Source: Neisseriaceae bacterium (GTDB taxonomy: Bacteria; Pseudomonadota; Gammaproteobacteria; Burkholderiales; UBA11063). Taken from it: 64,000 nucleotides of DNA. The notes under the pieces were generated by a model. That model did not search any database. It was not told the origin of the DNA and saw only the letters and a program-made list of their open reading frames with translations. Numbering within the stretch: the stretch's first letter is position 1; every line of letters begins with the position of its first letter. The translations under genes were made by a program, and so were the position numbers. Location of the stretch: the NCBI GenBank assembly GCA_947446595.1, contig CANFGS010000004.1:1-64000 (forward strand). Direction: 5' to 3'. Shown in pieces: positions 1 through 64,000 of this stretch.

Positions 1-79
1 GCTCCGATAATTGAATGTCTTGCTTTATTGATGTTGCAATATATCTTAAATTAATTGGTTGACCTGTAATTCTATACAT
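1..79 (-). CDS. Unknown protein, N-terminal fragment (runs off the window edge)
   Basis: An open minus-strand frame begins with ATG at position 79 and stays open to the window edge, giving 26 residues that start MYRITGQPINLRYIA. A good ribosome-binding site (AGGAG on the minus strand, about 90-94) lies six or so bases before the ATG, which is why I take this as a real gene start and not chance. Too little is present to assign a family. The gene is divergent from rpmE, so the space between 80 and 296 must hold promoters for both directions. Confidence 0.45.
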   Translation of the reverse strand, partial: MYRITGQPINLRYIATSIKQDIQLSE

Positions 80-178
80 AAAAAATCTCCTAAAATAATT
101 AATAGTTATTTTATCAAGATTTTCCAGTATCTATTCTAGCTTTTACAACTAGCTGGAGAAGGTTGACTCATCTACCCA

Positions 179-208
179 TTGCAAAGCGAATGCATTTTAT
201 GATACAAT
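179..208 (+). promoter_or_regulatory. Probable sigma70 promoter of rpmE
   Basis: TTGCAA at 179-184 and TACAAT at 203-208 are separated by 18 bases, and TG at 200-201 makes it an extended -10. It lies about 90 bases before the rpmE start. This is a pattern match only. Confidence 0.45.
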
Positions 209-296
209 AACGGTAATTTCAAGTGAATACAATGATGTCGTTTGATGCCAAACGATGCTAACCAATCACTTGATGCATTTTTTAAAGGTAGCTGTT

Positions 297-524
297 ATGA
301 AAGCTTCAGTTCATCCTTCTTACAAAGAAGTGGCAGTTACTTGTAGTTGTGGTAATAAATTTACCACTCAGTCAACGTTAGCTAAAGATACTTTACATAT
401 TGAAGTATGCTCAGTTTGTCATCCGTTTTACTCTGGTAAACAGCGTTTAGTGGATAGCGCGGGGCGTGTGGATAAATTCCGCCAGAAATATGCATCGTTT
501 AGTAAACGAACTTCTACGAAGTAA
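297..524 (+). CDS. rpmE: 50S ribosomal protein L31, zinc-binding form
   Basis: Protein of the large ribosomal subunit, 75 residues, starting [12 protein letters not shown], which is the family's typical N-terminus. Four cysteines at C16, C18, C38 and C41 (C-x-C ... C-x2-C) are the zinc ligands of the 'C+' L31 form, as opposed to the zinc-free paralogue made under zinc starvation. The frame is open from 255, but I chose ATG 297 because the family begins there and AAAGGTAG (285-292) is a proper ribosome-binding site. The gene stands alone with its own promoter and terminator. Confidence 0.95.
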
Positions 525-540
525 TCTTTCAAAATCTGTT

Positions 541-572
541 AAAATGGGTAGCTAGAAATAGTTACCCATTTT
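541..572 (+). terminator. Hairpin terminator after rpmE
   Basis: A near-perfect stem pairs AAAATGGGTAGCTA (541-554) with the bases at 559-572 around a GAAA tetraloop at 555-558, with one G-T wobble. It ends in T-rich sequence (TTTTATT). It is placed 16 bases after the rpmE stop and just before the next gene. Confidence 0.75.
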
Positions 573-584
573 ATTAGGTGCATT

Positions 585-2219
585 ATGCTTACTTATAACC
601 CAATTAAAAAACCCAAACGTAAAGATAGACCATGGCTATTGTTTGTTATGAGCCTTATCTGGGTTCTTGGTACAGCTTTTTTTCATTCACCTTGGGAACC
701 GTACGAAACATTTGTATTTGCTGTAGTTAAAGGAATTATCCAAAATCACTCTTGGCTCGTACCGTATGTGTCAAATCTACCTTATCTTGAGATCCAACCA
801 TTTTATTTCTGGATCTATTCCGCTTTTCTTAAGCTCTTTAATATTAATAACATCTATAGCATTGCTAATTCGATTCGACTTATTAATACTTTAATCATAT
901 TTGCAATAGTGATAATCTCTGCACGGATTGGGTCAAATCTGAGTGCTTTTAAAAATGGACGTACTGTTGTTTTAATTCTAATTAGCTCCATCGGGTTTAT
1001 CAATAACGCTTATCAGCTATCCCCAGATATATTGACACTTCTTGGATTTTGTCTTTACATTTATGCTCTTCAACTTCATAGAAATTTACCAGGAATCTCG
1101 GGGTGGTTATTATTTTTAGGGCTACTATTTATTTCGATAAATTTTACCTGTGAGTTTATTCTTATTGCATTGTTATTGTTAATTATTCTACCTATGGTTG
1201 ATAAATATTGGCAAACTAAAAGTTATTTTTTAACTATTATTATCGGAATAGCAATGTTTGGGGTGATATTCTTTCTATATTGTTATCAATTGCACGCAGT
1301 CAATGCTGATTTTTATACCCAATGGCAGAATCGTTATGGTACGCTACATAATCCTGATGGGTATAGCTTTTCGAGGCAGTTATTTAATGTATTAGCTATT
1401 TTGAGCTGGTATACAGTTCCGGGCTGGTTATTAGTAATTTGGAGTATTTATAAACGCCGTATGCGGTTATTTAAAGATAAAATTATAGAAGTCAATATTA
1501 TTCTTGCAATCCTAATTTTTATTTTCGCTTTGCTTGGTGGTCGTAGTATTGAAGGTGTTATATTTCCTATTTTATTACCCATAGTATTTATCGCATCTCT
1601 TGAAATTGACACTATGAGAATTAGTATAGTTTCACTTCTAAATTGGTTTAGTATTTGTATCTTTGGTGTAATTGGTATAGCTATTTGGCTAGTATATATT
1701 GCATTTAATTTGGGTCAACCAAAACAACTGGTTAATTATATTTTGCAGTTTACCCAAGATTATCAGTATACTTTTAATATCTGGCAGCTAAGCCTTGCTA
1801 TACTAATCACTTTTATTTGGCTATTTATGATTACGCGCCGTCATATACGTGGGCGTGAATTGGTAACAAACTGGGCGAGCTCCACTACCTATGTTTTAAT
1901 ATTATTCTTATCTCTTTGTCTACCATGTTTTGATGCAATATTGTCTTTTAAACCTTTGGTATTTAAAAGTTTGCCATATCTTGATCGCAAGGCTTGTATT
2001 GTTACCAACTCTGAGTACAGTAGCCAAGCTGCTCTTTGGTATTATTATGCTGATCTTAATTTGGTACCTAGTTTTGTGAATCTTAATTTTAGTGTATGTA
2101 ATCAAGCTGTTGTTGCAACATATGATGAAAGTATAATTGATAAAAGTCAGTGGAATATTGTATGGCAAGGCAAACGCCCAATTGATAAAAAGGTTTATTA
2201 TGTGATAAAACATAAATAA
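585..2219 (+). CDS. ArnT/PMT-like membrane glycosyltransferase (GT-C fold)
   Basis: A 544-residue polytopic inner-membrane protein with about a dozen hydrophobic segments, the first at residues 16-33, and a soluble C-terminal tail of roughly 80 residues. The first outer loop carries W37-E38-P39-Y40-E41, in the position where ArnT and protein mannosyltransferases hold the acidic catalytic residues. That supports transfer of a sugar from a polyprenyl-phosphate donor to a lipid or glycan on the periplasmic side. ArnT itself acts on lipid A, but the substrate here cannot be told, and the first-loop motif is diverged from the usual D-E-x-R-Y. It follows the rpmE terminator, with TAGGTG before the ATG, and looks monocistronic. 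Confidence 0.65.
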   Translation: MLTYNPIKKPKRKDRPWLLFVMSLIWVLGTAFFHSPWEPYETFVFAVVKGIIQNHSWLVPYVSNLPYLEIQPFYFWIYSAFLKLFNINNIYSIANSIRLINTLIIFAIVIISARIGSNLSAFKNGRTVVLILISSIGFINNAYQLSPDILTLLGFCLYIYALQLHRNLPGISGWLLFLGLLFISINFTCEFILIALLLLIILPMVDKYWQTKSYFLTIIIGIAMFGVIFFLYCYQLHAVNADFYTQWQNRYGTLHNPDGYSFSRQLFNVLAILSWYTVPGWLLVIWSIYKRRMRLFKDKIIEVNIILAILIFIFALLGGRSIEGVIFPILLPIVFIASLEIDTMRISIVSLLNWFSICIFGVIGIAIWLVYIAFNLGQPKQLVNYILQFTQDYQYTFNIWQLSLAILITFIWLFMITRRHIRGRELVTNWASSTTYVLILFLSLCLPCFDAILSFKPLVFKSLPYLDRKACIVTNSEYSSQAALWYYYADLNLVPSFVNLNFSVCNQAVVATYDESIIDKSQWNIVWQGKRPIDKKVYYVIKHK

Positions 2220-2261
2220 ATTGATGTTGTTCTGCCGCATAATACTTAGAGTTAGTTATGT

Positions 2262-2267
2262 TATAAT
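2262..2267 (+). promoter_or_regulatory. Extended -10 promoter element before the peptide transporter
   Basis: TG-T-TATAAT (2259-2267) is a perfect -10 with the extended TGN motif. No convincing -35 is seen 17-18 bases upstream. It leaves a leader of about 25 bases to the ATG at 2298. Confidence 0.45.
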
Positions 2268-2297
2268 TGGGGGATAATAAGTTTTGGAGTATTGCTA

Positions 2298-3725
2298 ATG
2301 CAGATGGGTCATAGTCAACCTAAAGGGTTTTCGATATTTTTCCTCACAGAAATGTGGGAACGCTACGGCTTTTATGTTATTCAAACTGTGTTGGTATTTT
2401 ATCTACTACAGCGTTTACATCTAAATGATAGTCAAACTTATATAATAGTTGGCTCTTTTACAGCACTTGCCTATATCAACTCTTTATTTGGTGGACTTAT
2501 CGCTGATAGATTTATTGGTTATGATAAGGCAGTTACCATTGGTGGTGTAATGCTTCTTATTGGTTATGCTATTCTTGGTGTTGGTAAGACTCTACCGCCA
2601 ATAGCCCTAGGGTTAGCTTGTGTTACCGCTGGTACTGGGATGCTAAAACCAAATGTATCAAGCATGTTAAGTATATTATATAAAAACGGAGACCCACGTA
2701 AAGATGCTGGATATACTCTATACTATGTAGGTATCTATGTTGGAGCAACAAGTGGTGGACTTCTTGGGGGTTATCTCCAAACTTGGTTTAATTGGCAGGC
2801 ATCTTTTGCTTCATCTGCTCTAGGTATAGTATTTGCTTTAGCGATTTTTAGTTATGGTATAAAAAAACATAAGCTTACAGATCATCGGCATACCAATATT
2901 TCTTCGATGGATATTCTAAAATCTCTTGCAAGCGTTTTGGTTTTGGTAGTAATTTCCTATTTTGTACTTCAATCCCAGACTCTATCATTAATTTATTTTG
3001 CATTAATTGCTGTATTTTGTCTGAGTTTTGTCTTATATCATATACTTACTTCAACTGGTGTTGTTCGTAGTAAATTAATTGCATTTTTATTCCTGATTTT
3101 TTTATCTGTACTTTATTGGGCTATATACTTCCAACAGTTTTTTTCTATAGGGTTAGCGACACAGCGTACAGTACAGCTTAGTGTACCTGAAAGCGCAGTT
3201 CCCGCAATAGAGAGTTTTGGAGTTATTATATTTGGCCCAATAATTAATTATATTTGGTTTAAATTTCAAGATATGGGGCGCTCAGTATCTATAGCAGCTA
3301 AATTTAGCTTTGGGTTCTTATATAATAGTATATGCTTTTTGGTATTAGCAGGTGGGATGTACTATGCTTATAAATCTGGTGTGTATTTAAGTATCTGGTT
3401 TATCGTGGTTGCTTATTTATTAGTATCAGTTGGGGAATTATGTTTATCTCCAACAAGCTTATCTATGGTGCCATCTTTAGTTCCAGAGAAACTAACTTCA
3501 GCTATGATGGGTATATCCTTATTATCTATTGGTTTTGGTGGTAAATTAGCTGGGTTTTTAGCTTCAAGTGCTGAGATAAATTTAACTAATAATGGTATGT
3601 CTGATATGAAGTATACCTATATGAAATCATTTTTTAGTTATTTTATAATTAGTTTATTGACTTTTTTTGTCGCTATTGCCTTAAAAAAATTTATAACTAA
3701 ATTAATTGAAGCAAAGGTAGAATAA
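2298..3725 (+). CDS. POT/PTR family proton-coupled di/tripeptide transporter
   Basis: A 476-residue major-facilitator protein of the inner membrane that takes up di- and tripeptides with protons. The POT signature E18-x-x-E21-R22 (in LTEMWERYGFY) lies in the first helix, followed by the GGLIADRFIGY loop between helices 2 and 3; both are family hallmarks. About 12-14 hydrophobic segments follow. The frame opens at a TTG at 2292, but ATG 2298 is preferred because GGAG at 2286-2289 is 8 bases away. E. coli relatives are DtpA-D; I do not assign one. The next gene, xseB, begins only 4 bases after its stop, so the two are probably co-transcribed. Confidence 0.88.
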   Translation: MQMGHSQPKGFSIFFLTEMWERYGFYVIQTVLVFYLLQRLHLNDSQTYIIVGSFTALAYINSLFGGLIADRFIGYDKAVTIGGVMLLIGYAILGVGKTLPPIALGLACVTAGTGMLKPNVSSMLSILYKNGDPRKDAGYTLYYVGIYVGATSGGLLGGYLQTWFNWQASFASSALGIVFALAIFSYGIKKHKLTDHRHTNISSMDILKSLASVLVLVVISYFVLQSQTLSLIYFALIAVFCLSFVLYHILTSTGVVRSKLIAFLFLIFLSVLYWAIYFQQFFSIGLATQRTVQLSVPESAVPAIESFGVIIFGPIINYIWFKFQDMGRSVSIAAKFSFGFLYNSICFLVLAGGMYYAYKSGVYLSIWFIVVAYLLVSVGELCLSPTSLSMVPSLVPEKLTSAMMGISLLSIGFGGKLAGFLASSAEINLTNNGMSDMKYTYMKSFFSYFIISLLTFFVAIALKKFITKLIEAKVE

Positions 3726-3729
3726 ATAT

Positions 3730-3969
3730 ATGTCTAAAAAAGCCGTACAATCTAATCTTCCTGAAAATTTTGAACATGCAATTTCTTTACTTGAAGAGGT
3801 TATTAGCGAAATTGAAAATGATGAAATTAAACTCGAAGTTGCTCTAGAAAAATATCAAAATGGAGTTGGGTTGGTTAAATATTGTCAGGATAAACTTAAA
3901 GAAGTGGAGCAAAAAATCAAAATTCTAGATATAGATAGCAATACTCTAAAGGATTTGAGTGTTGAGTAA
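3730..3969 (+). CDS. xseB: Exodeoxyribonuclease VII small subunit
   Basis: A 79-residue subunit of ExoVII, the cytoplasmic nuclease that degrades single-stranded DNA. The core FEHAISLLEEVISEIE followed by KYQNGVGLVKYCQDKLKEVE matches the two-helix family consensus (E-x-A-L-x-x-L-E, then a Y/F-x-x-G-x-x-L motif). XseB is commonly encoded just upstream of ispA and dxs in proteobacteria, exactly as here. Its 3' end overlaps the start of ispA by 11 bases, indicating translational coupling. The large subunit xseA is not in the window. Confidence 0.92.
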   Translation: MSKKAVQSNLPENFEHAISLLEEVISEIENDEIKLEVALEKYQNGVGLVKYCQDKLKEVEQKIKILDIDSNTLKDLSVE

Positions 3970-4840
3970 CTATTCAAATCCAGAAATAATATCGTTAGTT
4001 GAGAAAAAACTCGATAATCTATTATCAAATGACGGTAGAGATTCTTTGTTAATCGAAGCTATGCGCTATTCGACTCTTGATGGTGGTAAACGTATTCGGC
4101 CTCTTTTAACAATTGCTGCTGGTAGTTTAAGCTCCTCTAATATTGATACCCTGATTACTCTTGGTAGTGTTATTGAACTGATACATTGTTATTCACTCAT
4201 TCATGATGACTTACCTGCTATGGATAATGATGATTTAAGGCGTGGACGACCTACTTGTCATAAAAAATATAATGAAGCTATTGCTATTTTGGCGGGGGAT
4301 GCACTACAAACTGAAGCTTTTCGTGTAATTAGTAGTGATCAATTAGACATACCTGCTAATGCTAAACTTAAAATTATTAATCTTATTGCTACTAGTGCTG
4401 GACATGATGGCATGGTAGGTGGACAAGCACTTGATTTGATAAGCACTGGTGAGACATTAAGCTTAGTAGAGTTACAAAATATGCACTCTAGAAAAACTGG
4501 GGCATTGATAAAAGCTGCGATTTTGTGTGGATATTTATCTGGAGACAATTATAAGGATGATATCTATACAAAATTGAATACTGTAGCTGATAATCTAGGT
4601 TTATTGTTTCAAATTGCTGATGATATTTTGGATTTTACCTCAGATACTGTAACCCTTGGTAAAACAGCAAATAAAGACTTTGTTTATAACAAAGCAACCT
4701 ATGTAAATATACTAGGAATAGATGAAGCACAAAATATGGCTCAAAAGCTATATAAGCAAACTTTGACAATTTTAGAATCACTACCAAATAGTAAGCAATT
4801 GGTAGATTTAACTCATTTCATATATGAGCGGAGCAATTAA
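3959..4840 (+). CDS. ispA: Farnesyl diphosphate synthase (short-chain polyprenyl synthase)
   Basis: Condenses isopentenyl and dimethylallyl diphosphate to geranyl and then farnesyl diphosphate, feeding undecaprenyl phosphate, quinone and heme side chains. The first aspartate-rich motif DDLPAMD is at residues 83-89 and the second, DDILD, at 221-225. GKRIRP near residue 45 and the GQALDL stretch also fit. Length (293) is normal. The start is GTG at 3959 or TTG at 3962, both just after AAAGGA (3949-3954); there is no in-frame ATG nearby, so the gene uses a non-ATG start coupled to the end of xseB. It lies 3 bases before dxs. Confidence 0.93.
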   Translation: MLSNYSNPEIISLVEKKLDNLLSNDGRDSLLIEAMRYSTLDGGKRIRPLLTIAAGSLSSSNIDTLITLGSVIELIHCYSLIHDDLPAMDNDDLRRGRPTCHKKYNEAIAILAGDALQTEAFRVISSDQLDIPANAKLKIINLIATSAGHDGMVGGQALDLISTGETLSLVELQNMHSRKTGALIKAAILCGYLSGDNYKDDIYTKLNTVADNLGLLFQIADDILDFTSDTVTLGKTANKDFVYNKATYVNILGIDEAQNMAQKLYKQTLTILESLPNSKQLVDLTHFIYERSN

Positions 4841-4843
4841 TAA

Positions 4844-6697
4844 ATGGATTTTCCACTATTAGATCAAATAAATTATCCAGACGATTTAAGACGTCTTAGA
4901 CAAGATCAGCTATATACTCTATCAAAAGAATTGCGCGAGTTTATCTTGACGACAGTAAGCAATACAGGTGGGCATTTAGCTTCAAATTTAGGAAGTATAG
5001 AGCTATCAATAGCATTACACTATGTTTATAATACCCCTCATGATTTATTAGTTTGGGATGTGGGGCATCAGTCATATTCACATAAGATTCTAACCGGTAG
5101 AAAAAATCAAATGGGTAGCCTTAGACAATACGATGGGTTGGCTGGATTTCCAAAGCGTGATGAGAGCCCATATGATACTTTTGGGGTTGGGCATTCCTCT
5201 ACTTCTATTTCAGCAGCCCTTGGTATGGCGATCGCCAATAAGCAAAAAGGCAAACCAAATAAAACGGTAGCAATTATCGGAGATGGCTCAATGACTGCAG
5301 GACTTGCATTTGAAGGGCTCAATAATGCTGGTTGGTTAGATTCTGATATTTTAGTTATTTTAAATGATAATGAAATGTCAATTTCTGAAAATGTTGGGGC
5401 AATTAGTAGATATTTTTCTAAAATTCTGGCTGGGCGTTTTTATAACTCAGTAAAAAGCACTGCCAATATTGCTCTTAGCTTGATTCCAAGTGTACAAAAA
5501 ATAGCTAGTAAGGTGGAAGAGCATGTTAAGGGTATGGTAATGCCAAGTACTTTCTTTGAAGAGTTTGGTTTTAATTATATTGGACCAATTGATGGGCATG
5601 ATATTGATGAGTTAGTAGATACACTTAGTAGAATTAAAGAATTATCTGGCCCTCAGTTTTTACATATAGTTACCAAAAAAGGTCAAGGTTATAAGTTGGC
5701 TGAAAATAACCCAATCGGTTATCATGGAGTGACGAAATTTAACCCGAATGAGGGTATGATGGGTACTAAAGCTGTAAGTAATTTAACCTATACCCAAGTA
5801 TTTGGTAAGTGGTTATGCGATATGGCTAAAACTGAGACGGATTTTATCGCAATCACTCCAGCTATGAGGGAAGGTTCTGGAATGGTAGAGTTTGCAAAAG
5901 CCTATCCCGACAAGTTTTTTGATGTAGGTATCGCTGAACAGCATGCTATTACTTTTGCGGCAGGCGCAGCTACGCAAGGTATTAAACCAATAGTTGCAAT
6001 CTATTCGACATTTTTACAAAGAGGGTATGACCAACTAGTTCATGATGTAGCTATTCAAAATCTGCCAGTTATGTTTGCTATTGATAGAGCGGGTATAGTA
6101 GGGGCTGATGGGCCAACTCATATTGGCACTTTTGATTATTCTTTTATGCGTTGTATTCCTAATCTAATTCTAATGGCACCAAGTAACGAAGATGAATGCT
6201 ATCAAATGTTATGGACAGCTTATAAAACTAATAGCCCATGTGCAGTTCGTTATCCACGCGCTACGGGTAATGGTAGTATTATTAATGAGAAGATGCAGTT
6301 ATTAACTATTGGTAAAGGTGAAGTTACAAGGCAAGGTACTAAGATTGCAATTTTATCTTTTGGAACTATGCTTGATATTGGTATTCAAGTAGCAAATACT
6401 ATCGAAGCAACCTTATGTAATATGCGCTTTATCAAACCATTAGATACTGATTTGATTAAAGAAATAGCGTTAAATCATGATTATATTGTGACTTTGGAAG
6501 AGAATGTAGTAATGGGTGGCGCTGGAAGTGCATGTAATGAAGCCTTGCAAGAATTTGGCATACTAAAACCAGTATTAAACTTGGGAGTGCATGATGATTT
6601 TCCTCCGCATGGAGATCAAAAAACATTAATGAAAACAGAAGGCTTAGATGTAGATGGAATACTTCTAGCAATTAAGAAAAGGTTTGGTGATGCTTAA
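4844..6697 (+). CDS. dxs: 1-deoxy-D-xylulose-5-phosphate synthase
   Basis: Thiamine-diphosphate enzyme joining pyruvate and glyceraldehyde 3-phosphate, the first and rate-limiting step of the MEP isoprenoid pathway. The N-terminal half carries the TPP-binding motif GDGSMTAG (146-153) ending in NDNEM about 30 residues on. The middle transketolase-like domain has [13 protein letters not shown] and [13 protein letters not shown]. The C-terminal transketolase domain ([16 protein letters not shown]) is intact. Length 617 is normal. It sits directly after ispA, so early and later isoprenoid steps are co-transcribed. The 3' end overlaps rpiA by 8 bases. Confidence 0.97.
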
Positions 6698-7367
6698 TCA
6701 AGATGAATTAAAAAAACTTTGTGGTGAATATGCCTTTAAATATGTAGAAGAAGGTATGATTATCGGGGTCGGTACTGGCTCAACTGTCAAGTATTTTATT
6801 GATAAACTAGGTAGTTATAAAGATATGATAAAAGGTGCAGTATCTAGTTCCGAGCAATCAACTATATTACTTAAAGAATATGGTATCCCAGTTTTTGATC
6901 TAAATAGTGTGGGCGAACTCGATATTTATATTGATGGAGCTGATGAGATTAACCATCATCTACAGATGATCAAAGGTGGTGGTGCAGCTCTTACTCGTGA
7001 AAAGATTATAGCTGCGGCAAGTAAGAAGTTTATCTGTGTTGCTGATGAGTCAAAATATGTGATGAAACTAGGTAAATTTCCATTGCCAGTAGAAGTAATT
7101 CCGATGGCAAGAAGCTATGTTGCTCGTGAGATTGTAAAACTAGGTGGAATGCCTAATTGGCGCCAAGGTGTAGTAACTGATAATGGTAATTGGATACTTG
7201 ATGTACATAATTTAGATATTGTATTACCAATTGAATTAGAGCAAAAATTAAATGCTATCGTTGGGATAGTTACTAATGGCTTATTTGCAAGACGTTTTGC
7301 TAATGAACTGGTATTAGCTAGGAAAGATGGTAGTATTGAAGTAATTAAGGGTAGTATTAATGACTAA
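6690..7367 (+). CDS. rpiA: Ribose-5-phosphate isomerase A
   Basis: Interconverts ribose 5-phosphate and ribulose 5-phosphate in the non-oxidative pentose phosphate pathway. The phosphate loop GVGTGSTV (about 25-32), the DGADE motif at 82-86 and [11 protein letters not shown] around 93-103 are the family's active-site signatures. 225 residues is standard. The frame is open from a TTG at 6684, but ATG 6690 follows AAAGG (6678-6682) at a normal distance. It overlaps dxs by 8 bases and ppx by 8 bases, so the three are translated as a coupled set. Confidence 0.95.
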
Positions 7368-8871
7368 TGAATTATTAGCTACAGTTGATTTGGGTTCTAA
7401 TAGCTTTCGGTTGTTGATTGGCAAGATTGATGATAATGGTGCTATCTACGTGGTTGATGAGATTAAAGAGACTGTACGTTTGGCTGGTGGACTTGATGCC
7501 AATAATAATTTAAATAGAGAATCACAAGCTTTGGCTCTTGATGTGTTGTCAAGATTTAGTGAACGCTTGATAGAGTTTAATAGAAGCCAGGTGCGAGTTG
7601 TAGCAACTAGTACGCTTAGGGTTGCAGCTAATGCAAATGAGTTTATATCTAAAGCTAACAAAATACTTGGCTTTAAGATTGAGGTTATCTCTGGTAATGA
7701 AGAGGCTAGACTTATTTATATTGGTGCTGTGCATTCTTTGGAGCATACTTTGGATAAGCGCTTAGTTATTGATATTGGTGGTGGTTCTACTGAATTTGTT
7801 ATTGGTAGTGGTTATGACCCACAAATTATGGAGAGTGTGACTATGGGGTGTGTATCCTTTAGTAATCGCTATTTTGAAGATGGTGAACTAACTGAGGCTA
7901 ATTTTGATAATGCAATTTATGCAGCGCGTAGTAAAATTCAGACGATGGAGTATTTGTTTGCAGATCATGAGTGGGTTCTAGCAATAGGTACGTCAGGTAC
8001 TGCAAAATCATTATATGATCTATGTATAGAGTATGGTTATGCCGATCATATTACACTTGATGGCTTATACAAGATTAAAAAACTGATGATCAAGCATAAA
8101 AAAAGTAAACACCTAAACTTAAATGGTCTAAAAGAAGATCGTAGAGCAGTTATTCCTGGTGGGTTAGCTATTATGATAGCTATTTTGGAAGAACTAAAAG
8201 TGAGTGATATGAGTATTGCTGACGGAGCTCTTCGTGAAGGAGTAATGTATGATCTTCTTGGACGTAAAAGTAACCAAGATTTAAGGGTTAGTACGGTAAA
8301 AAGTCTAAAAAGACGTTATTCAATTGATGAAGAACAGTCAATGCGAGTTGCAAATTTAGCTCTTTATTTATGTAAAGAACTAAATGGTGGGGGAATGTTT
8401 GAGGCAAATTATCTCCAGCGGTTAGAATGGGCGTGTGAATTATATGAAATTGGGCTTAGTATTTCGCACAATGACTACCATAAACATGGTTCATATATAT
8501 TAAGAAATGCTGATATGGCTGGGTTTTCACAGCCTGAACAAAAATTTATGGCGGATTTGGTACGTTCTCATAGAGGTGGATTATCAAAAGCCTGCACGAG
8601 TATACGTCTAACAAGAAAGATTAAAATTAGATTTTTGTTAATGATGTTATCGTTTCGTTTAAGTGTTATTCTAAATCGTAATCGTAAAGAAATATCAAAT
8701 GGTGTTATTAAACGTATCAATATTATTGACAAAAATTCTTTTCAATTTATAGTAGATCAGCAATGGTTGCAGCAAAACCCATTAACTATGTACTCACTTA
8801 ATGAAGAGTTTGAACAATGGAGAGCGTTAGATTTTAATATTGAGCTAGTTGCAATTTATGTTAAAGCATAA
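7360..8871 (+). CDS. ppx: Exopolyphosphatase / guanosine pentaphosphate phosphohydrolase (Ppx/GppA)
   Basis: Releases phosphate from polyphosphate ends and/or converts pppGpp to ppGpp. The ASKHA-fold N-terminal domain shows phosphate-1 motif [13 protein letters not shown] (9-21), the NEEARLIY motif with the catalytic Glu near residue 112, and phosphate-2 [12 protein letters not shown] around 138-149. The C-terminal part (about 310-500) is the HD-like domain typical of the long form. 503 residues matches E. coli Ppx (513) and GppA (494); sequence alone does not separate the two. It overlaps rpiA by 8 bases and pabB by 14. Confidence 0.88.
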
Positions 8872-10192
8872 AATACTACCTTATATAAATCCACAGCAGA
8901 TATTTAATTTAGTCGCAAAGTGTCCCGGTAGTATTTTTTTAGATAGTAGTCTAGTGCATTCGCACTATGGGAGATATAGTTATATCTTAGTTAATCCGCA
9001 ACAAGAGTTTATTGCTAATAGCAGGTCATTAATACAAGATGATTTGGTGATTTGGAATAATATTCTCAAGCAATATAAAAGTGAAATAAATAAAGAATTA
9101 CCACCTTTTACTGGTGGTTTATGTGGTTATTTAAGTTATGATTTATCAAAACAGATAGAGTCTATCCCCGGGGCTAGAGCTAATACTGTACCTGATTATA
9201 TATTGGGTTTATATAATCAGGTATTTGCTTTTGACCATATCAAAGAGCAATGTTTTATTATGGTAAATTCATTTGATGGAGCTGATACAGAAGCTCTTTT
9301 AGATAGCCTACTAAATCTATATAATCAAGCCACAAGTACATTAGTTGTTAATGAATTATTACCATTAGTGAATCTAAAATCAAATTATACACAAACACAG
9401 TATATAGAAAAAGTAGAAGCGGCTAAGGAGTATATACTTAATGGGGATATTTTTGAAGTAAATTTATCCCAATGTTTTAGTGCTAGGCTTCAATCAGATT
9501 ATCCGCTCAATCTACTATATAAAAGACTTCGTAGTATTAATCAAGTACCTTTTGGTGCGTATCTGAATTTGGGCAATGTTAAGATTCTATCAGCCTCCCC
9601 AGAGCGGTTTTTATCTATCAAAGGTAGGCACATTGAGACTAGACCAATAAAGGGTACTACTTCAAGAAGTAGTGACCCTGTTCTTGATAAACAATTAATT
9701 CAGAGGCTACAGAATAGTGTCAAAGATAGAGCTGAGAATATAATGATAGTTGATCTCATGCGAAATGACTTGTCAAAGATTTGTACTCCAAGTAGTGTTA
9801 GAGTTAGTTCATTATGTGAGATTGAATCATTGAGTAATTTACACCATTTGGTATCAGTAGTAGAGGGTGATTTGAAGCCAGATAGATCAGTTTTGGATAT
9901 TATACCGGCGTGTTTTCCTGGTGGGTCGATTACTGGAGCACCTAAGATTCGAGCTATGCAGATAATAGAGGATCTTGAAGATAGTAGTCGTGGGGTTTAC
10001 TGCGGTTGTATCGGCTATTTTGGGTTTAATGGTAATGTTGATTTATCAATAGCAATTCGAACTATTGTTGTTAATAATGATATTTTAAGTTTTAATGTAG
10101 GAGGTGCGGTTACTCTTGATTCTGACTCTTTGAACGAATATAACGAAACTCTTATAAAAGCCCAAAAACTAATCGAAGCAATCACTGCATAG
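8858..10192 (+). CDS. pabB: Aminodeoxychorismate synthase component I
   Basis: Converts chorismate with ammonia to 4-amino-4-deoxychorismate, the precursor of p-aminobenzoate for folate. The chorismate-binding domain carries NIMIVDLMRNDLSKIC and GSITGAPKIRAMQIIE. The decisive site is RPIKGT: Lys265 (from ATG 8858) is the lysine of aminodeoxychorismate synthase, whereas anthranilate synthase TrpE has Ala (PIAGT) there. The frame opens at a TTG at 8849, but ATG 8858 is the better start. It overlaps ppx by 14 bases. The partner amidotransferase pabA and the lyase pabC are not in the window. Folate genes folBK and folP lie 29 kb away. Confidence 0.9.
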   Translation: MLKHKILPYINPQQIFNLVAKCPGSIFLDSSLVHSHYGRYSYILVNPQQEFIANSRSLIQDDLVIWNNILKQYKSEINKELPPFTGGLCGYLSYDLSKQIESIPGARANTVPDYILGLYNQVFAFDHIKEQCFIMVNSFDGADTEALLDSLLNLYNQATSTLVVNELLPLVNLKSNYTQTQYIEKVEAAKEYILNGDIFEVNLSQCFSARLQSDYPLNLLYKRLRSINQVPFGAYLNLGNVKILSASPERFLSIKGRHIETRPIKGTTSRSSDPVLDKQLIQRLQNSVKDRAENIMIVDLMRNDLSKICTPSSVRVSSLCEIESLSNLHHLVSVVEGDLKPDRSVLDIIPACFPGGSITGAPKIRAMQIIEDLEDSSRGVYCGCIGYFGFNGNVDLSIAIRTIVVNNDILSFNVGGAVTLDSDSLNEYNETLIKAQKLIEAITA

Positions 10193-10231
10193 GTTGAAAG
10201 GGCTGTTTTTTATCTAAAATTTGTGATTTTA

Positions 10232-10240
10232 TGCTATAAT
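10232..10240 (+). promoter_or_regulatory. Extended -10 promoter of the riboflavin operon
   Basis: TG-C-TATAAT at 10232-10240 is an ideal extended -10 element located 11 bases before the FMN riboswitch, so transcription would begin almost exactly at the aptamer's 5' end. The -35 region is weak. Confidence 0.6.
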
Positions 10241-10251
10241 ACTTACATATT

Positions 10252-10394
10252 ATCTTTCGGGGCTGGGTGTAATTCCCTACCGGCGGTGATAAAACAGCAA
10301 TGTTTTTAGCCCGTGACCCGCTGTATCATAAATATAGCGGTGGAGTTCAGTGAGAAACTGACGCCGACAGTTAAAGTCTGGATGGGAGAAGGAT
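10252..10394 (+). ncRNA. FMN riboswitch (RFN element)
   Basis: The conserved RFN blocks are all readable in order: ATCTTTCGGGGC at 10252, GGGTGTAATTCCCTACCGGC near 10265, GGCGGTGATAAA, AGCCCGTGACCC, a variable arm, GGTGGAGTTCAGTGAGAAAC near 10340, TGACGCCGACAG and finally TCTGGATGGGAGAAGGAT to 10394. The first and last blocks close the P1 stem (ATCTTTC with GAAGGAT). Binding of FMN would repress ribD and the genes behind it. An AT-rich stem pairing TACCAA (10399-10404) with TTGGTA (10425-10430) follows. It may be part of the expression platform, but it lacks an immediate T-run, so I cannot say whether control is transcriptional or translational. Confidence 0.95.
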
Positions 10395-10529
10395 CTAATA
10401 CCAAAAAATCAATAGATTTCTATATTGGTAATGACTTATCATTTTTGTGATTAATTATTGCTATATTTATGTATATTGTCTATCCCTACCCTACGAAAGC
10501 ATTTATAATTATACTAATTAAAGAATAAA

Positions 10530-11621
10530 ATGCAACATACCGACTATATGAATTTGGCACTACAATTAGCAAAAGCAACTGAGGGACAGACTTCTCCCAA
10601 CCCAAGTGTGGGAGCTGTTTTGGTTAGAAATAATCAGGTTGTCGGGATTGGAAGTCATTTATTTGCTGGTATGGAACACGCCGAAATCTATGCTATTGAT
10701 ATGGCAAAAGCAAATGCCAATGGTGCTACACTATATGTAACACTTGAACCATGTGTCCATCACGGTAAACAAACACCGCCGTGTGCCAAAGATATTATTG
10801 ATGCTGGGATAAAAAGTGTTTATATTGCAACACTTGATTTAAACCCTGAAGTTGCTGGTAATGGTGTTAAAGCACTACTAGATGCTGGGGTTCATGTAGA
10901 AGTTGGGATACTTGAATTTGAAGCTAAACAGCTTAATCAAAAATTCTTTTATTACATTCAAAATAAATTACCTTATTTAACCCTCAAAGCTGGTATTAGC
11001 TTAGATAGTAAGCTTGCTACATATACTACTGAAAGTAAATGGATATCAAATCCTAAGTCTTTGGCAGACTCTTATTATTATCGTCATAATCACGATGCAA
11101 TATTAGTTGGTATTGGTACGGTTTTAATAGATAATCCAAGCCTTACAACAAGAATTGAAGGTGGTGGTAAAAACCCAATACGAGTAGTTTTGGATACTAA
11201 TTTACGTACCCCACTTGAGTCTAACTTGATAACTGATGGCTTAAGTCCTACTTTGATAGTATGTGGTAATGGTGTTAGTGATGAACAAATAGCTAAATTT
11301 GCAAGTTTTTCATTAGTTAAAATCCTAAAAATGCCAACCCCAGAAATAGATTTATTTATTATGCTTAAGAAATTGGCAGAGCTACAGGTAACTTCAATTT
11401 TGGTTGAGGGTGGCAATAAAATTATAAGTAGTTTCTTAGATAAAGGGTTAATTAATCAATTGGTACTATATATAGCCCCAATATTAATTGGTGGAAAAAA
11501 TGCCCCAACATTTTTTGCAGGAACAGGTTTTGCTAAATTGTCAGAAGCATTGAAGTTGGAGTTTGAGCCGGTTGAGTATTTGGATGGTGATATAAAGATA
11601 GTTGCAAATAGAGTTGTTTAG
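10530..11621 (+). CDS. ribD: Bifunctional diaminohydroxyphosphoribosylaminopyrimidine deaminase / reductase
   Basis: Carries out the second and third steps of riboflavin synthesis from GTP. The N-terminal deaminase domain has zinc ligands H50 (in HAE), C75 (in PCVHH) and C85 (in PPCAKD). The C-terminal NADPH-dependent reductase domain starts near residue 147 (LTLKAGISLDSKLA) and includes WISN and VEGGNKIISSFLD. Total 363 residues, normal for the fused form. ATG 10530 follows AAAGAATAAA, a weak ribosome-binding site, 136 bases after the FMN aptamer; a weak site would suit translational control. First gene of the rib cluster. Confidence 0.96.
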   Translation: MQHTDYMNLALQLAKATEGQTSPNPSVGAVLVRNNQVVGIGSHLFAGMEHAEIYAIDMAKANANGATLYVTLEPCVHHGKQTPPCAKDIIDAGIKSVYIATLDLNPEVAGNGVKALLDAGVHVEVGILEFEAKQLNQKFFYYIQNKLPYLTLKAGISLDSKLATYTTESKWISNPKSLADSYYYRHNHDAILVGIGTVLIDNPSLTTRIEGGGKNPIRVVLDTNLRTPLESNLITDGLSPTLIVCGNGVSDEQIAKFASFSLVKILKMPTPEIDLFIMLKKLAELQVTSILVEGGNKIISSFLDKGLINQLVLYIAPILIGGKNAPTFFAGTGFAKLSEALKLEFEPVEYLDGDIKIVANRVV

Positions 11622-11695
11622 TGCAAGAGCATGGATCCCATCCTTCGATGGGATGACTTTTTTGTCATTCCAGCGCAGGCTGGAATCCATGCCCT
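11621..11695. repeat. Palindromic intergenic repeat cluster 1 (two short hairpin modules)
   Basis: Lies between ribD and ribE. One module is GGATCCCATC-CTTC-GATGGGATGAC (stem CCCATC/GATGGG). The second is inverted, with a TTCCAGC/GCTGGAA stem. The outer arms read AGAGCATGGATCC and ATCCATGCCCT and pair with each other, so the whole cluster could form one large cruciform. The first 37 bases are identical to the start of cluster 5 near 46106, suggesting a recent copy. Confidence 0.85.
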
Positions 11696-11736
11696 AAAAA
11701 TGTTATATTGAGAAATTTTTTTAAAGAAGAGACTAT

Positions 11737-12327
11737 ATGTTTACTGGAATAATTGAAGAAATCGGACATATTAAAAAAATTGCTACTAAAAATCAAGCAA
11801 TGGAATTATCAATTGGTGCAACCAAAATCTTAGAAGATGTTAAATTAGGGGATAGCATTGCAATTAATGGGGTATGTTTGACAGTTACTGACTTTAGTAA
11901 AGACTCTTTTAGTGTTGATGTTATGCCAGAGACATTTCGGGCAACTTCTATGGCAACTCTCTCAGTTGGTTCGCCATTAAATTTGGAACGTGCACTTGCT
12001 ATTGGCGATAGACTTGGTGGACATTTTGTAACTGGACATGTCGATGGTGTTGCAAAGATTACTCAGATTATGCCTATTGATAATGCTGTTAATTATACAT
12101 TAGAAATGGATAGTGAATTAATTAAACACTGTATTTTTAGAGGCTCAATAGCAGTTGATGGAATAAGTTTAACTATTTTTGGTGTCACTGATAATAATAT
12201 ACAGCTATCGCTTATCCCACACACGGTTAGTCATACTATCTTGGGTAGTAAAAAGGTAGGCGAAAAAGTTAATATTGAGTGTGATATGTTAAGTAAACAC
12301 GTTGCAAACATTATAGATAAAAAATAA
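11737..12327 (+). CDS. ribE: Riboflavin synthase, alpha chain
   Basis: Dismutates two 6,7-dimethyl-8-ribityllumazine molecules to riboflavin, the last step of the pathway. It consists of two lumazine-binding barrel repeats: repeat one begins MFTGIIEEIG and contains IAINGVCLTV, and repeat two has GHFVTGHVDG and IAVDGISLTI. 196 residues, slightly under the usual 200-215. AAGAAGA before the ATG serves as ribosome-binding site. The gap of 115 bases to ribD is filled by a hairpin repeat, but the common orientation and pathway still suggest one riboswitch-controlled unit. Called ribC in some species. Confidence 0.95.
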   Translation: MFTGIIEEIGHIKKIATKNQAMELSIGATKILEDVKLGDSIAINGVCLTVTDFSKDSFSVDVMPETFRATSMATLSVGSPLNLERALAIGDRLGGHFVTGHVDGVAKITQIMPIDNAVNYTLEMDSELIKHCIFRGSIAVDGISLTIFGVTDNNIQLSLIPHTVSHTILGSKKVGEKVNIECDMLSKHVANIIDKK

Positions 12328-12329
12328 TT

Positions 12330-12425
12330 AGAGCATGAGTCCCAAATTCGTATCGAGGCAGCATTATGTTCTTGTTTGGGATGACTTTTCTTCCGTCATC
12401 CCAGCGGAGGCTGGGAACCATGTAC
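12330..12425. repeat. Palindromic intergenic repeat cluster 2 (one long and one short module)
   Basis: Fills the ribE-ribBA gap. The long module occupies 12341-12385 on the plus strand: stem CCCAAA/TTTGGG, loop with the conserved CAGCA core, then ATGAC. A short inverted module follows at about 12396-12415, with stem CCCAGC/GCTGGG. The outer arm GAGCATGAGTCCC is one substitution set away from the usual GAGCATGGATCCC. Confidence 0.85.
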
Positions 12426-12469
12426 TTGCACTAATTATTCACTAGCAGATTTTTGATTTAAAGGTAAAT

Positions 12470-13669
12470 ATGAAAAATACATTTGATACTATAGCTGATG
12501 CAATTAATGACCTTAAACAAGGTAAAATTGTTATTGTATGCGACGATGAGAATCGCGAAAATGAAGGTGATTTTGTCGCTTTAGCAGAATTTGCTACACC
12601 AGAAGTTGTTAATTTTATGATTACTCATGGGCGTGGGCTAGTTTGTATGCCAGTTTCGGTAGAATATGCAGAAAAACTTAATCTAACGCCCATGGTTAAT
12701 AAAAATACTGATAATCTAAATACTGCTTTTACTATTAGTGTTGATCATATTACTAATTCTACTGGAATTAGTGCATTTGATCGTGCAACTACTATTACTA
12801 AAATAATTGATCCCAAAAGTGCAATAAATGATTTTAGACGGCCAGGACATATATTTCCTCTAGTTGCGATAAAAAATGGAGTTCTTGGTCGCTTGGGGCA
12901 TACTGAAGCAACCGTTGATTTAGCAAGGATGTGTGATTCAAAACCAGCGGGAATAATATGTGAAATTATGAATACTGACGGAACTATGGCACGAGTTAAT
13001 GATTTATTTAAGATAGCAACTAGATTTGATTTAAAGATTATTACTATTAAAGATCTAGTTCTTTATCGTAAAAATGTAGAAAAATTGATTAAACGTGAAG
13101 CTGTTGCTGAACTTCCAACTCAAATTGGTAAATTTGATATCTATGGGTATTCAAATACTTTTGATGATAAAGAGCATCTTGCAATTGTAAAAGGTGATTT
13201 AAAATATAGTGATAAAATACCACTAGTAAGAATTCATTCTGAATGCCTAACGGGAGATGTATTTCATTCCTTACGCTGTGATTGTGGAGAGCAGTTAAAT
13301 AAAGCGCTCACCACGATTGAAAAAGAGGGTGTTGGGGTGGTTATTTATCTACGTCAAGAAGGGCGTGGGATTGGGCTAATAAACAAAATTAAAGCTTATA
13401 AATTGCAACAAGAAGGTCTAGATACTGTTGAAGCAAATTTAAAGCTTGGATTTCCTGATGATATGAGAGAATATCTTATTGCAGCACAAATCCTTCGTGA
13501 TTTGGATTGTACTGAAATTCGCGTAATTACCAATAATCCAGAGAAAATTAAAGAGCTTGAAAGTTATGGTATTAAAGTAAGTGGAAGAGTTGTTTTGGAA
13601 AGTACCCGTTACCCTGAAAATACGCGGTATCTTGATACAAAAGTAGAAAAATTTGGACATTTTTTATAG
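12470..13669 (+). CDS. ribBA: Bifunctional DHBP synthase / GTP cyclohydrolase II
   Basis: Makes both riboflavin precursors: 3,4-dihydroxy-2-butanone 4-phosphate from ribulose 5-phosphate (residues 1 to about 200) and the pyrimidine from GTP (about 205-399). Domain one shows [11 protein letters not shown] with the acidic metal site, then RRPGHIFPL and GHTEATVDL. Domain two has zinc cysteines C259, C270 and C272 ([16 protein letters not shown]), then [13 protein letters not shown] and DTVEAN. Many proteobacterial RibBA proteins have a degenerate C-terminal half; here the cyclohydrolase residues look intact. AAGGTAA precedes the ATG. It is followed by ribH after 11 bases. Confidence 0.95.
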
Positions 13670-13680
13670 GAAGAACAAAA

Positions 13681-14133
13681 ATGGTATATGAAGGTAAATT
13701 AAATGGCGAAGGGCTTAAAATAGCTGTAGTAGTTGCTAGATTTAATGAGTTTATTACATCAAAACTACTATCAGGCTGTGATGGTGCACTTCGTCAACAC
13801 GGAGTAACTGATACTGATATTATATGGGTTCCTGGAGCATTTGAGATTCCTCTAGTAGCTAAAAAACTAGCTAAAAGCAGTAAATATAATGCAATCGTGG
13901 CACTAGGTGCGGTTATTAGGGGTTCTACTACGCATTATGACTATGTATGTAATGAAACAGCCAAAGGTATTTCTAATGTGAGTCAAACACATGAAATACC
14001 AGTGATTTTCGGAGTATTAACTACTGAAAATATCGAACAAGCTATTGAGAGAGCTGGTACCAAAGCCGGTAATAAGGGTGCAGATGCCGCAATTTGTGCA
14101 ATAGAGATGGCGAATTTACTTAAATTAATATAA
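13681..14133 (+). CDS. ribH: 6,7-dimethyl-8-ribityllumazine synthase
   Basis: Condenses the RibA/RibD product with dihydroxybutanone phosphate to lumazine, the substrate of RibE, and usually forms icosahedral or decameric shells. RFNEFIT, the GAFEIPLVA substrate loop and [17 protein letters not shown] with the catalytic His are the family signature. 150 residues is standard. A ribosome-binding site (AGGAAGA) precedes the ATG. It is the last rib gene, so the cluster holds the full set of named enzymes from GTP and ribulose 5-phosphate to riboflavin, apart from the phosphatase. Confidence 0.96.
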
Positions 14134-14155
14134 CTATGAGGCTTGGTCTTTGTTA

Positions 14156-14345
14156 GGGCATGGATCCCAGCCTGCGCTGGGATGACGGGGAAAATGCTGG
14201 GATGACGGGGAAATGCTTTGATGACGTAAAAAAGCGCTGAGATGACTAATCAATAGTATGTTTTTGTTGAAGATGACGTTTTTCCTGTCATCCCAAACAT
14301 GAACTATTTGCTGTTTCAATACGAGTTTGGGATCCATGCTCTTGT
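14156..14345. repeat. Palindromic intergenic repeat cluster 3 with a short tandem expansion
   Basis: Between ribH and fmt. It opens with a short module (GGATCCCAGC-CTGC-GCTGGGATGACG, about 14162-14187). The right arm is then repeated in tandem: units starting GCTGGGATGACGGGG at 14176 and 14196 (20 and 19 bases), a diverged one at 14215 and a remnant near 14234. A long module on the minus strand (14287-14331) with the conserved loop core closes the cluster and ends in GGGATCCATGCTCTTG. It may also terminate rib transcription. Confidence 0.85.
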
Positions 14346-14379
14346 TCTAACTTTATAATTATTTTATTTGGACGAGAAT

Positions 14380-15324
14380 ATGTCAAAAGATTTGAAAATT
14401 GTTTTTGCTGGTACTCCAGAAATTGCAACTACTGTATTATCTATACTTTTAGAGCAGAAGTTTAAGATTGATCTGGTACTAACTAAGGTAGACCGCCCAA
14501 GTGGACGGGGACAGAAAATTACTATGTCTAGAGTTAAAGAATTGGCAATTGAACATAAGATTCAAGTATTACAGCCAATTTCTTTTAAAAGTGATACTTT
14601 AGCTATAGAAACTATTCGTAAACTTAAGCCTGATGTATTGATAGTTGTTGCTTATGGTCTTATTATTCCAGAAGAGTTACTTAGTATCCCAAAGTATGGC
14701 TGTGTTAACATTCATGTATCATTATTGCCAAAATATCGTGGAGCTGCACCAATTCAAAGAGCTATCTTAGAGGGGGACGAGACTACCGGGGTTACTATTA
14801 TGCAAATGGATAGTGGGCTTGATACTGGGGGTATATTACTTCAAGAAGAAATAGAGATTTGTAATACTGATACCTCAGGTAGGTTACATGATAAATTAGC
14901 TATTCTAGGTGGTAAAATGATTATTAACTACCTAAACAATATTAATGATATTAGGGTAACTCCTCAAAATAATAGTAGTGCAAGCTATGCCCATAAGATA
15001 GAAAAGTCAGAGGCATTGCTTAATTGGAGTTTGGATGCACAAGTGTTAGATAGAAATATTAGGGGTTATAATCCGCATCCAGGGTGTTTCACTTACCTGG
15101 ATGGAAAATTAGTCAAAATATGGCAGGCAGAAGTCACTAATATGGGTAGTAACAAAACAGAAGGTACAATAATTAAAAGTGACAAAAATGGTATAGCGGT
15201 TACTTGTGCTAATGGGAGTGTGATTTTAATAAAAGAATTGCAGGATTCCGGAAAACTTCGGCAGCCAGTATCCCAATATATTCAAGGGCATACTGGTTTG
15301 GAAGGTAAAATATTTGGTGTTTGA
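14380..15324 (+). CDS. fmt: Methionyl-tRNA formyltransferase
   Basis: Formylates the initiator methionyl-tRNA using 10-formyltetrahydrofolate. The N-terminal Rossmann catalytic domain has VFAGTPEIA, the formyl-folate motif NIHVSLLPKYRGAAPIQ with catalytic Asn/His, and the Asp in MDSGLDTGGIL. The C-terminal OB-fold domain that binds tRNA begins near residue 205. 314 residues is normal. The frame opens at a TTG at 14368, but ATG 14380 fits the family and the GGACGAGA ribosome-binding site. The usual partner def (peptide deformylase) is not adjacent, which is less common. Confidence 0.95.
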   Translation: MSKDLKIVFAGTPEIATTVLSILLEQKFKIDLVLTKVDRPSGRGQKITMSRVKELAIEHKIQVLQPISFKSDTLAIETIRKLKPDVLIVVAYGLIIPEELLSIPKYGCVNIHVSLLPKYRGAAPIQRAILEGDETTGVTIMQMDSGLDTGGILLQEEIEICNTDTSGRLHDKLAILGGKMIINYLNNINDIRVTPQNNSSASYAHKIEKSEALLNWSLDAQVLDRNIRGYNPHPGCFTYLDGKLVKIWQAEVTNMGSNKTEGTIIKSDKNGIAVTCANGSVILIKELQDSGKLRQPVSQYIQGHTGLEGKIFGV

Positions 15325-15337
15325 AAGCTTAATGTAT

Positions 15338-15343
15338 TATAAT
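15338..15343 (+). promoter_or_regulatory. Likely -10 element before the secreted protein gene
   Basis: TATAAT at 15338-15343, with TTGGTG 18 bases upstream as a possible -35 inside the end of fmt. Leader of about 47 bases to the ATG at 15397. Confidence 0.35.
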
Positions 15344-15396
15344 AACGTTACATCTGTTAATTATTAAAGTCATAGCATAATAGAAAGGTTACTAAT

Positions 15397-15927
15397 ATGA
15401 AAGCAGCTTTTACGAATAGTACGTCATTGTTTAAAAAAATTATTTTAGTTTTGGCGTTTTTTGCATCAAGTCAAGCTTTTGCGGAGCGTATATTTACAGT
15501 TTGTTATCACAACTTATCTTCTACTCCTGTGGAGTATATTAATGATGGTGTTAGCCATAAATGGAAAAGTCGTGGTGAATTAGTTGGTACTGGTTTAGTT
15601 GCTGCTAAGGAAACTAAATGCTTTAAAAATATTAAAGATGAAACTATATTTTCTACAGATTATATTACATTTACTTTGGGTAAAAATGAAGGCGATCAAA
15701 CTTACACACGTTTCGTTGGTATAGTGGATGGTGCAATGACTAAACCTTATGTATTTGCTCAAGATGCTGTAGATACTAATACAGGTAAATTAGCTGATAA
15801 TGTGCGTACTGGTAAAGACTCTTATGAATTACACATCTTCATTAAAAATGATGGTAGCTTTGTATATTCTAATAGTAAAGATTTTAGTCAAACTGATGCG
15901 TATATCACGCCACGTAAGTTTAAGTAA
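15397..15927 (+). CDS. Secreted protein of unknown function
   Basis: I do not recognise this 176-residue protein. It has a clear Sec signal peptide: a charged start with KK at 13-14, a hydrophobic core IILVLAFFA, and a likely cleavage after Ala29 (SQAFA|ER). The mature part of about 147 residues has two cysteines (VCYHN near residue 36 and KCFKN near 74) that could form a disulfide. It is probably a small beta-rich periplasmic or exported protein. A good ribosome-binding site (GAAAGG) precedes the ATG. Two bases separate it from the BON lipoprotein gene, so both are likely envelope proteins made together. Confidence 0.7.
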   Translation: MKAAFTNSTSLFKKIILVLAFFASSQAFAERIFTVCYHNLSSTPVEYINDGVSHKWKSRGELVGTGLVAAKETKCFKNIKDETIFSTDYITFTLGKNEGDQTYTRFVGIVDGAMTKPYVFAQDAVDTNTGKLADNVRTGKDSYELHIFIKNDGSFVYSNSKDFSQTDAYITPRKFK

Positions 15928-15929
15928 TT

Positions 15930-16508
15930 ATGCTAATTAAAAGAATTTTAATATTATCCAGCTTATCTTGGGTTATGAGTAGTTGTGCTGTAATCGCAGT
16001 TGGTGCTGTTGCAGGAGTCGCTGGTACTACTGCAGTTGTCGCTACTGATCCAAGAACTGCTGGTTCGGTAGTTGAAGACAATACTATCGAGGTAAAATTA
16101 AAGCACCAGTATTCAGGGTATGCTAATTCTAATATCTATGCTAACAGTTATAACGGTTATGTATTACTAACAGGTCAAATACCTGATGCTAATACCCGTG
16201 AAAGTGCTTTATTTGCTGCAAAAGTAACTCCTGGGGTAAAGCAAATCTATAATTATTTAGAAACTCGACTACCACAGTCATTTACTGGAACTACCACTGA
16301 TACATACACTACAACACAAGTACGAGCTAAGATATTGCAACTAAAAGATATTGATAGTAATAGTATTAAAGTTGTAACGACTAATGATGTAGTATATCTT
16401 TTAGGGATAGTAACAGAATCTCAAGCTAGTCAAATTAGTAGTGCGGCTTCAAGTATAGGTGGAGTTAAAAAGGTTGTTACCCTATTTCAGTATGTCACAT
16501 CTAAATAG
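15930..16508 (+). CDS. BON-domain outer-membrane lipoprotein (DolP/YraP-like)
   Basis: A 192-residue lipoprotein: short N-terminal signal ending in a lipobox-like M16-S17-S18-C19, so Cys19 would be lipidated. Position 16 is usually Leu, a mild deviation. Two BON (phospholipid-binding) domains follow: roughly residues 45-115 (YNGYVLLTGQIPD ... PGVKQIYNYLE) and 120-190 (DVVYLLGIVTESQA ... GGVKKVVTLFQYV). This is the DolP architecture; DolP sits in the outer membrane and supports its integrity. Co-transcribed with the preceding secreted protein. Its 3' end overlaps apaH, which runs the other way, by 8 bases. Confidence 0.82.
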   Translation: MLIKRILILSSLSWVMSSCAVIAVGAVAGVAGTTAVVATDPRTAGSVVEDNTIEVKLKHQYSGYANSNIYANSYNGYVLLTGQIPDANTRESALFAAKVTPGVKQIYNYLETRLPQSFTGTTTDTYTTTQVRAKILQLKDIDSNSIKVVTTNDVVYLLGIVTESQASQISSAASSIGGVKKVVTLFQYVTSK

Positions 16509-17304
16509 CTGATACTTGTGCAATTTCAAAAGTATCAATATCTATTGCAGTTAATTTACGCCCCCAGACACATCCAGTGTCTAGGGAAATAAATTTCTCA
16601 CTATGAAAAAACCCAAGTGCAGCCCAATGACCAAATAAGATTTTCTTATTAACTGATGGGTGCATGTCTACTTTAAACCAAGGAGTTAGATTGCCTGGAT
16701 GGTTGAATACCTCTCCTTTAAACTTATAATCAATGGCATGTGTTTTAGTATTAATAAATCTCATTCGAGTTGATACATTTATCATAAAACGCATTTGTTT
16801 GATTTGACTGAGATCCTCATTCCAGATGTTAGGTTTATTACCATAGATATTTTTTATAAATTGATCGTAGCTATCAGATTTCAGATTTTCTGATATTAAA
16901 TTACTAAGCTTAGTTATTTTATCAAGGCTCAAATCAGGGTGTAATCCAGCATGAACAAGAATATATTCAGAATCTTGAAATATAAGCGGACAATTACGCA
17001 GATATCCTATTAATTTGCTACTATCTTCGGCATTTAATATATTACTTATAGTATCATCAGATACTGCTTCAATTATTTTGGCATACCTAGCTAATAAATA
17101 AATATCGTGATTACCTAGAACGCTTACGATACTACCTTGATGCTGATATACATAACGTAGTACATCTAGTGAATTTGGGCCACGATTGACCAAGTCACCT
17201 ACTAAATATAGCGTGTCTCTCCCCGGGGTAAACCCTATTTTTGATAATAAATCCATAAACTCATTATAACAGCCTTGGATATCACCAATTGCAAATCTTG
17301 ACAT
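16501..17304 (-). CDS. apaH: Symmetrical bis(5'-nucleosyl)-tetraphosphatase
   Basis: Hydrolyses diadenosine tetraphosphate to two ADP and removes Np4 caps from RNA. The metallophosphatase motifs are clear: FAIGDIQGCYNEF (D8), VGDLVNRGP around 36-44, GNHDIYLL around 64-71 and a HAGLHP motif near 118. 267 residues is standard. It is convergent with the BON lipoprotein gene and divergent from rep, so its promoter lies in the 17305-17428 gap. In E. coli apaH sits with rsmA (ksgA); here rsmA is 33 kb away. Confidence 0.93.
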   Translation of the reverse strand: MSRFAIGDIQGCYNEFMDLLSKIGFTPGRDTLYLVGDLVNRGPNSLDVLRYVYQHQGSIVSVLGNHDIYLLARYAKIIEAVSDDTISNILNAEDSSKLIGYLRNCPLIFQDSEYILVHAGLHPDLSLDKITKLSNLISENLKSDSYDQFIKNIYGNKPNIWNEDLSQIKQMRFMINVSTRMRFINTKTHAIDYKFKGEVFNHPGNLTPWFKVDMHPSVNKKILFGHWAALGFFHSEKFISLDTGCVWGRKLTAIDIDTFEIAQVSAI

Positions 17305-17428
17305 ATAATATACCTAATATATTTTCTACTTATTATCCAGTCTTCGCGTACAATTATGTTCTTAATAAATTATTTTAACATATAACGTTAAAAGAAATTA
17401 AATCTCTCTTGAATTTTTGAAAAACCAT

Positions 17429-19423
17429 ATGCAAAATATACTCGATAAACTAAATACTGAACAAGATGAAGCGGTACGCTATATAGATGGGCCACTATTA
17501 GTTATTGCTGGAGCGGGTAGCGGTAAAACGCGTGTTATTACTCAGAAAATCGCTTATCTAATAACCAAAAGTGGCTATGCAGCCAAAAATATTGCTGCGA
17601 TAACTTTTACTAATAAAGCAGCAAGAGAGATGGAAGAACGTGCTAATCTTGCTATACAAGGATATGACAATAAAGGTCTAACTATTACTACATTTCATTC
17701 CTTAGGGCTTAAGATATTGAAACAAGAGGCTAATCTATTAGGATATAAAACTAATTTTTCGATTTTGGATAGCTATGATTGTAGTAAGATTATAAGTGAT
17801 AATCTTACTACTACCGATAAAGCCTTGGTGCGAGAACTACAAACGCAGATTTCGTTATGGAAAAATTCATTTATTACCCCAGAATATCTTTTAAGCACAG
17901 CTAAAGATGATGTGGAACAAACTAGAGCTCTAGTTTATCAGCAGTATCAAGATACTTTAAAAACCTATCAGGCTGTAGATTTTGATGATTTAATTGTGTT
18001 ACCAATTCATTTATTTGAAAATAATATGGAAGTACTCTATAAGTGGCAACAAAAAATCCAATATCTCTTGATAGATGAATATCAAGACACCAACGAAAGC
18101 CAATATCGTTTGATAAAGCTATTATGTGAACGTAGTGGCAAATTTACCGCGGTTGGTGACGATGACCAGTCTGTATATGGCTGGAGAGGTGCAAGGGTCG
18201 AAAATCTGCAACTTTTAAATGATGATTTTAAACAATTAAAAGTAATTAAACTTGAACAAAACTACCGTTCTACTAATACAATTCTTCGTGCGGCTAATAA
18301 TGTTATTCATAATAACCCAAATTTATTTGAAAAAAAGCTCTGGAGTCAATTAGGTACAGGAGAAGCAATACGGATTATGGGATGTAAAAATGATGAAGCA
18401 GAAGCTGATCTAGTGGTACGCAAATTAGCACTTCATCAATCAATGAATAATACCAAATTATCTGATTATGCGATCTTATATCGAAGTAATTATCAGTCAC
18501 GAGTTCTTGAACAAGCACTTAGAAACCATCAAGTACTTTATGCTATATCAGGTGGTCAATCATTTTTTGAAAAATCTGAAATTAAGGATATTTGTGCTTA
18601 TTTACGGCTTATGGTAAATGAAGATGATGATACTGCGTTTATTAGATCAATTACTACACCTAGGCGTGGTATTGGAAATGTTACTTTGGATAAACTAACA
18701 AGTTATGCTAAAAGCCGGAGTATTTCTTTGTTTGAAGCATTATTTGAAGAGGGTTTTGTGGCAATTTGTAATCCTACGCAACTTGAAGATTTATATGACT
18801 TTGGTAATTTAATTAATGATTTTCAACAACAAATGCCACGAGTTAGTGTTCTTGAATTATTAAACGATTTACTAATTAAGATTGGCTACGAGAGTTATTT
18901 ATACGAAAACGAAACAGTTAGTGGTGCTGAGAAAAAATGGGGAAATGTTTTACAATTAGTAACGTGGTTAGATAAAAAAGCCACTAATAGTGATAAAAAT
19001 ATCGCTGATTTGGTACAGATGCTTAATCTAATAAGTATACTAGAGGGTAAAACTGAGGAAACAGTAGATGCAGTTAAACTAAGTACTCTACATGCAGCAA
19101 AAGGACTTGAGTTTCCTTTTGTATATTTAATTAGCTGTGAAGAAGGTATAGTACCGCATCAAGAATCAATTAATAGTGGTTCTGTAGAAGAGGAACGGCG
19201 ATTGTTTTATGTGGGAATTACAAGAGCTAGGAATGAGTTGACACTTAGTTATTGTAAAGAACGAAAAACTGCCGGTGAACTAAAGATGGTCGAACGCTCT
19301 CGTTTCTTAGATGAGATGGGGGATGATAACCTAATTGACGAATCAAAGCGAAAGCATGAAAAAATCACCGATAATAATGAACTCCAAAGTAGGCTACAAC
19401 AGCTAAAAAACCTGTTAAATTGA
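17429..19423 (+). CDS. rep: ATP-dependent DNA helicase Rep (UvrD family)
   Basis: A 3'-to-5' superfamily 1 helicase that helps replication forks pass obstacles. Walker A AGAGSGKT is at residues 27-34, motif Ia FTNKAAREM follows, motif II is LLIDEYQDTNE, motif III VGDDDQSVYGWRGA, motif IV QNYRST and motif VI VGITRARNELTLSYC. 664 residues and an N-terminus beginning LNTEQDEAV match Rep (673 in E. coli) better than UvrD or PcrA, which are over 700 and have a longer C-terminus. The frame opens at a TTG at 17417, but ATG 17429 is the family start. No clear ribosome-binding site is visible. Confidence 0.9.
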   Translation: MQNILDKLNTEQDEAVRYIDGPLLVIAGAGSGKTRVITQKIAYLITKSGYAAKNIAAITFTNKAAREMEERANLAIQGYDNKGLTITTFHSLGLKILKQEANLLGYKTNFSILDSYDCSKIISDNLTTTDKALVRELQTQISLWKNSFITPEYLLSTAKDDVEQTRALVYQQYQDTLKTYQAVDFDDLIVLPIHLFENNMEVLYKWQQKIQYLLIDEYQDTNESQYRLIKLLCERSGKFTAVGDDDQSVYGWRGARVENLQLLNDDFKQLKVIKLEQNYRSTNTILRAANNVIHNNPNLFEKKLWSQLGTGEAIRIMGCKNDEAEADLVVRKLALHQSMNNTKLSDYAILYRSNYQSRVLEQALRNHQVLYAISGGQSFFEKSEIKDICAYLRLMVNEDDDTAFIRSITTPRRGIGNVTLDKLTSYAKSRSISLFEALFEEGFVAICNPTQLEDLYDFGNLINDFQQQMPRVSVLELLNDLLIKIGYESYLYENETVSGAEKKWGNVLQLVTWLDKKATNSDKNIADLVQMLNLISILEGKTEETVDAVKLSTLHAAKGLEFPFVYLISCEEGIVPHQESINSGSVEEERRLFYVGITRARNELTLSYCKERKTAGELKMVERSRFLDEMGDDNLIDESKRKHEKITDNNELQSRLQQLKNLLN

Positions 19424-19443
19424 TTTAGAGCCATTTCTAAATC
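19422..19443 (+). terminator. AT-rich hairpin at the end of rep
   Basis: GATTTAGA (19422-19429) pairs with TCTAAATC (19436-19443) around a 6-base loop and is followed by TTT. The rep stop codon lies within the stem. The stem is weak, so this is a possible rather than a strong terminator. Confidence 0.35.
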
Positions 19444-19553
19444 TTTACCATTCATGATAATTGATAATGATATGCTACTTTTCTCTGGATTTAGTTTATT
19501 TAACTTAGAGTTTAATTTGTTAAAAAACTTTATTGATAATTTTTTATGAGTAG

Positions 19554-19578
19554 AGTTGTTGTATTCAAACAACTCTAC
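19554..19578. other. Perfect inverted repeat, possible bidirectional terminator
   Basis: AGAGTTGTT (19554-19562) and AACAACTCT (19570-19578) form a 9-bp stem with a 7-base loop, between the convergent rep and small secreted protein genes. No T-run follows on either strand, so termination is uncertain. Confidence 0.35.
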
Positions 19579-19684
19579 CAGATACTAAACTATCAGCCAA
19601 ATCGACACAAAATTTAAATTAGTCTCTAAGAATGCTAGTTTGATGTTTTAAGTGAAGTATTTTATATTTTTGATGCTGGGCATT

Positions 19685-20008
19685 TTAAAACCCAGTAAAT
19701 GTAAAATTACTCCATTCATATGCTGTAGTTGATATATCATCATTACGATCATTAACATAAGTCCAAACCCAGGTTTTCGTGACACCCCAATTATATTTAT
19801 ATTCAACAGTTTCTCCTGGAGCAACATTCTCTTTTTGTTCACAAATTTGTGTGTGGTCATGATTTATGCCAGCACATCCAGTTCCTCCAAATAATACATT
19901 TACTTGATATTTTGAACCATTAGTATACCTAATTTGCCCACCTGCACCACTTCCTGCAAATGATGATGATATTAATAAAAATGAAGATAATAAAATCTTA
20001 AGTTTCAT
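19685..20008 (-). CDS. Small secreted protein of unknown function
   Basis: A 107-residue protein I do not recognise. The N-terminus is a Sec signal peptide (MKLKILLSSFLLISSSFA, cleavage likely after residue 18). The mature 89 residues start GSGAGGQIRYTNG and are rich in Gly, Thr, Asn and Trp, with two cysteines (TGCAGIN and QICEQ) 15 apart that may pair. The frame extends upstream to 20083, but the start at 20008 is chosen because the signal peptide begins there; upstream residues do not look like a secretion signal. Convergent with rep and flanked by poorly coding sequence on both sides. It could be a recently gained gene. Confidence 0.6.
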   Translation of the reverse strand: MKLKILLSSFLLISSSFAGSGAGGQIRYTNGSKYQVNVLFGGTGCAGINHDHTQICEQKENVAPGETVEYKYNWGVTKTWVWTYVNDRNDDISTTAYEWSNFTFTGF

Positions 20009-20178
20009 ATTTCTACTTTCTAAATAACAAAAAAATAAACTATTCCTTATTAGGAATAAACAGATATGTAAAATCATAAGCACCTAATATTGGAATAATA
20101 AATTTTGGTTACCTATGATCTACTCTCTTTCTTAAGAGAACAACATTATATTGCATCTCCCGATAAAATATGTGACAT

Positions 20179-20235
20179 TTTGTATGTTTTATTCGCAAGT
20201 TATAAAATAAGGTGCGACAAAAGATAACATACAAA
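20179..20235. repeat. 10-bp inverted repeat in a gene-poor gap
   Basis: TTTGTATGTT (20179-20188) and its exact complement AACATACAAA (20226-20235) flank 37 bases. The 20084-20358 gap otherwise shows no convincing gene. The pair could be an operator, a terminator remnant or the scar of a small insertion; nothing decides between these. Confidence 0.3.
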
Positions 20236-20358
20236 TATGGAATAAATTGTTTGAGGTACAAAAATTTACTACTTTGGATTCACAATTGTTAGCTAAATCG
20301 AATGATCATAACTTTGCATCTTATTTGGTTCAGTGTGGTGGCAATTGTGTTACATGAA

Positions 20359-21606
20359 TTAGAATTTTGGGATATAGTTTTGACTTTTACTTAGAGCTGT
20401 AAGACCAATACATGCTGTAAACATAAGCCATACTACAGGTACTAAATACGTCATATGAGTTTGTCCAATTAATGCTGAAATCAATATTGGCGTTAATCCA
20501 GCAAAAATTACAAAACTAATGTTGTAAGATAATGCAATTCCACTAAGTCTAATATGTACAGGAAAAATATAGCTTAATAAAATAGGTGATAGTGCAACTA
20601 ATGCACCTTGAACTATAGCAAAAATACTTATAGCAATAATGATATTCATTTGCATATATATCATATAATAACAAATTGTGGCGGCTATAGTTAGTAATAA
20701 AATTAGATTTTTGAATAATTTAAAGATATTTATTTTATCTGCTAAGATACCAATACACAAAGTGGCAATTATACTTAATGTGGTCGTAATTAATATCGAA
20801 TTACTAATCAGTGTCGGATCCAATTTGACGATTTTGATTAAGTAAGTAGGCATAAATATAAGAGCTAGTGTTATTGGGGTTGCCATTGTTGAAGTTAATC
20901 CAATTCCAATAATTATTTTAGCTAAATGATGTTTTAGTAATTCAACTATAGGTAGGCTGTCATGATGCTTTAGATTTTTAAATGCCGCAGTCTCATGAAG
21001 ATTATTTCTTACTTGATATGCAACTATGCATAATAACCCTCCTAGAATAAATGGAATTCGCCATCCGAAGCTACTAATTTGATTTGTGCTTAGGTTATTT
21101 ATAATTAATGAATTTATTACTATTCCTAGAAGAAGACCTGCAATAGTTACTGCAAAAACAACGCCCATTGCCAATCCACGTTGATTGGGAATGGATTCTG
21201 TTCCAAATACTATTGTACTTGGTAATTCACCACCAATAGCCAGACCTTGAATTAATCGAAATAGTACCATCAAAATAGGTGCCCAAATACCTATTTGGTC
21301 ATAAGTGGGTGATAGTCCAAGACCAATTGATGCAAACCCCATTAAAACCATTGTAATCACCATCACTGTTTTTCGCCCGATTTTGTCTCCGATATGGCTA
21401 AAAATGATTCCACCTATTGGTCTTGCAATATAACCAATAACAAATACTGAGTAGCTCGCGATAATAGAGGTTAGCTGATTCTCTGTAGGGAAAAATTGAT
21501 TCGAAAAATAAACGGCAAAAAGACCATAAATAGTAAAATCATAAAACTCTAGTAAGCCGCCAACTGAGGCCAAAAAAATAATTTTCTTCTGTTCAGTATT
21601 TAACAT
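20359..21606 (-). CDS. MFS transporter, metabolite:proton symporter (ProP/ShiA-like) family
   Basis: A 415-residue inner-membrane carrier with about 12 hydrophobic helices. The N-terminal half shows GGLLEFYDFTIYG in helix 1, ARPIGGIIFSHIGDKIGRK (the MHS form of the loop 2-3 signature) and RLIQGLAIGGELPS in helix 4. All are hallmarks of the MHS subfamily, which imports compounds such as proline/betaine, citrate, shikimate or alpha-ketoglutarate. The substrate cannot be read from sequence. Last gene of a three-gene minus-strand set, 32 bases after the nitroreductase. Confidence 0.85.
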   Translation of the reverse strand: MLNTEQKKIIFLASVGGLLEFYDFTIYGLFAVYFSNQFFPTENQLTSIIASYSVFVIGYIARPIGGIIFSHIGDKIGRKTVMVITMVLMGFASIGLGLSPTYDQIGIWAPILMVLFRLIQGLAIGGELPSTIVFGTESIPNQRGLAMGVVFAVTIAGLLLGIVINSLIINNLSTNQISSFGWRIPFILGGLLCIVAYQVRNNLHETAAFKNLKHHDSLPIVELLKHHLAKIIIGIGLTSTMATPITLALIFMPTYLIKIVKLDPTLISNSILITTTLSIIATLCIGILADKINIFKLFKNLILLLTIAATICYYMIYMQMNIIIAISIFAIVQGALVALSPILLSYIFPVHIRLSGIALSYNISFVIFAGLTPILISALIGQTHMTYLVPVVWLMFTACIGLTALSKSQNYIPKF

Positions 21607-21638
21607 ATTTATTTAAGTCCAAAAACATAAATTAACTT

Positions 21639-22307
21639 TTAATCAAAGAATTTAGTGAATGTTGTAACTTCCTCACGTGGTGTACGATAGCTATTAATTA
21701 CATCAGTTGTATCTTCATAACCAAGAGCCATTCCGCATACCAAAACTATATCATTTGGATAACCAAGGGCTGATTTGACGATTTGGGGTTGTTCAGCAAG
21801 TGCGGCTTGTGGGCAAGTTGCGAGTCCAAGAGAAGTAGCCATTAACATTATGGACTGTAAAAACATTCCATAATCCATAAATGAACCTTTTTCTAATTTT
21901 GGATGGGCAAAGAAATATAATGTAGCTGGAGCACCAAATGAGATGTAGTTTTTCTCCCATTGAGCCATTCTTTTTTCTTTATCACTACGTTTGATATCTA
22001 GAGCTTCAAACATTTGTAAACCGCAAGCAACACGACGTGCTTGAAGTGCTTCTGGCATTTTATCTACCGGATAGTAATTATAGTCCATCTGGCGATCTAC
22101 GCCATCACGGAACTGTTTGACTAGAAGCTTATCAAGTTCGGATTTTTTTTGGCCTGTTACAACAGCTACTTCCCAAGGTTGGGTATTGGTACCTGATGGA
22201 GCATGACGAGCATACGAGAGTATCTTGACTATAATGTCTTTAGCAACTGGCTTATCAAGAAAAGCACGTACTGATTTACGCTCGAGTAGTGCTTTAGTTA
22301 GATCCAT
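21639..22307 (-). CDS. Nitroreductase-family flavoprotein
   Basis: A 222-residue FMN-dependent NAD(P)H oxidoreductase. RKSVRAFLDKPV (about 10-21) with the FMN-contacting Arg/Ser, the HAPSGTNTQPWEV motif near 34-46, and a C-terminal GYEDTTDVINSYRTPREEV, with the family's PxxxxR-like end, place it in the NfnB/NfsB-like superfamily. Such proteins reduce nitro-aromatics, quinones or enones; the physiological substrate here is unknown. Only 2 bases separate it from the desaturase upstream, so the two are co-translated. Confidence 0.87.
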   Translation of the reverse strand: MDLTKALLERKSVRAFLDKPVAKDIIVKILSYARHAPSGTNTQPWEVAVVTGQKKSELDKLLVKQFRDGVDRQMDYNYYPVDKMPEALQARRVACGLQMFEALDIKRSDKEKRMAQWEKNYISFGAPATLYFFAHPKLEKGSFMDYGMFLQSIMLMATSLGLATCPQAALAEQPQIVKSALGYPNDIVLVCGMALGYEDTTDVINSYRTPREEVTTFTKFFD

Positions 22308-22309
22308 AT

Positions 22310-23353
22310 TTATTGAGCTACGCTAAAATTATACCAAATATGGTTTTTATAATCGTAGAGCTTACATTTTTTGAATATATCTAATAGTGTTGAGAAATTC
22401 AATTTATATTCATGAATATAGGCACTATAATGTTCTTTAATGCTAGCAAAAGCAGTCTTTAAGCGATAAAATGGTATTCTTATATCTGCATGATGCGGAG
22501 TATGAATTAGGATATGATGTATAATAAATTTATCAACTAACCAGTTGGTATGAATTACTGTAGTACAAAAAACTGCTCCAATAGTATGATTCCACTCTGC
22601 TCTTTCGTCAAAGAAAGGTATTTGTGGGTGTGTGTGATGGATATATACAATTAGTGAAATTACATAATTAAATACGATAAATGGTAGTATCAACGCTGCA
22701 AATACTGAGAATAAACCATCTTGTGAATAGTAAATCGTACCAACTAGTAAGGCAAACAGTACAACAGCTAGTTTTCCGATTTTTATAGCTCTAACTTTGG
22801 ATGCTTGTAGGTCATCAGGCATAAACATAACCATTTTTGGCCACCATACTTTTAGTATATAGTGTATTCCACAACCCCAAAAACTTCGTTCTGCACGGTA
22901 TAAGAATTTTTTAAAACCGCTAAGTGATTTGTACTCATCAATAGTAAGTGGGCGCCAAATCCAATCAATTGGACTAAAAGAGGTAAAACCATGGTGAATA
23001 CGGTTATGCCCAAAACACCATAGGCGATAGCTATTAAGTGCTGGGAGCATATAAATAGTACCCATAATTTCAGATACCCATTTGTTTTTGAATAATGAAC
23101 CATGGGCTGCATCATGAGCAAGGACAAACATTCCTGAGGCAGCAATCCCAGCTAAAAAACCAGAAATTAATTTACCAATATAATTATTTATAGCAAATAC
23201 GCCATACATAAAAAATAGATAAAATGCCATATCGAGGACACACCAAAATAACACTGTAGGCATAGATTTTCTATATGCTTTAGGGTTGATTTTTTGTCTA
23301 AGTTCTGTAATGTCTTTTTGTGTCAAATCTGCGTAATCAGAAGTTATATTCAT
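22310..23353 (-). CDS. Membrane fatty-acid desaturase / hydroxylase family
   Basis: A 347-residue di-iron membrane enzyme. The three histidine boxes are HDAAH at 80-84, HNRIHH at 116-121 and HTPHH at 282-286, with an additional HHTH at 237-240; hydrophobic spans lie between. The spacing fits acyl-lipid desaturases and the related carotene/sterol hydroxylases. It probably introduces a double bond into membrane lipids, though hydroxylation cannot be excluded. First gene of the minus-strand set with the nitroreductase and MFS transporter. Divergent from lnt. Confidence 0.82.
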   Translation of the reverse strand: MNITSDYADLTQKDITELRQKINPKAYRKSMPTVLFWCVLDMAFYLFFMYGVFAINNYIGKLISGFLAGIAASGMFVLAHDAAHGSLFKNKWVSEIMGTIYMLPALNSYRLWCFGHNRIHHGFTSFSPIDWIWRPLTIDEYKSLSGFKKFLYRAERSFWGCGIHYILKVWWPKMVMFMPDDLQASKVRAIKIGKLAVVLFALLVGTIYYSQDGLFSVFAALILPFIVFNYVISLIVYIHHTHPQIPFFDERAEWNHTIGAVFCTTVIHTNWLVDKFIIHHILIHTPHHADIRIPFYRLKTAFASIKEHYSAYIHEYKLNFSTLLDIFKKCKLYDYKNHIWYNFSVAQ

Positions 23354-23456
23354 GTTTAACTCGGTTTCTAATACAAATAAATTATTAATATACCATTATT
23401 CTACCACAATTTTATGATATTATAACTCCAAATTAACTTTGGCGGTAGATATTCCT

Positions 23457-24971
23457 ATGCAAATATTATTAATTCGTTATATTTTAGTCATCTTGTTCGG
23501 TAGCTGTATGGCTTTTGCCTTTCCACCACATGCAGTTAGTTATATTGTTTTTGTTATCTTAACATTGTTTATATTTGGGCTACAGAAGCGATTCACAAAA
23601 TCAAGCTTTTGGTATGGCTATGGCTTTTATTTTGGTGCAGTTGTTGCATTTATCGGCTATTGGTTCAGTAGTTACTTTCATACTCAGCTTGGTACAGGAT
23701 ATTTGTTATCTTATGCTCTTACCTCAATTATTTGTTTTTATACGGCTTTTTATATTGGTATTATTTGTTTTTTATATAATAAATTACGAACTGGCAATCA
23801 ATTTTTCAATTTGGTGGTTTTATTTCCATCTCTTTGGGTACTAACCGAATTAATTCGGGGGTTATTTTTTCCGCGATCGTGGTATGTTCTTGGGAATATA
23901 GTAGTTAATAGTCCATTTTTTTCAGGTTTTTACCCAGTATTTGGGGTGTACTTTGTGTCGTGGCTAATTGTTGCTATTGCTGGGTTAATTTGTTATTTTT
24001 TCTGTTATCAACAAAAATCTTTAGGTGGATTGGTGAAATGTTTATGTGTGATTATAATAGGTGTCAGTATGTCTTATTTACTTTCTCAGATACGATATAC
24101 CAAAAAATTTGGGAGTCCAATCAAAGTTGCATTAATTCAGCCAAGTGTTTTTTCAACCAGTAGTCTTACTGAACAAAAACTTCTAGAAACAGAAGGAATT
24201 ATTGAGAAACTTGTAACAAATGTCAATGCAAGTTTAATAATCCTACCTGAAACTATATTTGGGACTGACTCACATTATTTGAGTGATGGTTATTTTGATA
24301 GATTAAAGCATTTAACAAAAGGTAGGGAACTTATTTTTGGTTCCCCACTTAGTTGGCCAGGAGAACGGCATCAAACTGGAGTAGCAAATATAGATAATCC
24401 AGACCATCTAATTTATACAAAGCATTATCTAGTACCATTTGGTGAATATATACCTTTACAAGGTAATCCTATAATGGATTTTCTAGTACAGAGTATTGGA
24501 TTTAGTCTAAAAAATTATATACCGGGGGCATATATTCAAAAACCTATGTTAGTAAATGGGCAAAAATTTGCGTTTAATATTTGTTATGAAAACACCATAA
24601 ATGATTTTGTTGCTAAAAATGCGATAGCTGCCACAATTTTAATTAACCAATCAGATTTATCGTGGTATGGAAAGACGGTTATGAAGGATTCATCATTACA
24701 GTTTTCACAAGTTCGTGCTTTAGAAAATCAGCGTTATTTCTTACAAGATGGTAATACTGGAGATACTGTGGTTATAAACCCTATGGGTCAAATAGAACAA
24801 AAGATTCCTGCTTTTGAAGAGGGACTAATAATTACTAGCGTACAAGGATATAGTGGCACTACACCATTTGAATTTATGGGCAATACCCCAATTTGGTTAC
24901 TATGTTGTCTAGTATTGTTATGGGCAATTACCAAAAAATTTGTGAAAAAATCTAAGCATTTTAGCGCATGA
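23457..24971 (+). CDS. lnt: Apolipoprotein N-acyltransferase
   Basis: Adds the third acyl chain to the N-terminal cysteine of lipoproteins at the inner membrane, a step needed before Lol export. The N-terminal ~200 residues form membrane helices. The nitrilase-like periplasmic domain has the catalytic triad E265 (ILPETIFG), K322 (TKHYLVPFGEY) and C376 (NICYENT), and a last membrane helix lies at the C-terminus. 504 residues is typical. The frame opens at a TTG at 23439, but ATG 23457 follows GGCGGTAG (23441-23448) at a good distance. A Pal-like lipoprotein, a likely substrate, is encoded just downstream. Confidence 0.94.
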   Translation: MQILLIRYILVILFGSCMAFAFPPHAVSYIVFVILTLFIFGLQKRFTKSSFWYGYGFYFGAVVAFIGYWFSSYFHTQLGTGYLLSYALTSIICFYTAFYIGIICFLYNKLRTGNQFFNLVVLFPSLWVLTELIRGLFFPRSWYVLGNIVVNSPFFSGFYPVFGVYFVSWLIVAIAGLICYFFCYQQKSLGGLVKCLCVIIIGVSMSYLLSQIRYTKKFGSPIKVALIQPSVFSTSSLTEQKLLETEGIIEKLVTNVNASLIILPETIFGTDSHYLSDGYFDRLKHLTKGRELIFGSPLSWPGERHQTGVANIDNPDHLIYTKHYLVPFGEYIPLQGNPIMDFLVQSIGFSLKNYIPGAYIQKPMLVNGQKFAFNICYENTINDFVAKNAIAATILINQSDLSWYGKTVMKDSSLQFSQVRALENQRYFLQDGNTGDTVVINPMGQIEQKIPAFEEGLIITSVQGYSGTTPFEFMGNTPIWLLCCLVLLWAITKKFVKKSKHFSA

Positions 24972-25034
24972 CTATTGTATACTAACTCATGTGTGATGAA
25001 ATTTATACGGCTTTTATTGTTTAAGGAAACTTTG

Positions 25035-25709
25035 ATGAATCTTAAAAAAATACTTATAGTTATTGCTCTAGCATCTAGTTTTGCGGCATGTAGTACTACT
25101 AAACCTCCAGTTGTTCAAAGTGTTGAAGAAGTTGTAGATGTTAATGTAACATCTTATTATAATTCAGTATGGTTTGATCGTAATTCGACAAAAGTTGCTG
25201 ATAGCTTTGATACTGTATTAGACCTTAATGCAGACTATTTAAAAGCAAATCCAATTGCTTTAGTTCAACTGCAAGGTAATGCTTCAGAAGTAGGTTCCAA
25301 AGAATATAATTATAAGTTAGGGCTTCTACGTACCCATTCTGTTGCCAAAGAACTGGTGAAGCTTGGTGTGAATCCAAAACAAATTCAAGAAATATCTTTT
25401 GGTTCTAGTAAACAGGTATCTACAAAAGATAAACAATCATCACAACGTGTAGATATTGTCTATACAAGTGGCGCGCCGATTTCATATTATATCGAACAAT
25501 TACCAATAGTGTCAACTGAGGATGAAACCGTCGATTTTGAGTCAATTAGTATTAAACCTCAATCTAAGGTTGAGAGTAGCTCATCAAGCACTATAGCTCT
25601 ACCACCTAATGGTGTAGGAAAGGTAACTGCTTTAGCTCCAGATTCTAATTCAGCAGAGTCAAGTGTAGCTAATGCTGCATCTATTATGGGTGTTCCTGAA
25701 GCCAATTAG
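25035..25709 (+). CDS. Pal/OmpA-like peptidoglycan-associated lipoprotein
   Basis: A 224-residue lipoprotein with signal ALASSFAAC, so Cys19 would be lipidated. Residues about 45-130 form an OmpA-like peptidoglycan-binding domain: YYNSVWFDRNST, then LKANPIALVQLQGNASEVGS, YNYKLGLLRTHSVAKELVKLGV and ISFGSSKQ, matching the order of Pal motifs. Unlike canonical Pal it has a C-terminal tail of ~70 residues rich in Ser, Val and Pro, and it is not next to tolB. It may be a Pal paralogue rather than Pal itself. The upstream in-frame region from 24975 is not used; ATG 25035 follows AAGGAAA. Confidence 0.8.
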   Translation: MNLKKILIVIALASSFAACSTTKPPVVQSVEEVVDVNVTSYYNSVWFDRNSTKVADSFDTVLDLNADYLKANPIALVQLQGNASEVGSKEYNYKLGLLRTHSVAKELVKLGVNPKQIQEISFGSSKQVSTKDKQSSQRVDIVYTSGAPISYYIEQLPIVSTEDETVDFESISIKPQSKVESSSSSTIALPPNGVGKVTALAPDSNSAESSVANAASIMGVPEAN

Positions 25710-25734
25710 TATATATTTTCTTGCGTGAGAATTA

Positions 25735-25774
25735 TAGAGCATAGATCCCAGCCTCCGCTGAAATTCATGCTCTT
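25735..25774. repeat. Palindromic intergenic repeat cluster 4 (one decayed short module)
   Basis: Between the convergent Pal-like gene and glyA. AGAGCATAGATCCCAGC then CTCC then GCTGAAATTCATGCTCT: both outer arms are present, but the inner stem has lost several pairs, so it appears to be an old copy. It may still act as a bidirectional terminator. Confidence 0.7.
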
Positions 25775-25783
25775 ACCCTAAGT

Positions 25784-27028
25784 TTACTTATAAACTGGGT
25801 GTTTAGCACATAAATCTAAAGCTTGTTGCTTCACACGCTCAATCACTTGGTTATTTGTGGTGTTTTCTAATACATCAGCTATCATATTACCTAGTATTTC
25901 ACACTCGGCTTCTTTAAATCCACGTGTAGTAACTGCTGGAGTACCAAGGCGGATACCAGAAGTTACAAAAGGCTTCTCTGGGTCATTAGGAATAGAGTTT
26001 TTATTAATTGTTATATTAGCTAATCCCAGAGCTTCTTCAGCTACTTTTCCAGTAATATCTTTAGATCTTAAATCAACGAGCATTACATGAGATTCTGTTT
26101 TACCAGATACAATTCTAAGGCCGCGTTTAACTAACGTTTGTGCCAAAATATTAGCATTTTTCTTAACTTGGGCTTGATAGGTTTTAAATTCTGGTTGTAA
26201 TGCTTCTTGAAAAGCAACTGCCTTGGCGGCAATTACATGTTCTAATGGACCACCTTGTAACCCAGGGAAAATTGAAGAATTAAGTATTTTCTCATACTCA
26301 GCCTTAGCAAGAATAATTCCACCACGTGGACCACGAAGAGTCTTATGGGTAGTAGAAGTAACAAAATCAGCATAAGGAACAGGATTTGGATATACTCCAG
26401 CTGCAATTAAACCAGAGTAATGTGCCATATCAACCATAAGTAAAGCCCCTGATTGTTTGGCAATTTCGCTAAATTTTTTAAAATCAATCTCTAGTGAATA
26501 AGCTGATGCACCAGCTACTATTAGTTTTGGTTTATGTTCAAGAGCTAATTTGAGAACTACATCATAATCAATCTCTTCTTTTTCATTTAAGCCATAGCTT
26601 ACAAAATTAAATAATTTACCTGATAAATTAACTGGAGAACCATGAGTTAAATGTCCACCATCAGCTAAAGACATCCCAAGAACAGTATCCCCAGGGTTTA
26701 ATACCGCAAAATATACTGCTTGATTAGCTTGAGAACCAGAATGTGGTTGTACATTAGCATACTGGGCACCAAATAGTTTTTTTAATCTATCTATTGCTAG
26801 TTGCTCAACCATATCTACGTATTTGCAGCCACCATAGTAGCGCTTATTAGGATAGCCTTCGGCATATTTATTGGTAAGAACTGAGCCTTGAGCTTCCATA
26901 ACCGCTTTTGAAACATAGTTTTCTGAAGCGATTAATTCTATATGTTCTTCTTGGCGCGTTTTCTCTTGTTCCATATAGCCAAATAATTCATTATCATTTT
27001 GTTTAATCGATGCATTAAAATCTAGCAT
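25784..27028 (-). CDS. glyA: Serine hydroxymethyltransferase
   Basis: PLP enzyme converting serine and tetrahydrofolate to glycine and methylene-tetrahydrofolate, the main source of one-carbon units. [11 protein letters not shown] near residue 30, [15 protein letters not shown] near 52 and the PLP-lysine motif [13 protein letters not shown] near 225-237 are textbook. 414 residues is standard. In many betaproteobacteria glyA precedes nrdR and ribD; here it is 14 kb from ribD and follows manC by 20 bases. The arrangement implies glyA can be transcribed from a manC promoter. Confidence 0.97.
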
Positions 27029-27048
27029 ATTTTGTCCTTTAAAATTTG

Positions 27049-28485
27049 TTATTCTTTTGTTCTTCCATATTTATCATCAAAACGTACTATATCGTCTTCA
27101 CCTAGATATTTGCCGCATTGTACCTCAATAATTACCAGATTCTTATCTGTATTATTTTCTAAGCGATGTTTCATTTCAATCTCAATATAAGTTGATTGAT
27201 TTGCTGTTAGTTCAAATTTTTTATCATTTTTGGTAACTGTGGCAACCCCATCAACCACAACCCAATGTTCAGTTCTATGGTGGTGTTTTTGGAGTGATAT
27301 TGCTGCATGTGGTTTTAATTCAAGACGTTTTATCTTGTAAAAAGGACCTTCTTCAAGTACAGTATATGTTCCCCATGGGCGATAAGCTGTTTGGTGAAGC
27401 TCGAATGTGTGATGCTCCATTTTTTTTAGTCGCTCAAAGATAATCTTTACATTTTGAGCATTATTTTTGTCAGCTACGAGTACCGCATCCGGCGTATCTA
27501 CAATAATAAGATCTTTAATATCAACCCCAGCAATTATTCTATCAGTTGAATAAATAAGGCAATCTTTGGTGTTGTGTAATACGCTTTCACCAATTATAGC
27601 ATTATTATCTTTATCTTTGGGTAATGTTTGGGCGATTGATAACCAAGAGCCAATATCAGACCATCCAATAGAGCATGGTAATACAGCTGTTTTTTTACTT
27701 TTTTCAAAAAGAGCATAGTCGATTGAAATGCTCTCTGGTTGTAAGAATAACTCACGATTTAGATGTACGATTTTACTATTGTTTAGAGTGTCAGTTTTGG
27801 AATGAGTTAGACAGTTATTAGTTGCTTTTACAAGCCTATCTGCATATGTTTTAAATTCGTTTAGAAAAACATCTACCCGTCCACAAAACATTCCAGAATT
27901 CCAGAGGTAGTTCTTAGACTCTAAATATTCGCGTGCATGTTCTAGGTTAGGTTTTTCGACAAAGCGCTTTATTGAATAACCTTTAGCAATAGCCTCTTTG
28001 TTATTAGATTCGATATAACCATAGCCGGTCTCAGGGTATTCTGGATTTATACCAAATGTAGCTATATAACCACTTTGGGCAATTTCTTCGGCGCTATCAA
28101 CAGCAGCCTTAAATGCTTCAAAATCACTTATCAGGTGATCGGCAGGAAGGATTAGGATCGTCTCATCTGGGCTGTAATTCTCTGCTATAAATAAACAAGC
28201 AGCAGCTATTGCTGGGGCAGTGTTCCTACCATATGGTTCAAGGATAAAATCACAAGGGAGATTGTTTTCATTTATTTGTTGATATTCATCTTGCATCCGA
28301 AAGTGAACTTTTTCGTTAGTAACTGTCAAAATCGCCTTCACATTAGTGAGATTACTTGCTCTAATAAAGGTATTTTGAAGTAAGCTATGCCCATCAGCTA
28401 GCTTGATAAAAGGTTTTGGGTCTAGTTGTCTTGATACTGGCCACAAGCGAGAACCTGAGCCACCTGATATAATTACTGGAATCAT
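27049..28485 (-). CDS. manC: Mannose-1-phosphate guanylyltransferase / mannose-6-phosphate isomerase
   Basis: Bifunctional type II phosphomannose isomerase / GDP-mannose pyrophosphorylase supplying GDP-mannose for surface polysaccharides. The N-terminal nucleotidyltransferase domain opens with [14 protein letters not shown] (7-20), the pyrophosphorylase signature, and has FVEKP near 172. The C-terminal cupin isomerase domain has [12 protein letters not shown] and [16 protein letters not shown] with the metal histidines. 478 residues is usual. No capsule, LPS or exopolysaccharide gene is nearby, and its neighbour glyA is unrelated in function. Divergent from hemW. Confidence 0.94.
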
Positions 28486-28582
28486 AATTTACACCTTGAA
28501 GAAAATAAACTTCTAATATGTAGCATTTTATCATTTTATGAATCTGGTGAAATTGTTTTTTTAGCGCATCAATAAAATTCCA

Positions 28583-28591
28583 TGCTAAAAT
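28583..28591 (+). promoter_or_regulatory. Extended -10 promoter element upstream of hemW
   Basis: TG-C-TAAAAT at 28583-28591, about 66 bases before the hemW start. The same TGC-TAAAAT arrangement is seen before tpiA (51457-51465). The -35 region is poor. Confidence 0.4.
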
Positions 28592-28657
28592 GTCACTAGA
28601 AACCTTAATTTTTCTAGAGAATTACAAATAAATAATAATCAATATAGTTTATCCCAG

Positions 28658-29791
28658 TTGCCACCACTGGGGTTATATATCCATATTCCGTGGTGTGTGA
28701 AGAAGTGTCCGTATTGCGATTTTAATTCTCATAACTCACCTACAGAATTACCAGAATCTAAGTATGTGGATGCTTTAATTACTGATTTGGAACAGGCATT
28801 ACCACTTATTTGGGGGCGTTCTATTCGTACTATATTTATTGGTGGTGGGACACCAAGTTTATTTAGTCCTGAAGCAATCAATAGGATTTTACAAAGCGTA
28901 CGAAGTCTTACACGCTTATCTCCTTTAGCGGAAATAACTATTGAAGCTAACCCAGGTACGGTAGATAATGAACATATAGCGGGATATCATAAAATCGGGG
29001 TTAATAGGATTTCTTTCGGAGTTCAATCATTTAATGATAAGCATCTAAATGCTCTTGGGAGAATTCACGATAGTAGTGCTGCGATTAATGCAATTACCAA
29101 AGCTAAAAAATATTTTTCACAAATTAATTTAGATATAATTTATGGACTACCAAATCAAACAATCAATGAACTAAAAGAGGATATAAATAAGGCTATTAGT
29201 TTTGATACCACTCATTTATCTTTTTATAATTTGACTATAGAACCAAACACTGAGTTTAATAAAAACCCTCCAAAGAATTTACCTGATAATGATTTGTGTT
29301 ATCAAATGCAAGATCTAATTGTATCCAATTTATCCAATATTGGCTACTCAAGGTATGAAGTGTCAGCTTATGCTAAAGAGGGTGATTTTTGTAATCATAA
29401 TCTCAACTACTGGCAGTTTGGGGATTACCTAGGTATTGGTGCTGGAGCTCATTCAAAGCTTAGTTTTCATGATAAGATAATCAGGCAAGTACGTCAAAAA
29501 CATCCAAAAAGTTATATGGATGCGGTTGCTACTAATAAGCATATTATAGAGAATAAAACTGTTACCAAAGATGAGCTTCCATTTGAGTTTATGCTAAACG
29601 CTCTACGTTTAAATTCTGGTTTTGCAACGACTTTATTTGTTGAACGAACAGGATTACCACTTGGTACTATTCTTAAACAATTAGAGATGGCACGACAAAA
29701 AGGGTTTCTTAGTCTAAAAGATGGTAAAATCCTACCAACAATCAAAGGACAAGATTTTTTAAACGATTTGCTTTTATTATTTTTGAGTTAA
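28658..29791 (+). CDS. hemW: Radical SAM heme chaperone HemW
   Basis: Homologue of oxygen-independent coproporphyrinogen oxidase now known to bind and deliver heme. The radical SAM cluster is C13-x3-C17-x2-C20 (WCVKKCPYCDFN), followed by FIGGGTPSLF near 67 and the C-terminal HemW domain. 377 residues, as expected. The start is a TTG (28658): upstream in-frame codons back to the stop at 28586 contain no ATG or GTG, and the usual family N-terminus (LPPLGLYIHIPWC) begins exactly there. No clear ribosome-binding site is seen, so initiation is probably weak or uses an unusual upstream codon. Confidence 0.92.
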   Translation: MPPLGLYIHIPWCVKKCPYCDFNSHNSPTELPESKYVDALITDLEQALPLIWGRSIRTIFIGGGTPSLFSPEAINRILQSVRSLTRLSPLAEITIEANPGTVDNEHIAGYHKIGVNRISFGVQSFNDKHLNALGRIHDSSAAINAITKAKKYFSQINLDIIYGLPNQTINELKEDINKAISFDTTHLSFYNLTIEPNTEFNKNPPKNLPDNDLCYQMQDLIVSNLSNIGYSRYEVSAYAKEGDFCNHNLNYWQFGDYLGIGAGAHSKLSFHDKIIRQVRQKHPKSYMDAVATNKHIIENKTVTKDELPFEFMLNALRLNSGFATTLFVERTGLPLGTILKQLEMARQKGFLSLKDGKILPTIKGQDFLNDLLLLFLS

Positions 29792-29832
29792 ATGTATTGT
29801 GTTGTATTGGGTAAATTTTAAGGGTATTTTAA

Positions 29833-32295
29833 ATGAACAATAAGCAGAAATTTTTTAGTCAGTTACAAAATTTATATGTTGGTGCAAGATTAGATGGTAA
29901 AGGTGGAATGGCTAAATTATTACAATTTAAATGCCAATATTTTGCGCAAATAAAACCATTAATTGAAGCTGAAATTAAGAAGAGCTATCCAGATATTGAT
30001 GATAGTTCTCAAACTGAATTATATGAAAAACTTTATACTTTTTTTAGTAGCTATTTAACTGATGGTGGATCTATATATTTTAGTGATACTCCTGCTTATA
30101 AAAATGTATATGCTAAAGTTTATTTTGATAAAGAAGATACAGCACTATTTTATAAAACTAAAGACTTATATTATGTAAAATCGCAAGTAATGTATCAATC
30201 GGTAGAAAACCTAACTTTTAGTAATAATGATAAGGCGATTGCGGCATATTTTGATTTTGATGCTGGAGATTATATTCCAACTAATAATAACACCAAAGAA
30301 AAAGTATTAATTTTATTTACGGGTCTAAAAAATCGCAAATTACAGTTTAAGGTAATTGAGCAATCTCAAATTATTAAAGATGATGAGTATAATATAATTG
30401 ATTGTAAACTAAAAGGCTTGGATGAATCAAACTCGTATATTATCAAAAAGTCGAGTAATCAATTAATTGATGAGAAGGTAGGTTTTTATGCAATAAATTA
30501 CTTACAAAAAAAAGATACTAAAGATGCGGTAATTAAATTCCTAGGTGACAATGGTATTTATATTGCTGAGGAAATAGTTACTAAAGCTATAAGTATCTAT
30601 AAAAAACAAAATGAGGTTGATTTTTTTATTCATAAGAATGCAAAAGGATTTCTAACCGAACAGTTTAACTTGTTTATGTATAATTACCTGAGTAATGACA
30701 TGGATAGCTTATTAGAACAAAAACGTTTAAATAATATCCTAAAAATCAAAAAAATTGCTTTTATAGTCATTGATTATATTGCAAAATTTGAAGATGAGCT
30801 AAAAGCTATTTGGAACAAACCAAAGTTTGTACGAAATACTAATTATGTAGTAACCTTAGATAAGTTATTAACAAAAGACTTTGACATTTCAATTTTAACG
30901 AAACACTCAGGAATTGAATCACAAATTAAGGAATGGCAAGATCTGGGTATGGTGTCTGATGGGTTTAATATTAACTCTATCACAGAAGCAAAAGATATGT
31001 TTGCTGAAAGTAAGTATAAATACCTACCATTTGATACCAAGCATTTTGATAATACTATAAAATATCAAATTTTGGGATTATTTGATAATTTTGATGATGA
31101 ATGCGATGGTGTATTAATAAAATCAGATAATTATCAAGCACTAAACACCATAATGCCTAAATATAAAGAACAAATAGATTTAATCTATATTGATCCACCA
31201 TTTAATACGGGGAGTGATTTTTCGTATTTGGATAATTATCAAGATAGCACGTGGTGTAGTATTATGTATGATAGGTTAAAGTTTGCTAATGCAATATTAT
31301 CAGATAAAGGTAGTATTTATGTCCATTTAGATTATAGAGCCAATCACTACAATAGAATGCTAATGGATAATGTTTTTGGGGTAGAAAATCTTGTTAATGA
31401 AATAATTTGGTTATTCAATACAGGTGGTATCCCTGATAATTTAGGGTTTCAGAAAAAGCATCATAATATTCTTTTTTATAAAAAATCTAATTTACCAATT
31501 TGGAATAAAGTTTTAGCAAAAAGTTATATTCGTGGTGATTTTTTCAACCCAGAACAAGAAAGAGCAAAAGAGCTTGGTATAAAAAAAGATGAATACGGAT
31601 TATATAGAATGAATCTAGCTAAATCTGTATGGGAGATGGGAAGTCTATTTAGAAATAGTAAAGAGTTAGTGAAATATGATGGTGATAAACTTACACAAAA
31701 ACCAGAGGCTGTTATAGCTAGGGTTGTATCAGCATCTACAAATGCAAAATCTGTTGTATGTGATTTCTTTGCAGGTAGTGCTACTACTTTAGCGGTTTCG
31801 CATAAGTTAAATCGTAAATATTTAGGTGTTGAGATGGGGGTACATTTTTATTTAGTAATACTACCACGTATAAAGCAAGTTTTGTTTGGTGCTAAAGTCG
31901 GAATAAGTGAAAATCAAGAGGTAAAATCTGGCGGTATGTTTAAATACTATGAGCTGGAACAATACGAAGATGTTTTAGATAAAGCAGTATATCAAATGAC
32001 TGATAAGAGTAACCTAGCATATGATTTTAGTAATAATGAAAAACTAGCCCATGATGGCTTAACTATTGACTACTCTGATGAAAGTAATCCGATATATTAT
32101 TCGTTTGAGAAGTTATATCCTGATATTGATATTTGGGAAACAATTAGTAATTTTTATGGTTACAAAATTAAGAAATATGTAAGTTGTGATAAAGTAATTT
32201 ATACAACTCGAGATGGTCGTGAGATTACTTTATCAAAAGATAAAATTACTTTTGACAATATGCCTGAGCTTAAGTCTCTGATTTGGTGGCAATAA
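29833..32295 (+). CDS. mod: Type III restriction-modification system methyltransferase (Mod)
   Basis: An 820-residue DNA adenine N6-methyltransferase. The catalytic motif D454-P-P-F457 (LIYIDPPFNTG) comes before the AdoMet motif DFFAGSATT (644-652), the beta-class order of Type III Mod proteins; TQKPE and KYLGVEMG also fit. About 450 residues precede the catalytic domain, including NEVDFFIHKNAKGFL and a basic FVRNTNYVVTLDKLL stretch, features I associate with the long Mod subfamily. The target-recognition region between the motifs is compact, under 190 residues. No simple-sequence repeat suitable for phase variation was seen. Its stop overlaps the res start (TAATG). Confidence 0.88.
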   Translation: MNNKQKFFSQLQNLYVGARLDGKGGMAKLLQFKCQYFAQIKPLIEAEIKKSYPDIDDSSQTELYEKLYTFFSSYLTDGGSIYFSDTPAYKNVYAKVYFDKEDTALFYKTKDLYYVKSQVMYQSVENLTFSNNDKAIAAYFDFDAGDYIPTNNNTKEKVLILFTGLKNRKLQFKVIEQSQIIKDDEYNIIDCKLKGLDESNSYIIKKSSNQLIDEKVGFYAINYLQKKDTKDAVIKFLGDNGIYIAEEIVTKAISIYKKQNEVDFFIHKNAKGFLTEQFNLFMYNYLSNDMDSLLEQKRLNNILKIKKIAFIVIDYIAKFEDELKAIWNKPKFVRNTNYVVTLDKLLTKDFDISILTKHSGIESQIKEWQDLGMVSDGFNINSITEAKDMFAESKYKYLPFDTKHFDNTIKYQILGLFDNFDDECDGVLIKSDNYQALNTIMPKYKEQIDLIYIDPPFNTGSDFSYLDNYQDSTWCSIMYDRLKFANAILSDKGSIYVHLDYRANHYNRMLMDNVFGVENLVNEIIWLFNTGGIPDNLGFQKKHHNILFYKKSNLPIWNKVLAKSYIRGDFFNPEQERAKELGIKKDEYGLYRMNLAKSVWEMGSLFRNSKELVKYDGDKLTQKPEAVIARVVSASTNAKSVVCDFFAGSATTLAVSHKLNRKYLGVEMGVHFYLVILPRIKQVLFGAKVGISENQEVKSGGMFKYYELEQYEDVLDKAVYQMTDKSNLAYDFSNNEKLAHDGLTIDYSDESNPIYYSFEKLYPDIDIWETISNFYGYKIKKYVSCDKVIYTTRDGREITLSKDKITFDNMPELKSLIWWQ

Positions 32296-35200
32296 TGGTA
32301 AAAGCTACCAATAAAGCAACTGCCAAAGTTACTTTAGAAAAGATAGCTGGTAATTTAGCCTTACCTGATACTGCTTACTATGATTTTACTACCTTTGCTG
32401 GTGGTATGCGATTATTTGACTATCAAGAACAAGCAGTAATAAAAGCAACGAAGTTACTTTGTCGATATTTTAATATCGAAGATAAAAACTCTGGTAATGA
32501 GTATCTACTAGATGCTTATCTTAGAAGCACAGATTATCCATTAGCTAACTTAGCAGTTGGACGTAATGATTCACTTTATCCATTGCTAGTTGATTATTTC
32601 GCAATAAATGACAATAAGTTAGATTTTAACCAATTCCTAAACCGAATGAATTTTTGGATGGCAACTGGTAGTGGTAAAACTATTGTCATGGTAAAACTAA
32701 TCAGTATTATATCTAAGCTAATGCAAGATAAACTAATCCCCACAAAGCCGATTATGGTTCTAGCCCCAGATGATAATATCTTAAGCCAAATAGTTCATGT
32801 GGTTAATCGTTTTAATATTTATTCCAATAATAAAATAAGCCTAGTTGACTTAAAACAAAACTGGGAACGTGATAATCAGTATATAGAATTAGACCATTTA
32901 TCTATTGGTACGACTCGGGTATACTATTATAAATCAAATAATTTTGTTGCTGATAAAGCTGAGGTTGCAAGTAGTAAAGATGGTAAAAATATTTACTTTG
33001 ATAATTATCGAAACTTAAATGGGTGGTATTTGTTTTTGGATGAGGCTCATCGAGGCGAAGATAATAAATCAAAGCGGAAAGCAATATTTAATATTTTAGC
33101 TAAGAATGGTTTTTTGTTTAATTTCTCCGCAACTTTTACTGATGATATTGATGTTTTAACAACTATATTTGATATGAATTTAGCTAAATTTCTACAGTCG
33201 GGATATGGGAAGAAGCTCTATATTTCAGAAACCGAAATTGGTGATTTATCAAACGGAACTAATCAAAAATTACTCATTGATAACGAAGACAAAGAAAAAC
33301 AGAAAACTATTGCTAAAACAATGCTATTATTAGCCTTACAAAGAAAAAATGCTACTATTATAAAGACAATAAACAGCGAACTATATCATATGCCACTAAT
33401 GTTAGTTTTAGCAGGACAGGTTAATAGTGATGATAAGGGGTTAAAACCATTTTTTAACTATCTAATTCAGATGGTGAAAAATGAATGGGATATCGATACA
33501 GCAAAGCAGGAATTAAAACGTGAGCTAAATCGTGTTGATGTTGATGGGAAGCATAGTAATTTTAAATTTGGGCTAGGTGATCATGATCAAATTAACTCTA
33601 TTTGTCTGCAAGTAGATAGTCTAACTCCCACAGATATCTGGAGCTATGTTTTTGGTGGTAAAAACTCTACTATCGAGGTTATTACTTTTGAAAAAAATAA
33701 AGATGAAGTTGCTTTTAAGCTAAAAACTGCTGATAAGCCATTTGCCTTACTGGTAATTGGTGAAGCTATTAATTGGTTAAAACATGATATAAGTGGTGCT
33801 TTTGAAATGGTAAACCGAAGCCTCGATGCCTCCTTATTTGATAATATTAATTCATCTGATAATATTTCGATGTTGCTCGGTAGTCAAATGTTTAAAGAAG
33901 GCTGGGATAGTAATCGTCCTAATATAGTTTGCTACTTAGGAATTGGTAAAAACTCAGATAATAAAAAATATGTAATGCAAACAATTGGTAGAGGTATTCG
34001 GATTGAACCATTACCCAACCAAAGAAAACGCTTTGAGTATTGCAATAATGATAATTTATCCATTGATGAGATTGATAAGATTAGAGTTTTAGTAGATGTT
34101 TTAGAGACGGAGTTTGTCTTTGCAACTGATAGTAAGGCAATTAATGAAATATGGTCTATAATTCAAGAGCAAGGTAGCAAAGACGATTGGAATGAAGAAA
34201 TCCATAAGTATTTTACAATTAATAAAAAATTACCAAGAGAGCTTGTTGTTCCTCGTTACCAAGATAGTAAAAAACCTAATGATAATCCATTTCGTACAAA
34301 TAAAGACAATAAAGCTAAATTACAAAATTATATTAATGGACAGTCAGATAAGGTGCTAGCTTTATCTAATAACCTTAATTTACGGACAATTATTAAACTT
34401 ACAAATGTTGAAAAAAATATTAACACTAATAACAACAATAAGATACCATTGTATAAACCAGAGTATATAGTTAAATTAATACATGAACATTTTAATAAAA
34501 TAGAAAAGGTTATAGCAGATTTTGTATATTTGAATGATCAGATTAGGCATTATAAGCATATTGCAACCACAATGACCAATGGCGACCTTGAACAATTAGA
34601 AAAAGAGTTAAAGCAAATTATGCACGATGATAGTAATATAGTTGATGAAGGAACATTATTAGATCAATTATTGTCAAATCAAATTAGTAAAGAAGATTAT
34701 GCAAAGCAATTACAAATTGCTAAGCAATATTCATGTGAATCTAAAGATTATAAATTTATCAAAATTGTAAGTGGAATCAAAAAACTATTTAAGCATCATT
34801 ACTATCAGCCAATAGCACTATTTAACGAGGATTATTATGATAAGTTTAAGCATATAATTAAAGTAACATCAGAGGTAAATTTTTTAACCTCTTTGTGTAG
34901 CTACCAGAAAACACTCAATGAAAAATACGAGTGGTGGTATTTTACTAAAGTAGATGAGACACTTGATGGTGAAATAGGGATTGAGTATTTTGATGAAACA
35001 CTTGGTACATCTCGGAAATTCTACCCTGACTTTATATTTTGGTTAAAAGAGAAACTAACGGGTAAATTATTTATAAAATTTATTGACCCTAAGGGTGCCG
35101 AACATCAACTTAATCCATATGATAAAGCGGTTGGGTTTGAGAAAATGTTTGGAGATGAAAATCTACACAAGACGGTTAAAGAGCAAATTAGGGATGAAAA

Positions 35201-35306
35201 TTATCAGATTAGCTTACATTTTTACAATCAAGATAAAAGTGTTGCTAGATCGTGGGAAGATAAATATAAAAAATACTGGTGTAGCTCATTAGAGCAGATT
35301 TTCTAA
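32295..35306 (+). CDS. res: Type III restriction endonuclease subunit (Res)
   Basis: A 1003-residue translocase-nuclease that works with Mod to cut unmethylated DNA. The superfamily 2 helicase core shows motif I ATGSGKT (123-129), DEAH at 249-252, FSATFTDD shortly after and motif [13 protein letters not shown] near 560-570. The C-terminal PD-(D/E)xK nuclease has P-D912 (FYPDFIFW) and D931-P-K933 (FIDPKGAEH). All appear intact, so the system should be active. The frame is open from a TTG at 32283, but ATG 32295 overlaps the mod stop by one base. Both genes sit between housekeeping genes hemW and ridA with no recombinase. Confidence 0.9.
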
Positions 35307-35328
35307 ACAGTTTTTTGGATTAGTATAT

Positions 35329-35706
35329 ATGACAAAACAAATTATTCATACGGACAAAGCTCCAGCCGCGATAGGCTGTTACTCTCAAGCGGTAAAAGTT
35401 CATAACACTGTATATCTATCAGGGCAAATTGGATTAGATCCAGCGACTCAGATATTAACAGAAGGGATTCATAATCAAGCCCGCCAAGTCTTCAAAAATT
35501 TGGAAGCGGTAGTAAATGCTTCTGGCGGTTTATTAAATGATATAGTTAAACTAAATATCTATTTAACAGATATGAGTAACTTTTCGGTAATTAACGAAAT
35601 AATGGCAGAGTTTTTTATTAAGCCATATCCAGCTCGTGCTGCCGTCGGAGTTAAAGAGTTACCCAAAGGTGCAATAGTTGAAGCAGATGGAATTTTGGTG
35701 TTATAA
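35329..35706 (+). CDS. ridA: RidA family enamine/imine deaminase
   Basis: Hydrolyses reactive 2-aminoacrylate and related imines produced by PLP enzymes, protecting other PLP enzymes. A 125-residue chorismate-mutase-like trimer subunit. [18 protein letters not shown] at the start, then [11 protein letters not shown], and the substrate-binding Arg in [15 protein letters not shown] with the terminal EADGI (Glu) are the RidA signature. ATG 35329 is 23 bases after the res stop, so it may be read through from the restriction operon or have its own weak promoter. Confidence 0.93.
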
Positions 35707-35758
35707 TATTGCAATGCAACATAGTTGTTAAAACAACGTTAATAAAAGGGCAATATAA

Positions 35759-36259
35759 ATGACTTCACGGGTACTAAACAACCAAACATATTCTGAAATT
35801 ATTGTTGGTCAAACTGCAACTTTAGTAAAACAATTGACACAAAATGATATTACTTTATTTGGTTATATGTCAGGTGATGTTAACCCAGCTCATTTTAATC
35901 ATGAGTATGCAAAAAACACTATTTTTAAAGGCGTTATTGCACACGGAATGTGGGGTGGTAGCCTTATTTCTACAGTTTTGGGTACTAAGTTACCAGGCCC
36001 AGGTACGATATATTTGGCACAATCTCTAAAATTTTCGCGTCCTATTTATATTGGGGACGAAATTACAGTAACTGTTACAGTAATAGAAAAAAAAGAAAAA
36101 AACCGCTTAGTATTGGAGTGTAAGTGTGTCAATCAAAAAAATGAAACAGTAACTTCAGGTATAGCGGAGGTAATTGCCCCATCAGAAAAAATAACAATTA
36201 CTGCTCCAATATTAAGTTTTCCAACATTTGTTCAAGAAAGCACTAGTATCACTAACTGA
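35759..36259 (+). CDS. MaoC-family enoyl-CoA hydratase (R-specific type)
   Basis: A 166-residue hot-dog-fold protein. The hydratase-2 motif is intact: S38-G39-D40-x-N-P-x-H45, with an additional conserved H62 in AHGMWG. The stretch LPGPGTIYLAQSLKF and the tail ending GIAEVIAPSEKI closely resemble the N-terminal domain of the betaproteobacterial proteins in which a MaoC domain is fused to phosphate acetyltransferase (Pta). Here the protein ends where the Pta domain would begin. R-specific hydratases supply 3-hydroxyacyl-CoA for polyhydroxyalkanoates or beta-oxidation. The next gene is a degenerate acetate kinase, 14 bases on, supporting descent from a maoC-pta-ackA operon. Confidence 0.82.
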   Translation: MTSRVLNNQTYSEIIVGQTATLVKQLTQNDITLFGYMSGDVNPAHFNHEYAKNTIFKGVIAHGMWGGSLISTVLGTKLPGPGTIYLAQSLKFSRPIYIGDEITVTVTVIEKKEKNRLVLECKCVNQKNETVTSGIAEVIAPSEKITITAPILSFPTFVQESTSITN

Positions 36260-36273
36260 TTCGAGTAAAACAT

Positions 36274-37287
36274 ATGAATATACTGACTATTAATGCAAGA
36301 TTATCATCGATAAAATTGAAAATCTTTCGTTACCATAATAAAAATAAAATCAACTTGTTAGTAAGTGCCCATATACATCTAGATAAAGCACCGTCTTTAA
36401 CTATTAGTACTGAGTCAAATCAGGATACTGAAAAAATAGAATTAAATGGGGATAACCAACATTTAAATGCTATAGATAAGATATTCCAAAATCCTAAATT
36501 TAATCGTTATACCATTGATTGTACTATAAATAAAATAGCTTATGGTGGCGAAGATTATGTAAATATCATTTTACTTCACATAAAAACTTTAAATAGTTTA
36601 AGTAAACATAATGACTTATTACCCAATATTCAGCCATATAATATACTGGTAGCCAAATATTTCTTGACTCACTTTCCAAAAATGAAGCATTATGCCACAT
36701 TTGATAATGGCTTTCATCATACCATCCCTAAAATTAATCAGGCACTAACACTAAGTGGTTTGAAGGGTTATGGGGTACATGGTTTATCAAGTGAATATAT
36801 CGCTGACAAGCTTAGTTCATTAGTTGATGATAAATTGGCTCGGGCTAATTGGGTTATAGTTCATTTAGGAGTTACTAGTAGTATATGCGGGATTAAAAAA
36901 GGTAAAAGTTTTGTAACTGAATCTATCAAAGAATCTAATCGGGTATTGGTTTCTATAGCTGACGGGGTAGAGATTCCCGAAAAAGAATATGACGGATTAG
37001 TTATAGAGTCTTATGCTTTGTCAGTAGCTAGGAGTATTAGTTTGGCGACAACTTCTTTGGGCGGTATTAATGGTATAGTTTTTACTGGTAATATAAGTCA
37101 AAATAGCCCACAAATACGTAAGCTAATTCTTGATAAGCTCTCATGGCTTGGTGCTATTATCAATAAGAAAGCAAATAATAATCAAAAGCTAAAAATAAGT
37201 GACAAAGATTCCAAAATAACGGTATTATTGGTATCTACTAATGAAGGTTATGCAATGGTTAATCAATTTGTTGAGGATAAACTGTGA
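36274..37287 (+). CDS. Degenerate acetate kinase homologue, probably not an acetate kinase
   Basis: A 337-residue ASKHA-fold protein, about 60 residues shorter than AckA. Family blocks are recognisable in order: INARLSSIK where AckA has N-x-G-S-S-S-x-K (N7 kept, Gly-Ser lost); KIAYGGE for HRVVHGG; HNDLLP for HNPANL; ATFDNGFHHTIP for FDTAFHQTMP (Asp kept); YGVHGLSS for YGFHGTSH; VHLGVTSS for HLGNGAS; FTGNISQNS for FTGGIGENS; and a final STNEGYAM (Glu kept). The whole MGTRSGDIDP block with the catalytic Arg is missing. The frame is fully open, so the protein is probably made and may have another role. Overlaps tsaB by 4 bases (GTGA). Confidence 0.75.
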   Translation: MNILTINARLSSIKLKIFRYHNKNKINLLVSAHIHLDKAPSLTISTESNQDTEKIELNGDNQHLNAIDKIFQNPKFNRYTIDCTINKIAYGGEDYVNIILLHIKTLNSLSKHNDLLPNIQPYNILVAKYFLTHFPKMKHYATFDNGFHHTIPKINQALTLSGLKGYGVHGLSSEYIADKLSSLVDDKLARANWVIVHLGVTSSICGIKKGKSFVTESIKESNRVLVSIADGVEIPEKEYDGLVIESYALSVARSISLATTSLGGINGIVFTGNISQNSPQIRKLILDKLSWLGAIINKKANNNQKLKISDKDSKITVLLVSTNEGYAMVNQFVEDKL

Positions 37288-37943
37288 TTATTCTAGCTAT
37301 TGATACTTCAAATGAGTATTTGTCCTTAGCACTAGAAGTCGATGGTGTTAGATTTTCATCACTTGATAAAGTACTAAACAAACAATCTCATTATATTATC
37401 GAAAAAATCAATACCTTGGTTATAGATGCAGGTATTAAATTAACCGAAATAAATCTAATAGCCTATGTAGAAGGACCTGGTTCTTTTACTGGTCTTCGTG
37501 TTGGTTTAAGCGTTGCTCTAGGGATTGCATATGGAATTAATGCCAAATTAGTTGCAATACCAAGTTTTGCAATTTATGCTAGAGCCTCAGGGGTAAAGAC
37601 TAATATATTGGTTGGTATTGATGCACGCCTTAACCAAATATATCTATCTGGAGTTAATCCAAAAACACTTGATTATTTTATAACACCATGTGTTATTGAT
37701 CCAGATAAAATAGAATGTGGTAATGATGTTACCCTAATTGGTAATGGCTTTAGTGTTTATAATAATCTATTGTCTAGTCAGATAAAAGCATTAAACTATA
37801 TCGAAATTGATTATCCTAGCGCTACACACATGCTTGATATAGTTGGCTTAGATAAATACAAGATAATTGCTTTAAACGAAGCTAATTTAATGTATCTTAG
37901 AAATAAAGTAGCCCTTAGTCTCATTGAGCAAAAGAAAAACTAA
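37284..37943 (+). CDS. tsaB: tRNA threonylcarbamoyladenosine biosynthesis protein TsaB
   Basis: ASKHA-fold scaffold that dimerises with TsaD and recruits TsaE to make the t6A modification at position 37 of ANN-decoding tRNAs. ILAIDTSNEYLSLAL at the N-terminus and EGPGSFTGLRVGLSVALGIAYG near 65-86 are the TsaB hallmarks. 219 residues is normal. It starts with GTG at 37284, overlapping the previous stop, with GAGGA just upstream. Followed after 2 bases by rimI, the usual tsaB-rimI pairing; tsaD is not in the window. Confidence 0.93.
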   Translation: MIILAIDTSNEYLSLALEVDGVRFSSLDKVLNKQSHYIIEKINTLVIDAGIKLTEINLIAYVEGPGSFTGLRVGLSVALGIAYGINAKLVAIPSFAIYARASGVKTNILVGIDARLNQIYLSGVNPKTLDYFITPCVIDPDKIECGNDVTLIGNGFSVYNNLLSSQIKALNYIEIDYPSATHMLDIVGLDKYKIIALNEANLMYLRNKVALSLIEQKKN

Positions 37944-37945
37944 TA

Positions 37946-38401
37946 ATGCAAATTAGATGCGCCAATAGTGGGGAATTAAATACTTTAGTTACTCTTGATA
38001 AAATATCAAATATGACTAATTGGTCGTTAAATGATTATCAAAATAGTTTCAATAATAAACAACACTTTATTTATATTCTTGAAGAACATGGTAAAATATC
38101 TGCGTGTATAGTTGTGGGCGTGGTTCTTGATGAAGCTGAAATTTTGCAGCTTTGGGTAGAAAGTAACTCGAAACGTAAAGGTCTTGGAATATATCTATTA
38201 AATTATACCCTAAACGAAATACGTAAAAAACATATGGTGCTTCGCGTATTTCTTGAAGTTAGAGATGGCAACGTTGAGGCAATTAATTTGTATAAAAAAG
38301 TCGGGTTTATAGAAGTTGGTAGGCGCCACAAATATTATAATGTTGATGCTTGGCAGTTTGATGCTTTAGTAATGCAAAAAGAATTTTTGGGATTTTTGTA
38401 A
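37946..38401 (+). CDS. rimI: Ribosomal protein S18 alanine N-acetyltransferase (RimI-like GNAT)
   Basis: A 151-residue GNAT acetyltransferase. LWVESNSKRKGLGIYLL carries the acetyl-CoA pyrophosphate loop (normally Q/R-x-x-G-x-G/A; here R-K-G-L-G), preceded by AEILQLWV, and is followed by VFLEVRDGNVEAINLYKKVGFIEVGRRHKYY, which is characteristic of RimI. Position after tsaB supports the assignment. Known role: N-terminal acetylation of ribosomal protein S18, possibly other substrates. Confidence 0.9.
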   Translation: MQIRCANSGELNTLVTLDKISNMTNWSLNDYQNSFNNKQHFIYILEEHGKISACIVVGVVLDEAEILQLWVESNSKRKGLGIYLLNYTLNEIRKKHMVLRVFLEVRDGNVEAINLYKKVGFIEVGRRHKYYNVDAWQFDALVMQKEFLGFL

Positions 38402-39172
38402 GTGAATGATGCTTATAAGCTTTTATATAATAACTTATGGCTTATTAATAAGTCTAGGATTGCTAAACTTAACCCAGATTATAGACTACCACAAGATATA
38501 GTTGCACCCGTAGCCATTTCAAAGCCTGTCGAGATTAGTTATTTAAAACCCACTAAAACTACCATCGCAGAATTGCCGATTGTTGATAATACACCAATTC
38601 TCAAGCAAAAACCAGCAGATATAATCCTTAATTGGGATGCGCTGGTATCTACGATAAATAATTGTAAACTTTGTAGCTTATGTGATAATCGCCAAAATGT
38701 TGTAATAGAACGCGGTAATCGTGAAGCTCCATGGCTGTTTGTGGGTGAAGCACCTAATAGTGATGATGATAAAGAATGTAGGCCATTTGCTGGGCAGTCA
38801 GGGCAACTATTAGACAAGATGATAGGAGCTATGAAGTTAGATGTAGAGCATGATGCTTATATCTGTAATATAGTAAAATGTAGCCCACCGTCTAATCATA
38901 ATCCAAAAGCCAATGAAATAGCTATGTGTAAAAATTATTTACTTAGTCAAATAGAGCTAGTTAAACCCAAAATTATTATTGCTCTAGGGCGTTTTGCTAT
39001 TCAGACATTACTTAATTCGAATGTCGCAATTGAAAAACTACGTGGTAAAGTTCATAAATATAATGATATACCGCTTATTGCAACTTATGACCCTACTTAT
39101 CTCTTAAGAAATCCCGATGCCAAAAAAGATGCTTGGGACGATTTGCAATTAGCCATGAAGACAAAAGGTTAG
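38402..39172 (+). CDS. Family 4 uracil-DNA glycosylase (iron-sulfur)
   Basis: Excises uracil from DNA. A 256-residue protein with an unrelated-looking N-terminal ~75 residues and a UDG core. The cysteines C88 and C91 (NNCKLC) with C160 (VKCSPP) and C176 (AMCKNY) fit the 4Fe-4S cluster spacing. Motif VGEAPNSDDDKECRPFAGQSG is the family active-site loop (usually GEAPGxxED). The second motif is ATYDPTYLLRNP with Asp230 where most members have His (YHPxxLLR), which could reduce or alter activity. Starts with GTG at 38402, immediately after the rimI stop; linkage tsaB-rimI-UDG is common in proteobacteria. Confidence 0.87.
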   Translation: MNDAYKLLYNNLWLINKSRIAKLNPDYRLPQDIVAPVAISKPVEISYLKPTKTTIAELPIVDNTPILKQKPADIILNWDALVSTINNCKLCSLCDNRQNVVIERGNREAPWLFVGEAPNSDDDKECRPFAGQSGQLLDKMIGAMKLDVEHDAYICNIVKCSPPSNHNPKANEIAMCKNYLLSQIELVKPKIIIALGRFAIQTLLNSNVAIEKLRGKVHKYNDIPLIATYDPTYLLRNPDAKKDAWDDLQLAMKTKG

Positions 39173-39175
39173 ACT

Positions 39176-40036
39176 ATGAATACTGATATAGCTAGTATGA
39201 ATATTAAGGGTATAGAGACTAAAGCCATAATAGGCTGTTATGACTACGAACGTGTTAAACCTCAAGATCTATTAATTGATGTTATAGCAGAACTATATAC
39301 TCATAATTGGATGAAACAAGATAAACTTGGTACCACAGTTGATTATGATGAGATATGTGATTATATTGTATCAGTAGTATCAAATACAGAGTTTTTACTT
39401 TTAGAAACTTTGACACAGTTTGTTGCAAATGGTGTTGTAGATAAATTCCCTCTAATAAAGAATGTAGAAATAAATGTTACAAAATTAGCAATTTGTGGGA
39501 TTAAAGCTCGTGAAATAAAAGTTGGATTTAAAAAATTGCGGCAATTTAAAGTAGCCCTTGCTCTTGGCTCTAATGCCGAGTTTTTACCCCAGCAACAATT
39601 AATCACCGCTATTGAGATATTGGGTGAATATGTTGATAATATTGAAATTGGTGGTTTTTATGAAACCAAACCTGTTGGGTATTTGGAGCAAAAGAATTTT
39701 TATAATACAGCTATTACTGGCTATACTACTTTAAAACCAGAAGAGTTATTGGGCAAAATAAAATCAATCGAAAAACTAATGGGGAAGACCGAAATTGTAA
39801 TAAATGGTCCAAGAATAATTGATATTGATTTAATTTTGGTTGATAATCTAATTTATCAACATAATTTTTTACATATACCTCATAAAAATGCCCATATCCG
39901 TGATTTTGTTATCTATCCATTAGCTGATATTGCACCATCTTGGGTGCATCCGGTATTAAACAAAACGATTGCCCAATTAGCTACAGAAATCGGTGAATCT
40001 TCAATTATTATACGTACGGAGTATTATAAACAATAA
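39176..40036 (+). CDS. folBK: Fused dihydroneopterin aldolase - HPPK (FolB-FolK)
   Basis: Performs two consecutive folate steps: dihydroneopterin to 6-hydroxymethyl-dihydropterin (FolB, residues 1 to about 120), then pyrophosphorylation (FolK, about 125-286). FolB is seen in IIGCYDYERVKPQDLLIDV with the active-site Glu and VDYDEICDYI with Tyr. FolK is seen in VALALGSN, GGFYETKPVGYLEQKNFYN and the metal motif GPRIIDIDLILVD. In most bacteria these are separate proteins. The stop overlaps the folP start (TAATG), so all three activities are coupled. Confidence 0.93.
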   Translation: MNTDIASMNIKGIETKAIIGCYDYERVKPQDLLIDVIAELYTHNWMKQDKLGTTVDYDEICDYIVSVVSNTEFLLLETLTQFVANGVVDKFPLIKNVEINVTKLAICGIKAREIKVGFKKLRQFKVALALGSNAEFLPQQQLITAIEILGEYVDNIEIGGFYETKPVGYLEQKNFYNTAITGYTTLKPEELLGKIKSIEKLMGKTEIVINGPRIIDIDLILVDNLIYQHNFLHIPHKNAHIRDFVIYPLADIAPSWVHPVLNKTIAQLATEIGESSIIIRTEYYKQ

Positions 40037-41127
40037 TGCACCATCTTATTAAATTTAGGCATAAAAAAGAGGCAAGGCAAAAGATTTCGGGTCTCCATTC
40101 CTCAATTTATAAATTAAATGATTACTATTATATTTTATCTAAATCTTCTGACAAATCTACCGCTTTTATTACTAGTTTATCTTCTGATGAATATCAATTA
40201 TACCAGTGGGCAATGAGCGAAATAGACAATTCTCATGATTTCATTGTGTATGAAACTAATTCGATACTAACTAATAATTCTAGAGCATTAGTAACAAATA
40301 CTGGTGTAACAATATACCGCACTTTTGAGTTTTTAACTGAAATATTTGGGATTCTAAATTATACCCCAGATTCTTTTTCTGATGGTGGGCGATATAATAC
40401 ACCAGATACAGCAATTGCTCATGTTAATTATCTACTTGATCAAGGGGTTGAAACTATCGATATTGGAGTAGAATCAACTAGACCTGGAGCTAGCATAATC
40501 CTACCTGAGACTGAAATTAAAGCGTTACAAAAAATATTACCCCATATATGTGAAATTAAGCGTAATTTTAAAATAAGTATTGATACCTATCACCCCGAGA
40601 CTGTCAAATGGCTACTCAATCTTGATATCGACTATATTAATGATGTATCTGGCAATCTATCACTTGATTTGGTGAGAGAATGTATCAATTCTAATAAAAG
40701 CTATATAGCTATGCATAGCCTTAGTATACCCTCTTCTAAAGAATTGATTTTATCACTGGGAGATAATCCAGTTAGTTATTTAGGGCGGTGGATAGATGAC
40801 AAAATTCGTGCTTTTCATAAGATGAATATAGATACTGATAAGATAATCTTGGATCCAGGTATTGGTTTTGGAACTAATGGTCCTCAAAGTTGGTATATTT
40901 TAAAAAATATTAATCTACTTAAACGAGATGGGGTAGAGTTACTTATTGGGCACTCACGTAAGTCATTTATAAGTCATATTAGTACTAAAGCTGTAGGTGA
41001 GCGGGATTTAGAAAGTGCTCTAGTTGCAGCTGGTATTTTAGATAAAGTAGACTACTTACGTTTACATGATATTAGTTATTTGAAAGCCACGTATAGTGTT
41101 AATTCACTCATGGTACAATATCGTTAA
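40036..41127 (+). CDS. folP: Dihydropteroate synthase with an N-terminal extension
   Basis: Condenses p-aminobenzoate with hydroxymethyl-dihydropterin pyrophosphate; the sulfonamide target. The TIM-barrel core starts near residue 100: FGILNYTPDSFSDGGRY (about 104-120), IDIGVESTRPGA (141-152, with Val145 where Gly is usual), SIDTYHPE, INDVSG, DPGIGFGTN and LIGHSRKSFI. Residues 1-100 are an extra domain I do not recognise, beginning MHHLIKFRHKKEARQ; typical FolP is about 275-285 residues. The start at the folBK stop (TAATG) shows the extension is really translated. It may help hold FolBK and FolP together. Confidence 0.92.
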   Translation: MHHLIKFRHKKEARQKISGLHSSIYKLNDYYYILSKSSDKSTAFITSLSSDEYQLYQWAMSEIDNSHDFIVYETNSILTNNSRALVTNTGVTIYRTFEFLTEIFGILNYTPDSFSDGGRYNTPDTAIAHVNYLLDQGVETIDIGVESTRPGASIILPETEIKALQKILPHICEIKRNFKISIDTYHPETVKWLLNLDIDYINDVSGNLSLDLVRECINSNKSYIAMHSLSIPSSKELILSLGDNPVSYLGRWIDDKIRAFHKMNIDTDKIILDPGIGFGTNGPQSWYILKNINLLKRDGVELLIGHSRKSFISHISTKAVGERDLESALVAAGILDKVDYLRLHDISYLKATYSVNSLMVQYR

Positions 41128-41153
41128 TATTCAAAATTTAGAGGGGAAATCCT

Positions 41154-42700
<1,547 letters not shown>

Positions 42701-42749
42701 TACTAATAATGTTAGAATTGCAACAAAATATTATGGAGTTAATAAATAA

Positions 42750-45700
42750 ATGTCACAAATCAAATTAGAACAATTAAAGGATGCTTTAAAAAAAAGACCC
42801 GAAGCGGATAAATTAATAAGCAAGTATGTTACTACCTTTAGTGAAGACTATTTATTTGATTATTCAATTGAGGATATTATCAGTGATATCATGGTTATGG
42901 AAACTTTATCAGGTGATAATGAATATGCCATTAGATTTGGTAATCAAACTAACTCATCAGCAAAGAATTTGTGGCAAATTAAGTTATTCAAGCTAAATGA
43001 TCAAGTTAGCTTGTCACGCGGACTACCTATTATAGAAAACTTTGGATTTAAACTAATTGATGAGCATCCGTACAAATCTAATATTAATAATTCAACAGTT
43101 GTTCATATTTGTGATTTTGGGGTTGAAGTTCCTGATGAAGTAGCCAAAAAAATTGATGATAAGGATTTATCGCTTATTTTAAGAGATGCGATTATTAGTG
43201 TATTTAATCGTGAAGTAGAAAATGATGCGTTAAATAACTTGGTATTATTTAGTGGGTTGACAGCTCGTGAAGTTACACTAATTCGTGCAATTACTCATTA
43301 TTTCATCCAAACTACATTACCATTTTCTAGGCAGTATATCGCTAATACTTTGAAACATTTTCCAAAAATTGCTCAAAATCTAGTCTTATTATTTGATGCC
43401 AAATTTAATACTCAAAGTCATGATAAAAATAAAGTTAAAAGTATTCATAATGAAATACTTGGAGAGTTAAATAGCGTAACCAATCTTGATGATGATAGAA
43501 TTTTAAAAGCGTTTTTAACAACTATTGAAGCTATGCTTAGAACTAATTATTATCAGCTAGATGAAACGGGTAGATATAAAGAATACATCTCGTTTAAATT
43601 AGAGTCAGGCAAATTACCATTTTTACCAAAACCATTGCCATTATATGAAATATTTGTATATTCAATCCGTTTTGAGGCGATTCATTTACGCGCGGGTAAA
43701 GTTGCTCGTGGTGGATTTAGATGGTCAGATAGACGTGAAGATTTCCGTACTGAAGTTTTGGGTTTGGTAAAAGCCCAGGTAGTAAAAAACTCAGTAATAG
43801 TACCAACTGGATCTAAAGGCGGTTTTGTATGTAAGAAATTACCACCAATTACTGAACGTGATGCTTATATGGCTGAAGGGATAGCTTGTTATAAGCAGTT
43901 TATTTCTGGATTACTAGATATTACTGATAATTTGGTTGCAGGTACTGTTATTCCTCCAAAAGATGTCGTACGCTATGATGGAAATGATCCATATTTGGTA
44001 GTAGCTGCTGATAAAGGTACTGCTACATTCTCTGATTATGCTAATGAAATGTCAAATAAGTATGGTTTTTGGCTTGGGGATGCCTTTGCTTCAGGTGGTT
44101 CTGTTGGCTATGATCATAAAAAAATGGGTATTACCGCACGTGGTGCTTGGGAAGCTACTAAACGCCATTTCCGTCATTTAGGTATTGATATCCAAAAAGA
44201 TGATTTCAGCGTAATTGGTATTGGTGATATGGCTGGTGATGTATTTGGTAATGGTATGCTTTTATCAGAACATATTTGCTTAGTTGCAGCATTTAACCAT
44301 CAACATATATTTTTAGATCCAAAGCCAAATTCAGCAGTTTCTTTTATAGAACGTCAAAGAATGTTTGCGCTACCTCGCTCTTCTTGGGTTGATTATGATA
44401 CAAGTAAAATCTCCGAAGGTGGTGGTATATTTGAGCGTTCGTTAAAACAAATTCCATTATCACCTGAGGTACGTGAGTGGCTTAATGTTACTCAAACTGA
44501 ATTAAGTCCTAATGAATTAATTAATCTAATTTTAAAAGCATCTGCTGATTTACTTTATAACGGCGGAATTGGAACTTATATTAAATCAGAAACTGAATCG
44601 CATGAAGCTGTGAAAGATAAAGCTAATGATGCAATTCGGGTAAATGGCAATGACCTTAAGGTAAAAGTAGTTGTTGAAGGTGGTAATTTAGGTGCTACAC
44701 AACTTGGGCGTATTGAATTTGCCAGAAGTGGCGGTTTGATTTTAACTGATGCAATTGATAACTCTGCAGGGGTTGATTGTTCTGATCATGAAGTAAATAT
44801 CAAGATATTATTTGCGGATATTATGCAAAAATCAGGGATGAGTATCGTAGAGCGTAATGAAATTTTAGAGACGATGACTGATAATGTAGCTAATTTGGTA
44901 TTGCGAGATAATTATTTGCAGACACAGATTTTAAGTTATGCTGATGCTAGAGCCCATGAGTTATTCTCAATTAATGTTAATTTTATTGAGAAATTAGAAA
45001 AACATGGTGAACTTGATCGTAAAGTAGAGTTTTTACCTAGCTATCAAGAAATAACCGAGCGTCAAAGAGCTGGAGAGGGATTGACTTCACCAGAACTTGC
45101 AGTGTTACTTGCTTATTCCAAAATGTCGCTTGATCGGCAGATTTTAAATTCTAAGTTATTGGCAGATGATACATTTGACACACTATTAATCAATTATTTC
45201 CCAGATGCATTACAAAATACTTATTCTGAGTATATTCGGAGTCATTATTTACGTCCTGAAATTATTTCTAATCAAATTGCTAATTTGATAGTGAATCGTA
45301 TGGGGATAACTTTTGTATCGCGCTTTGAAGATGAGTTTAGATGTGATGTATCTTTAATAGTTCAGGCATTTTGGACAGTGTACAAATTGTTTGGAGCTGA
45401 TGCTATATTTGCTGAAATAGAGGCTTTGGATAATAAAGTAAATGCTGATTTGCAAGTAGAAATGCTAATTAAAATTAAGAAATTTTTGGAGCGCACTATT
45501 CGTTGGGTAATGCGTCGCTTTAAAGATGGTAAGCATATGTTATTATTGGTAGATAAATATAGTGACGATATTGCTGAATTAGTTAAGAGTTTGCCACAAA
45601 CATTAGGAATAGATGAGTATAAAGGTTTAGCAGGTATAGAGAACAAGTTTATTGAATCTCAGGTACCAAAAGATCTTGCTCAGTTTATGGCAAGAAGTAG

Positions 45701-46091
45701 TGCGATGCCACAATTACTTGATATAGTGATTTTGGCTGATGAAACAAAACATAGAGTTGCTGCTGTATCGAAGAATTACTTTTATCTAGGGCGTGCTTTA
45801 AGGATGGATTGGCTTAGAGGTAATCTTATTGCATTACCTGAAGACAATAAATGGCAAGCCTTATCGCGTTCAGCTCTTTTGGCTGATGGTTATTCATTAT
45901 ATAGTCGTCTTATTCGCGATGCGATGAATTTTGCAAACGGTAATGATGATTTTGCTGAAATATGGTTAGAGAAAGAACGCTCTAAGATTAAATTATTAAA
46001 CGATATGTTTGATGAGCTACAGAGCTATAAAAATTTAGATTTGGCAATGTTATCAGCAGCAGTCCGTGAGATAGGAACGATATTCTTCTAA
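42750..46091 (+). CDS. gdhB: NAD-specific glutamate dehydrogenase, shortened large-type enzyme
   Basis: Deaminates glutamate to 2-oxoglutarate with NAD. The catalytic region beginning near residue 310 is typical of large NAD-GDHs: LRAGKVARGGFRWSDRREDFRTE, then VPTGSKGGFVCK with the substrate Lys, IGIGDMAGDVFGNGML and VVVEGGNLGATQLGR. The bacterial large class is about 1,600 residues with regulatory N-terminal ACT domains; this one has 1,113, so most of that region is absent, and the ATG at 42750 has no long open upstream frame in the hemB gap. Preceded by TATGGAGTT (ribosome-binding site GGAG). Monocistronic, ending in a repeat cluster. Confidence 0.88.
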   Translation: MSQIKLEQLKDALKKRPEADKLISKYVTTFSEDYLFDYSIEDIISDIMVMETLSGDNEYAIRFGNQTNSSAKNLWQIKLFKLNDQVSLSRGLPIIENFGFKLIDEHPYKSNINNSTVVHICDFGVEVPDEVAKKIDDKDLSLILRDAIISVFNREVENDALNNLVLFSGLTAREVTLIRAITHYFIQTTLPFSRQYIANTLKHFPKIAQNLVLLFDAKFNTQSHDKNKVKSIHNEILGELNSVTNLDDDRILKAFLTTIEAMLRTNYYQLDETGRYKEYISFKLESGKLPFLPKPLPLYEIFVYSIRFEAIHLRAGKVARGGFRWSDRREDFRTEVLGLVKAQVVKNSVIVPTGSKGGFVCKKLPPITERDAYMAEGIACYKQFISGLLDITDNLVAGTVIPPKDVVRYDGNDPYLVVAADKGTATFSDYANEMSNKYGFWLGDAFASGGSVGYDHKKMGITARGAWEATKRHFRHLGIDIQKDDFSVIGIGDMAGDVFGNGMLLSEHICLVAAFNHQHIFLDPKPNSAVSFIERQRMFALPRSSWVDYDTSKISEGGGIFERSLKQIPLSPEVREWLNVTQTELSPNELINLILKASADLLYNGGIGTYIKSETESHEAVKDKANDAIRVNGNDLKVKVVVEGGNLGATQLGRIEFARSGGLILTDAIDNSAGVDCSDHEVNIKILFADIMQKSGMSIVERNEILETMTDNVANLVLRDNYLQTQILSYADARAHELFSINVNFIEKLEKHGELDRKVEFLPSYQEITERQRAGEGLTSPELAVLLAYSKMSLDRQILNSKLLADDTFDTLLINYFPDALQNTYSEYIRSHYLRPEIISNQIANLIVNRMGITFVSRFEDEFRCDVSLIVQAFWTVYKLFGADAIFAEIEALDNKVNADLQVEMLIKIKKFLERTIRWVMRRFKDGKHMLLLVDKYSDDIAELVKSLPQTLGIDEYKGLAGIENKFIESQVPKDLAQFMARSSAMPQLLDIVILADETKHRVAAVSKNYFYLGRALRMDWLRGNLIALPEDNKWQALSRSALLADGYSLYSRLIRDAMNFANGNDDFAEIWLEKERSKIKLLNDMFDELQSYKNLDLAMLSAAVREIGTIFF

Positions 46092-46105
46092 AACGTTTAT
46101 CAAAA

Positions 46106-46370
46106 GTGCAAGAGCATGGATCCCATCCTTCGATGGGATGACGTGTAGGAACGATGGTATGACACGTGCAGGAACGATGGTATGACACGTGCAGGAACGA
46201 TGGTATGACACGTGCAGGAACGATGGGATGACGTGTAGGAACGATGGGATGACGTGTAGGAACGATGGTATGACGAAGAAAAGCACGGAGATGATGGAGA
46301 TGAAGTCAAGTCTGTCATCCCAGACAAAAACAAGATGCTGCATAAATGCGAGTCTGGGATCCATGCCCTA
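46106..46370. repeat. Palindromic intergenic repeat cluster 5 with minisatellite
   Basis: Between gdhB and rlmD, which converge. A short module at about 46117-46142 (stem CCCATC/GATGGG) is followed by a minisatellite (46141-46272), then filler, then a long module on the minus strand (46314-46358; stem CCCAGAC/GTCTGGG, CAGCA core), ending GGGATCCATGCCCT. The outer arms AGAGCATGGATCCC and GGGATCCATGCCCT face each other, so the whole block is one element with an expanded centre. Confidence 0.9.
46141..46272. repeat. Six-unit minisatellite inside repeat cluster 5
   Basis: Six direct tandem units: three of 23 bases (46141, 46164, 46187) then three of 21 bases (46210, 46231, 46252). The unit reads ACGTGYAGGAACGATGG then KATG, with an extra AC in the 23-base form. 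CGATGGGATGACG within the unit equals the right arm of the adjacent short hairpin, so the array grew from that arm. The units are directly adjacent with no spacers, so this is not a CRISPR. Confidence 0.92.
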
Positions 46371-46387
46371 ATATGACAAATCTGAAG

Positions 46388-47725
46388 CTATAGAATTTTC
46401 TCAAATATGGCGATTGATTCGATATGTGAAGTATGCGGAAACATATTCATAACTCCAGCTTTATCTAGTGTATAACCATGCGTATTGACTAATACATCAG
46501 CATCTCGTGCTAGTGTTGCTGGATTACATGACACATATACTATTTTAGTTGGTGCAATTTCTGGCGTGATTGCTTTTATTAGTTCATATGCACCATCCCG
46601 CGGTGGATCAATTAGCCATTTATCAAATTTACCTAGTTCTTTTAGAGAGTTTTCATCTACTTTGAATAAATTACTAACTAAATAGCTTACTTTATGATCT
46701 AATTGATTATGAATTGCATTTTCCATGGCTCTTTTAACTAGTTGACTACTACCCTCAACCCCAACTACACTATTAGCAAACTTAGCAATTGGTAGGGTGA
46801 AATTACCAATTCCACAAAAGAAATCCGCTATTTTTTCATTTTCTTGTGGGGCTAGTAGATTAATGGCTAATTCGACCATCCGATTATTCATTTCAGGATT
46901 AACTTGAGTGAATTCGCTTGGATAATATGGCATCTCAAGGTTAAATTTAGTTATACTATAACTTAGTTTAGGCGCATCTAATGGATAGAATGGATAACAA
47001 GTATCAGGGCCTTTGGGTTGTAGCCATATTTGTAATGGTATGTTATGGTGAATATCAGCAAATTCTTTAAGCAATATTTCATCATCTGAGTTAAGTGGAT
47101 CCATAATCCTAAATACTAAAGCAGTTACTTTGTCACCAACCGCAACTTCAATTTGGGGTACTCTATCTTTAATTGATAGTTTATCTACTAATACACGTAG
47201 TTCTGGTATTAAGTCTGATACATTTTTGGGTAATATTTTACATTCAGACATATTAGCAACAAATGAAGAGCCCTTTTCATGAAACCCAACCAATACCCCA
47301 CCTTTTTTCGCGACATAGCGACTAGACATTCGCGCTCTATGACGATAACCCCAAGAGTTTGAATTCATAGCTGGGAGAATTTCATTACTACTAACTTTAC
47401 CAATATGTTTTAGGTTGTCAATTAGTACTTGTTGTTTATATTTAACTTGAGCTTCTATGTCGATATGTTGCAGCGAACATCCACCACAAATACCAAAATT
47501 AGGGCATAGTGGTTCAACCCTTTCAGTGCTTTTGGTGATTATTTCAAGAGCTCGAGCTTTGTCGAATTTCTCTCGTCTTTTGTAGATTTCAATATTCACA
47601 ACTTCTGTTGGTAATACCCCATCGACAAAAACAGTTTTGCCATCAATCCTGGCAATTCCTTTGCCGTCTAAATCAATGCCCTCGATAGTTACTTGGTGCA
47701 AATTTTGTGGTGTATTTTGTTCCAT
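46388..47725 (-). CDS. rlmD: 23S rRNA (uracil-1939-C5)-methyltransferase RlmD
   Basis: Methylates U1939 of 23S rRNA. A TRAM RNA-binding domain occupies residues about 8-65 (VTIEGIDLDGKGIARIDGK). The 4Fe-4S ligands are in LCPNFGICGGCSLQH plus the Cys in SECKILP. The SAM-binding motif is DFFCGIGNFTLPIA, and SCNPATLARD contains the catalytic cysteine; IDPPRDGA is motif IV. 445 residues is normal. Only one base separates its start from the end of lipA, so both come from one transcript. Confidence 0.95.
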   Translation of the reverse strand: MEQNTPQNLHQVTIEGIDLDGKGIARIDGKTVFVDGVLPTEVVNIEIYKRREKFDKARALEIITKSTERVEPLCPNFGICGGCSLQHIDIEAQVKYKQQVLIDNLKHIGKVSSNEILPAMNSNSWGYRHRARMSSRYVAKKGGVLVGFHEKGSSFVANMSECKILPKNVSDLIPELRVLVDKLSIKDRVPQIEVAVGDKVTALVFRIMDPLNSDDEILLKEFADIHHNIPLQIWLQPKGPDTCYPFYPLDAPKLSYSITKFNLEMPYYPSEFTQVNPEMNNRMVELAINLLAPQENEKIADFFCGIGNFTLPIAKFANSVVGVEGSSQLVKRAMENAIHNQLDHKVSYLVSNLFKVDENSLKELGKFDKWLIDPPRDGAYELIKAITPEIAPTKIVYVSCNPATLARDADVLVNTHGYTLDKAGVMNMFPHTSHIESIAIFEKIL

Positions 47726-47726
47726 A

Positions 47727-48677
47727 TTATCCTGCTATTACTTGGTGTGCTTGTTCATCAGCGTGATAGCTTGAACGAACCAAAGCCCCTACTGCTGCAT
47801 GTTTAAATCCGATAGAGTATGCGAAGTTTTCCATTTCTTTAAAGGTATCTGGGTGCATATAGCGCGTAACTGGTGCATGATGAATGGAGGGTTGTAAATA
47901 TTGCCCTAGAGTCAACATGTCGATATTATGATCTCGCATATCTTGTAAAATTTCTTTTACTTCATCGTCTGTTTCGCCAAGACCAACCATAATTCCAGAT
48001 TTGGTAGGTACGCTTGGGCACATTTCTTTAAATTGTTTTAACAGGTTAAGTGAGTGTTGATAATCAGACCCAGGGCGATTTTGTTTATAAAGTCTGGGAG
48101 CCGTTTCTAGATTGTGGTTTAATACATCAGGTGGGTTATCTTTAAGAATTGCTAGAGCTTTATCAAGTCGACCTCTAAAATCTGGTACTAAAATTTCGAT
48201 ACGACAATCAGGGCTAGTAGCACGTATTTCTTTTATACATTCTACAAAATGACCAGCACCACCATCTCTTAAGTCATCCCTATCTACACTTGTTATAACT
48301 ACATATTTTAGATTTAGAATCTTAACTGATCTCGCGATTTCTTTTGGTTCCTCAGGGTTTAATGGGTTGGGACGACCGTGTCCAACATCACAAAACGGGC
48401 AGCGACGGGTACATATATCACCCATAATCATAAAAGTAGCGGTACCTTTACTGAAGCATTCGCCGATATTGGGACAACTAGCTTCCTCACACACTGTATG
48501 AAGTTTGTGCTCACGAAGTAAATTTTTGACTTCTTTAAATTTTTCACTAGTTGGGATTTTGACACGTATCCAGTCAGGTTTCTTAAGCGTTTCAGTAACT
48601 GGTACGATTTTTATGGGTATTCTAGAGGTTTTTGCCGCGTCACGGTGTTTTACGCCTTGAGTGTTATCTGCTATCAT
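47727..48677 (-). CDS. lipA: Lipoyl synthase
   Basis: Radical SAM enzyme inserting two sulfurs into octanoyl groups on the E2 and H proteins. The auxiliary cluster cysteines are C63, C68 and C74 ([12 protein letters not shown]), the radical SAM cysteines C89, C93 and C96 (CTRRCPFC), and RSSYHADE at the C-terminus supplies the serine ligand of the auxiliary cluster. 316 residues is standard. lipB, often the neighbour, is not in the window. Followed by rlmD. Confidence 0.97.
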
Positions 48678-48796
48678 ATATGCTATATTTCCTATGGCAA
48701 GATACTTTGCCGTTAATTTTTAAATAAGCTATATTTTACCATGAGGCGGTGATGTATTTCATTTTCTTTTATATTCTCAGATTTTATTAGGCAGTT

Positions 48797-48921
48797 AGGG
48801 CATGGATCCTCGATTCACATTTAAGCAGCAATCAGTTTTTGTCGAGGATGACGTTCTGGGAATGCCGCATCAATAGGATCTATCATCAAACATGAATACC
48901 AGCCTGCTGCTTCGATGACGG
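48797..48921. repeat. Palindromic intergenic repeat cluster 6 (one long module and decayed remnants)
   Basis: In the 253-base gap between lipA and the serine hydrolase. The long module at 48808-48852 (plus strand) has stem CCTCGA/TCGAGG in place of CCCAAA/TTTGGG, yet keeps the CAGCA core and the trailing ATGAC. Decayed short-module sequence (CCAGCCTGCTGCTTCGATGA) follows at about 48900-48920. Confidence 0.8.
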
Positions 48922-48930
48922 GTTTAGATT

Positions 48931-50109
48931 CTAAACTACTAAATCCTGATAAATTAATTTGATAATATCAGCATACTTGCCAGTTGCGAAATTATCCCCA
49001 ACAAATTTACCATCTATATAATCAGAGTGCTTTTTATTGGTGAGTAGTATTATTGCGAGGTTATATGCTGGGTCAATTAATGTAGCAGTTCCAGTCCATC
49101 CACTGTGTCCAACCGCTTGATTACTAGCATATTTTGTGAACCACTGCGTTTTGTCCCCATAACGCCTCCAGCCCAGCCCAAAAGAGCTATCTAGTTGATT
49201 TGGAGTGATAAATAGTTTTTGAATTTCTGGGCTCCAAAATTGATGATTACCATAGCCACCATTGTTTAGTATAATCTGGGTAAGAACCGCCATATCATGT
49301 AGATTTGAAAATAAACCAGCGTGTCCAGCAACACCATCAAGCCCATAATAGGTTTTTTCGTCATGTACCTCACCGCAGATTGTAAGAGTCCTAATATTAG
49401 CAAATGTTACGGTACCACCTCGAGTATTACCTTTGATTTCAGTAGCGGCAAAATCTGATTTGTTGAAGCCTTTTAGAAGCGGGTTATATATTGTATGACT
49501 TAGCCCAAGTGGCTTATAGATATTAGTCTCAACGTAGGCATCAAGAGGCTCTTTTACTATGGCTTCAATTATCATTCCTAGCAAAATAAAATCAATATCA
49601 CTATAAATTGGAGTTCCTCCAATTTGTCGCTCAGGCTTTATGTTAGCAATGATATCGCGTATTTGTGGGTATTTTTGAATACCTCCATATTTATATACAT
49701 CTATATCAGGTGGGTAGCCTGCGTCATGACAAAGTAAATTAATTACTTTCGGAATAAAGGTGTTTTTTTTAAACTCTGGTAGATAATTATCAATTGGTAC
49801 CATTAGGTCAATTTTACCCAGACTAAGTAAATGCATAATAGCATAAACAGTAGCATACATTTTGGTGTTTGAAGCTAGATCAAACATAGTATCCATTTGC
49901 ATTGGATCAAAAGTGTTTTTTAATAGACCTTTATCATCATATTTGCGTCTATAGCCATAAACTGTTTGTTTGATAATCTTATTGTCTTTAACTATAATTA
50001 ACCCAGCACCTGGGAAGCCGTTATTAATATCAGTATTAATTTGAGTGTCAATATCTTTGAATCTTGAATTATCTAGTGCATAACTAAGAGTTGGATATTT
50101 TTCTAGCAT
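48931..50109 (-). CDS. Beta-lactamase-fold serine hydrolase (YfeW/class C-like)
   Basis: A 392-residue protein of the class C beta-lactamase / penicillin-binding family. The catalytic tetrad S80-x-x-K83 lies in FDLASNTKMYA, a Tyr motif YSDIDFI (Y-S-D in place of Y-x-N) near residue 165, and HSGWTGT in place of KTG near 325. The segment around SNTKMYATVYAIMHLLSLGK strongly resembles E. coli PBP4B (YfeW). No signal peptide is visible at the chosen start, so unless the start is wrong it would be cytoplasmic. Likely an esterase or carboxypeptidase rather than an antibiotic-resistance enzyme. It follows rsmA by 7 bases. Confidence 0.8.
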   Translation of the reverse strand: MLEKYPTLSYALDNSRFKDIDTQINTDINNGFPGAGLIIVKDNKIIKQTVYGYRRKYDDKGLLKNTFDPMQMDTMFDLASNTKMYATVYAIMHLLSLGKIDLMVPIDNYLPEFKKNTFIPKVINLLCHDAGYPPDIDVYKYGGIQKYPQIRDIIANIKPERQIGGTPIYSDIDFILLGMIIEAIVKEPLDAYVETNIYKPLGLSHTIYNPLLKGFNKSDFAATEIKGNTRGGTVTFANIRTLTICGEVHDEKTYYGLDGVAGHAGLFSNLHDMAVLTQIILNNGGYGNHQFWSPEIQKLFITPNQLDSSFGLGWRRYGDKTQWFTKYASNQAVGHSGWTGTATLIDPAYNLAIILLTNKKHSDYIDGKFVGDNFATGKYADIIKLIYQDLVV

Positions 50110-50116
50110 ATATCTA

Positions 50117-50872
50117 CTATTCTAAGGTTGCAAGTTTGAGGTAATCATTAACACTTAAGTTTTCTGCCCGAGATGTGCTGTTAATTCCTAGACGTTCTAA
50201 TACTTCTAAGCTAATGATATTGTTTAGACTGTTTCTGATTGTTTTACGGCGCTTACTAAAAGCTGCAGTCACAATATGGTTGAGCTTTTTCTCATCTATA
50301 TGTTCCCACATTTCACGTGGCTTTGGCTTTAGTCTTACAATAGCTGATTCTACCTTAGGTGCTGGAGTAAAACATTCGCTAGCAACATCAAGCATCTTAT
50401 GACAATCAAATTTGTATTGAAGCATGATACTTAAACGTCCATAATCAGCATTACTAGGATTAGCACATATTCGATCTACCACTTCTTTTTGAAGCATGAA
50501 ATGCATATCGATTATATTTGGATACAATGCTAAATGAAATAATAAAGGAGTTGAGATATTATAAGGTAAATTACCAACTACACGAATAGCTTCACCATTA
50601 AATTTATAATCAAATTTGAGTGCATCACCCTCATGTATAACTAAATTGTCAGAAAAGTTTGATTTTAAAAAACTAATAATATCACGGTCTAATTCAATTA
50701 CATGAAGTTTGGGCAAGGTATTCAAAAGCGGCTTTGTCAAAGCAGCAAGTCCAGGTCCAATTTCAACTAAGAAATCATCAGGCTTTGGTGATATTATTCC
50801 AATGATTTGGTTTATTATATAATCATCATTAAGAAAATTTTGGCCAAATCTTTTTTTTGCGATATGTTTCAT
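50117..50872 (-). CDS. rsmA: 16S rRNA (adenine-1518/1519-N6,N6)-dimethyltransferase
   Basis: Dimethylates two adenines in the 3' hairpin of 16S rRNA; loss gives kasugamycin resistance. KKRFGQNFLND (6-16), SAM motif VEIGPGLAALT near 37-47 and catalytic motif NLPYNIS near 99-105 are diagnostic. The C-terminal AFSKRRKTIRNSL stretch binds RNA. 251 residues is slightly short against about 270. It overlaps the yciB stop by one base (TAATG on the minus strand). Confidence 0.96.
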   Translation of the reverse strand: MKHIAKKRFGQNFLNDDYIINQIIGIISPKPDDFLVEIGPGLAALTKPLLNTLPKLHVIELDRDIISFLKSNFSDNLVIHEGDALKFDYKFNGEAIRVVGNLPYNISTPLLFHLALYPNIIDMHFMLQKEVVDRICANPSNADYGRLSIMLQYKFDCHKMLDVASECFTPAPKVESAIVRLKPKPREMWEHIDEKKLNHIVTAAFSKRRKTIRNSLNNIISLEVLERLGINSTSRAENLSVNDYLKLATLE

Positions 50873-51405
50873 TATTTTTTCTTGGTTATCATAATTACAG
50901 CTACGCTAATAATCATAAAAATTATACTACAGCCAAAAGTGCCAAATACTTTGAATTGTACCCATGCGTATTCAGAAAAATTGAAAGCGACAAATAAATT
51001 TACGATACCGATAAAGATAAAAAATAAACCCCAGGCAAGATTTAGTTTATTCCATACACTATCAGGCACATCTATTTCTTTACTAAGCATTAGTTTGATA
51101 CCGTTTTTACCCGCAATTTGCCCAACTATTAGTGAAGTACCAATAATCCACATTAATACCGTTGGTTTTAGCATCACAAAAGTTTTATTATGTAGAAAAA
51201 TTGTCAATCCACCAAAAATAGTGATTAGGATTGTACTAATCCAGGTGTTTTTACTAATAAATTTATATTTCATCTTACATGATAAAAGCTGTATCCAGCT
51301 AGCAACAATACAAACGCCTGTTGCTAGGAATAAGTTTTTAGTGAAATAATAAACTGCAAAAAATGCAATTAATGGGAACATTTCAAATAATATATTGTTT
51401 TGCAT
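50872..51405 (-). CDS. yciB: Inner-membrane septation protein A family (YciB/IspZ)
   Basis: A 177-residue membrane protein with five or six hydrophobic segments. FPLIAFFAVYY near the start, PTVLMWIIGTSLIVGQ in the middle and VWNKLNLAWGLFFIFIGIVNLFVAFN followed by WVQFKVFGTFG at the end are the YciB pattern. The family affects cell division and envelope integrity and interacts with elongasome proteins; the precise role is unclear. Divergent from tpiA, upstream of rsmA in the same transcript. Confidence 0.92.
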   Translation of the reverse strand: MQNNILFEMFPLIAFFAVYYFTKNLFLATGVCIVASWIQLLSCKMKYKFISKNTWISTILITIFGGLTIFLHNKTFVMLKPTVLMWIIGTSLIVGQIAGKNGIKLMLSKEIDVPDSVWNKLNLAWGLFFIFIGIVNLFVAFNFSEYAWVQFKVFGTFGCSIIFMIISVAVIMITKKK

Positions 51406-51456
51406 AATATCCTAAGAATAAGTTTTCAATTAAACAGGATTATAGCACAAATAATA

Positions 51457-51465
51457 TGCTAAAAT
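51457..51465 (+). promoter_or_regulatory. Extended -10 promoter element upstream of tpiA
   Basis: TG-C-TAAAAT at 51457-51465, 33 bases before tpiA, with no strong -35. It could drive tpiA-secG-tRNA-nuo. Confidence 0.4.
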
Positions 51466-51498
51466 AACCCACATTAAAATTATCCAAAAAGATTCAAA

Positions 51499-52236
51499 AT
51501 GTCAAAATTAATTATAGCCAACTGGAAGATGAATGGTAGTATAGAACAAATAGAACATGATTTGTCTATTTATGCAAAATCCATTTATACAAATAATCCA
51601 TCCGTAGTGCTAGCACTACCAAATATTTATCTCTATATCGCTTCCCAAATCAAAAATAAATTAGGGGCTAAATTTAGTTTAGCTGCCCAAGATGTTAGTG
51701 AGTTTGCAAATTATGGTGCATATACTGGTGAAGTAAGTGCTACAATGCTAAAAGGATTGGGAACTAAATATCTCATAATTGGACATTCTGAACGAAGAAC
51801 ATATTTAAATGAAACTGATGATTCTTTACTAAACAAAATAGACAATACTTTAAATGAGAAAATCACCCCTATTTTTTGTATTGGAGAACCTAAGGATATT
51901 AGAGAAAATGCGAAATACATAGATTTTTTACAGAATCAGCTTGAAATTTTATTAAAGGTAAAGTCTTCATTTGACAATCTAGTAATTGCCTACGAGCCAA
52001 TTTGGGCAATCGGTACCGGAGTTGTACCGACTAGTGAACAAATAAGTGAAGTATTAAAATTAATTAAGGCATTTGTGCAAAATTATTTGCCACATGCTAA
52101 AATAACGGTATTGTATGGTGGTAGTGTTTCAGGTGTTAATGCCTCTGAGATATTAAATCTACCAGAAGTTAATGGGGTTTTAGTTGGTGGTGCATCATTA
52201 AAACCAGATAATTTTATCTCAATTTGCACTTATTGA
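51499..52236 (+). CDS. tpiA: Triosephosphate isomerase
   Basis: Interconverts dihydroxyacetone phosphate and glyceraldehyde 3-phosphate. IANWKMNG (4-11) with the active-site Asn and Lys, GHSERR near 91-96 with His, and the catalytic Glu in YEPIWAIGTG near 163-172 are all present, as are the phosphate-binding loops (YGGSV and GVLVGGASL). 245 residues is normal. First in the tpiA-secG-tRNA-nuo order. Confidence 0.97.
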   Translation: MSKLIIANWKMNGSIEQIEHDLSIYAKSIYTNNPSVVLALPNIYLYIASQIKNKLGAKFSLAAQDVSEFANYGAYTGEVSATMLKGLGTKYLIIGHSERRTYLNETDDSLLNKIDNTLNEKITPIFCIGEPKDIRENAKYIDFLQNQLEILLKVKSSFDNLVIAYEPIWAIGTGVVPTSEQISEVLKLIKAFVQNYLPHAKITVLYGGSVSGVNASEILNLPEVNGVLVGGASLKPDNFISICTY

Positions 52237-52253
52237 TTTTTTAAGTATAAACA

Positions 52254-52622
52254 ATGGAAATTATAAAAACTTTAGTATGGATAGTTCAGGTTATTTCAGC
52301 ATTCTCAGTAATAGTTCTTGTGTTGTTACAACACGGTAAAGGTGCTGATGCTGGTGCTACTTTTGGTTCTGGCGGCGGTTCTGGATCCTTGTTTGGAGCT
52401 GGTGGCTCATCCAATTTTTTAAGTCGTACTACAGCTATTTTTGCGGTAGTGTTCTTTGTAACAACTTTTGCATTAGTGCTACTTTACAATAACGGTAAAG
52501 TTGGAGATGCTGGTGTGATGTCTGGGGTAAATGGTAAGGTAGTATCAAGTGCACCTGCAGCATCTAGTGCTCCAGTAGCTTCTACGCCTAGCAAAGATAC
52601 AAAGAATCAGATTCCAGGATAA
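52254..52622 (+). CDS. secG: Preprotein translocase subunit SecG
   Basis: Small inner-membrane subunit of the SecYEG channel that aids SecA cycling. 122 residues with two membrane helices (about 5-24 and 57-77) flanking the conserved [21 protein letters not shown] loop. A Ser/Ala/Pro-rich tail follows, as in many proteobacterial SecG proteins. It starts 17 bases after tpiA. Confidence 0.95.
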
Positions 52623-52630
52623 TTCCTTTA

Positions 52631-52717
52631 GCCGTCATGGTGGAACTGGTAGACACGCCATCTTGAGGGGGTGGTGACCTTAAGGTTGTGTGGGTTCGAG
52701 TCCCACTGACGGCACCA
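52631..52717 (+). tRNA. tRNA-Leu (anticodon GAG)
   Basis: An 87-base tRNA with encoded CCA. Acceptor GCCGTCA pairs with TGACGGC; the D-arm GTG...CAC follows. Anticodon stem CCATC/GGTGG (one wobble) holds loop TTGAGGG, giving anticodon GAG. The long variable arm (about 15 bases) marks a class II tRNA, and the T-arm is GTGGG-TTCGAGT-CCCAC. It reads CUC and CUU leucine codons. Its place between secG and nuoA is conserved in betaproteobacteria. Confidence 0.97.
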
Positions 52718-52743
52718 AGAATTTTTTTAAAGGCAATGCGTAA

Positions 52744-53103
52744 ATGGTATCAAGTCAGTATTTTCCGATAATATTCTTTATAATACTCGGTCTCATAATG
52801 GGCGGACTACTTTTGGTAGCTGGTCGTGCTATCGGAGCTCATCGTCCAGACCCGCAAAAAAACTCCCCATATGAATGTGGCTTTGAAGCCTTTGAAGATG
52901 CACGGATGAAATTTGATGTGCGTTATTACTTAATTGCTATTCTATTTATATTATTTGATCTTGAAATCGCATTTTTGTTTCCTTGGGCTTTAGTGTTTAA
53001 GCACCTTGGGATGTATGGTTTTGTTGTAATGTCAATATTCTTGACGATTTTGATCGCTGGATTTGCATACGTTTGGAAAAAGGGAGCTCTGGAATGGGAA
53101 TAG
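52744..53103 (+). CDS. nuoA: NADH-quinone oxidoreductase subunit A
   Basis: A 119-residue membrane subunit of complex I with three helices. [21 protein letters not shown] (about 42-62), containing the conserved Cys and acidic residues near the quinone site, and [13 protein letters not shown] are diagnostic. First subunit gene of the nuo operon; it overlaps nuoB by 10 bases. Confidence 0.96.
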
Positions 53104-53579
53104 AGGGCGTTCTTAAGGAAGGCTTTGTAACTACAACTGCCGATAAGATGATTAATTGGGCAAGAACTGGCTCATTATGGCCTATGACTTTTGGTTTGGC
53201 TTGTTGTGCTGTTGAGATGATGCACGCTGGTGCTGCGCGTTATGATTTGGATCGTTTTGGTGCTGTATTTCGCCCATCTCCGCGTCAATCGGACGTGATG
53301 ATTGTTGCTGGAACTCTTTGTAACAAGATGGCGCCAGCTCTTCGTAAAGTATATGACCAGATGCCTGAACCTAGATGGGTTATATCTATGGGCTCTTGCG
53401 CTAATGGTGGTGGTTATTATCATTATTCATATTCTGTTGTTCGTGGTTGTGATCGAATTGTACCTGTTGATATATACGTACCAGGATGTCCTCCAACTGC
53501 TGAAGCGCTAATGTATAGTATCATTCAACTTCAAAATAAGATCAAACGTGATTCAACTATTGCAAGAAAGACGGCATGA
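53094..53579 (+). CDS. nuoB: NADH-quinone oxidoreductase subunit B
   Basis: A 161-residue peripheral-arm subunit that carries iron-sulfur cluster N2, the last electron carrier before quinone. The ligands are the tandem cysteines in [10 protein letters not shown], the Cys of MGSCANGGG and the Cys of [13 protein letters not shown] 53094 is chosen (GGGAG ribosome-binding site at 53082-53086) in place of an earlier in-frame start inside nuoA. Confidence 0.97.
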
Positions 53580-54160
53580 TGCAAGTTTTAAAACAAGCGG
53601 TAGAAAATTTACTTTCTAGTAAAATAATAAGTAGCAATATAGCTTATGGTGAATTAACTATTATCGTTGCACCTAGTGACCTTGAAGAAGTTATGCTAAA
53701 ACTTCGCGATGATAAAATAACTCATTTTGAACAGTGTGTTGATTTATGTGGGGTTGACTATTCAACTTATCATAATGACTATGAAGGTAAGCGTTTTGCT
53801 GTAGTATATCATTTGTTATCATATAAGCATAACCGACGTTTAAGAGTAAAAACTTTTGCCGAAAATGATGATTTTCCAGTGGTTAAATCAATGACTCCGG
53901 TATGGGCTGGACTTAACTGGTTTGAACGTGAAGCATTTGATTTCTTCGGTATTATTTTTGAAGGTCATCCTGATTTACGTAGGATATTGACAGATTATGG
54001 TTTTATTGGGCATCCATTTAGAAAAGATTTTCCAATATCAGGTTATATGGAAATGCGTTATGATGAAGAGCAAAAACGAGTTATTTATCAACCAGTAACT
54101 ATTGAGCCGCGTGAAGTTACGCCTCGTATTATTCGTGAGGACAATTATGGCAGAAATTAA
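53576..54160 (+). CDS. nuoC: NADH-quinone oxidoreductase subunit C
   Basis: A 194-residue hydrophilic subunit (30-kDa family) that packs against Nuo[18 protein letters not shown] and the signature [26 protein letters not shown] with GHPFRKDFP are clear. Not fused with NuoD, unlike in E. coli. Start at ATG 53576 or the adjacent ATG 53579; it overlaps nuoB by up to 4 bases and nuoD by 14. Confidence 0.96.
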
Positions 54161-55400
54161 AAATTACACCCTAAATTTTGGGCCACAGCATCCATCAGCC
54201 CATGGTGTATTACGTTTAGTATTAGAGCTTGATGGCGAAGTGGTACAAAGAGCTGACCCGCATATCGGCTTACTTCATCGCGGTACCGAAAAACTAGCTG
54301 AAACTAGAACTTTTCTACAAACATTACCGTATCTAGATAGGCTAGATTATGTATCTATGATGTGTAATGAACATGCATACGTTATGGCTATTGAAAAAAT
54401 GCTTGATATTAAGGTGCCAATACGGGCCGAATATATACGGGTTTTGTTTTCTGAAATTACTCGGATTCTAAATCACCTTATGAATATTGGTGCTCATGCG
54501 CTTGACGTTGGTGCAATGGCGGTGTTTTTATACGCATTTCGTGAACGCGAAGATCTTATGGACTGTTATGAAGCTGTATCTGGTGCTCGTATGCACGCGG
54601 CATATCTCAGGCCTGGTGGAGTATATCGTGATCTTCCTGATAGTATGCCTCAATATACCGAATCAAAAGTTAAGACCAAAAAACAATTAGAGCGAGTGAA
54701 TGCTAATCGTCAAGGAACGATGTTAGACTTCATAGAAGATTTTGCCAATAAATTTGATGGTAGAGTTGATGAATATGAGACGTTATTGACGGACAATCGT
54801 ATCTGGAAGCAAAGAAATATAAATATCGGTGTTGTAACGGCAGAGCGTGCTCTTAACCTTGGTTTTACTGGGGTTATGTTAAGGGCTTCAGGTGTGGAAT
54901 GGGATTTACGCCGTAAGCAACCCTACTCAGTTTATAATGAATTAGATTTTGATATTCCAGTTGGTAAGGCTGGGGATTGTTATGATCGTTATCTTTGTCG
55001 AATAAACGAAATGCGTGAATCTAATAAGATTATCAAGCAATGCGTTAAATGGCTAAAAGCTAATGAAGGACCTGTCATAGTTGAAGATCATAAAGTAGCT
55101 CCTCCTAGTCGTGAGAAGATGAAATATGGTATGGAAGAGATGATTCATCATTTCAAGCTATTTACTGAAGGTATGCATATTCCTCAAGGTGAAGTGTACC
55201 AAGCGGTTGAACATCCCAAAGGTGAGTTTGGAATTTATTTGATTAGTGATGGTGGTAATAAGCCATATCGTATGAAGATTAAAGCTCCAGGATTTGCACA
55301 TTTGGCAAGTTTGGATGAGATGACTCGTGGGCATATGATTTCCGACGTAGTGGCTGTATTAGGAACCCAAGACATTGTATTTGGCGAGGTAGATAGATAA
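54147..55400 (+). CDS. nuoD: NADH-quinone oxidoreductase subunit D
   Basis: The 49-kDa subunit forming much of the quinone pocket; 417 residues. [15 protein letters not shown] (His near the quinone site), [27 protein letters not shown] and a C-terminal D-x-V-F-G-E-V-D-R ending are all present. Start at ATG 54147 after GAGG (54137-54140) at a normal distance; the open frame before it lies in nuoC. It ends in TAATG with nuoE. Confidence 0.97.
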
Positions 55401-55873
55401 TGTTATCAACAGAATCTTTAAAGAAAATTGATCGGGAATTAGCTAAATACCCAGAAACTGAACGTAGAAGTGCTTCTATGTCAGCTCTTAGAATAGCTCA
55501 AGAAGAAAAAGGTTGGTTATCTACTGAGATAATCGAATATGTTGCAGATTATTTACGTATTCCTCCAGTGCAGGTACTTGAAGTAGCTACTTTTTATGGT
55601 ATGTATAATACAAAACCAGTTGGTAAATATAAACTAATGATTTGTACCAATCTACCATGTGCATTATCAGGTGGAGTAAATGCAGCTGATTATCTTAAGA
55701 AAAAACTAGGCATTGGCTTTGGAGAGACAACTACTGATGGTAAATATACCTTAGTTGAGGCTGAATGTATGGGTGCTTGTGGGGACGCTCCAGTTATTAT
55801 TGTTAATAACCATAAAATGTGTAGTCATATGACGCCTGAAGCAATTGATAAAAAATTAGCGGAGCTACAATAA
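55400..55873 (+). CDS. nuoE: NADH-quinone oxidoreductase subunit E
   Basis: A 157-residue thioredoxin-like subunit binding the 2Fe-2S cluster N1a. The ligands are C-x4-C in [11 protein letters not shown] and C-x3-C in [10 protein letters not shown]. It overlaps nuoD by one base and nuoF by one base (TAATG at both ends), consistent with equal production of E and F. Confidence 0.96.
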
Positions 55874-57168
55874 TGGCAATTTATCAAAGTGGTGTTATTT
55901 TTGCTGATCTAGATACTAGTATTTCTGATTGCTGGACCTTAGAGAGTTACAAAAAACGTGGTGGCTACAAGGCTCTCACAAAAATATTAAATAATAAAAT
56001 CTCTCAAGAAGATGTTATTGCCGAAGTTAAAGGCTCTGGTCTTCGTGGGCGTGGTGGTGCTGGATTTCCTACAGGTCTTAAATGGAGCTTTATGCCAAGA
56101 GCTCTAGCTGGAGATAAATACATAGTTTGTAATAGTGATGAGGGTGAACCTGGAACCTTTAAAGATTTAGATATTATGAAATATAACCCTCATTCTCTAA
56201 TTGAGGGTATGATTATTGCGGGTTATGCTATTGGCGCTGCAGTTGGGTATAATTATATCCATGGGGAAATTTTTGAAGTATATGAACGCTTTGAAGAAGC
56301 ACTTGATGAAGCAAGAAAAGCTGGATTTTTAGGAAAAAACATCCTAAATACTGGTTTTGATTTTGAATTACATGCTCATCATGGCTATGGGGCGTATATT
56401 TGTGGTGAAGAAACTGCGCTTCTTGATTCACTAGAAGGTAAAAAAGGTCAACCAAGGTTTAAACCGCCTTTCCCTGCAAGTTTCGGACTTTATGGTCGTC
56501 CAACTACAATCAACAATACCGAAACATTAGCTTCAGTGCCATTTATTATCAATGATGGTGGGGCAGCATTTCAAGAAAAAGGTATTCCAAATGGTGGTGG
56601 CACCAAATTATTTTCGATTTCAGGACATGTAACTCGTCCAGGGAATTATGAAGTTCCATTAGGTACTCCGTTTAGTAAGCTTCTTGAAATGGCTGGTGGG
56701 ATGCGTGATGGTAAAAAAATGAAAGCTGTTATCCCTGGTGGTTCTTCAGCTCCAGTATTACCAGCTGATATTATGATGGATTGTAATTTAGACTATGATT
56801 CAATCGCAAAAGCAGGCTCTATGCTTGGTTCGGGTGCTGTTATTGTTATGAACGAAGATGTTTGTATGGTAAAAGCATTAGAGCGTTTGGCTTATTTTTA
56901 TCATGAAGAGTCTTGTGGTCAATGTACACCATGTCGTGAAGGTACGGGATGGTTGTATGAAATTATTCACCGTATTGAACATGGTGAAGGCCGTGATGGC
57001 GATTTAGAGTTATTAGACAGTATCGGAAACCAAATGGCAGGACGCACGATTTGCGCTCTTGCGGATGCTGCAGTATTTCCAGTTAGAAGCTTTACTAAGC
57101 ATTTTAGAGAAGAGTTTGAGCATCATATCAAACATAAGAAATGCCTTGTAGAACATCGCTGGTGTTAA
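55873..57168 (+). CDS. nuoF: NADH-quinone oxidoreductase subunit F
   Basis: The NADH-oxidising subunit with FMN and 4Fe-4S cluster N3; 431 residues. [16 protein letters not shown] (NADH site), [14 protein letters not shown]-like [18 protein letters not shown] (FMN site) and the cluster motif [12 protein letters not shown] with a later Cys in TICALAD are intact. Confidence 0.97.
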
Positions 57169-57204
57169 GAGATTATATAAAAAACTTAAAAGTGAAAGAG
57201 TGAT

Positions 57205-59520
57205 ATGGAATTAGAATTAGATGGTAAAAAAGTAGATGCCCTACCTGGCTCTACGATTTTAGAGGTTGCTCTTAAAGAGGGTAAATATATACCTCATTTT
57301 TGCTACCATAAAAAACTATCAATTGCTGCTAACTGCCGCATGTGTTTAGTAGAAGTAGAAAAAGCTCCTAAGCCATTGCCAGCATGTGCAACACCAATTA
57401 CTGAAGGCATGAAGATTCATACTGCCTCAAAAATGGCTATTGAAGCTCAAAATGGCGTAATGGAGTTTTTATTAATTAATCACCCACTTGATTGCCCAAT
57501 CTGCGACCAAGGTGGTGAATGTCAATTACAAGATTTAGCCGTTGGTTATGGTCGTTCTGGTACAAGGTTTGAAGAAGAAAAACGCTCAGTTACCAATAAG
57601 GAATTAGGGCCACTAGTAACGACTGAGATGACTCGTTGTATTCATTGCTCACGCTGTGTTAGATTTACTGATGAAATAGCTGGATATCAAGAACTTGGAA
57701 TGAGCTATCGCAATAATCATGTAGAAGTAATGCCATTTATTGGTAAAACTATAAATAGTGAATTATCAGGTAATATTATTGATATTTGCCCTGTTGGAGC
57801 TCTTACTAGTAAGCCATTTCGTCACCAATATAGAAGCTGGGAATTATCTCGCCGTAAATCAATAGCACCTCATGATGGTCTAGGTAGTAATATAATTGCT
57901 CAAGTAGATAAGTACCATAAAGTTGTTCGGGTATTGCCTCTTGAAAATGAAACTGTGAATGAATGCTGGTTATCTGACCGTGATCGCTTTAGCTATGAAG
58001 GTTTATATCATGAAGAGCGTATCACAGAACCAATGATCAAGCAAGATGGTAAGTGGATTAAGGTTGATTGGGAAACTGCGGTTAATTATTGTAGTAAATC
58101 ACTTAAGGGTGTTATTAATGACCATGGAACAGCAGCTGTTGGAGCTCTAGCGAGTCCTAGTTCAACTACTGAAGAACTATTTCTATTACAAAAATTAATG
58201 CGTGATATTGGTGTAAATAATATTGATTCAAGGTTATCTCAAAGTGATTTTACCTTGGATGGTAAAGAAGCTGGTACCAAATATTTTGGTAGCAATATGG
58301 AAGAACTAACCTCTCCAAAATCAATATTTGTAATTGGTAGCGTACTTCGTGAAGAGCAGCCACTTTTAGCGCATAGAATTAGAACTGCAGTTAAACACGG
58401 CGCTAAACTTAGTTATCTAAATGTAATGAATGAAGATCTGCTATGTAAAGTAGAAAACCAAATAACACGTGACCCACGTGAAATAGCTTATTTTCTAGCT
58501 CAAGTGCTAAAAGCTATTGGTTGTAATGACTTAGATTTAAGTAATGTTGAAGTAAGCGATGAAGCATCATCTGTTGCAAATAGTCTAAAAGGTGGTTATA
58601 TTGTTCTTGGTGAAATAGCCAAATCATTACCAAATTATTCTGAAATACTGGTTTTAGCTAATCATTTGGCTACACATCTAGAAGGTAAATTAGGTGTATT
58701 ATCAGGTCGTAGCAATGAGGTTGGGGCTAGTTTGGTTGGTTTTGTACCAAGACATGGAGCCTTTGGTGAGAGTGTTAAAACTGGACTTAATATAACCCAA
58801 ATGTTCAATTCACCACTTAAGGCTTATGTATTATTAAATACTGAGCTTGAACAAGATGTTTATAATGCTGATTTGGCATTAAAGGCTCTTAAAAATAGCC
58901 AGTCAGTAATAGTAATGTCAGCGTATGTTAATGAAAAAATGAAAGACTATGCTGATGTAATTCTTCCAATTACACCGTTTACTGAAACTGCTGGTTCTTA
59001 TGTAAATATGTATGGTACGTGGCAGAAATTTAATGGCGTAACTAAGCCATTGGGGGATGCTAAACCTGCTTGGAAAGTAATTAGAGTTCTTGCTAATCAA
59101 TTAGGAGCAAGTGGATTTGATTATAATAATATTGAAGAAGTAAGATCTGAATTAACTAATCTAGACGATACTACAAAATTACTAAGTAATGAAGTAACAG
59201 CAACTGTTACAATTAATAAACCTATTCTTAATGGCTTGGTACGTTTTGGAATCCAAGGTATTTATAATACTGATAGTATTACTAGACGTTCGCATTCATT
59301 GCAAGAGACTTATCATGCTAAATTACCAGTATTCTCAGTTAACCAAAAATTAGTTGATAAATTAGGGCTGAGTGATAGCGTATATGCCACACAAAATGGT
59401 ACTGATAGTAAATTTAATTTAGCTATAAGTAACGATTTACCAGAAACAGTGGTACTACTAGCAACAACTGCATCAGGTTTTGCTGGTCGCTATGATTCTA
59501 TTGAAATTAAAAAAGGATAA
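57205..59520 (+). CDS. nuoG: NADH-quinone oxidoreductase subunit G
   Basis: The large iron-sulfur subunit of complex I, 771 residues. The N-terminal ferredoxin-like domain has 2Fe-2S ligands in FCYHKKLSIAANCRMCLVE and the following CATP. Next come HPLDCPICDQGGECQLQDL with an N4/N5-type motif and TRCIHCSRCVRFTDE. The C-terminal molybdopterin-oxidoreductase-like domain (about 220-771) is degenerate, as is usual for NuoG, and has no cofactor role. A gap of 36 bases follows nuoF, the only real gap among nuoA-G, with AAAGAG as ribosome-binding site. Confidence 0.95.
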   Translation: MELELDGKKVDALPGSTILEVALKEGKYIPHFCYHKKLSIAANCRMCLVEVEKAPKPLPACATPITEGMKIHTASKMAIEAQNGVMEFLLINHPLDCPICDQGGECQLQDLAVGYGRSGTRFEEEKRSVTNKELGPLVTTEMTRCIHCSRCVRFTDEIAGYQELGMSYRNNHVEVMPFIGKTINSELSGNIIDICPVGALTSKPFRHQYRSWELSRRKSIAPHDGLGSNIIAQVDKYHKVVRVLPLENETVNECWLSDRDRFSYEGLYHEERITEPMIKQDGKWIKVDWETAVNYCSKSLKGVINDHGTAAVGALASPSSTTEELFLLQKLMRDIGVNNIDSRLSQSDFTLDGKEAGTKYFGSNMEELTSPKSIFVIGSVLREEQPLLAHRIRTAVKHGAKLSYLNVMNEDLLCKVENQITRDPREIAYFLAQVLKAIGCNDLDLSNVEVSDEASSVANSLKGGYIVLGEIAKSLPNYSEILVLANHLATHLEGKLGVLSGRSNEVGASLVGFVPRHGAFGESVKTGLNITQMFNSPLKAYVLLNTELEQDVYNADLALKALKNSQSVIVMSAYVNEKMKDYADVILPITPFTETAGSYVNMYGTWQKFNGVTKPLGDAKPAWKVIRVLANQLGASGFDYNNIEEVRSELTNLDDTTKLLSNEVTATVTINKPILNGLVRFGIQGIYNTDSITRRSHSLQETYHAKLPVFSVNQKLVDKLGLSDSVYATQNGTDSKFNLAISNDLPETVVLLATTASGFAGRYDSIEIKKG

Positions 59521-59526
59521 GTAGTC

Positions 59527-60585
59527 ATGAATAGTATAGCACAGACGTTACAGCATTTACTGGGTGATACGCTAGGATGGGCTTTGTGGAAGTTACTCCT
59601 TGTGGTTGCTATAGTAGTTCCGTTAACTATATTTGTTGCGTATGTTACTTTTGCTGAACGAAAAATTTTAGGTTATATGCATGCTAGGCTTGGAGCTAAC
59701 CGCGTTGGACCTAAAGGGTTATTACAACCTTTTGCGGATTTATTGAAGTTTGTTTTTAAAGAGTTACTTACTCCAACAAAAACTAGCACTGGGGTATTTT
59801 ACATTGCTCCTTTGATTATACTAGCTTGTGCATTACTAGTTTGGGCGGTAATACCATTTAATGCTACAACTGTATTTGCTAATGTAAATGCTAGTCTTTT
59901 ATTTGTAGTAGCGATTTCATCTCTTGGCATCTACGGAATAATTCTAGCAGGATGGTCTGGTAATTCAAAATACTCATTCTTAGGTGGAGTTCGAGCTACA
60001 GCACAGATGATTTCTTATGAATTAGCTATGGGTTTTGCTCTAGTTGGTGTACTTATGGTTTCAGGAAGTCTTAATCTTGGTGAGATTGTAAAAGCTCAAT
60101 CAAGTGGTATGTTAGGCGGTAGTATTTTATCTTGGAACTGGATACCATTATTTCCGTTTTTCTTAGTTTATGTAATATCTGGAGTAGCAGAGACCAATCG
60201 TGCGCCATTTGATGTGTGTGAGGGTGAGTCGGAAATCGTTGCTGGATTTTTTGTAGAATATTCAGGAACTTCATTTGCATTATTTATGCTTGCTGAATAT
60301 GTAAATATGATTACTATATCTGCGATGGCCTCTCTAATGTTCTTGGGTGGTTGGCTATCTCCATTTCCAAAATCTTGGGGCTTTGTAGGCAATGAGAGTT
60401 TTGTTTGGTTATTATTAAAAGTTTGTATTTTATTATTTGGTTTTATATGGTATCGTGCTACATTCCCACGTTATCGTTATGACCAAATTATGCGTTTGGG
60501 TTGGAAGGTATTCTTACCTATTACTTTAATTTGGATTTTTGTACTTGGTGCTTGGATGGTTTCACCTCTAAGTATCTGGAAATAA
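59527..60585 (+). CDS. nuoH: NADH-quinone oxidoreductase subunit H
   Basis: Membrane subunit at the junction of the two arms that forms the entry of the quinone channel. 352 residues, eight or so helices. [22 protein letters not shown] (about 41-62) and the acidic loop [24 protein letters not shown] are the complex I signature, carrying the Glu residues at the start of the proton path. It begins 6 bases after nuoG. Confidence 0.96.
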
Positions 60586-60610
60586 TATAAAACATATTGG
60601 ATTAACTTAA

Positions 60611-61093
60611 ATGATTAAAAAATTTCTAAAAACATATTTGCTAACTGAGCTATTTAAAGGAATGGGTCTAACTTTCAAGGTATTATTTACTCCGAAAGTA
60701 ACGCTACGTTATCCAGAAGAGAAGACTCCGTTATCTCCTAGATTTAGAGCTCTTCATGCATTACGCCGTTACCCTAATGGTGAGGAACGTTGTATTGGTT
60801 GTAAACTTTGTGAAGCGGTTTGTCCAGCTCTTGCTATTACGATAGATGTACAAGAACGTGAGGACAAAACTCGTCGTACAACGCGTTATGATATTGATTT
60901 GACTAAATGTATTTTTTGTGGGTTTTGTGAAGAAGCTTGTCCAGTTGATGCTATTGTTGAGACGTCACTTCATGAATATCATGGTGAGACAAAAGGTGAT
61001 TTATTCTATACTAAAGAAATGCTATTAGCAATTGGGGATAAATATGAGCCAATAATAGCTAAAAACAGAGAACTTGATCGTAAATATCGGTAA
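60611..61093 (+). CDS. nuoI: NADH-quinone oxidoreductase subunit I
   Basis: A 160-residue ferredoxin-like subunit with two 4Fe-4S clusters (N6a, N6b). Two C-x2-C-x2-C-x3-C-P motifs are seen: [13 protein letters not shown] and [15 protein letters not shown]. It links NuoG to NuoB in electron transfer. Its last bases precede the nuoJ ribosome-binding site. Confidence 0.97.
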
Positions 61094-61106
61094 TAGTGGG
61101 GGTATA

Positions 61107-61736
61107 ATGGTAACTAGTGTATTTTTTTATTTATTTGCGACGATTTTGATATTGTCAGCATTACGAGTGATTACAGCAAAAAACCCAGTACATGCGGTAT
61201 TGTTTTTGGTATTAACTTTTGTAACTAGTAGTTGCTTATGGTTAATGTTAAATGTAGAATTCTTAGCACTATCATTGATTTTAGTATATGTTGGTGCGGT
61301 AATGGTGTTGTTCTTATTTGTAGTAATGATGCTTGATATTGATACTGAGACTATTAGAAATGGATTTTGGAAGAATTTTCCTTTGGCGCTATTATTAGGC
61401 TTAGTTATCTTAACTGAAATGGTAATAGTATTGGTTACGAAACCAATAGTTATTACAGGTAGTGCGCCTCCAGTTTATCCTAGTGTAAGTAATGGTATAC
61501 AGTTAGGTTGGTTAATGTATACTGAGTATTCTTACCCTGTAGAATTAGCATCAATGGTTTTATTGCTTGGTCTAGTTGTTGCGGTAGCGCTAACGCTTCG
61601 TAAGACAAACAAAAACGGAAAATATCAAAATATTTCTCAGCAAGTAAATACAGAATCAAAAGGTCGTGTAAAAATGGTAAAAATGAAACCAGTAATTGCT
61701 AAGAGCATGGTTGTAGAAGAAGGAGATAGCAAATGA
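61107..61736 (+). CDS. nuoJ: NADH-quinone oxidoreductase subunit J
   Basis: Membrane subunit of complex I, 209 residues, five helices, with [17 protein letters not shown] and [19 protein letters not shown] (the pi-bulge helix). The C-terminal ~45 residues are a hydrophilic, Lys-rich tail. ATG 61107 is preferred over earlier in-frame codons because GTGGGGGT (61097-61104) is just upstream. It overlaps nuoK by 4 bases (ATGA). Confidence 0.94.
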
Positions 61737-62038
61737 TAGGTATAAACCATTATTTAATATTGTCTGCAGTATTATTTGCTCTTTCGGTTATGGGAATATT
61801 TCTAAATCGTAAAAATATTATTGTTGTATTAATGTCTATCGAATTAATGCTTCTAGCGGTTAATTTTAATTTTATTACTTTCTCAAGTTTTTTACATAAC
61901 TTGGCGGGGCAGATTTTTGTGTTCTTTACTTTGACAGTTGCTGCTGCTGAGGCTGCAATTGGTTTGGCGATTTTGATTGTGTTGTTTAGAAATTTACGCT
62001 CGATTAATGTGCAGGATATGGATAGCCTTAAAGGCTAA
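61733..62038 (+). CDS. nuoK: NADH-quinone oxidoreductase subunit K
   Basis: A 101-residue, three-helix membrane subunit of the antiporter-like part. [19 protein letters not shown] and [12 protein letters not shown] carry the conserved Glu residues of the proton path; [20 protein letters not shown] is the third helix. Last gene before a repeat-filled gap. Confidence 0.96.
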
Positions 62039-62071
62039 AACTACCCTGGCAGTTTGGGGTTATACGATTAA

Positions 62072-62298
62072 CCGTCATCGAAGCAGCTAATCCGTCATCC
62101 CAGCGGAGGCTGGGATCCATGCACTTGCCCTAAAAGTGTGAATTAGAGCATGGATCCCAAACTCTATACGAACAGCATCAAGTTCGTGTTTGGGATGACG
62201 GTGGAGAGTGAACGGCATCATATTAATGTATAGACGGCTTAATTGTCATCGAAGCGGCTAATTCGTCATCGAAGCAGGAGGCTGGGATCCATGCTCTA
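62072..62298. repeat. Palindromic intergenic repeat cluster 7 inside the nuo operon
   Basis: Fills most of the 338-base gap between nuoK and nuoL. A short inverted module at about 62093-62122 (CCCAGC/GCTGGG stem, ending GGGATCCATG) is followed by a long module at 62156-62199 (plus strand; one base shorter than the others, CAGCA core kept), then a second, partly decayed short module ending GGGATCCATGCTCT near 62298. Fragments reading CGTCATCGAAGC occur twice more. The rest of the gap holds only the nuoL ribosome-binding site. Confidence 0.88.
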
Positions 62299-62376
62299 GT
62301 AGAGCAGGATTATGTTTTAAGCAAAGAACAACGGAATAGATTTTTTGAGTTATGCACTTATTTTAGGAATTAAAAA

Positions 62377-64000
62377 ATGGTTGGAAATTCTTTATATTTA
62401 ACTATAATACTAGCCCCACTAATCTCATCGATTATTGTTGGATTGTTTGGCTTTGCAATTGGGAAGCGTGCTAGTCATAGCCTTGCCATACTGGGAGTGT
62501 TTATTTCTACAGTATGTTCTTATATAGTATTATATAAAGTACAAGTGCTAGATCTATCCTACAATGGACCTTTATATACTTGGCTACAAGTTGGTGGGCA
62601 AACATTCTCAGTTGGGTTATTAGTTGATAGTTTAACCTCAATAATGCTGGTTGTAGTGTCAAGTGTATCTTTGATGGTACATATCTATACTATAGGTTAT
62701 ATGGCTCATGAAGAAGGCTACCAAAGATTTTTTAGCTACATCTCGTTATTTACTTTTATGATGTTTATGTTAGTACTATCTAATAACTTTGTACAACTAT
62801 TTTTCGGTTGGGAGGGTGTTGGATTAGTATCTTATTTACTTATCGGGTTTTATATCAAAAGAGAAACAGCTATATTTGCCAATCTAAAAGCGTTTTTAGT
62901 AAATCGTATCGGAGACTTAGGTTTCTTACTAGGTATTGCTATGGTTTTAGCTTATACTGGTACACTTAATTATAGCGAAGTATTTACTCAGTTACCAGTT
63001 TTGCTTAATTCAACACTACCTGGAACTGATTGGAATGTAATGACGGTTACTTGTATTTTACTCTTTATTGGAGCTATGGGTAAATCAGCACAGTTCCCAC
63101 TGCATGTATGGCTACCTGACTCTATGGAAGGCCCAACACCAATTTCTGCTTTAATTCATGCTGCAACTATGGTGACAGCTGGTATATTTATGGTTGCTAG
63201 ATTATCTCCAATGTATAATCTATCACCAACTGCTCTTGGAGTGATTATCGTTGCTGGTGGGATAAATTGTTTATTCTTAGGTGTGTTAGGTATTATCCAA
63301 AACGATATTAAGAGAGTTGTTGCGTATTCGACATTATCTCAGCTAGGTTATATGGCTGTAGCACTGGGCTGTGGTGCTTATTCAGTTGCGATTTTCCATT
63401 TAATGACCCACGCATTCTTTAAAGGCTTACTATTTTTAGCAGCTGGTTCGGTAATCATGGCGATGCACCATGAGCAAGATATGCGTAAAATGGGTGGACT
63501 AGCTAAATATATGCCAATAACTTATATCACTATGGTAATAGGAAGCCTTGCCCTAGCAGGTATTCCACCTTTTGCTGGGTTTTTCTCTAAAGATATGATT
63601 TTAGAATCAGCAAAAGTTGCTTTTGAAAATGGCGTACCTGGTGGATGGTTTGCAGTCTTTACTGTTTATGCTTCAATTATCGTAACAGGAATATATAGTT
63701 TCCGTCTAATATTTATGACTTTCCATGGTGAAGAGAGATTTCGTCATGTAAGCCATGATGACAACCATAGCCATGATTCGCACGGTCATCATCATGTTGT
63801 AGAACCAAAAGAATCTCCTTGGGTAGTGACATTACCTCTAGTACTTATGGCAATTCCATCAGCTATTATTGGTTATCTTGGTTATAAAGGCTTTGTAAGT
63901 GATTCAATACTTGCAAACTCAGTAACAAATATTAGTTGGTATGTAGAACATATCCAAAATGAAGTTGGTACGCCACTACATATGATATTAGAAGCTTTTA
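62377..64000 (+). CDS. nuoL: NADH-quinone oxidoreductase subunit L (C-terminus beyond the window)
   Basis: The large proton-pumping antiporter-like subunit; 541 residues are visible and the frame is still open at the window end (family length about 615-680). LFFGWEGVGLVSYLLIGFY near 145-163, the loop LPDSMEGPTPISALIHAATMVTAG and IFHLMTHAFFKGLLFLAAGS are hallmarks. A His-rich hydrophilic loop (SHDDNHSHDSHGHHHV, about residues 459-474) is common in proteobacterial NuoL. ATG 62377 follows TTAGGAAT. The 338-base gap upstream is unusual for this operon. Confidence 0.95.
   Translation, partial: MVGNSLYLTIILAPLISSIIVGLFGFAIGKRASHSLAILGVFISTVCSYIVLYKVQVLDLSYNGPLYTWLQVGGQTFSVGLLVDSLTSIMLVVVSSVSLMVHIYTIGYMAHEEGYQRFFSYISLFTFMMFMLVLSNNFVQLFFGWEGVGLVSYLLIGFYIKRETAIFANLKAFLVNRIGDLGFLLGIAMVLAYTGTLNYSEVFTQLPVLLNSTLPGTDWNVMTVTCILLFIGAMGKSAQFPLHVWLPDSMEGPTPISALIHAATMVTAGIFMVARLSPMYNLSPTALGVIIVAGGINCLFLGVLGIIQNDIKRVVAYSTLSQLGYMAVALGCGAYSVAIFHLMTHAFFKGLLFLAAGSVIMAMHHEQDMRKMGGLAKYMPITYITMVIGSLALAGIPPFAGFFSKDMILESAKVAFENGVPGGWFAVFTVYASIIVTGIYSFRLIFMTFHGEERFRHVSHDDNHSHDSHGHHHVVEPKESPWVVTLPLVLMAIPSAIIGYLGYKGFVSDSILANSVTNISWYVEHIQNEVGTPLHMILEAF

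What the first reader, a model, noticed from the sequence alone, without database searches (positions are those of the whole stretch)
12341..12385. Five copies of a 44-45-nt hairpin with a fixed loop core and co-varying stems
Long modules at 12341-12385 (+), 14287-14331 (-), 46314-46358 (-), 48808-48852 (+) and 62156-62199 (+) align base by base once oriented (the last has a 1-base deletion). The stem changes on both sides together: CCCAAA/TTTGGG, CCCAGAC/GTCTGGG and CCTCGA/TCGAGG. The unpaired middle keeps CAGCA and a GTT a few bases later, and every copy ends in ATGAC. A changing stem around a constant loop indicates selection on the structure plus a recognised loop, not simple copy decay. 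Candidates are a REP/MITE-type element recognised by a transposase-like protein, or an RNA motif in mRNA tails. The function is inference.
Basis: seen in the sequence. Interest (0 to 1): 0.62.

Follow-up and report, generated by a model that had tools for sequence, protein, structure and literature searches.

The report
Long-loop CGTC-type REP hairpin repeats
The five hairpins belong to a family of about 86 short, spreading DNA repeats in a freshwater relative of Aquella; they look like known CGTC-tagged REP repeats but carry an unusually long loop whose core seems to be checked when a copy spreads rather than after it has landed.

Summary
The five modules align as described, and a covariance model built from them finds 86 copies in this 1.74-Mb Aquella genome. 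The 9-bp stem is 97.8% paired, with both-sided changes at 6 of 9 pairs. CAGCA is nearly invariant while neighbouring loop bases are close to random. The module has the tag (CGTC/TGTC), 9-bp stem beginning A-T/T-A, CCA tail and tag-to-tag pairing of CGTC-tagged REPs (PMC3733652), but a 25-27-nt loop instead of 4-5 nt. Canonical 4-nt-loop CGTC-1 hairpins are its partners in the same composites. It is confined here to three closely related species. Sites gain, lose and swap modules between species. In 22 cleanly orthologous copies, 16 stem changes were all uncompensated, and CAGCA changed about as often as variable loop bases. So the covariation mostly reflects discrete stem types that spread as intact units; selection seems to act at copying, not on the resident hairpin. 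No RAYT (Y1) transposase was found. Best reading: a new long-loop subfamily of CGTC REPs, spreading as REPIN-like composites, mobilised in trans by an unidentified enzyme.

The parts
14285..14344 (-). long module 2, between lumazine synthase and formyltransferase genes
46312..46371 (-). long module 3, convergent gap after the glutamate dehydrogenase gene
48795..48854 (+). long module 4 (CCTCGA stem type); present in relative G001, no module at the site in G010
62143..62201 (+). long module 5 (1-base deletion in loop), after nuoK-like gene; CAGCA is AAGCA in the G001 orthologue
11617..11700 (.). composite of two short CGTC-type hairpins, tag to tag; the same site in G010 holds two long modules
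12393..12434 (-). short CGTC-1 hairpin, tag-to-tag partner of long module 1
14150..14186 (+). short CGTC-1 hairpin heading the composite that ends in long module 2
14187..14277 (+). run of solitary right-arm half-units ending GATGAC, the last like the 3' half of a long module
   Evidence: direct reading
46105..46142 (+). short CGTC-type hairpin (CCCATC stem) heading the composite that ends in long module 3
46131..46275 (+). tandem right-arm half-units, period 21-23 nt, each ending ATGAC
62091..62134 (-). short CGTC-1 hairpin (CGTCATCCCAGCGGAGGCTGGGATCCATG), 4-nt loop, beside long module 5
62239..62299 (-). degraded half-unit and short hairpin closing the module 5 composite
25730..25781 (.). 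isolated degraded short hairpin of the same family

Best explanation
The module is a long-loop subfamily of the CGTC-tagged REP repeats. Modules occur in intergenic composites in which two hairpins (long with short, or long with long of another stem type) face each other tag to tag, as in REPINs. SHOWN: about 86 copies in this genome, two further species with many, discrete stem types each with both arms matched, modules present, absent or of another type at the same site in related species, and no special protection of stem pairing or loop core after insertion in clean orthologues. INFERRED: composites spread as non-autonomous mobile units; an enzyme acting in trans recognises tag, stem and loop core in a folded single strand, so only copies with a matched stem and intact TGCTG are copied; once landed they decay, duplicate in tandem into half-unit arrays and exchange pieces with other copies. 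The mobilising enzyme is unknown; I found no known REP transposase gene.
For: 86 long copies; stem 97.8% paired, 58 two-sided cells against 12.2 in shuffles, and 97.4%, 164 against 54.8, in relatives. CAGCA 3.7% mean pairwise difference among paralogues against 53% for variable loop columns and 17.6% for the stem. Base after GAC gives CGTC in 52, TGTC in 24 of 86; CCA tail 83-85 of 86 per column. Short partners: 40 of 42 have an 8-bp stem and 4-nt loop. Where a partner was found on the tag side, 33 of 36 face tag to tag; in G010 33 of 33 long/long pairs at 23 loci join different stem types. Presence/absence and swapping: clean empty site L117 against G001, window 48795 lacking in G010 but present in G001, 11617-11700 short-short here and long-long in G010. 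Resident copies: 22 clean orthologous pairs, 16 stem changes, none compensated; CAGCA 4/110 against variable loop 17/347, Fisher p 0.79; 0.38 CAGCA changes expected if resident copies were as constrained as paralogues, P 6e-4. Narrow distribution.
Against: Published CGTC REPs have 4-5-nt loops as a rule, so loop length departs from the family. No transposition event, intermediate or enzyme was seen; the one clean empty site has no obvious target duplication and could be a deletion. With all 33 orthologous pairs, conserved loop and tag positions do change less than variable loop ones (13/429 against 79/517, p 4e-11), and in all 33 there is one compensated pair; I ascribe the difference to swapping between copies, because the variable loop in G010 pairs differs more (24%) than flanks (13%), but some protection of resident copies is not excluded. 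In the clean set the stem (4.0%) changes less than the flanks (7.9%). The clean set was defined by an identity threshold. CAGCA counts are small, and two of the four changes are in one module.
Confidence: 0.7

Rival explanations
1. An RNA motif in mRNA 3' regions: the hairpin with its fixed loop is bound by a protein or protects or ends transcripts, and selection keeps stem and loop at each site.
For: 76 of 81 copies lie between co-directional or convergent genes and only 5 between divergent ones; convergent gaps are enriched against the window's 2 of 19 gaps.
Against: No strand preference in co-directional gaps (23 with, 28 against). Stem substitutions between species at a given site are uncompensated in clean orthologues. 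Sites lack or swap modules in relatives 7-13% divergent in flanks. No T-run after the hairpin. REPs of several kinds show this position bias (PMC3733652).
Confidence: 0.12
2. Stem covariation comes from DNA-level arm-to-arm template switching or gene conversion in quasi-palindromes, with no recogniser; the loop core is kept because all copies descend from recent masters.
For: Stem types recur on many loop backgrounds (ATCCCAAAC on 25 loop types); a chimaeric copy with mismatched arms exists (L075); half-units in one array share changes (L025 against L046).
Against: Variable loop positions lying between invariant ones are nearly random across copies, which shared recent descent cannot give without a filter on the invariant ones. 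No compensated change was seen in 22 clean orthologous pairs.
Confidence: 0.2
3. GTAG-type REPs mobilised by a RAYT (TnpA-REP) transposase.
For: Size, dispersal, hairpin plus tag plus recognised loop bases resemble RAYT substrates (PMC8266576); other species of the genus have Y1 transposases.
Against: Tag is CGTC/TGTC, not GTAG. No Y1_Tnp match in this genome (99.98% complete) or in G001 and G010. MAGs can lose transposons, so absence is strong but not absolute.
Confidence: 0.05
4. Target or attachment sites maintained by an integrase, as dRS3 repeats are for filamentous phage in Neisseria.
For: The short partner resembles dRS3 (ATTCCC-N8-GGGAAT, PMC3898611) in kind and host family; an IS4-family element sits in the loop of one short hairpin in G001.
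Against: No IS110 (Piv-type) recombinase match in this genome or G001, one in G010; no viral contig holds the long module; being a target does not explain copy number.
Confidence: 0.07

Closest known systems
CGTC-tagged REPs (Di Nocera et al. 2013, PMC3733652), families CGTC-1 to CGTC-4
   Same: CGTC/TGTC tag, 8-9-bp stem beginning with A-T and T-A pairs, CCA tail, tag-to-tag (HH) dimers often of unlike partners, no transposase beside them; the short partners here fit CGTC-1
   Different: loop of 25-27 nt with fixed TGCTG/CAGCA core; extended conserved tail CCATGCYCTAA; 21- and 42-44-nt half-unit arrays
Neisserial dRS3 and NIME mosaics (PMC3898611)
   Same: same bacterial family, intergenic mosaics built of short palindromes and other repeats
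   Different: dRS3 is a 20-bp repeat with a short centre; I know of no long-loop partner; the RS units were not compared here
REPINs (Bertels and Rainey 2011, PMC3116915)
   Same: inverted REP doublet with spacer as the probable spreading unit; position in extragenic space
   Different: REPINs go with a RAYT gene; none found here
IS200/IS605 ends and TnpA-REP substrates (PMC8266576)
   Same: hairpin plus short tag, with a few loop or bulge bases read by the enzyme; a functional analogy only
   Different: GTAG or other guide, no CGTC; no HUH Y1 enzyme found here

Membership tests
CGTC-tagged REP | unpaired CGTC (or TGTC, CCTC) at one end | tested here: met
   CGTC 52, TGTC 24, GGTC 6, AGTC 4 of 86 (column 70 read on the other strand, with GAC nearly invariant)
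CGTC-tagged REP | stem of 8-9 bp starting with A-T, T-A pairs | tested here: met
   9 bp; first pair A-T in 79 and second T-A in 77 of 85 distinct rows
CGTC-tagged REP | loop of 4-5 nt | tested here: not met
   long module 25-27 nt in nearly all copies; the short partner meets it (40 of 42 with 8-bp stem and 4-nt loop). The source paper itself notes other loop lengths in some species, so I call this a variant related to the family, not a typical member
CGTC-tagged REP | short unpaired tail, mostly CCA | tested here: met
   CCA in 83-85 of 86 per column, extended to CCATGCYCTAA
CGTC-tagged REP | mostly tag-to-tag dimers | tested here: met
   33 of 36 found tag-side partners are inverted; 33 of 33 long/long pairs in G010 are of unlike stems; 50 of 86 had no partner by my strict search
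CGTC-tagged REP | no adjacent transposase gene | tested here: inconclusive
   no Y1, IS110 or TnpB-type match in the genome; DDE and rve genes exist and the two examined (L210, L216) have no modules at their ends; other enzyme families not searched
REPIN / RAYT system | GTAG tag | tested here: not met
REPIN / RAYT system | Y1 (RAYT) gene in the genome | tested here: not met
   none in G000, G001, G010
Neisserial dRS3 | ATTCCC-N8-GGGAAT | tested here: not met
   long module has about 26 nt or more between arms; short partner is ATCCCAGC-N4-GCTGGGAT, similar but not this string
Integron attC | R''/R' core (RYYYAAC/GTTRRRY) and cassette spacing | tested here: not met
   no such core at the ends of the 86-row alignment (by eye); modules in the window lie between ordinary core genes
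Known Rfam family | match at gathering score | tested here: not met
   only an FMN riboswitch and a tRNA in the window

The most novel reading that the evidence does not exclude
CGTC REPs do have a dedicated mobilising enzyme, of a type not yet linked to REPs, and in this Aquella clade it reads a TGCTG loop core together with tag and stem; the long-loop subfamily is a recent expansion under that enzyme, which should be in these three species and rare in sister species.
Probability: 0.3. Interest if true: 0.65.

Novelty: new variant of a known kind. Interest (0 to 1): 0.4.

Why it matters
How CGTC-tagged REPs spread is an open question (PMC3733652 found no dedicated transposase). This clade gives a young, active-looking family with a long loop in which invariant and free positions can be told apart, in three species 7-13% divergent in flanking sequence, so gain, loss and swapping can be read directly and the features a mobiliser must recognise can be listed. 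It also shows a general caution: covariation among paralogous repeats need not mean that each hairpin is maintained in place.

Tried and rejected
Inner helix inside the loop (columns 31-36 with 45-50): 69.6% paired against 69.3% in shuffles, not supported. Strand-specific RNA structure from G-U against A-C one-sided changes: balanced apart from one pair (col 23-58, 20 T-G), so no strand signal. RAYT, IS110 and TnpB-type enzymes: none in this genome. Two DDE and rve transposase genes of this genome (L210, L216) have no modules at their ends. A reverse transcriptase exists in this genome (C9) but was not found in G001 or G010, which carry the modules, so it is an unlikely mobiliser. Viral carriage: no exact match in IMG/VR. 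L139 is a probable chance match, apparently inside a coding region. Target duplication: none obvious at the cleanest empty site.

Full report
Observation. The five modules were aligned in their stated orientation. They share a 9-bp stem, 45 of 45 cells paired, three pairs changed on both sides, the CAGCA and GTT loop bases and the ATGAC end. The fifth copy lacks one loop base. Single-copy folding energies are unremarkable except for the fifth. Rfam has nothing here beyond an FMN riboswitch and a tRNA.

Where it lives. The genome has 1,737,106 bases in 57 contigs. One same-genus genome is a single contig of 2,820,660 bases (L058), the published chromosome length of Aquella oligotrophica P08T (PMC6612550, abstract), so the genus is very probably Aquella (Neisseriaceae). 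A covariance model from the five finds 86 long modules; weaker hits are mostly a 28-nt short hairpin, GTCATCCCAGC-GNAG-GCTGGGATCCATG in form (27 exact-pattern copies). Of 41 genomes, two other same-genus species have many hits (G010 with 125, G001 with 52), two have a few weak ones (G006, G015), the rest none. A further 250-genome sample of the order gave only this genome, at lower sensitivity. A fixed pattern over 84,980 species hit only the two corresponding Neisseriaceae MAGs and one probable chance match; no viral contig.

Anatomy over 86 copies. The outer stem is 97.8% paired; 58 cells have both sides changed against 12.2 in shuffles and at most 11 when slid. 143 copies in the relatives repeat this (97.4%, 164 against 54.8). 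Stem types are discrete: ATCCCAAAC, ATTCCAAAC, ACCCCAAAC, ATCCCAGAC, ATCCTCGAT and a few more, and the common ones occur on several loop backgrounds. Loop columns fall into two classes: CAGCA, TC, TT and T nearly fixed, and the four bases after CAGCA and most of those before it nearly free. The extra helix that one copy suggests is not supported.

What it is. Turned over, the module reads CGTC or TGTC, ATCCCAAAC, loop, GTTTGGGAT, CCATG. That is the plan of CGTC-tagged REPs: tag, 8-9-bp stem starting A-T/T-A, CCA tail, HH dimers, no transposase (PMC3733652). Its partners in the same intergenic composites are textbook CGTC-1 hairpins with 8-bp stem and 4-nt loop. Only loop length fails the family definition. 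So: same kind of thing, a long-loop variant.

Context. By a simple ORF caller, 51 copies lie in co-directional gaps, 25 in convergent and 5 in divergent ones; co-directional copies show no strand preference (the baseline is small). Three composites of the window lie in one riboflavin operon, after the ribD-like gene, after the riboflavin synthase gene and after the lumazine synthase gene.

Dynamics. The relatives are close enough to align site by site. Some sites are empty in one relative: L117 against G001, a clean case; window 48795 against G010; L018 against G010. Some sites hold different modules: the gap at 11617-11700 has two short hairpins here and two long ones in G010 within corresponding boundaries. 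Half-units arise by tandem duplication: L120 has one unit of about 42 nt more than its G001 orthologue, and head spacing in arrays peaks at 21 and 42-44 nt. In G010 every one of 33 tag-to-tag long/long pairs, at 23 loci, joins unlike stems, 29 of them the same pair of types. That fits a heterodimer spreading as a unit; the suggestion that unlike arms escape cleavage of long palindromes is the published one (PMC3733652) and was not tested here.

If each resident hairpin were under selection, orthologous copies should keep CAGCA and change stems in pairs. In 22 clean orthologous pairs the stem changed at 16 of 396 bases, every change one-sided (10 between a Watson-Crick pair and a mismatch, 5 between Watson-Crick and G-T, 1 between G-T and mismatch); CAGCA at 4 of 110, variable loop at 17 of 347, aligned flanks at 7.9%. 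Scaling from the paralogues, 0.38 CAGCA changes were expected and 4 seen, P 6e-4. In the full set of 33 pairs the conserved positions do change less (p 4e-11), but there the variable loop differs more than the flanks in G010, which points to replacement by other family members. I conclude that the fixed loop core and matched stem are requirements of spreading, with at most weak upkeep afterwards. The numbers are small and the clean set was chosen by an identity threshold.

Mobiliser. No Y1_Tnp, IS110 DEDD or TnpB-type match in this genome. DDE and rve genes exist, and the two examined carry no modules at their ends. One reverse transcriptase gene was found in this species only among the three. 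The enzyme is therefore unknown. That loop bases and tag are read by single-strand transposases is established for TnpA-REP (PMC8266576), and is used here as analogy only.

Verdict. Real, well supported, and an unusual variant of a known repeat class, with an ordinary broad category and an open mechanism.

Noticed in passing
L211 80-1590 (G001:C128): An IS4-family element (452-aa transposase) sits in the loop of a short CGTC REP: ATCCCAGCCTTCG | CCATATCG...CGATATGG | CCTTCGCTGGGAT, with CCTTCG on both sides, a probable target duplication.
   Followed up: partly
window 46131-46275: Tandem right-arm half-units of 21-23 nt, each ending ATGAC, after a complete short hairpin; similar arrays with period 21 and 42-44 nt occur elsewhere.
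   Followed up: partly
window 10249-14344: Riboflavin operon headed by an FMN riboswitch with REP composites in three of its gaps.
   Followed up: no
L096 1594-2252 (G000:C9 end); G010 contig ends: Tandem arrays of whole composites (period about 141-172 bp) sit at contig ends and probably broke the assemblies, so copy numbers are minima.
   Followed up: no
L095 1757-2393 (G000:C9): A BrnT/BrnA-like toxin-antitoxin pair (by reading the translation) lies between two near-identical composites.
   Followed up: no
L221 772-3142 (G000:C9): A 559-aa reverse transcriptase ORF beside an ORF resembling a type I restriction specificity subunit, perhaps a defence locus.
   Followed up: no
L079 about 1600-1760 and L126 about 1700-1990: A second repeat family with inverted AAGAAAG/CTTTCTT segments, present at different sites in this genome and in G001.
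   Followed up: no
L075 1501-1561: A chimaeric module: left arm of the TTCC type, right arm of the CGAGG type, stem broken; its site in G010 has an intact CCTCGA stem.
   Followed up: partly
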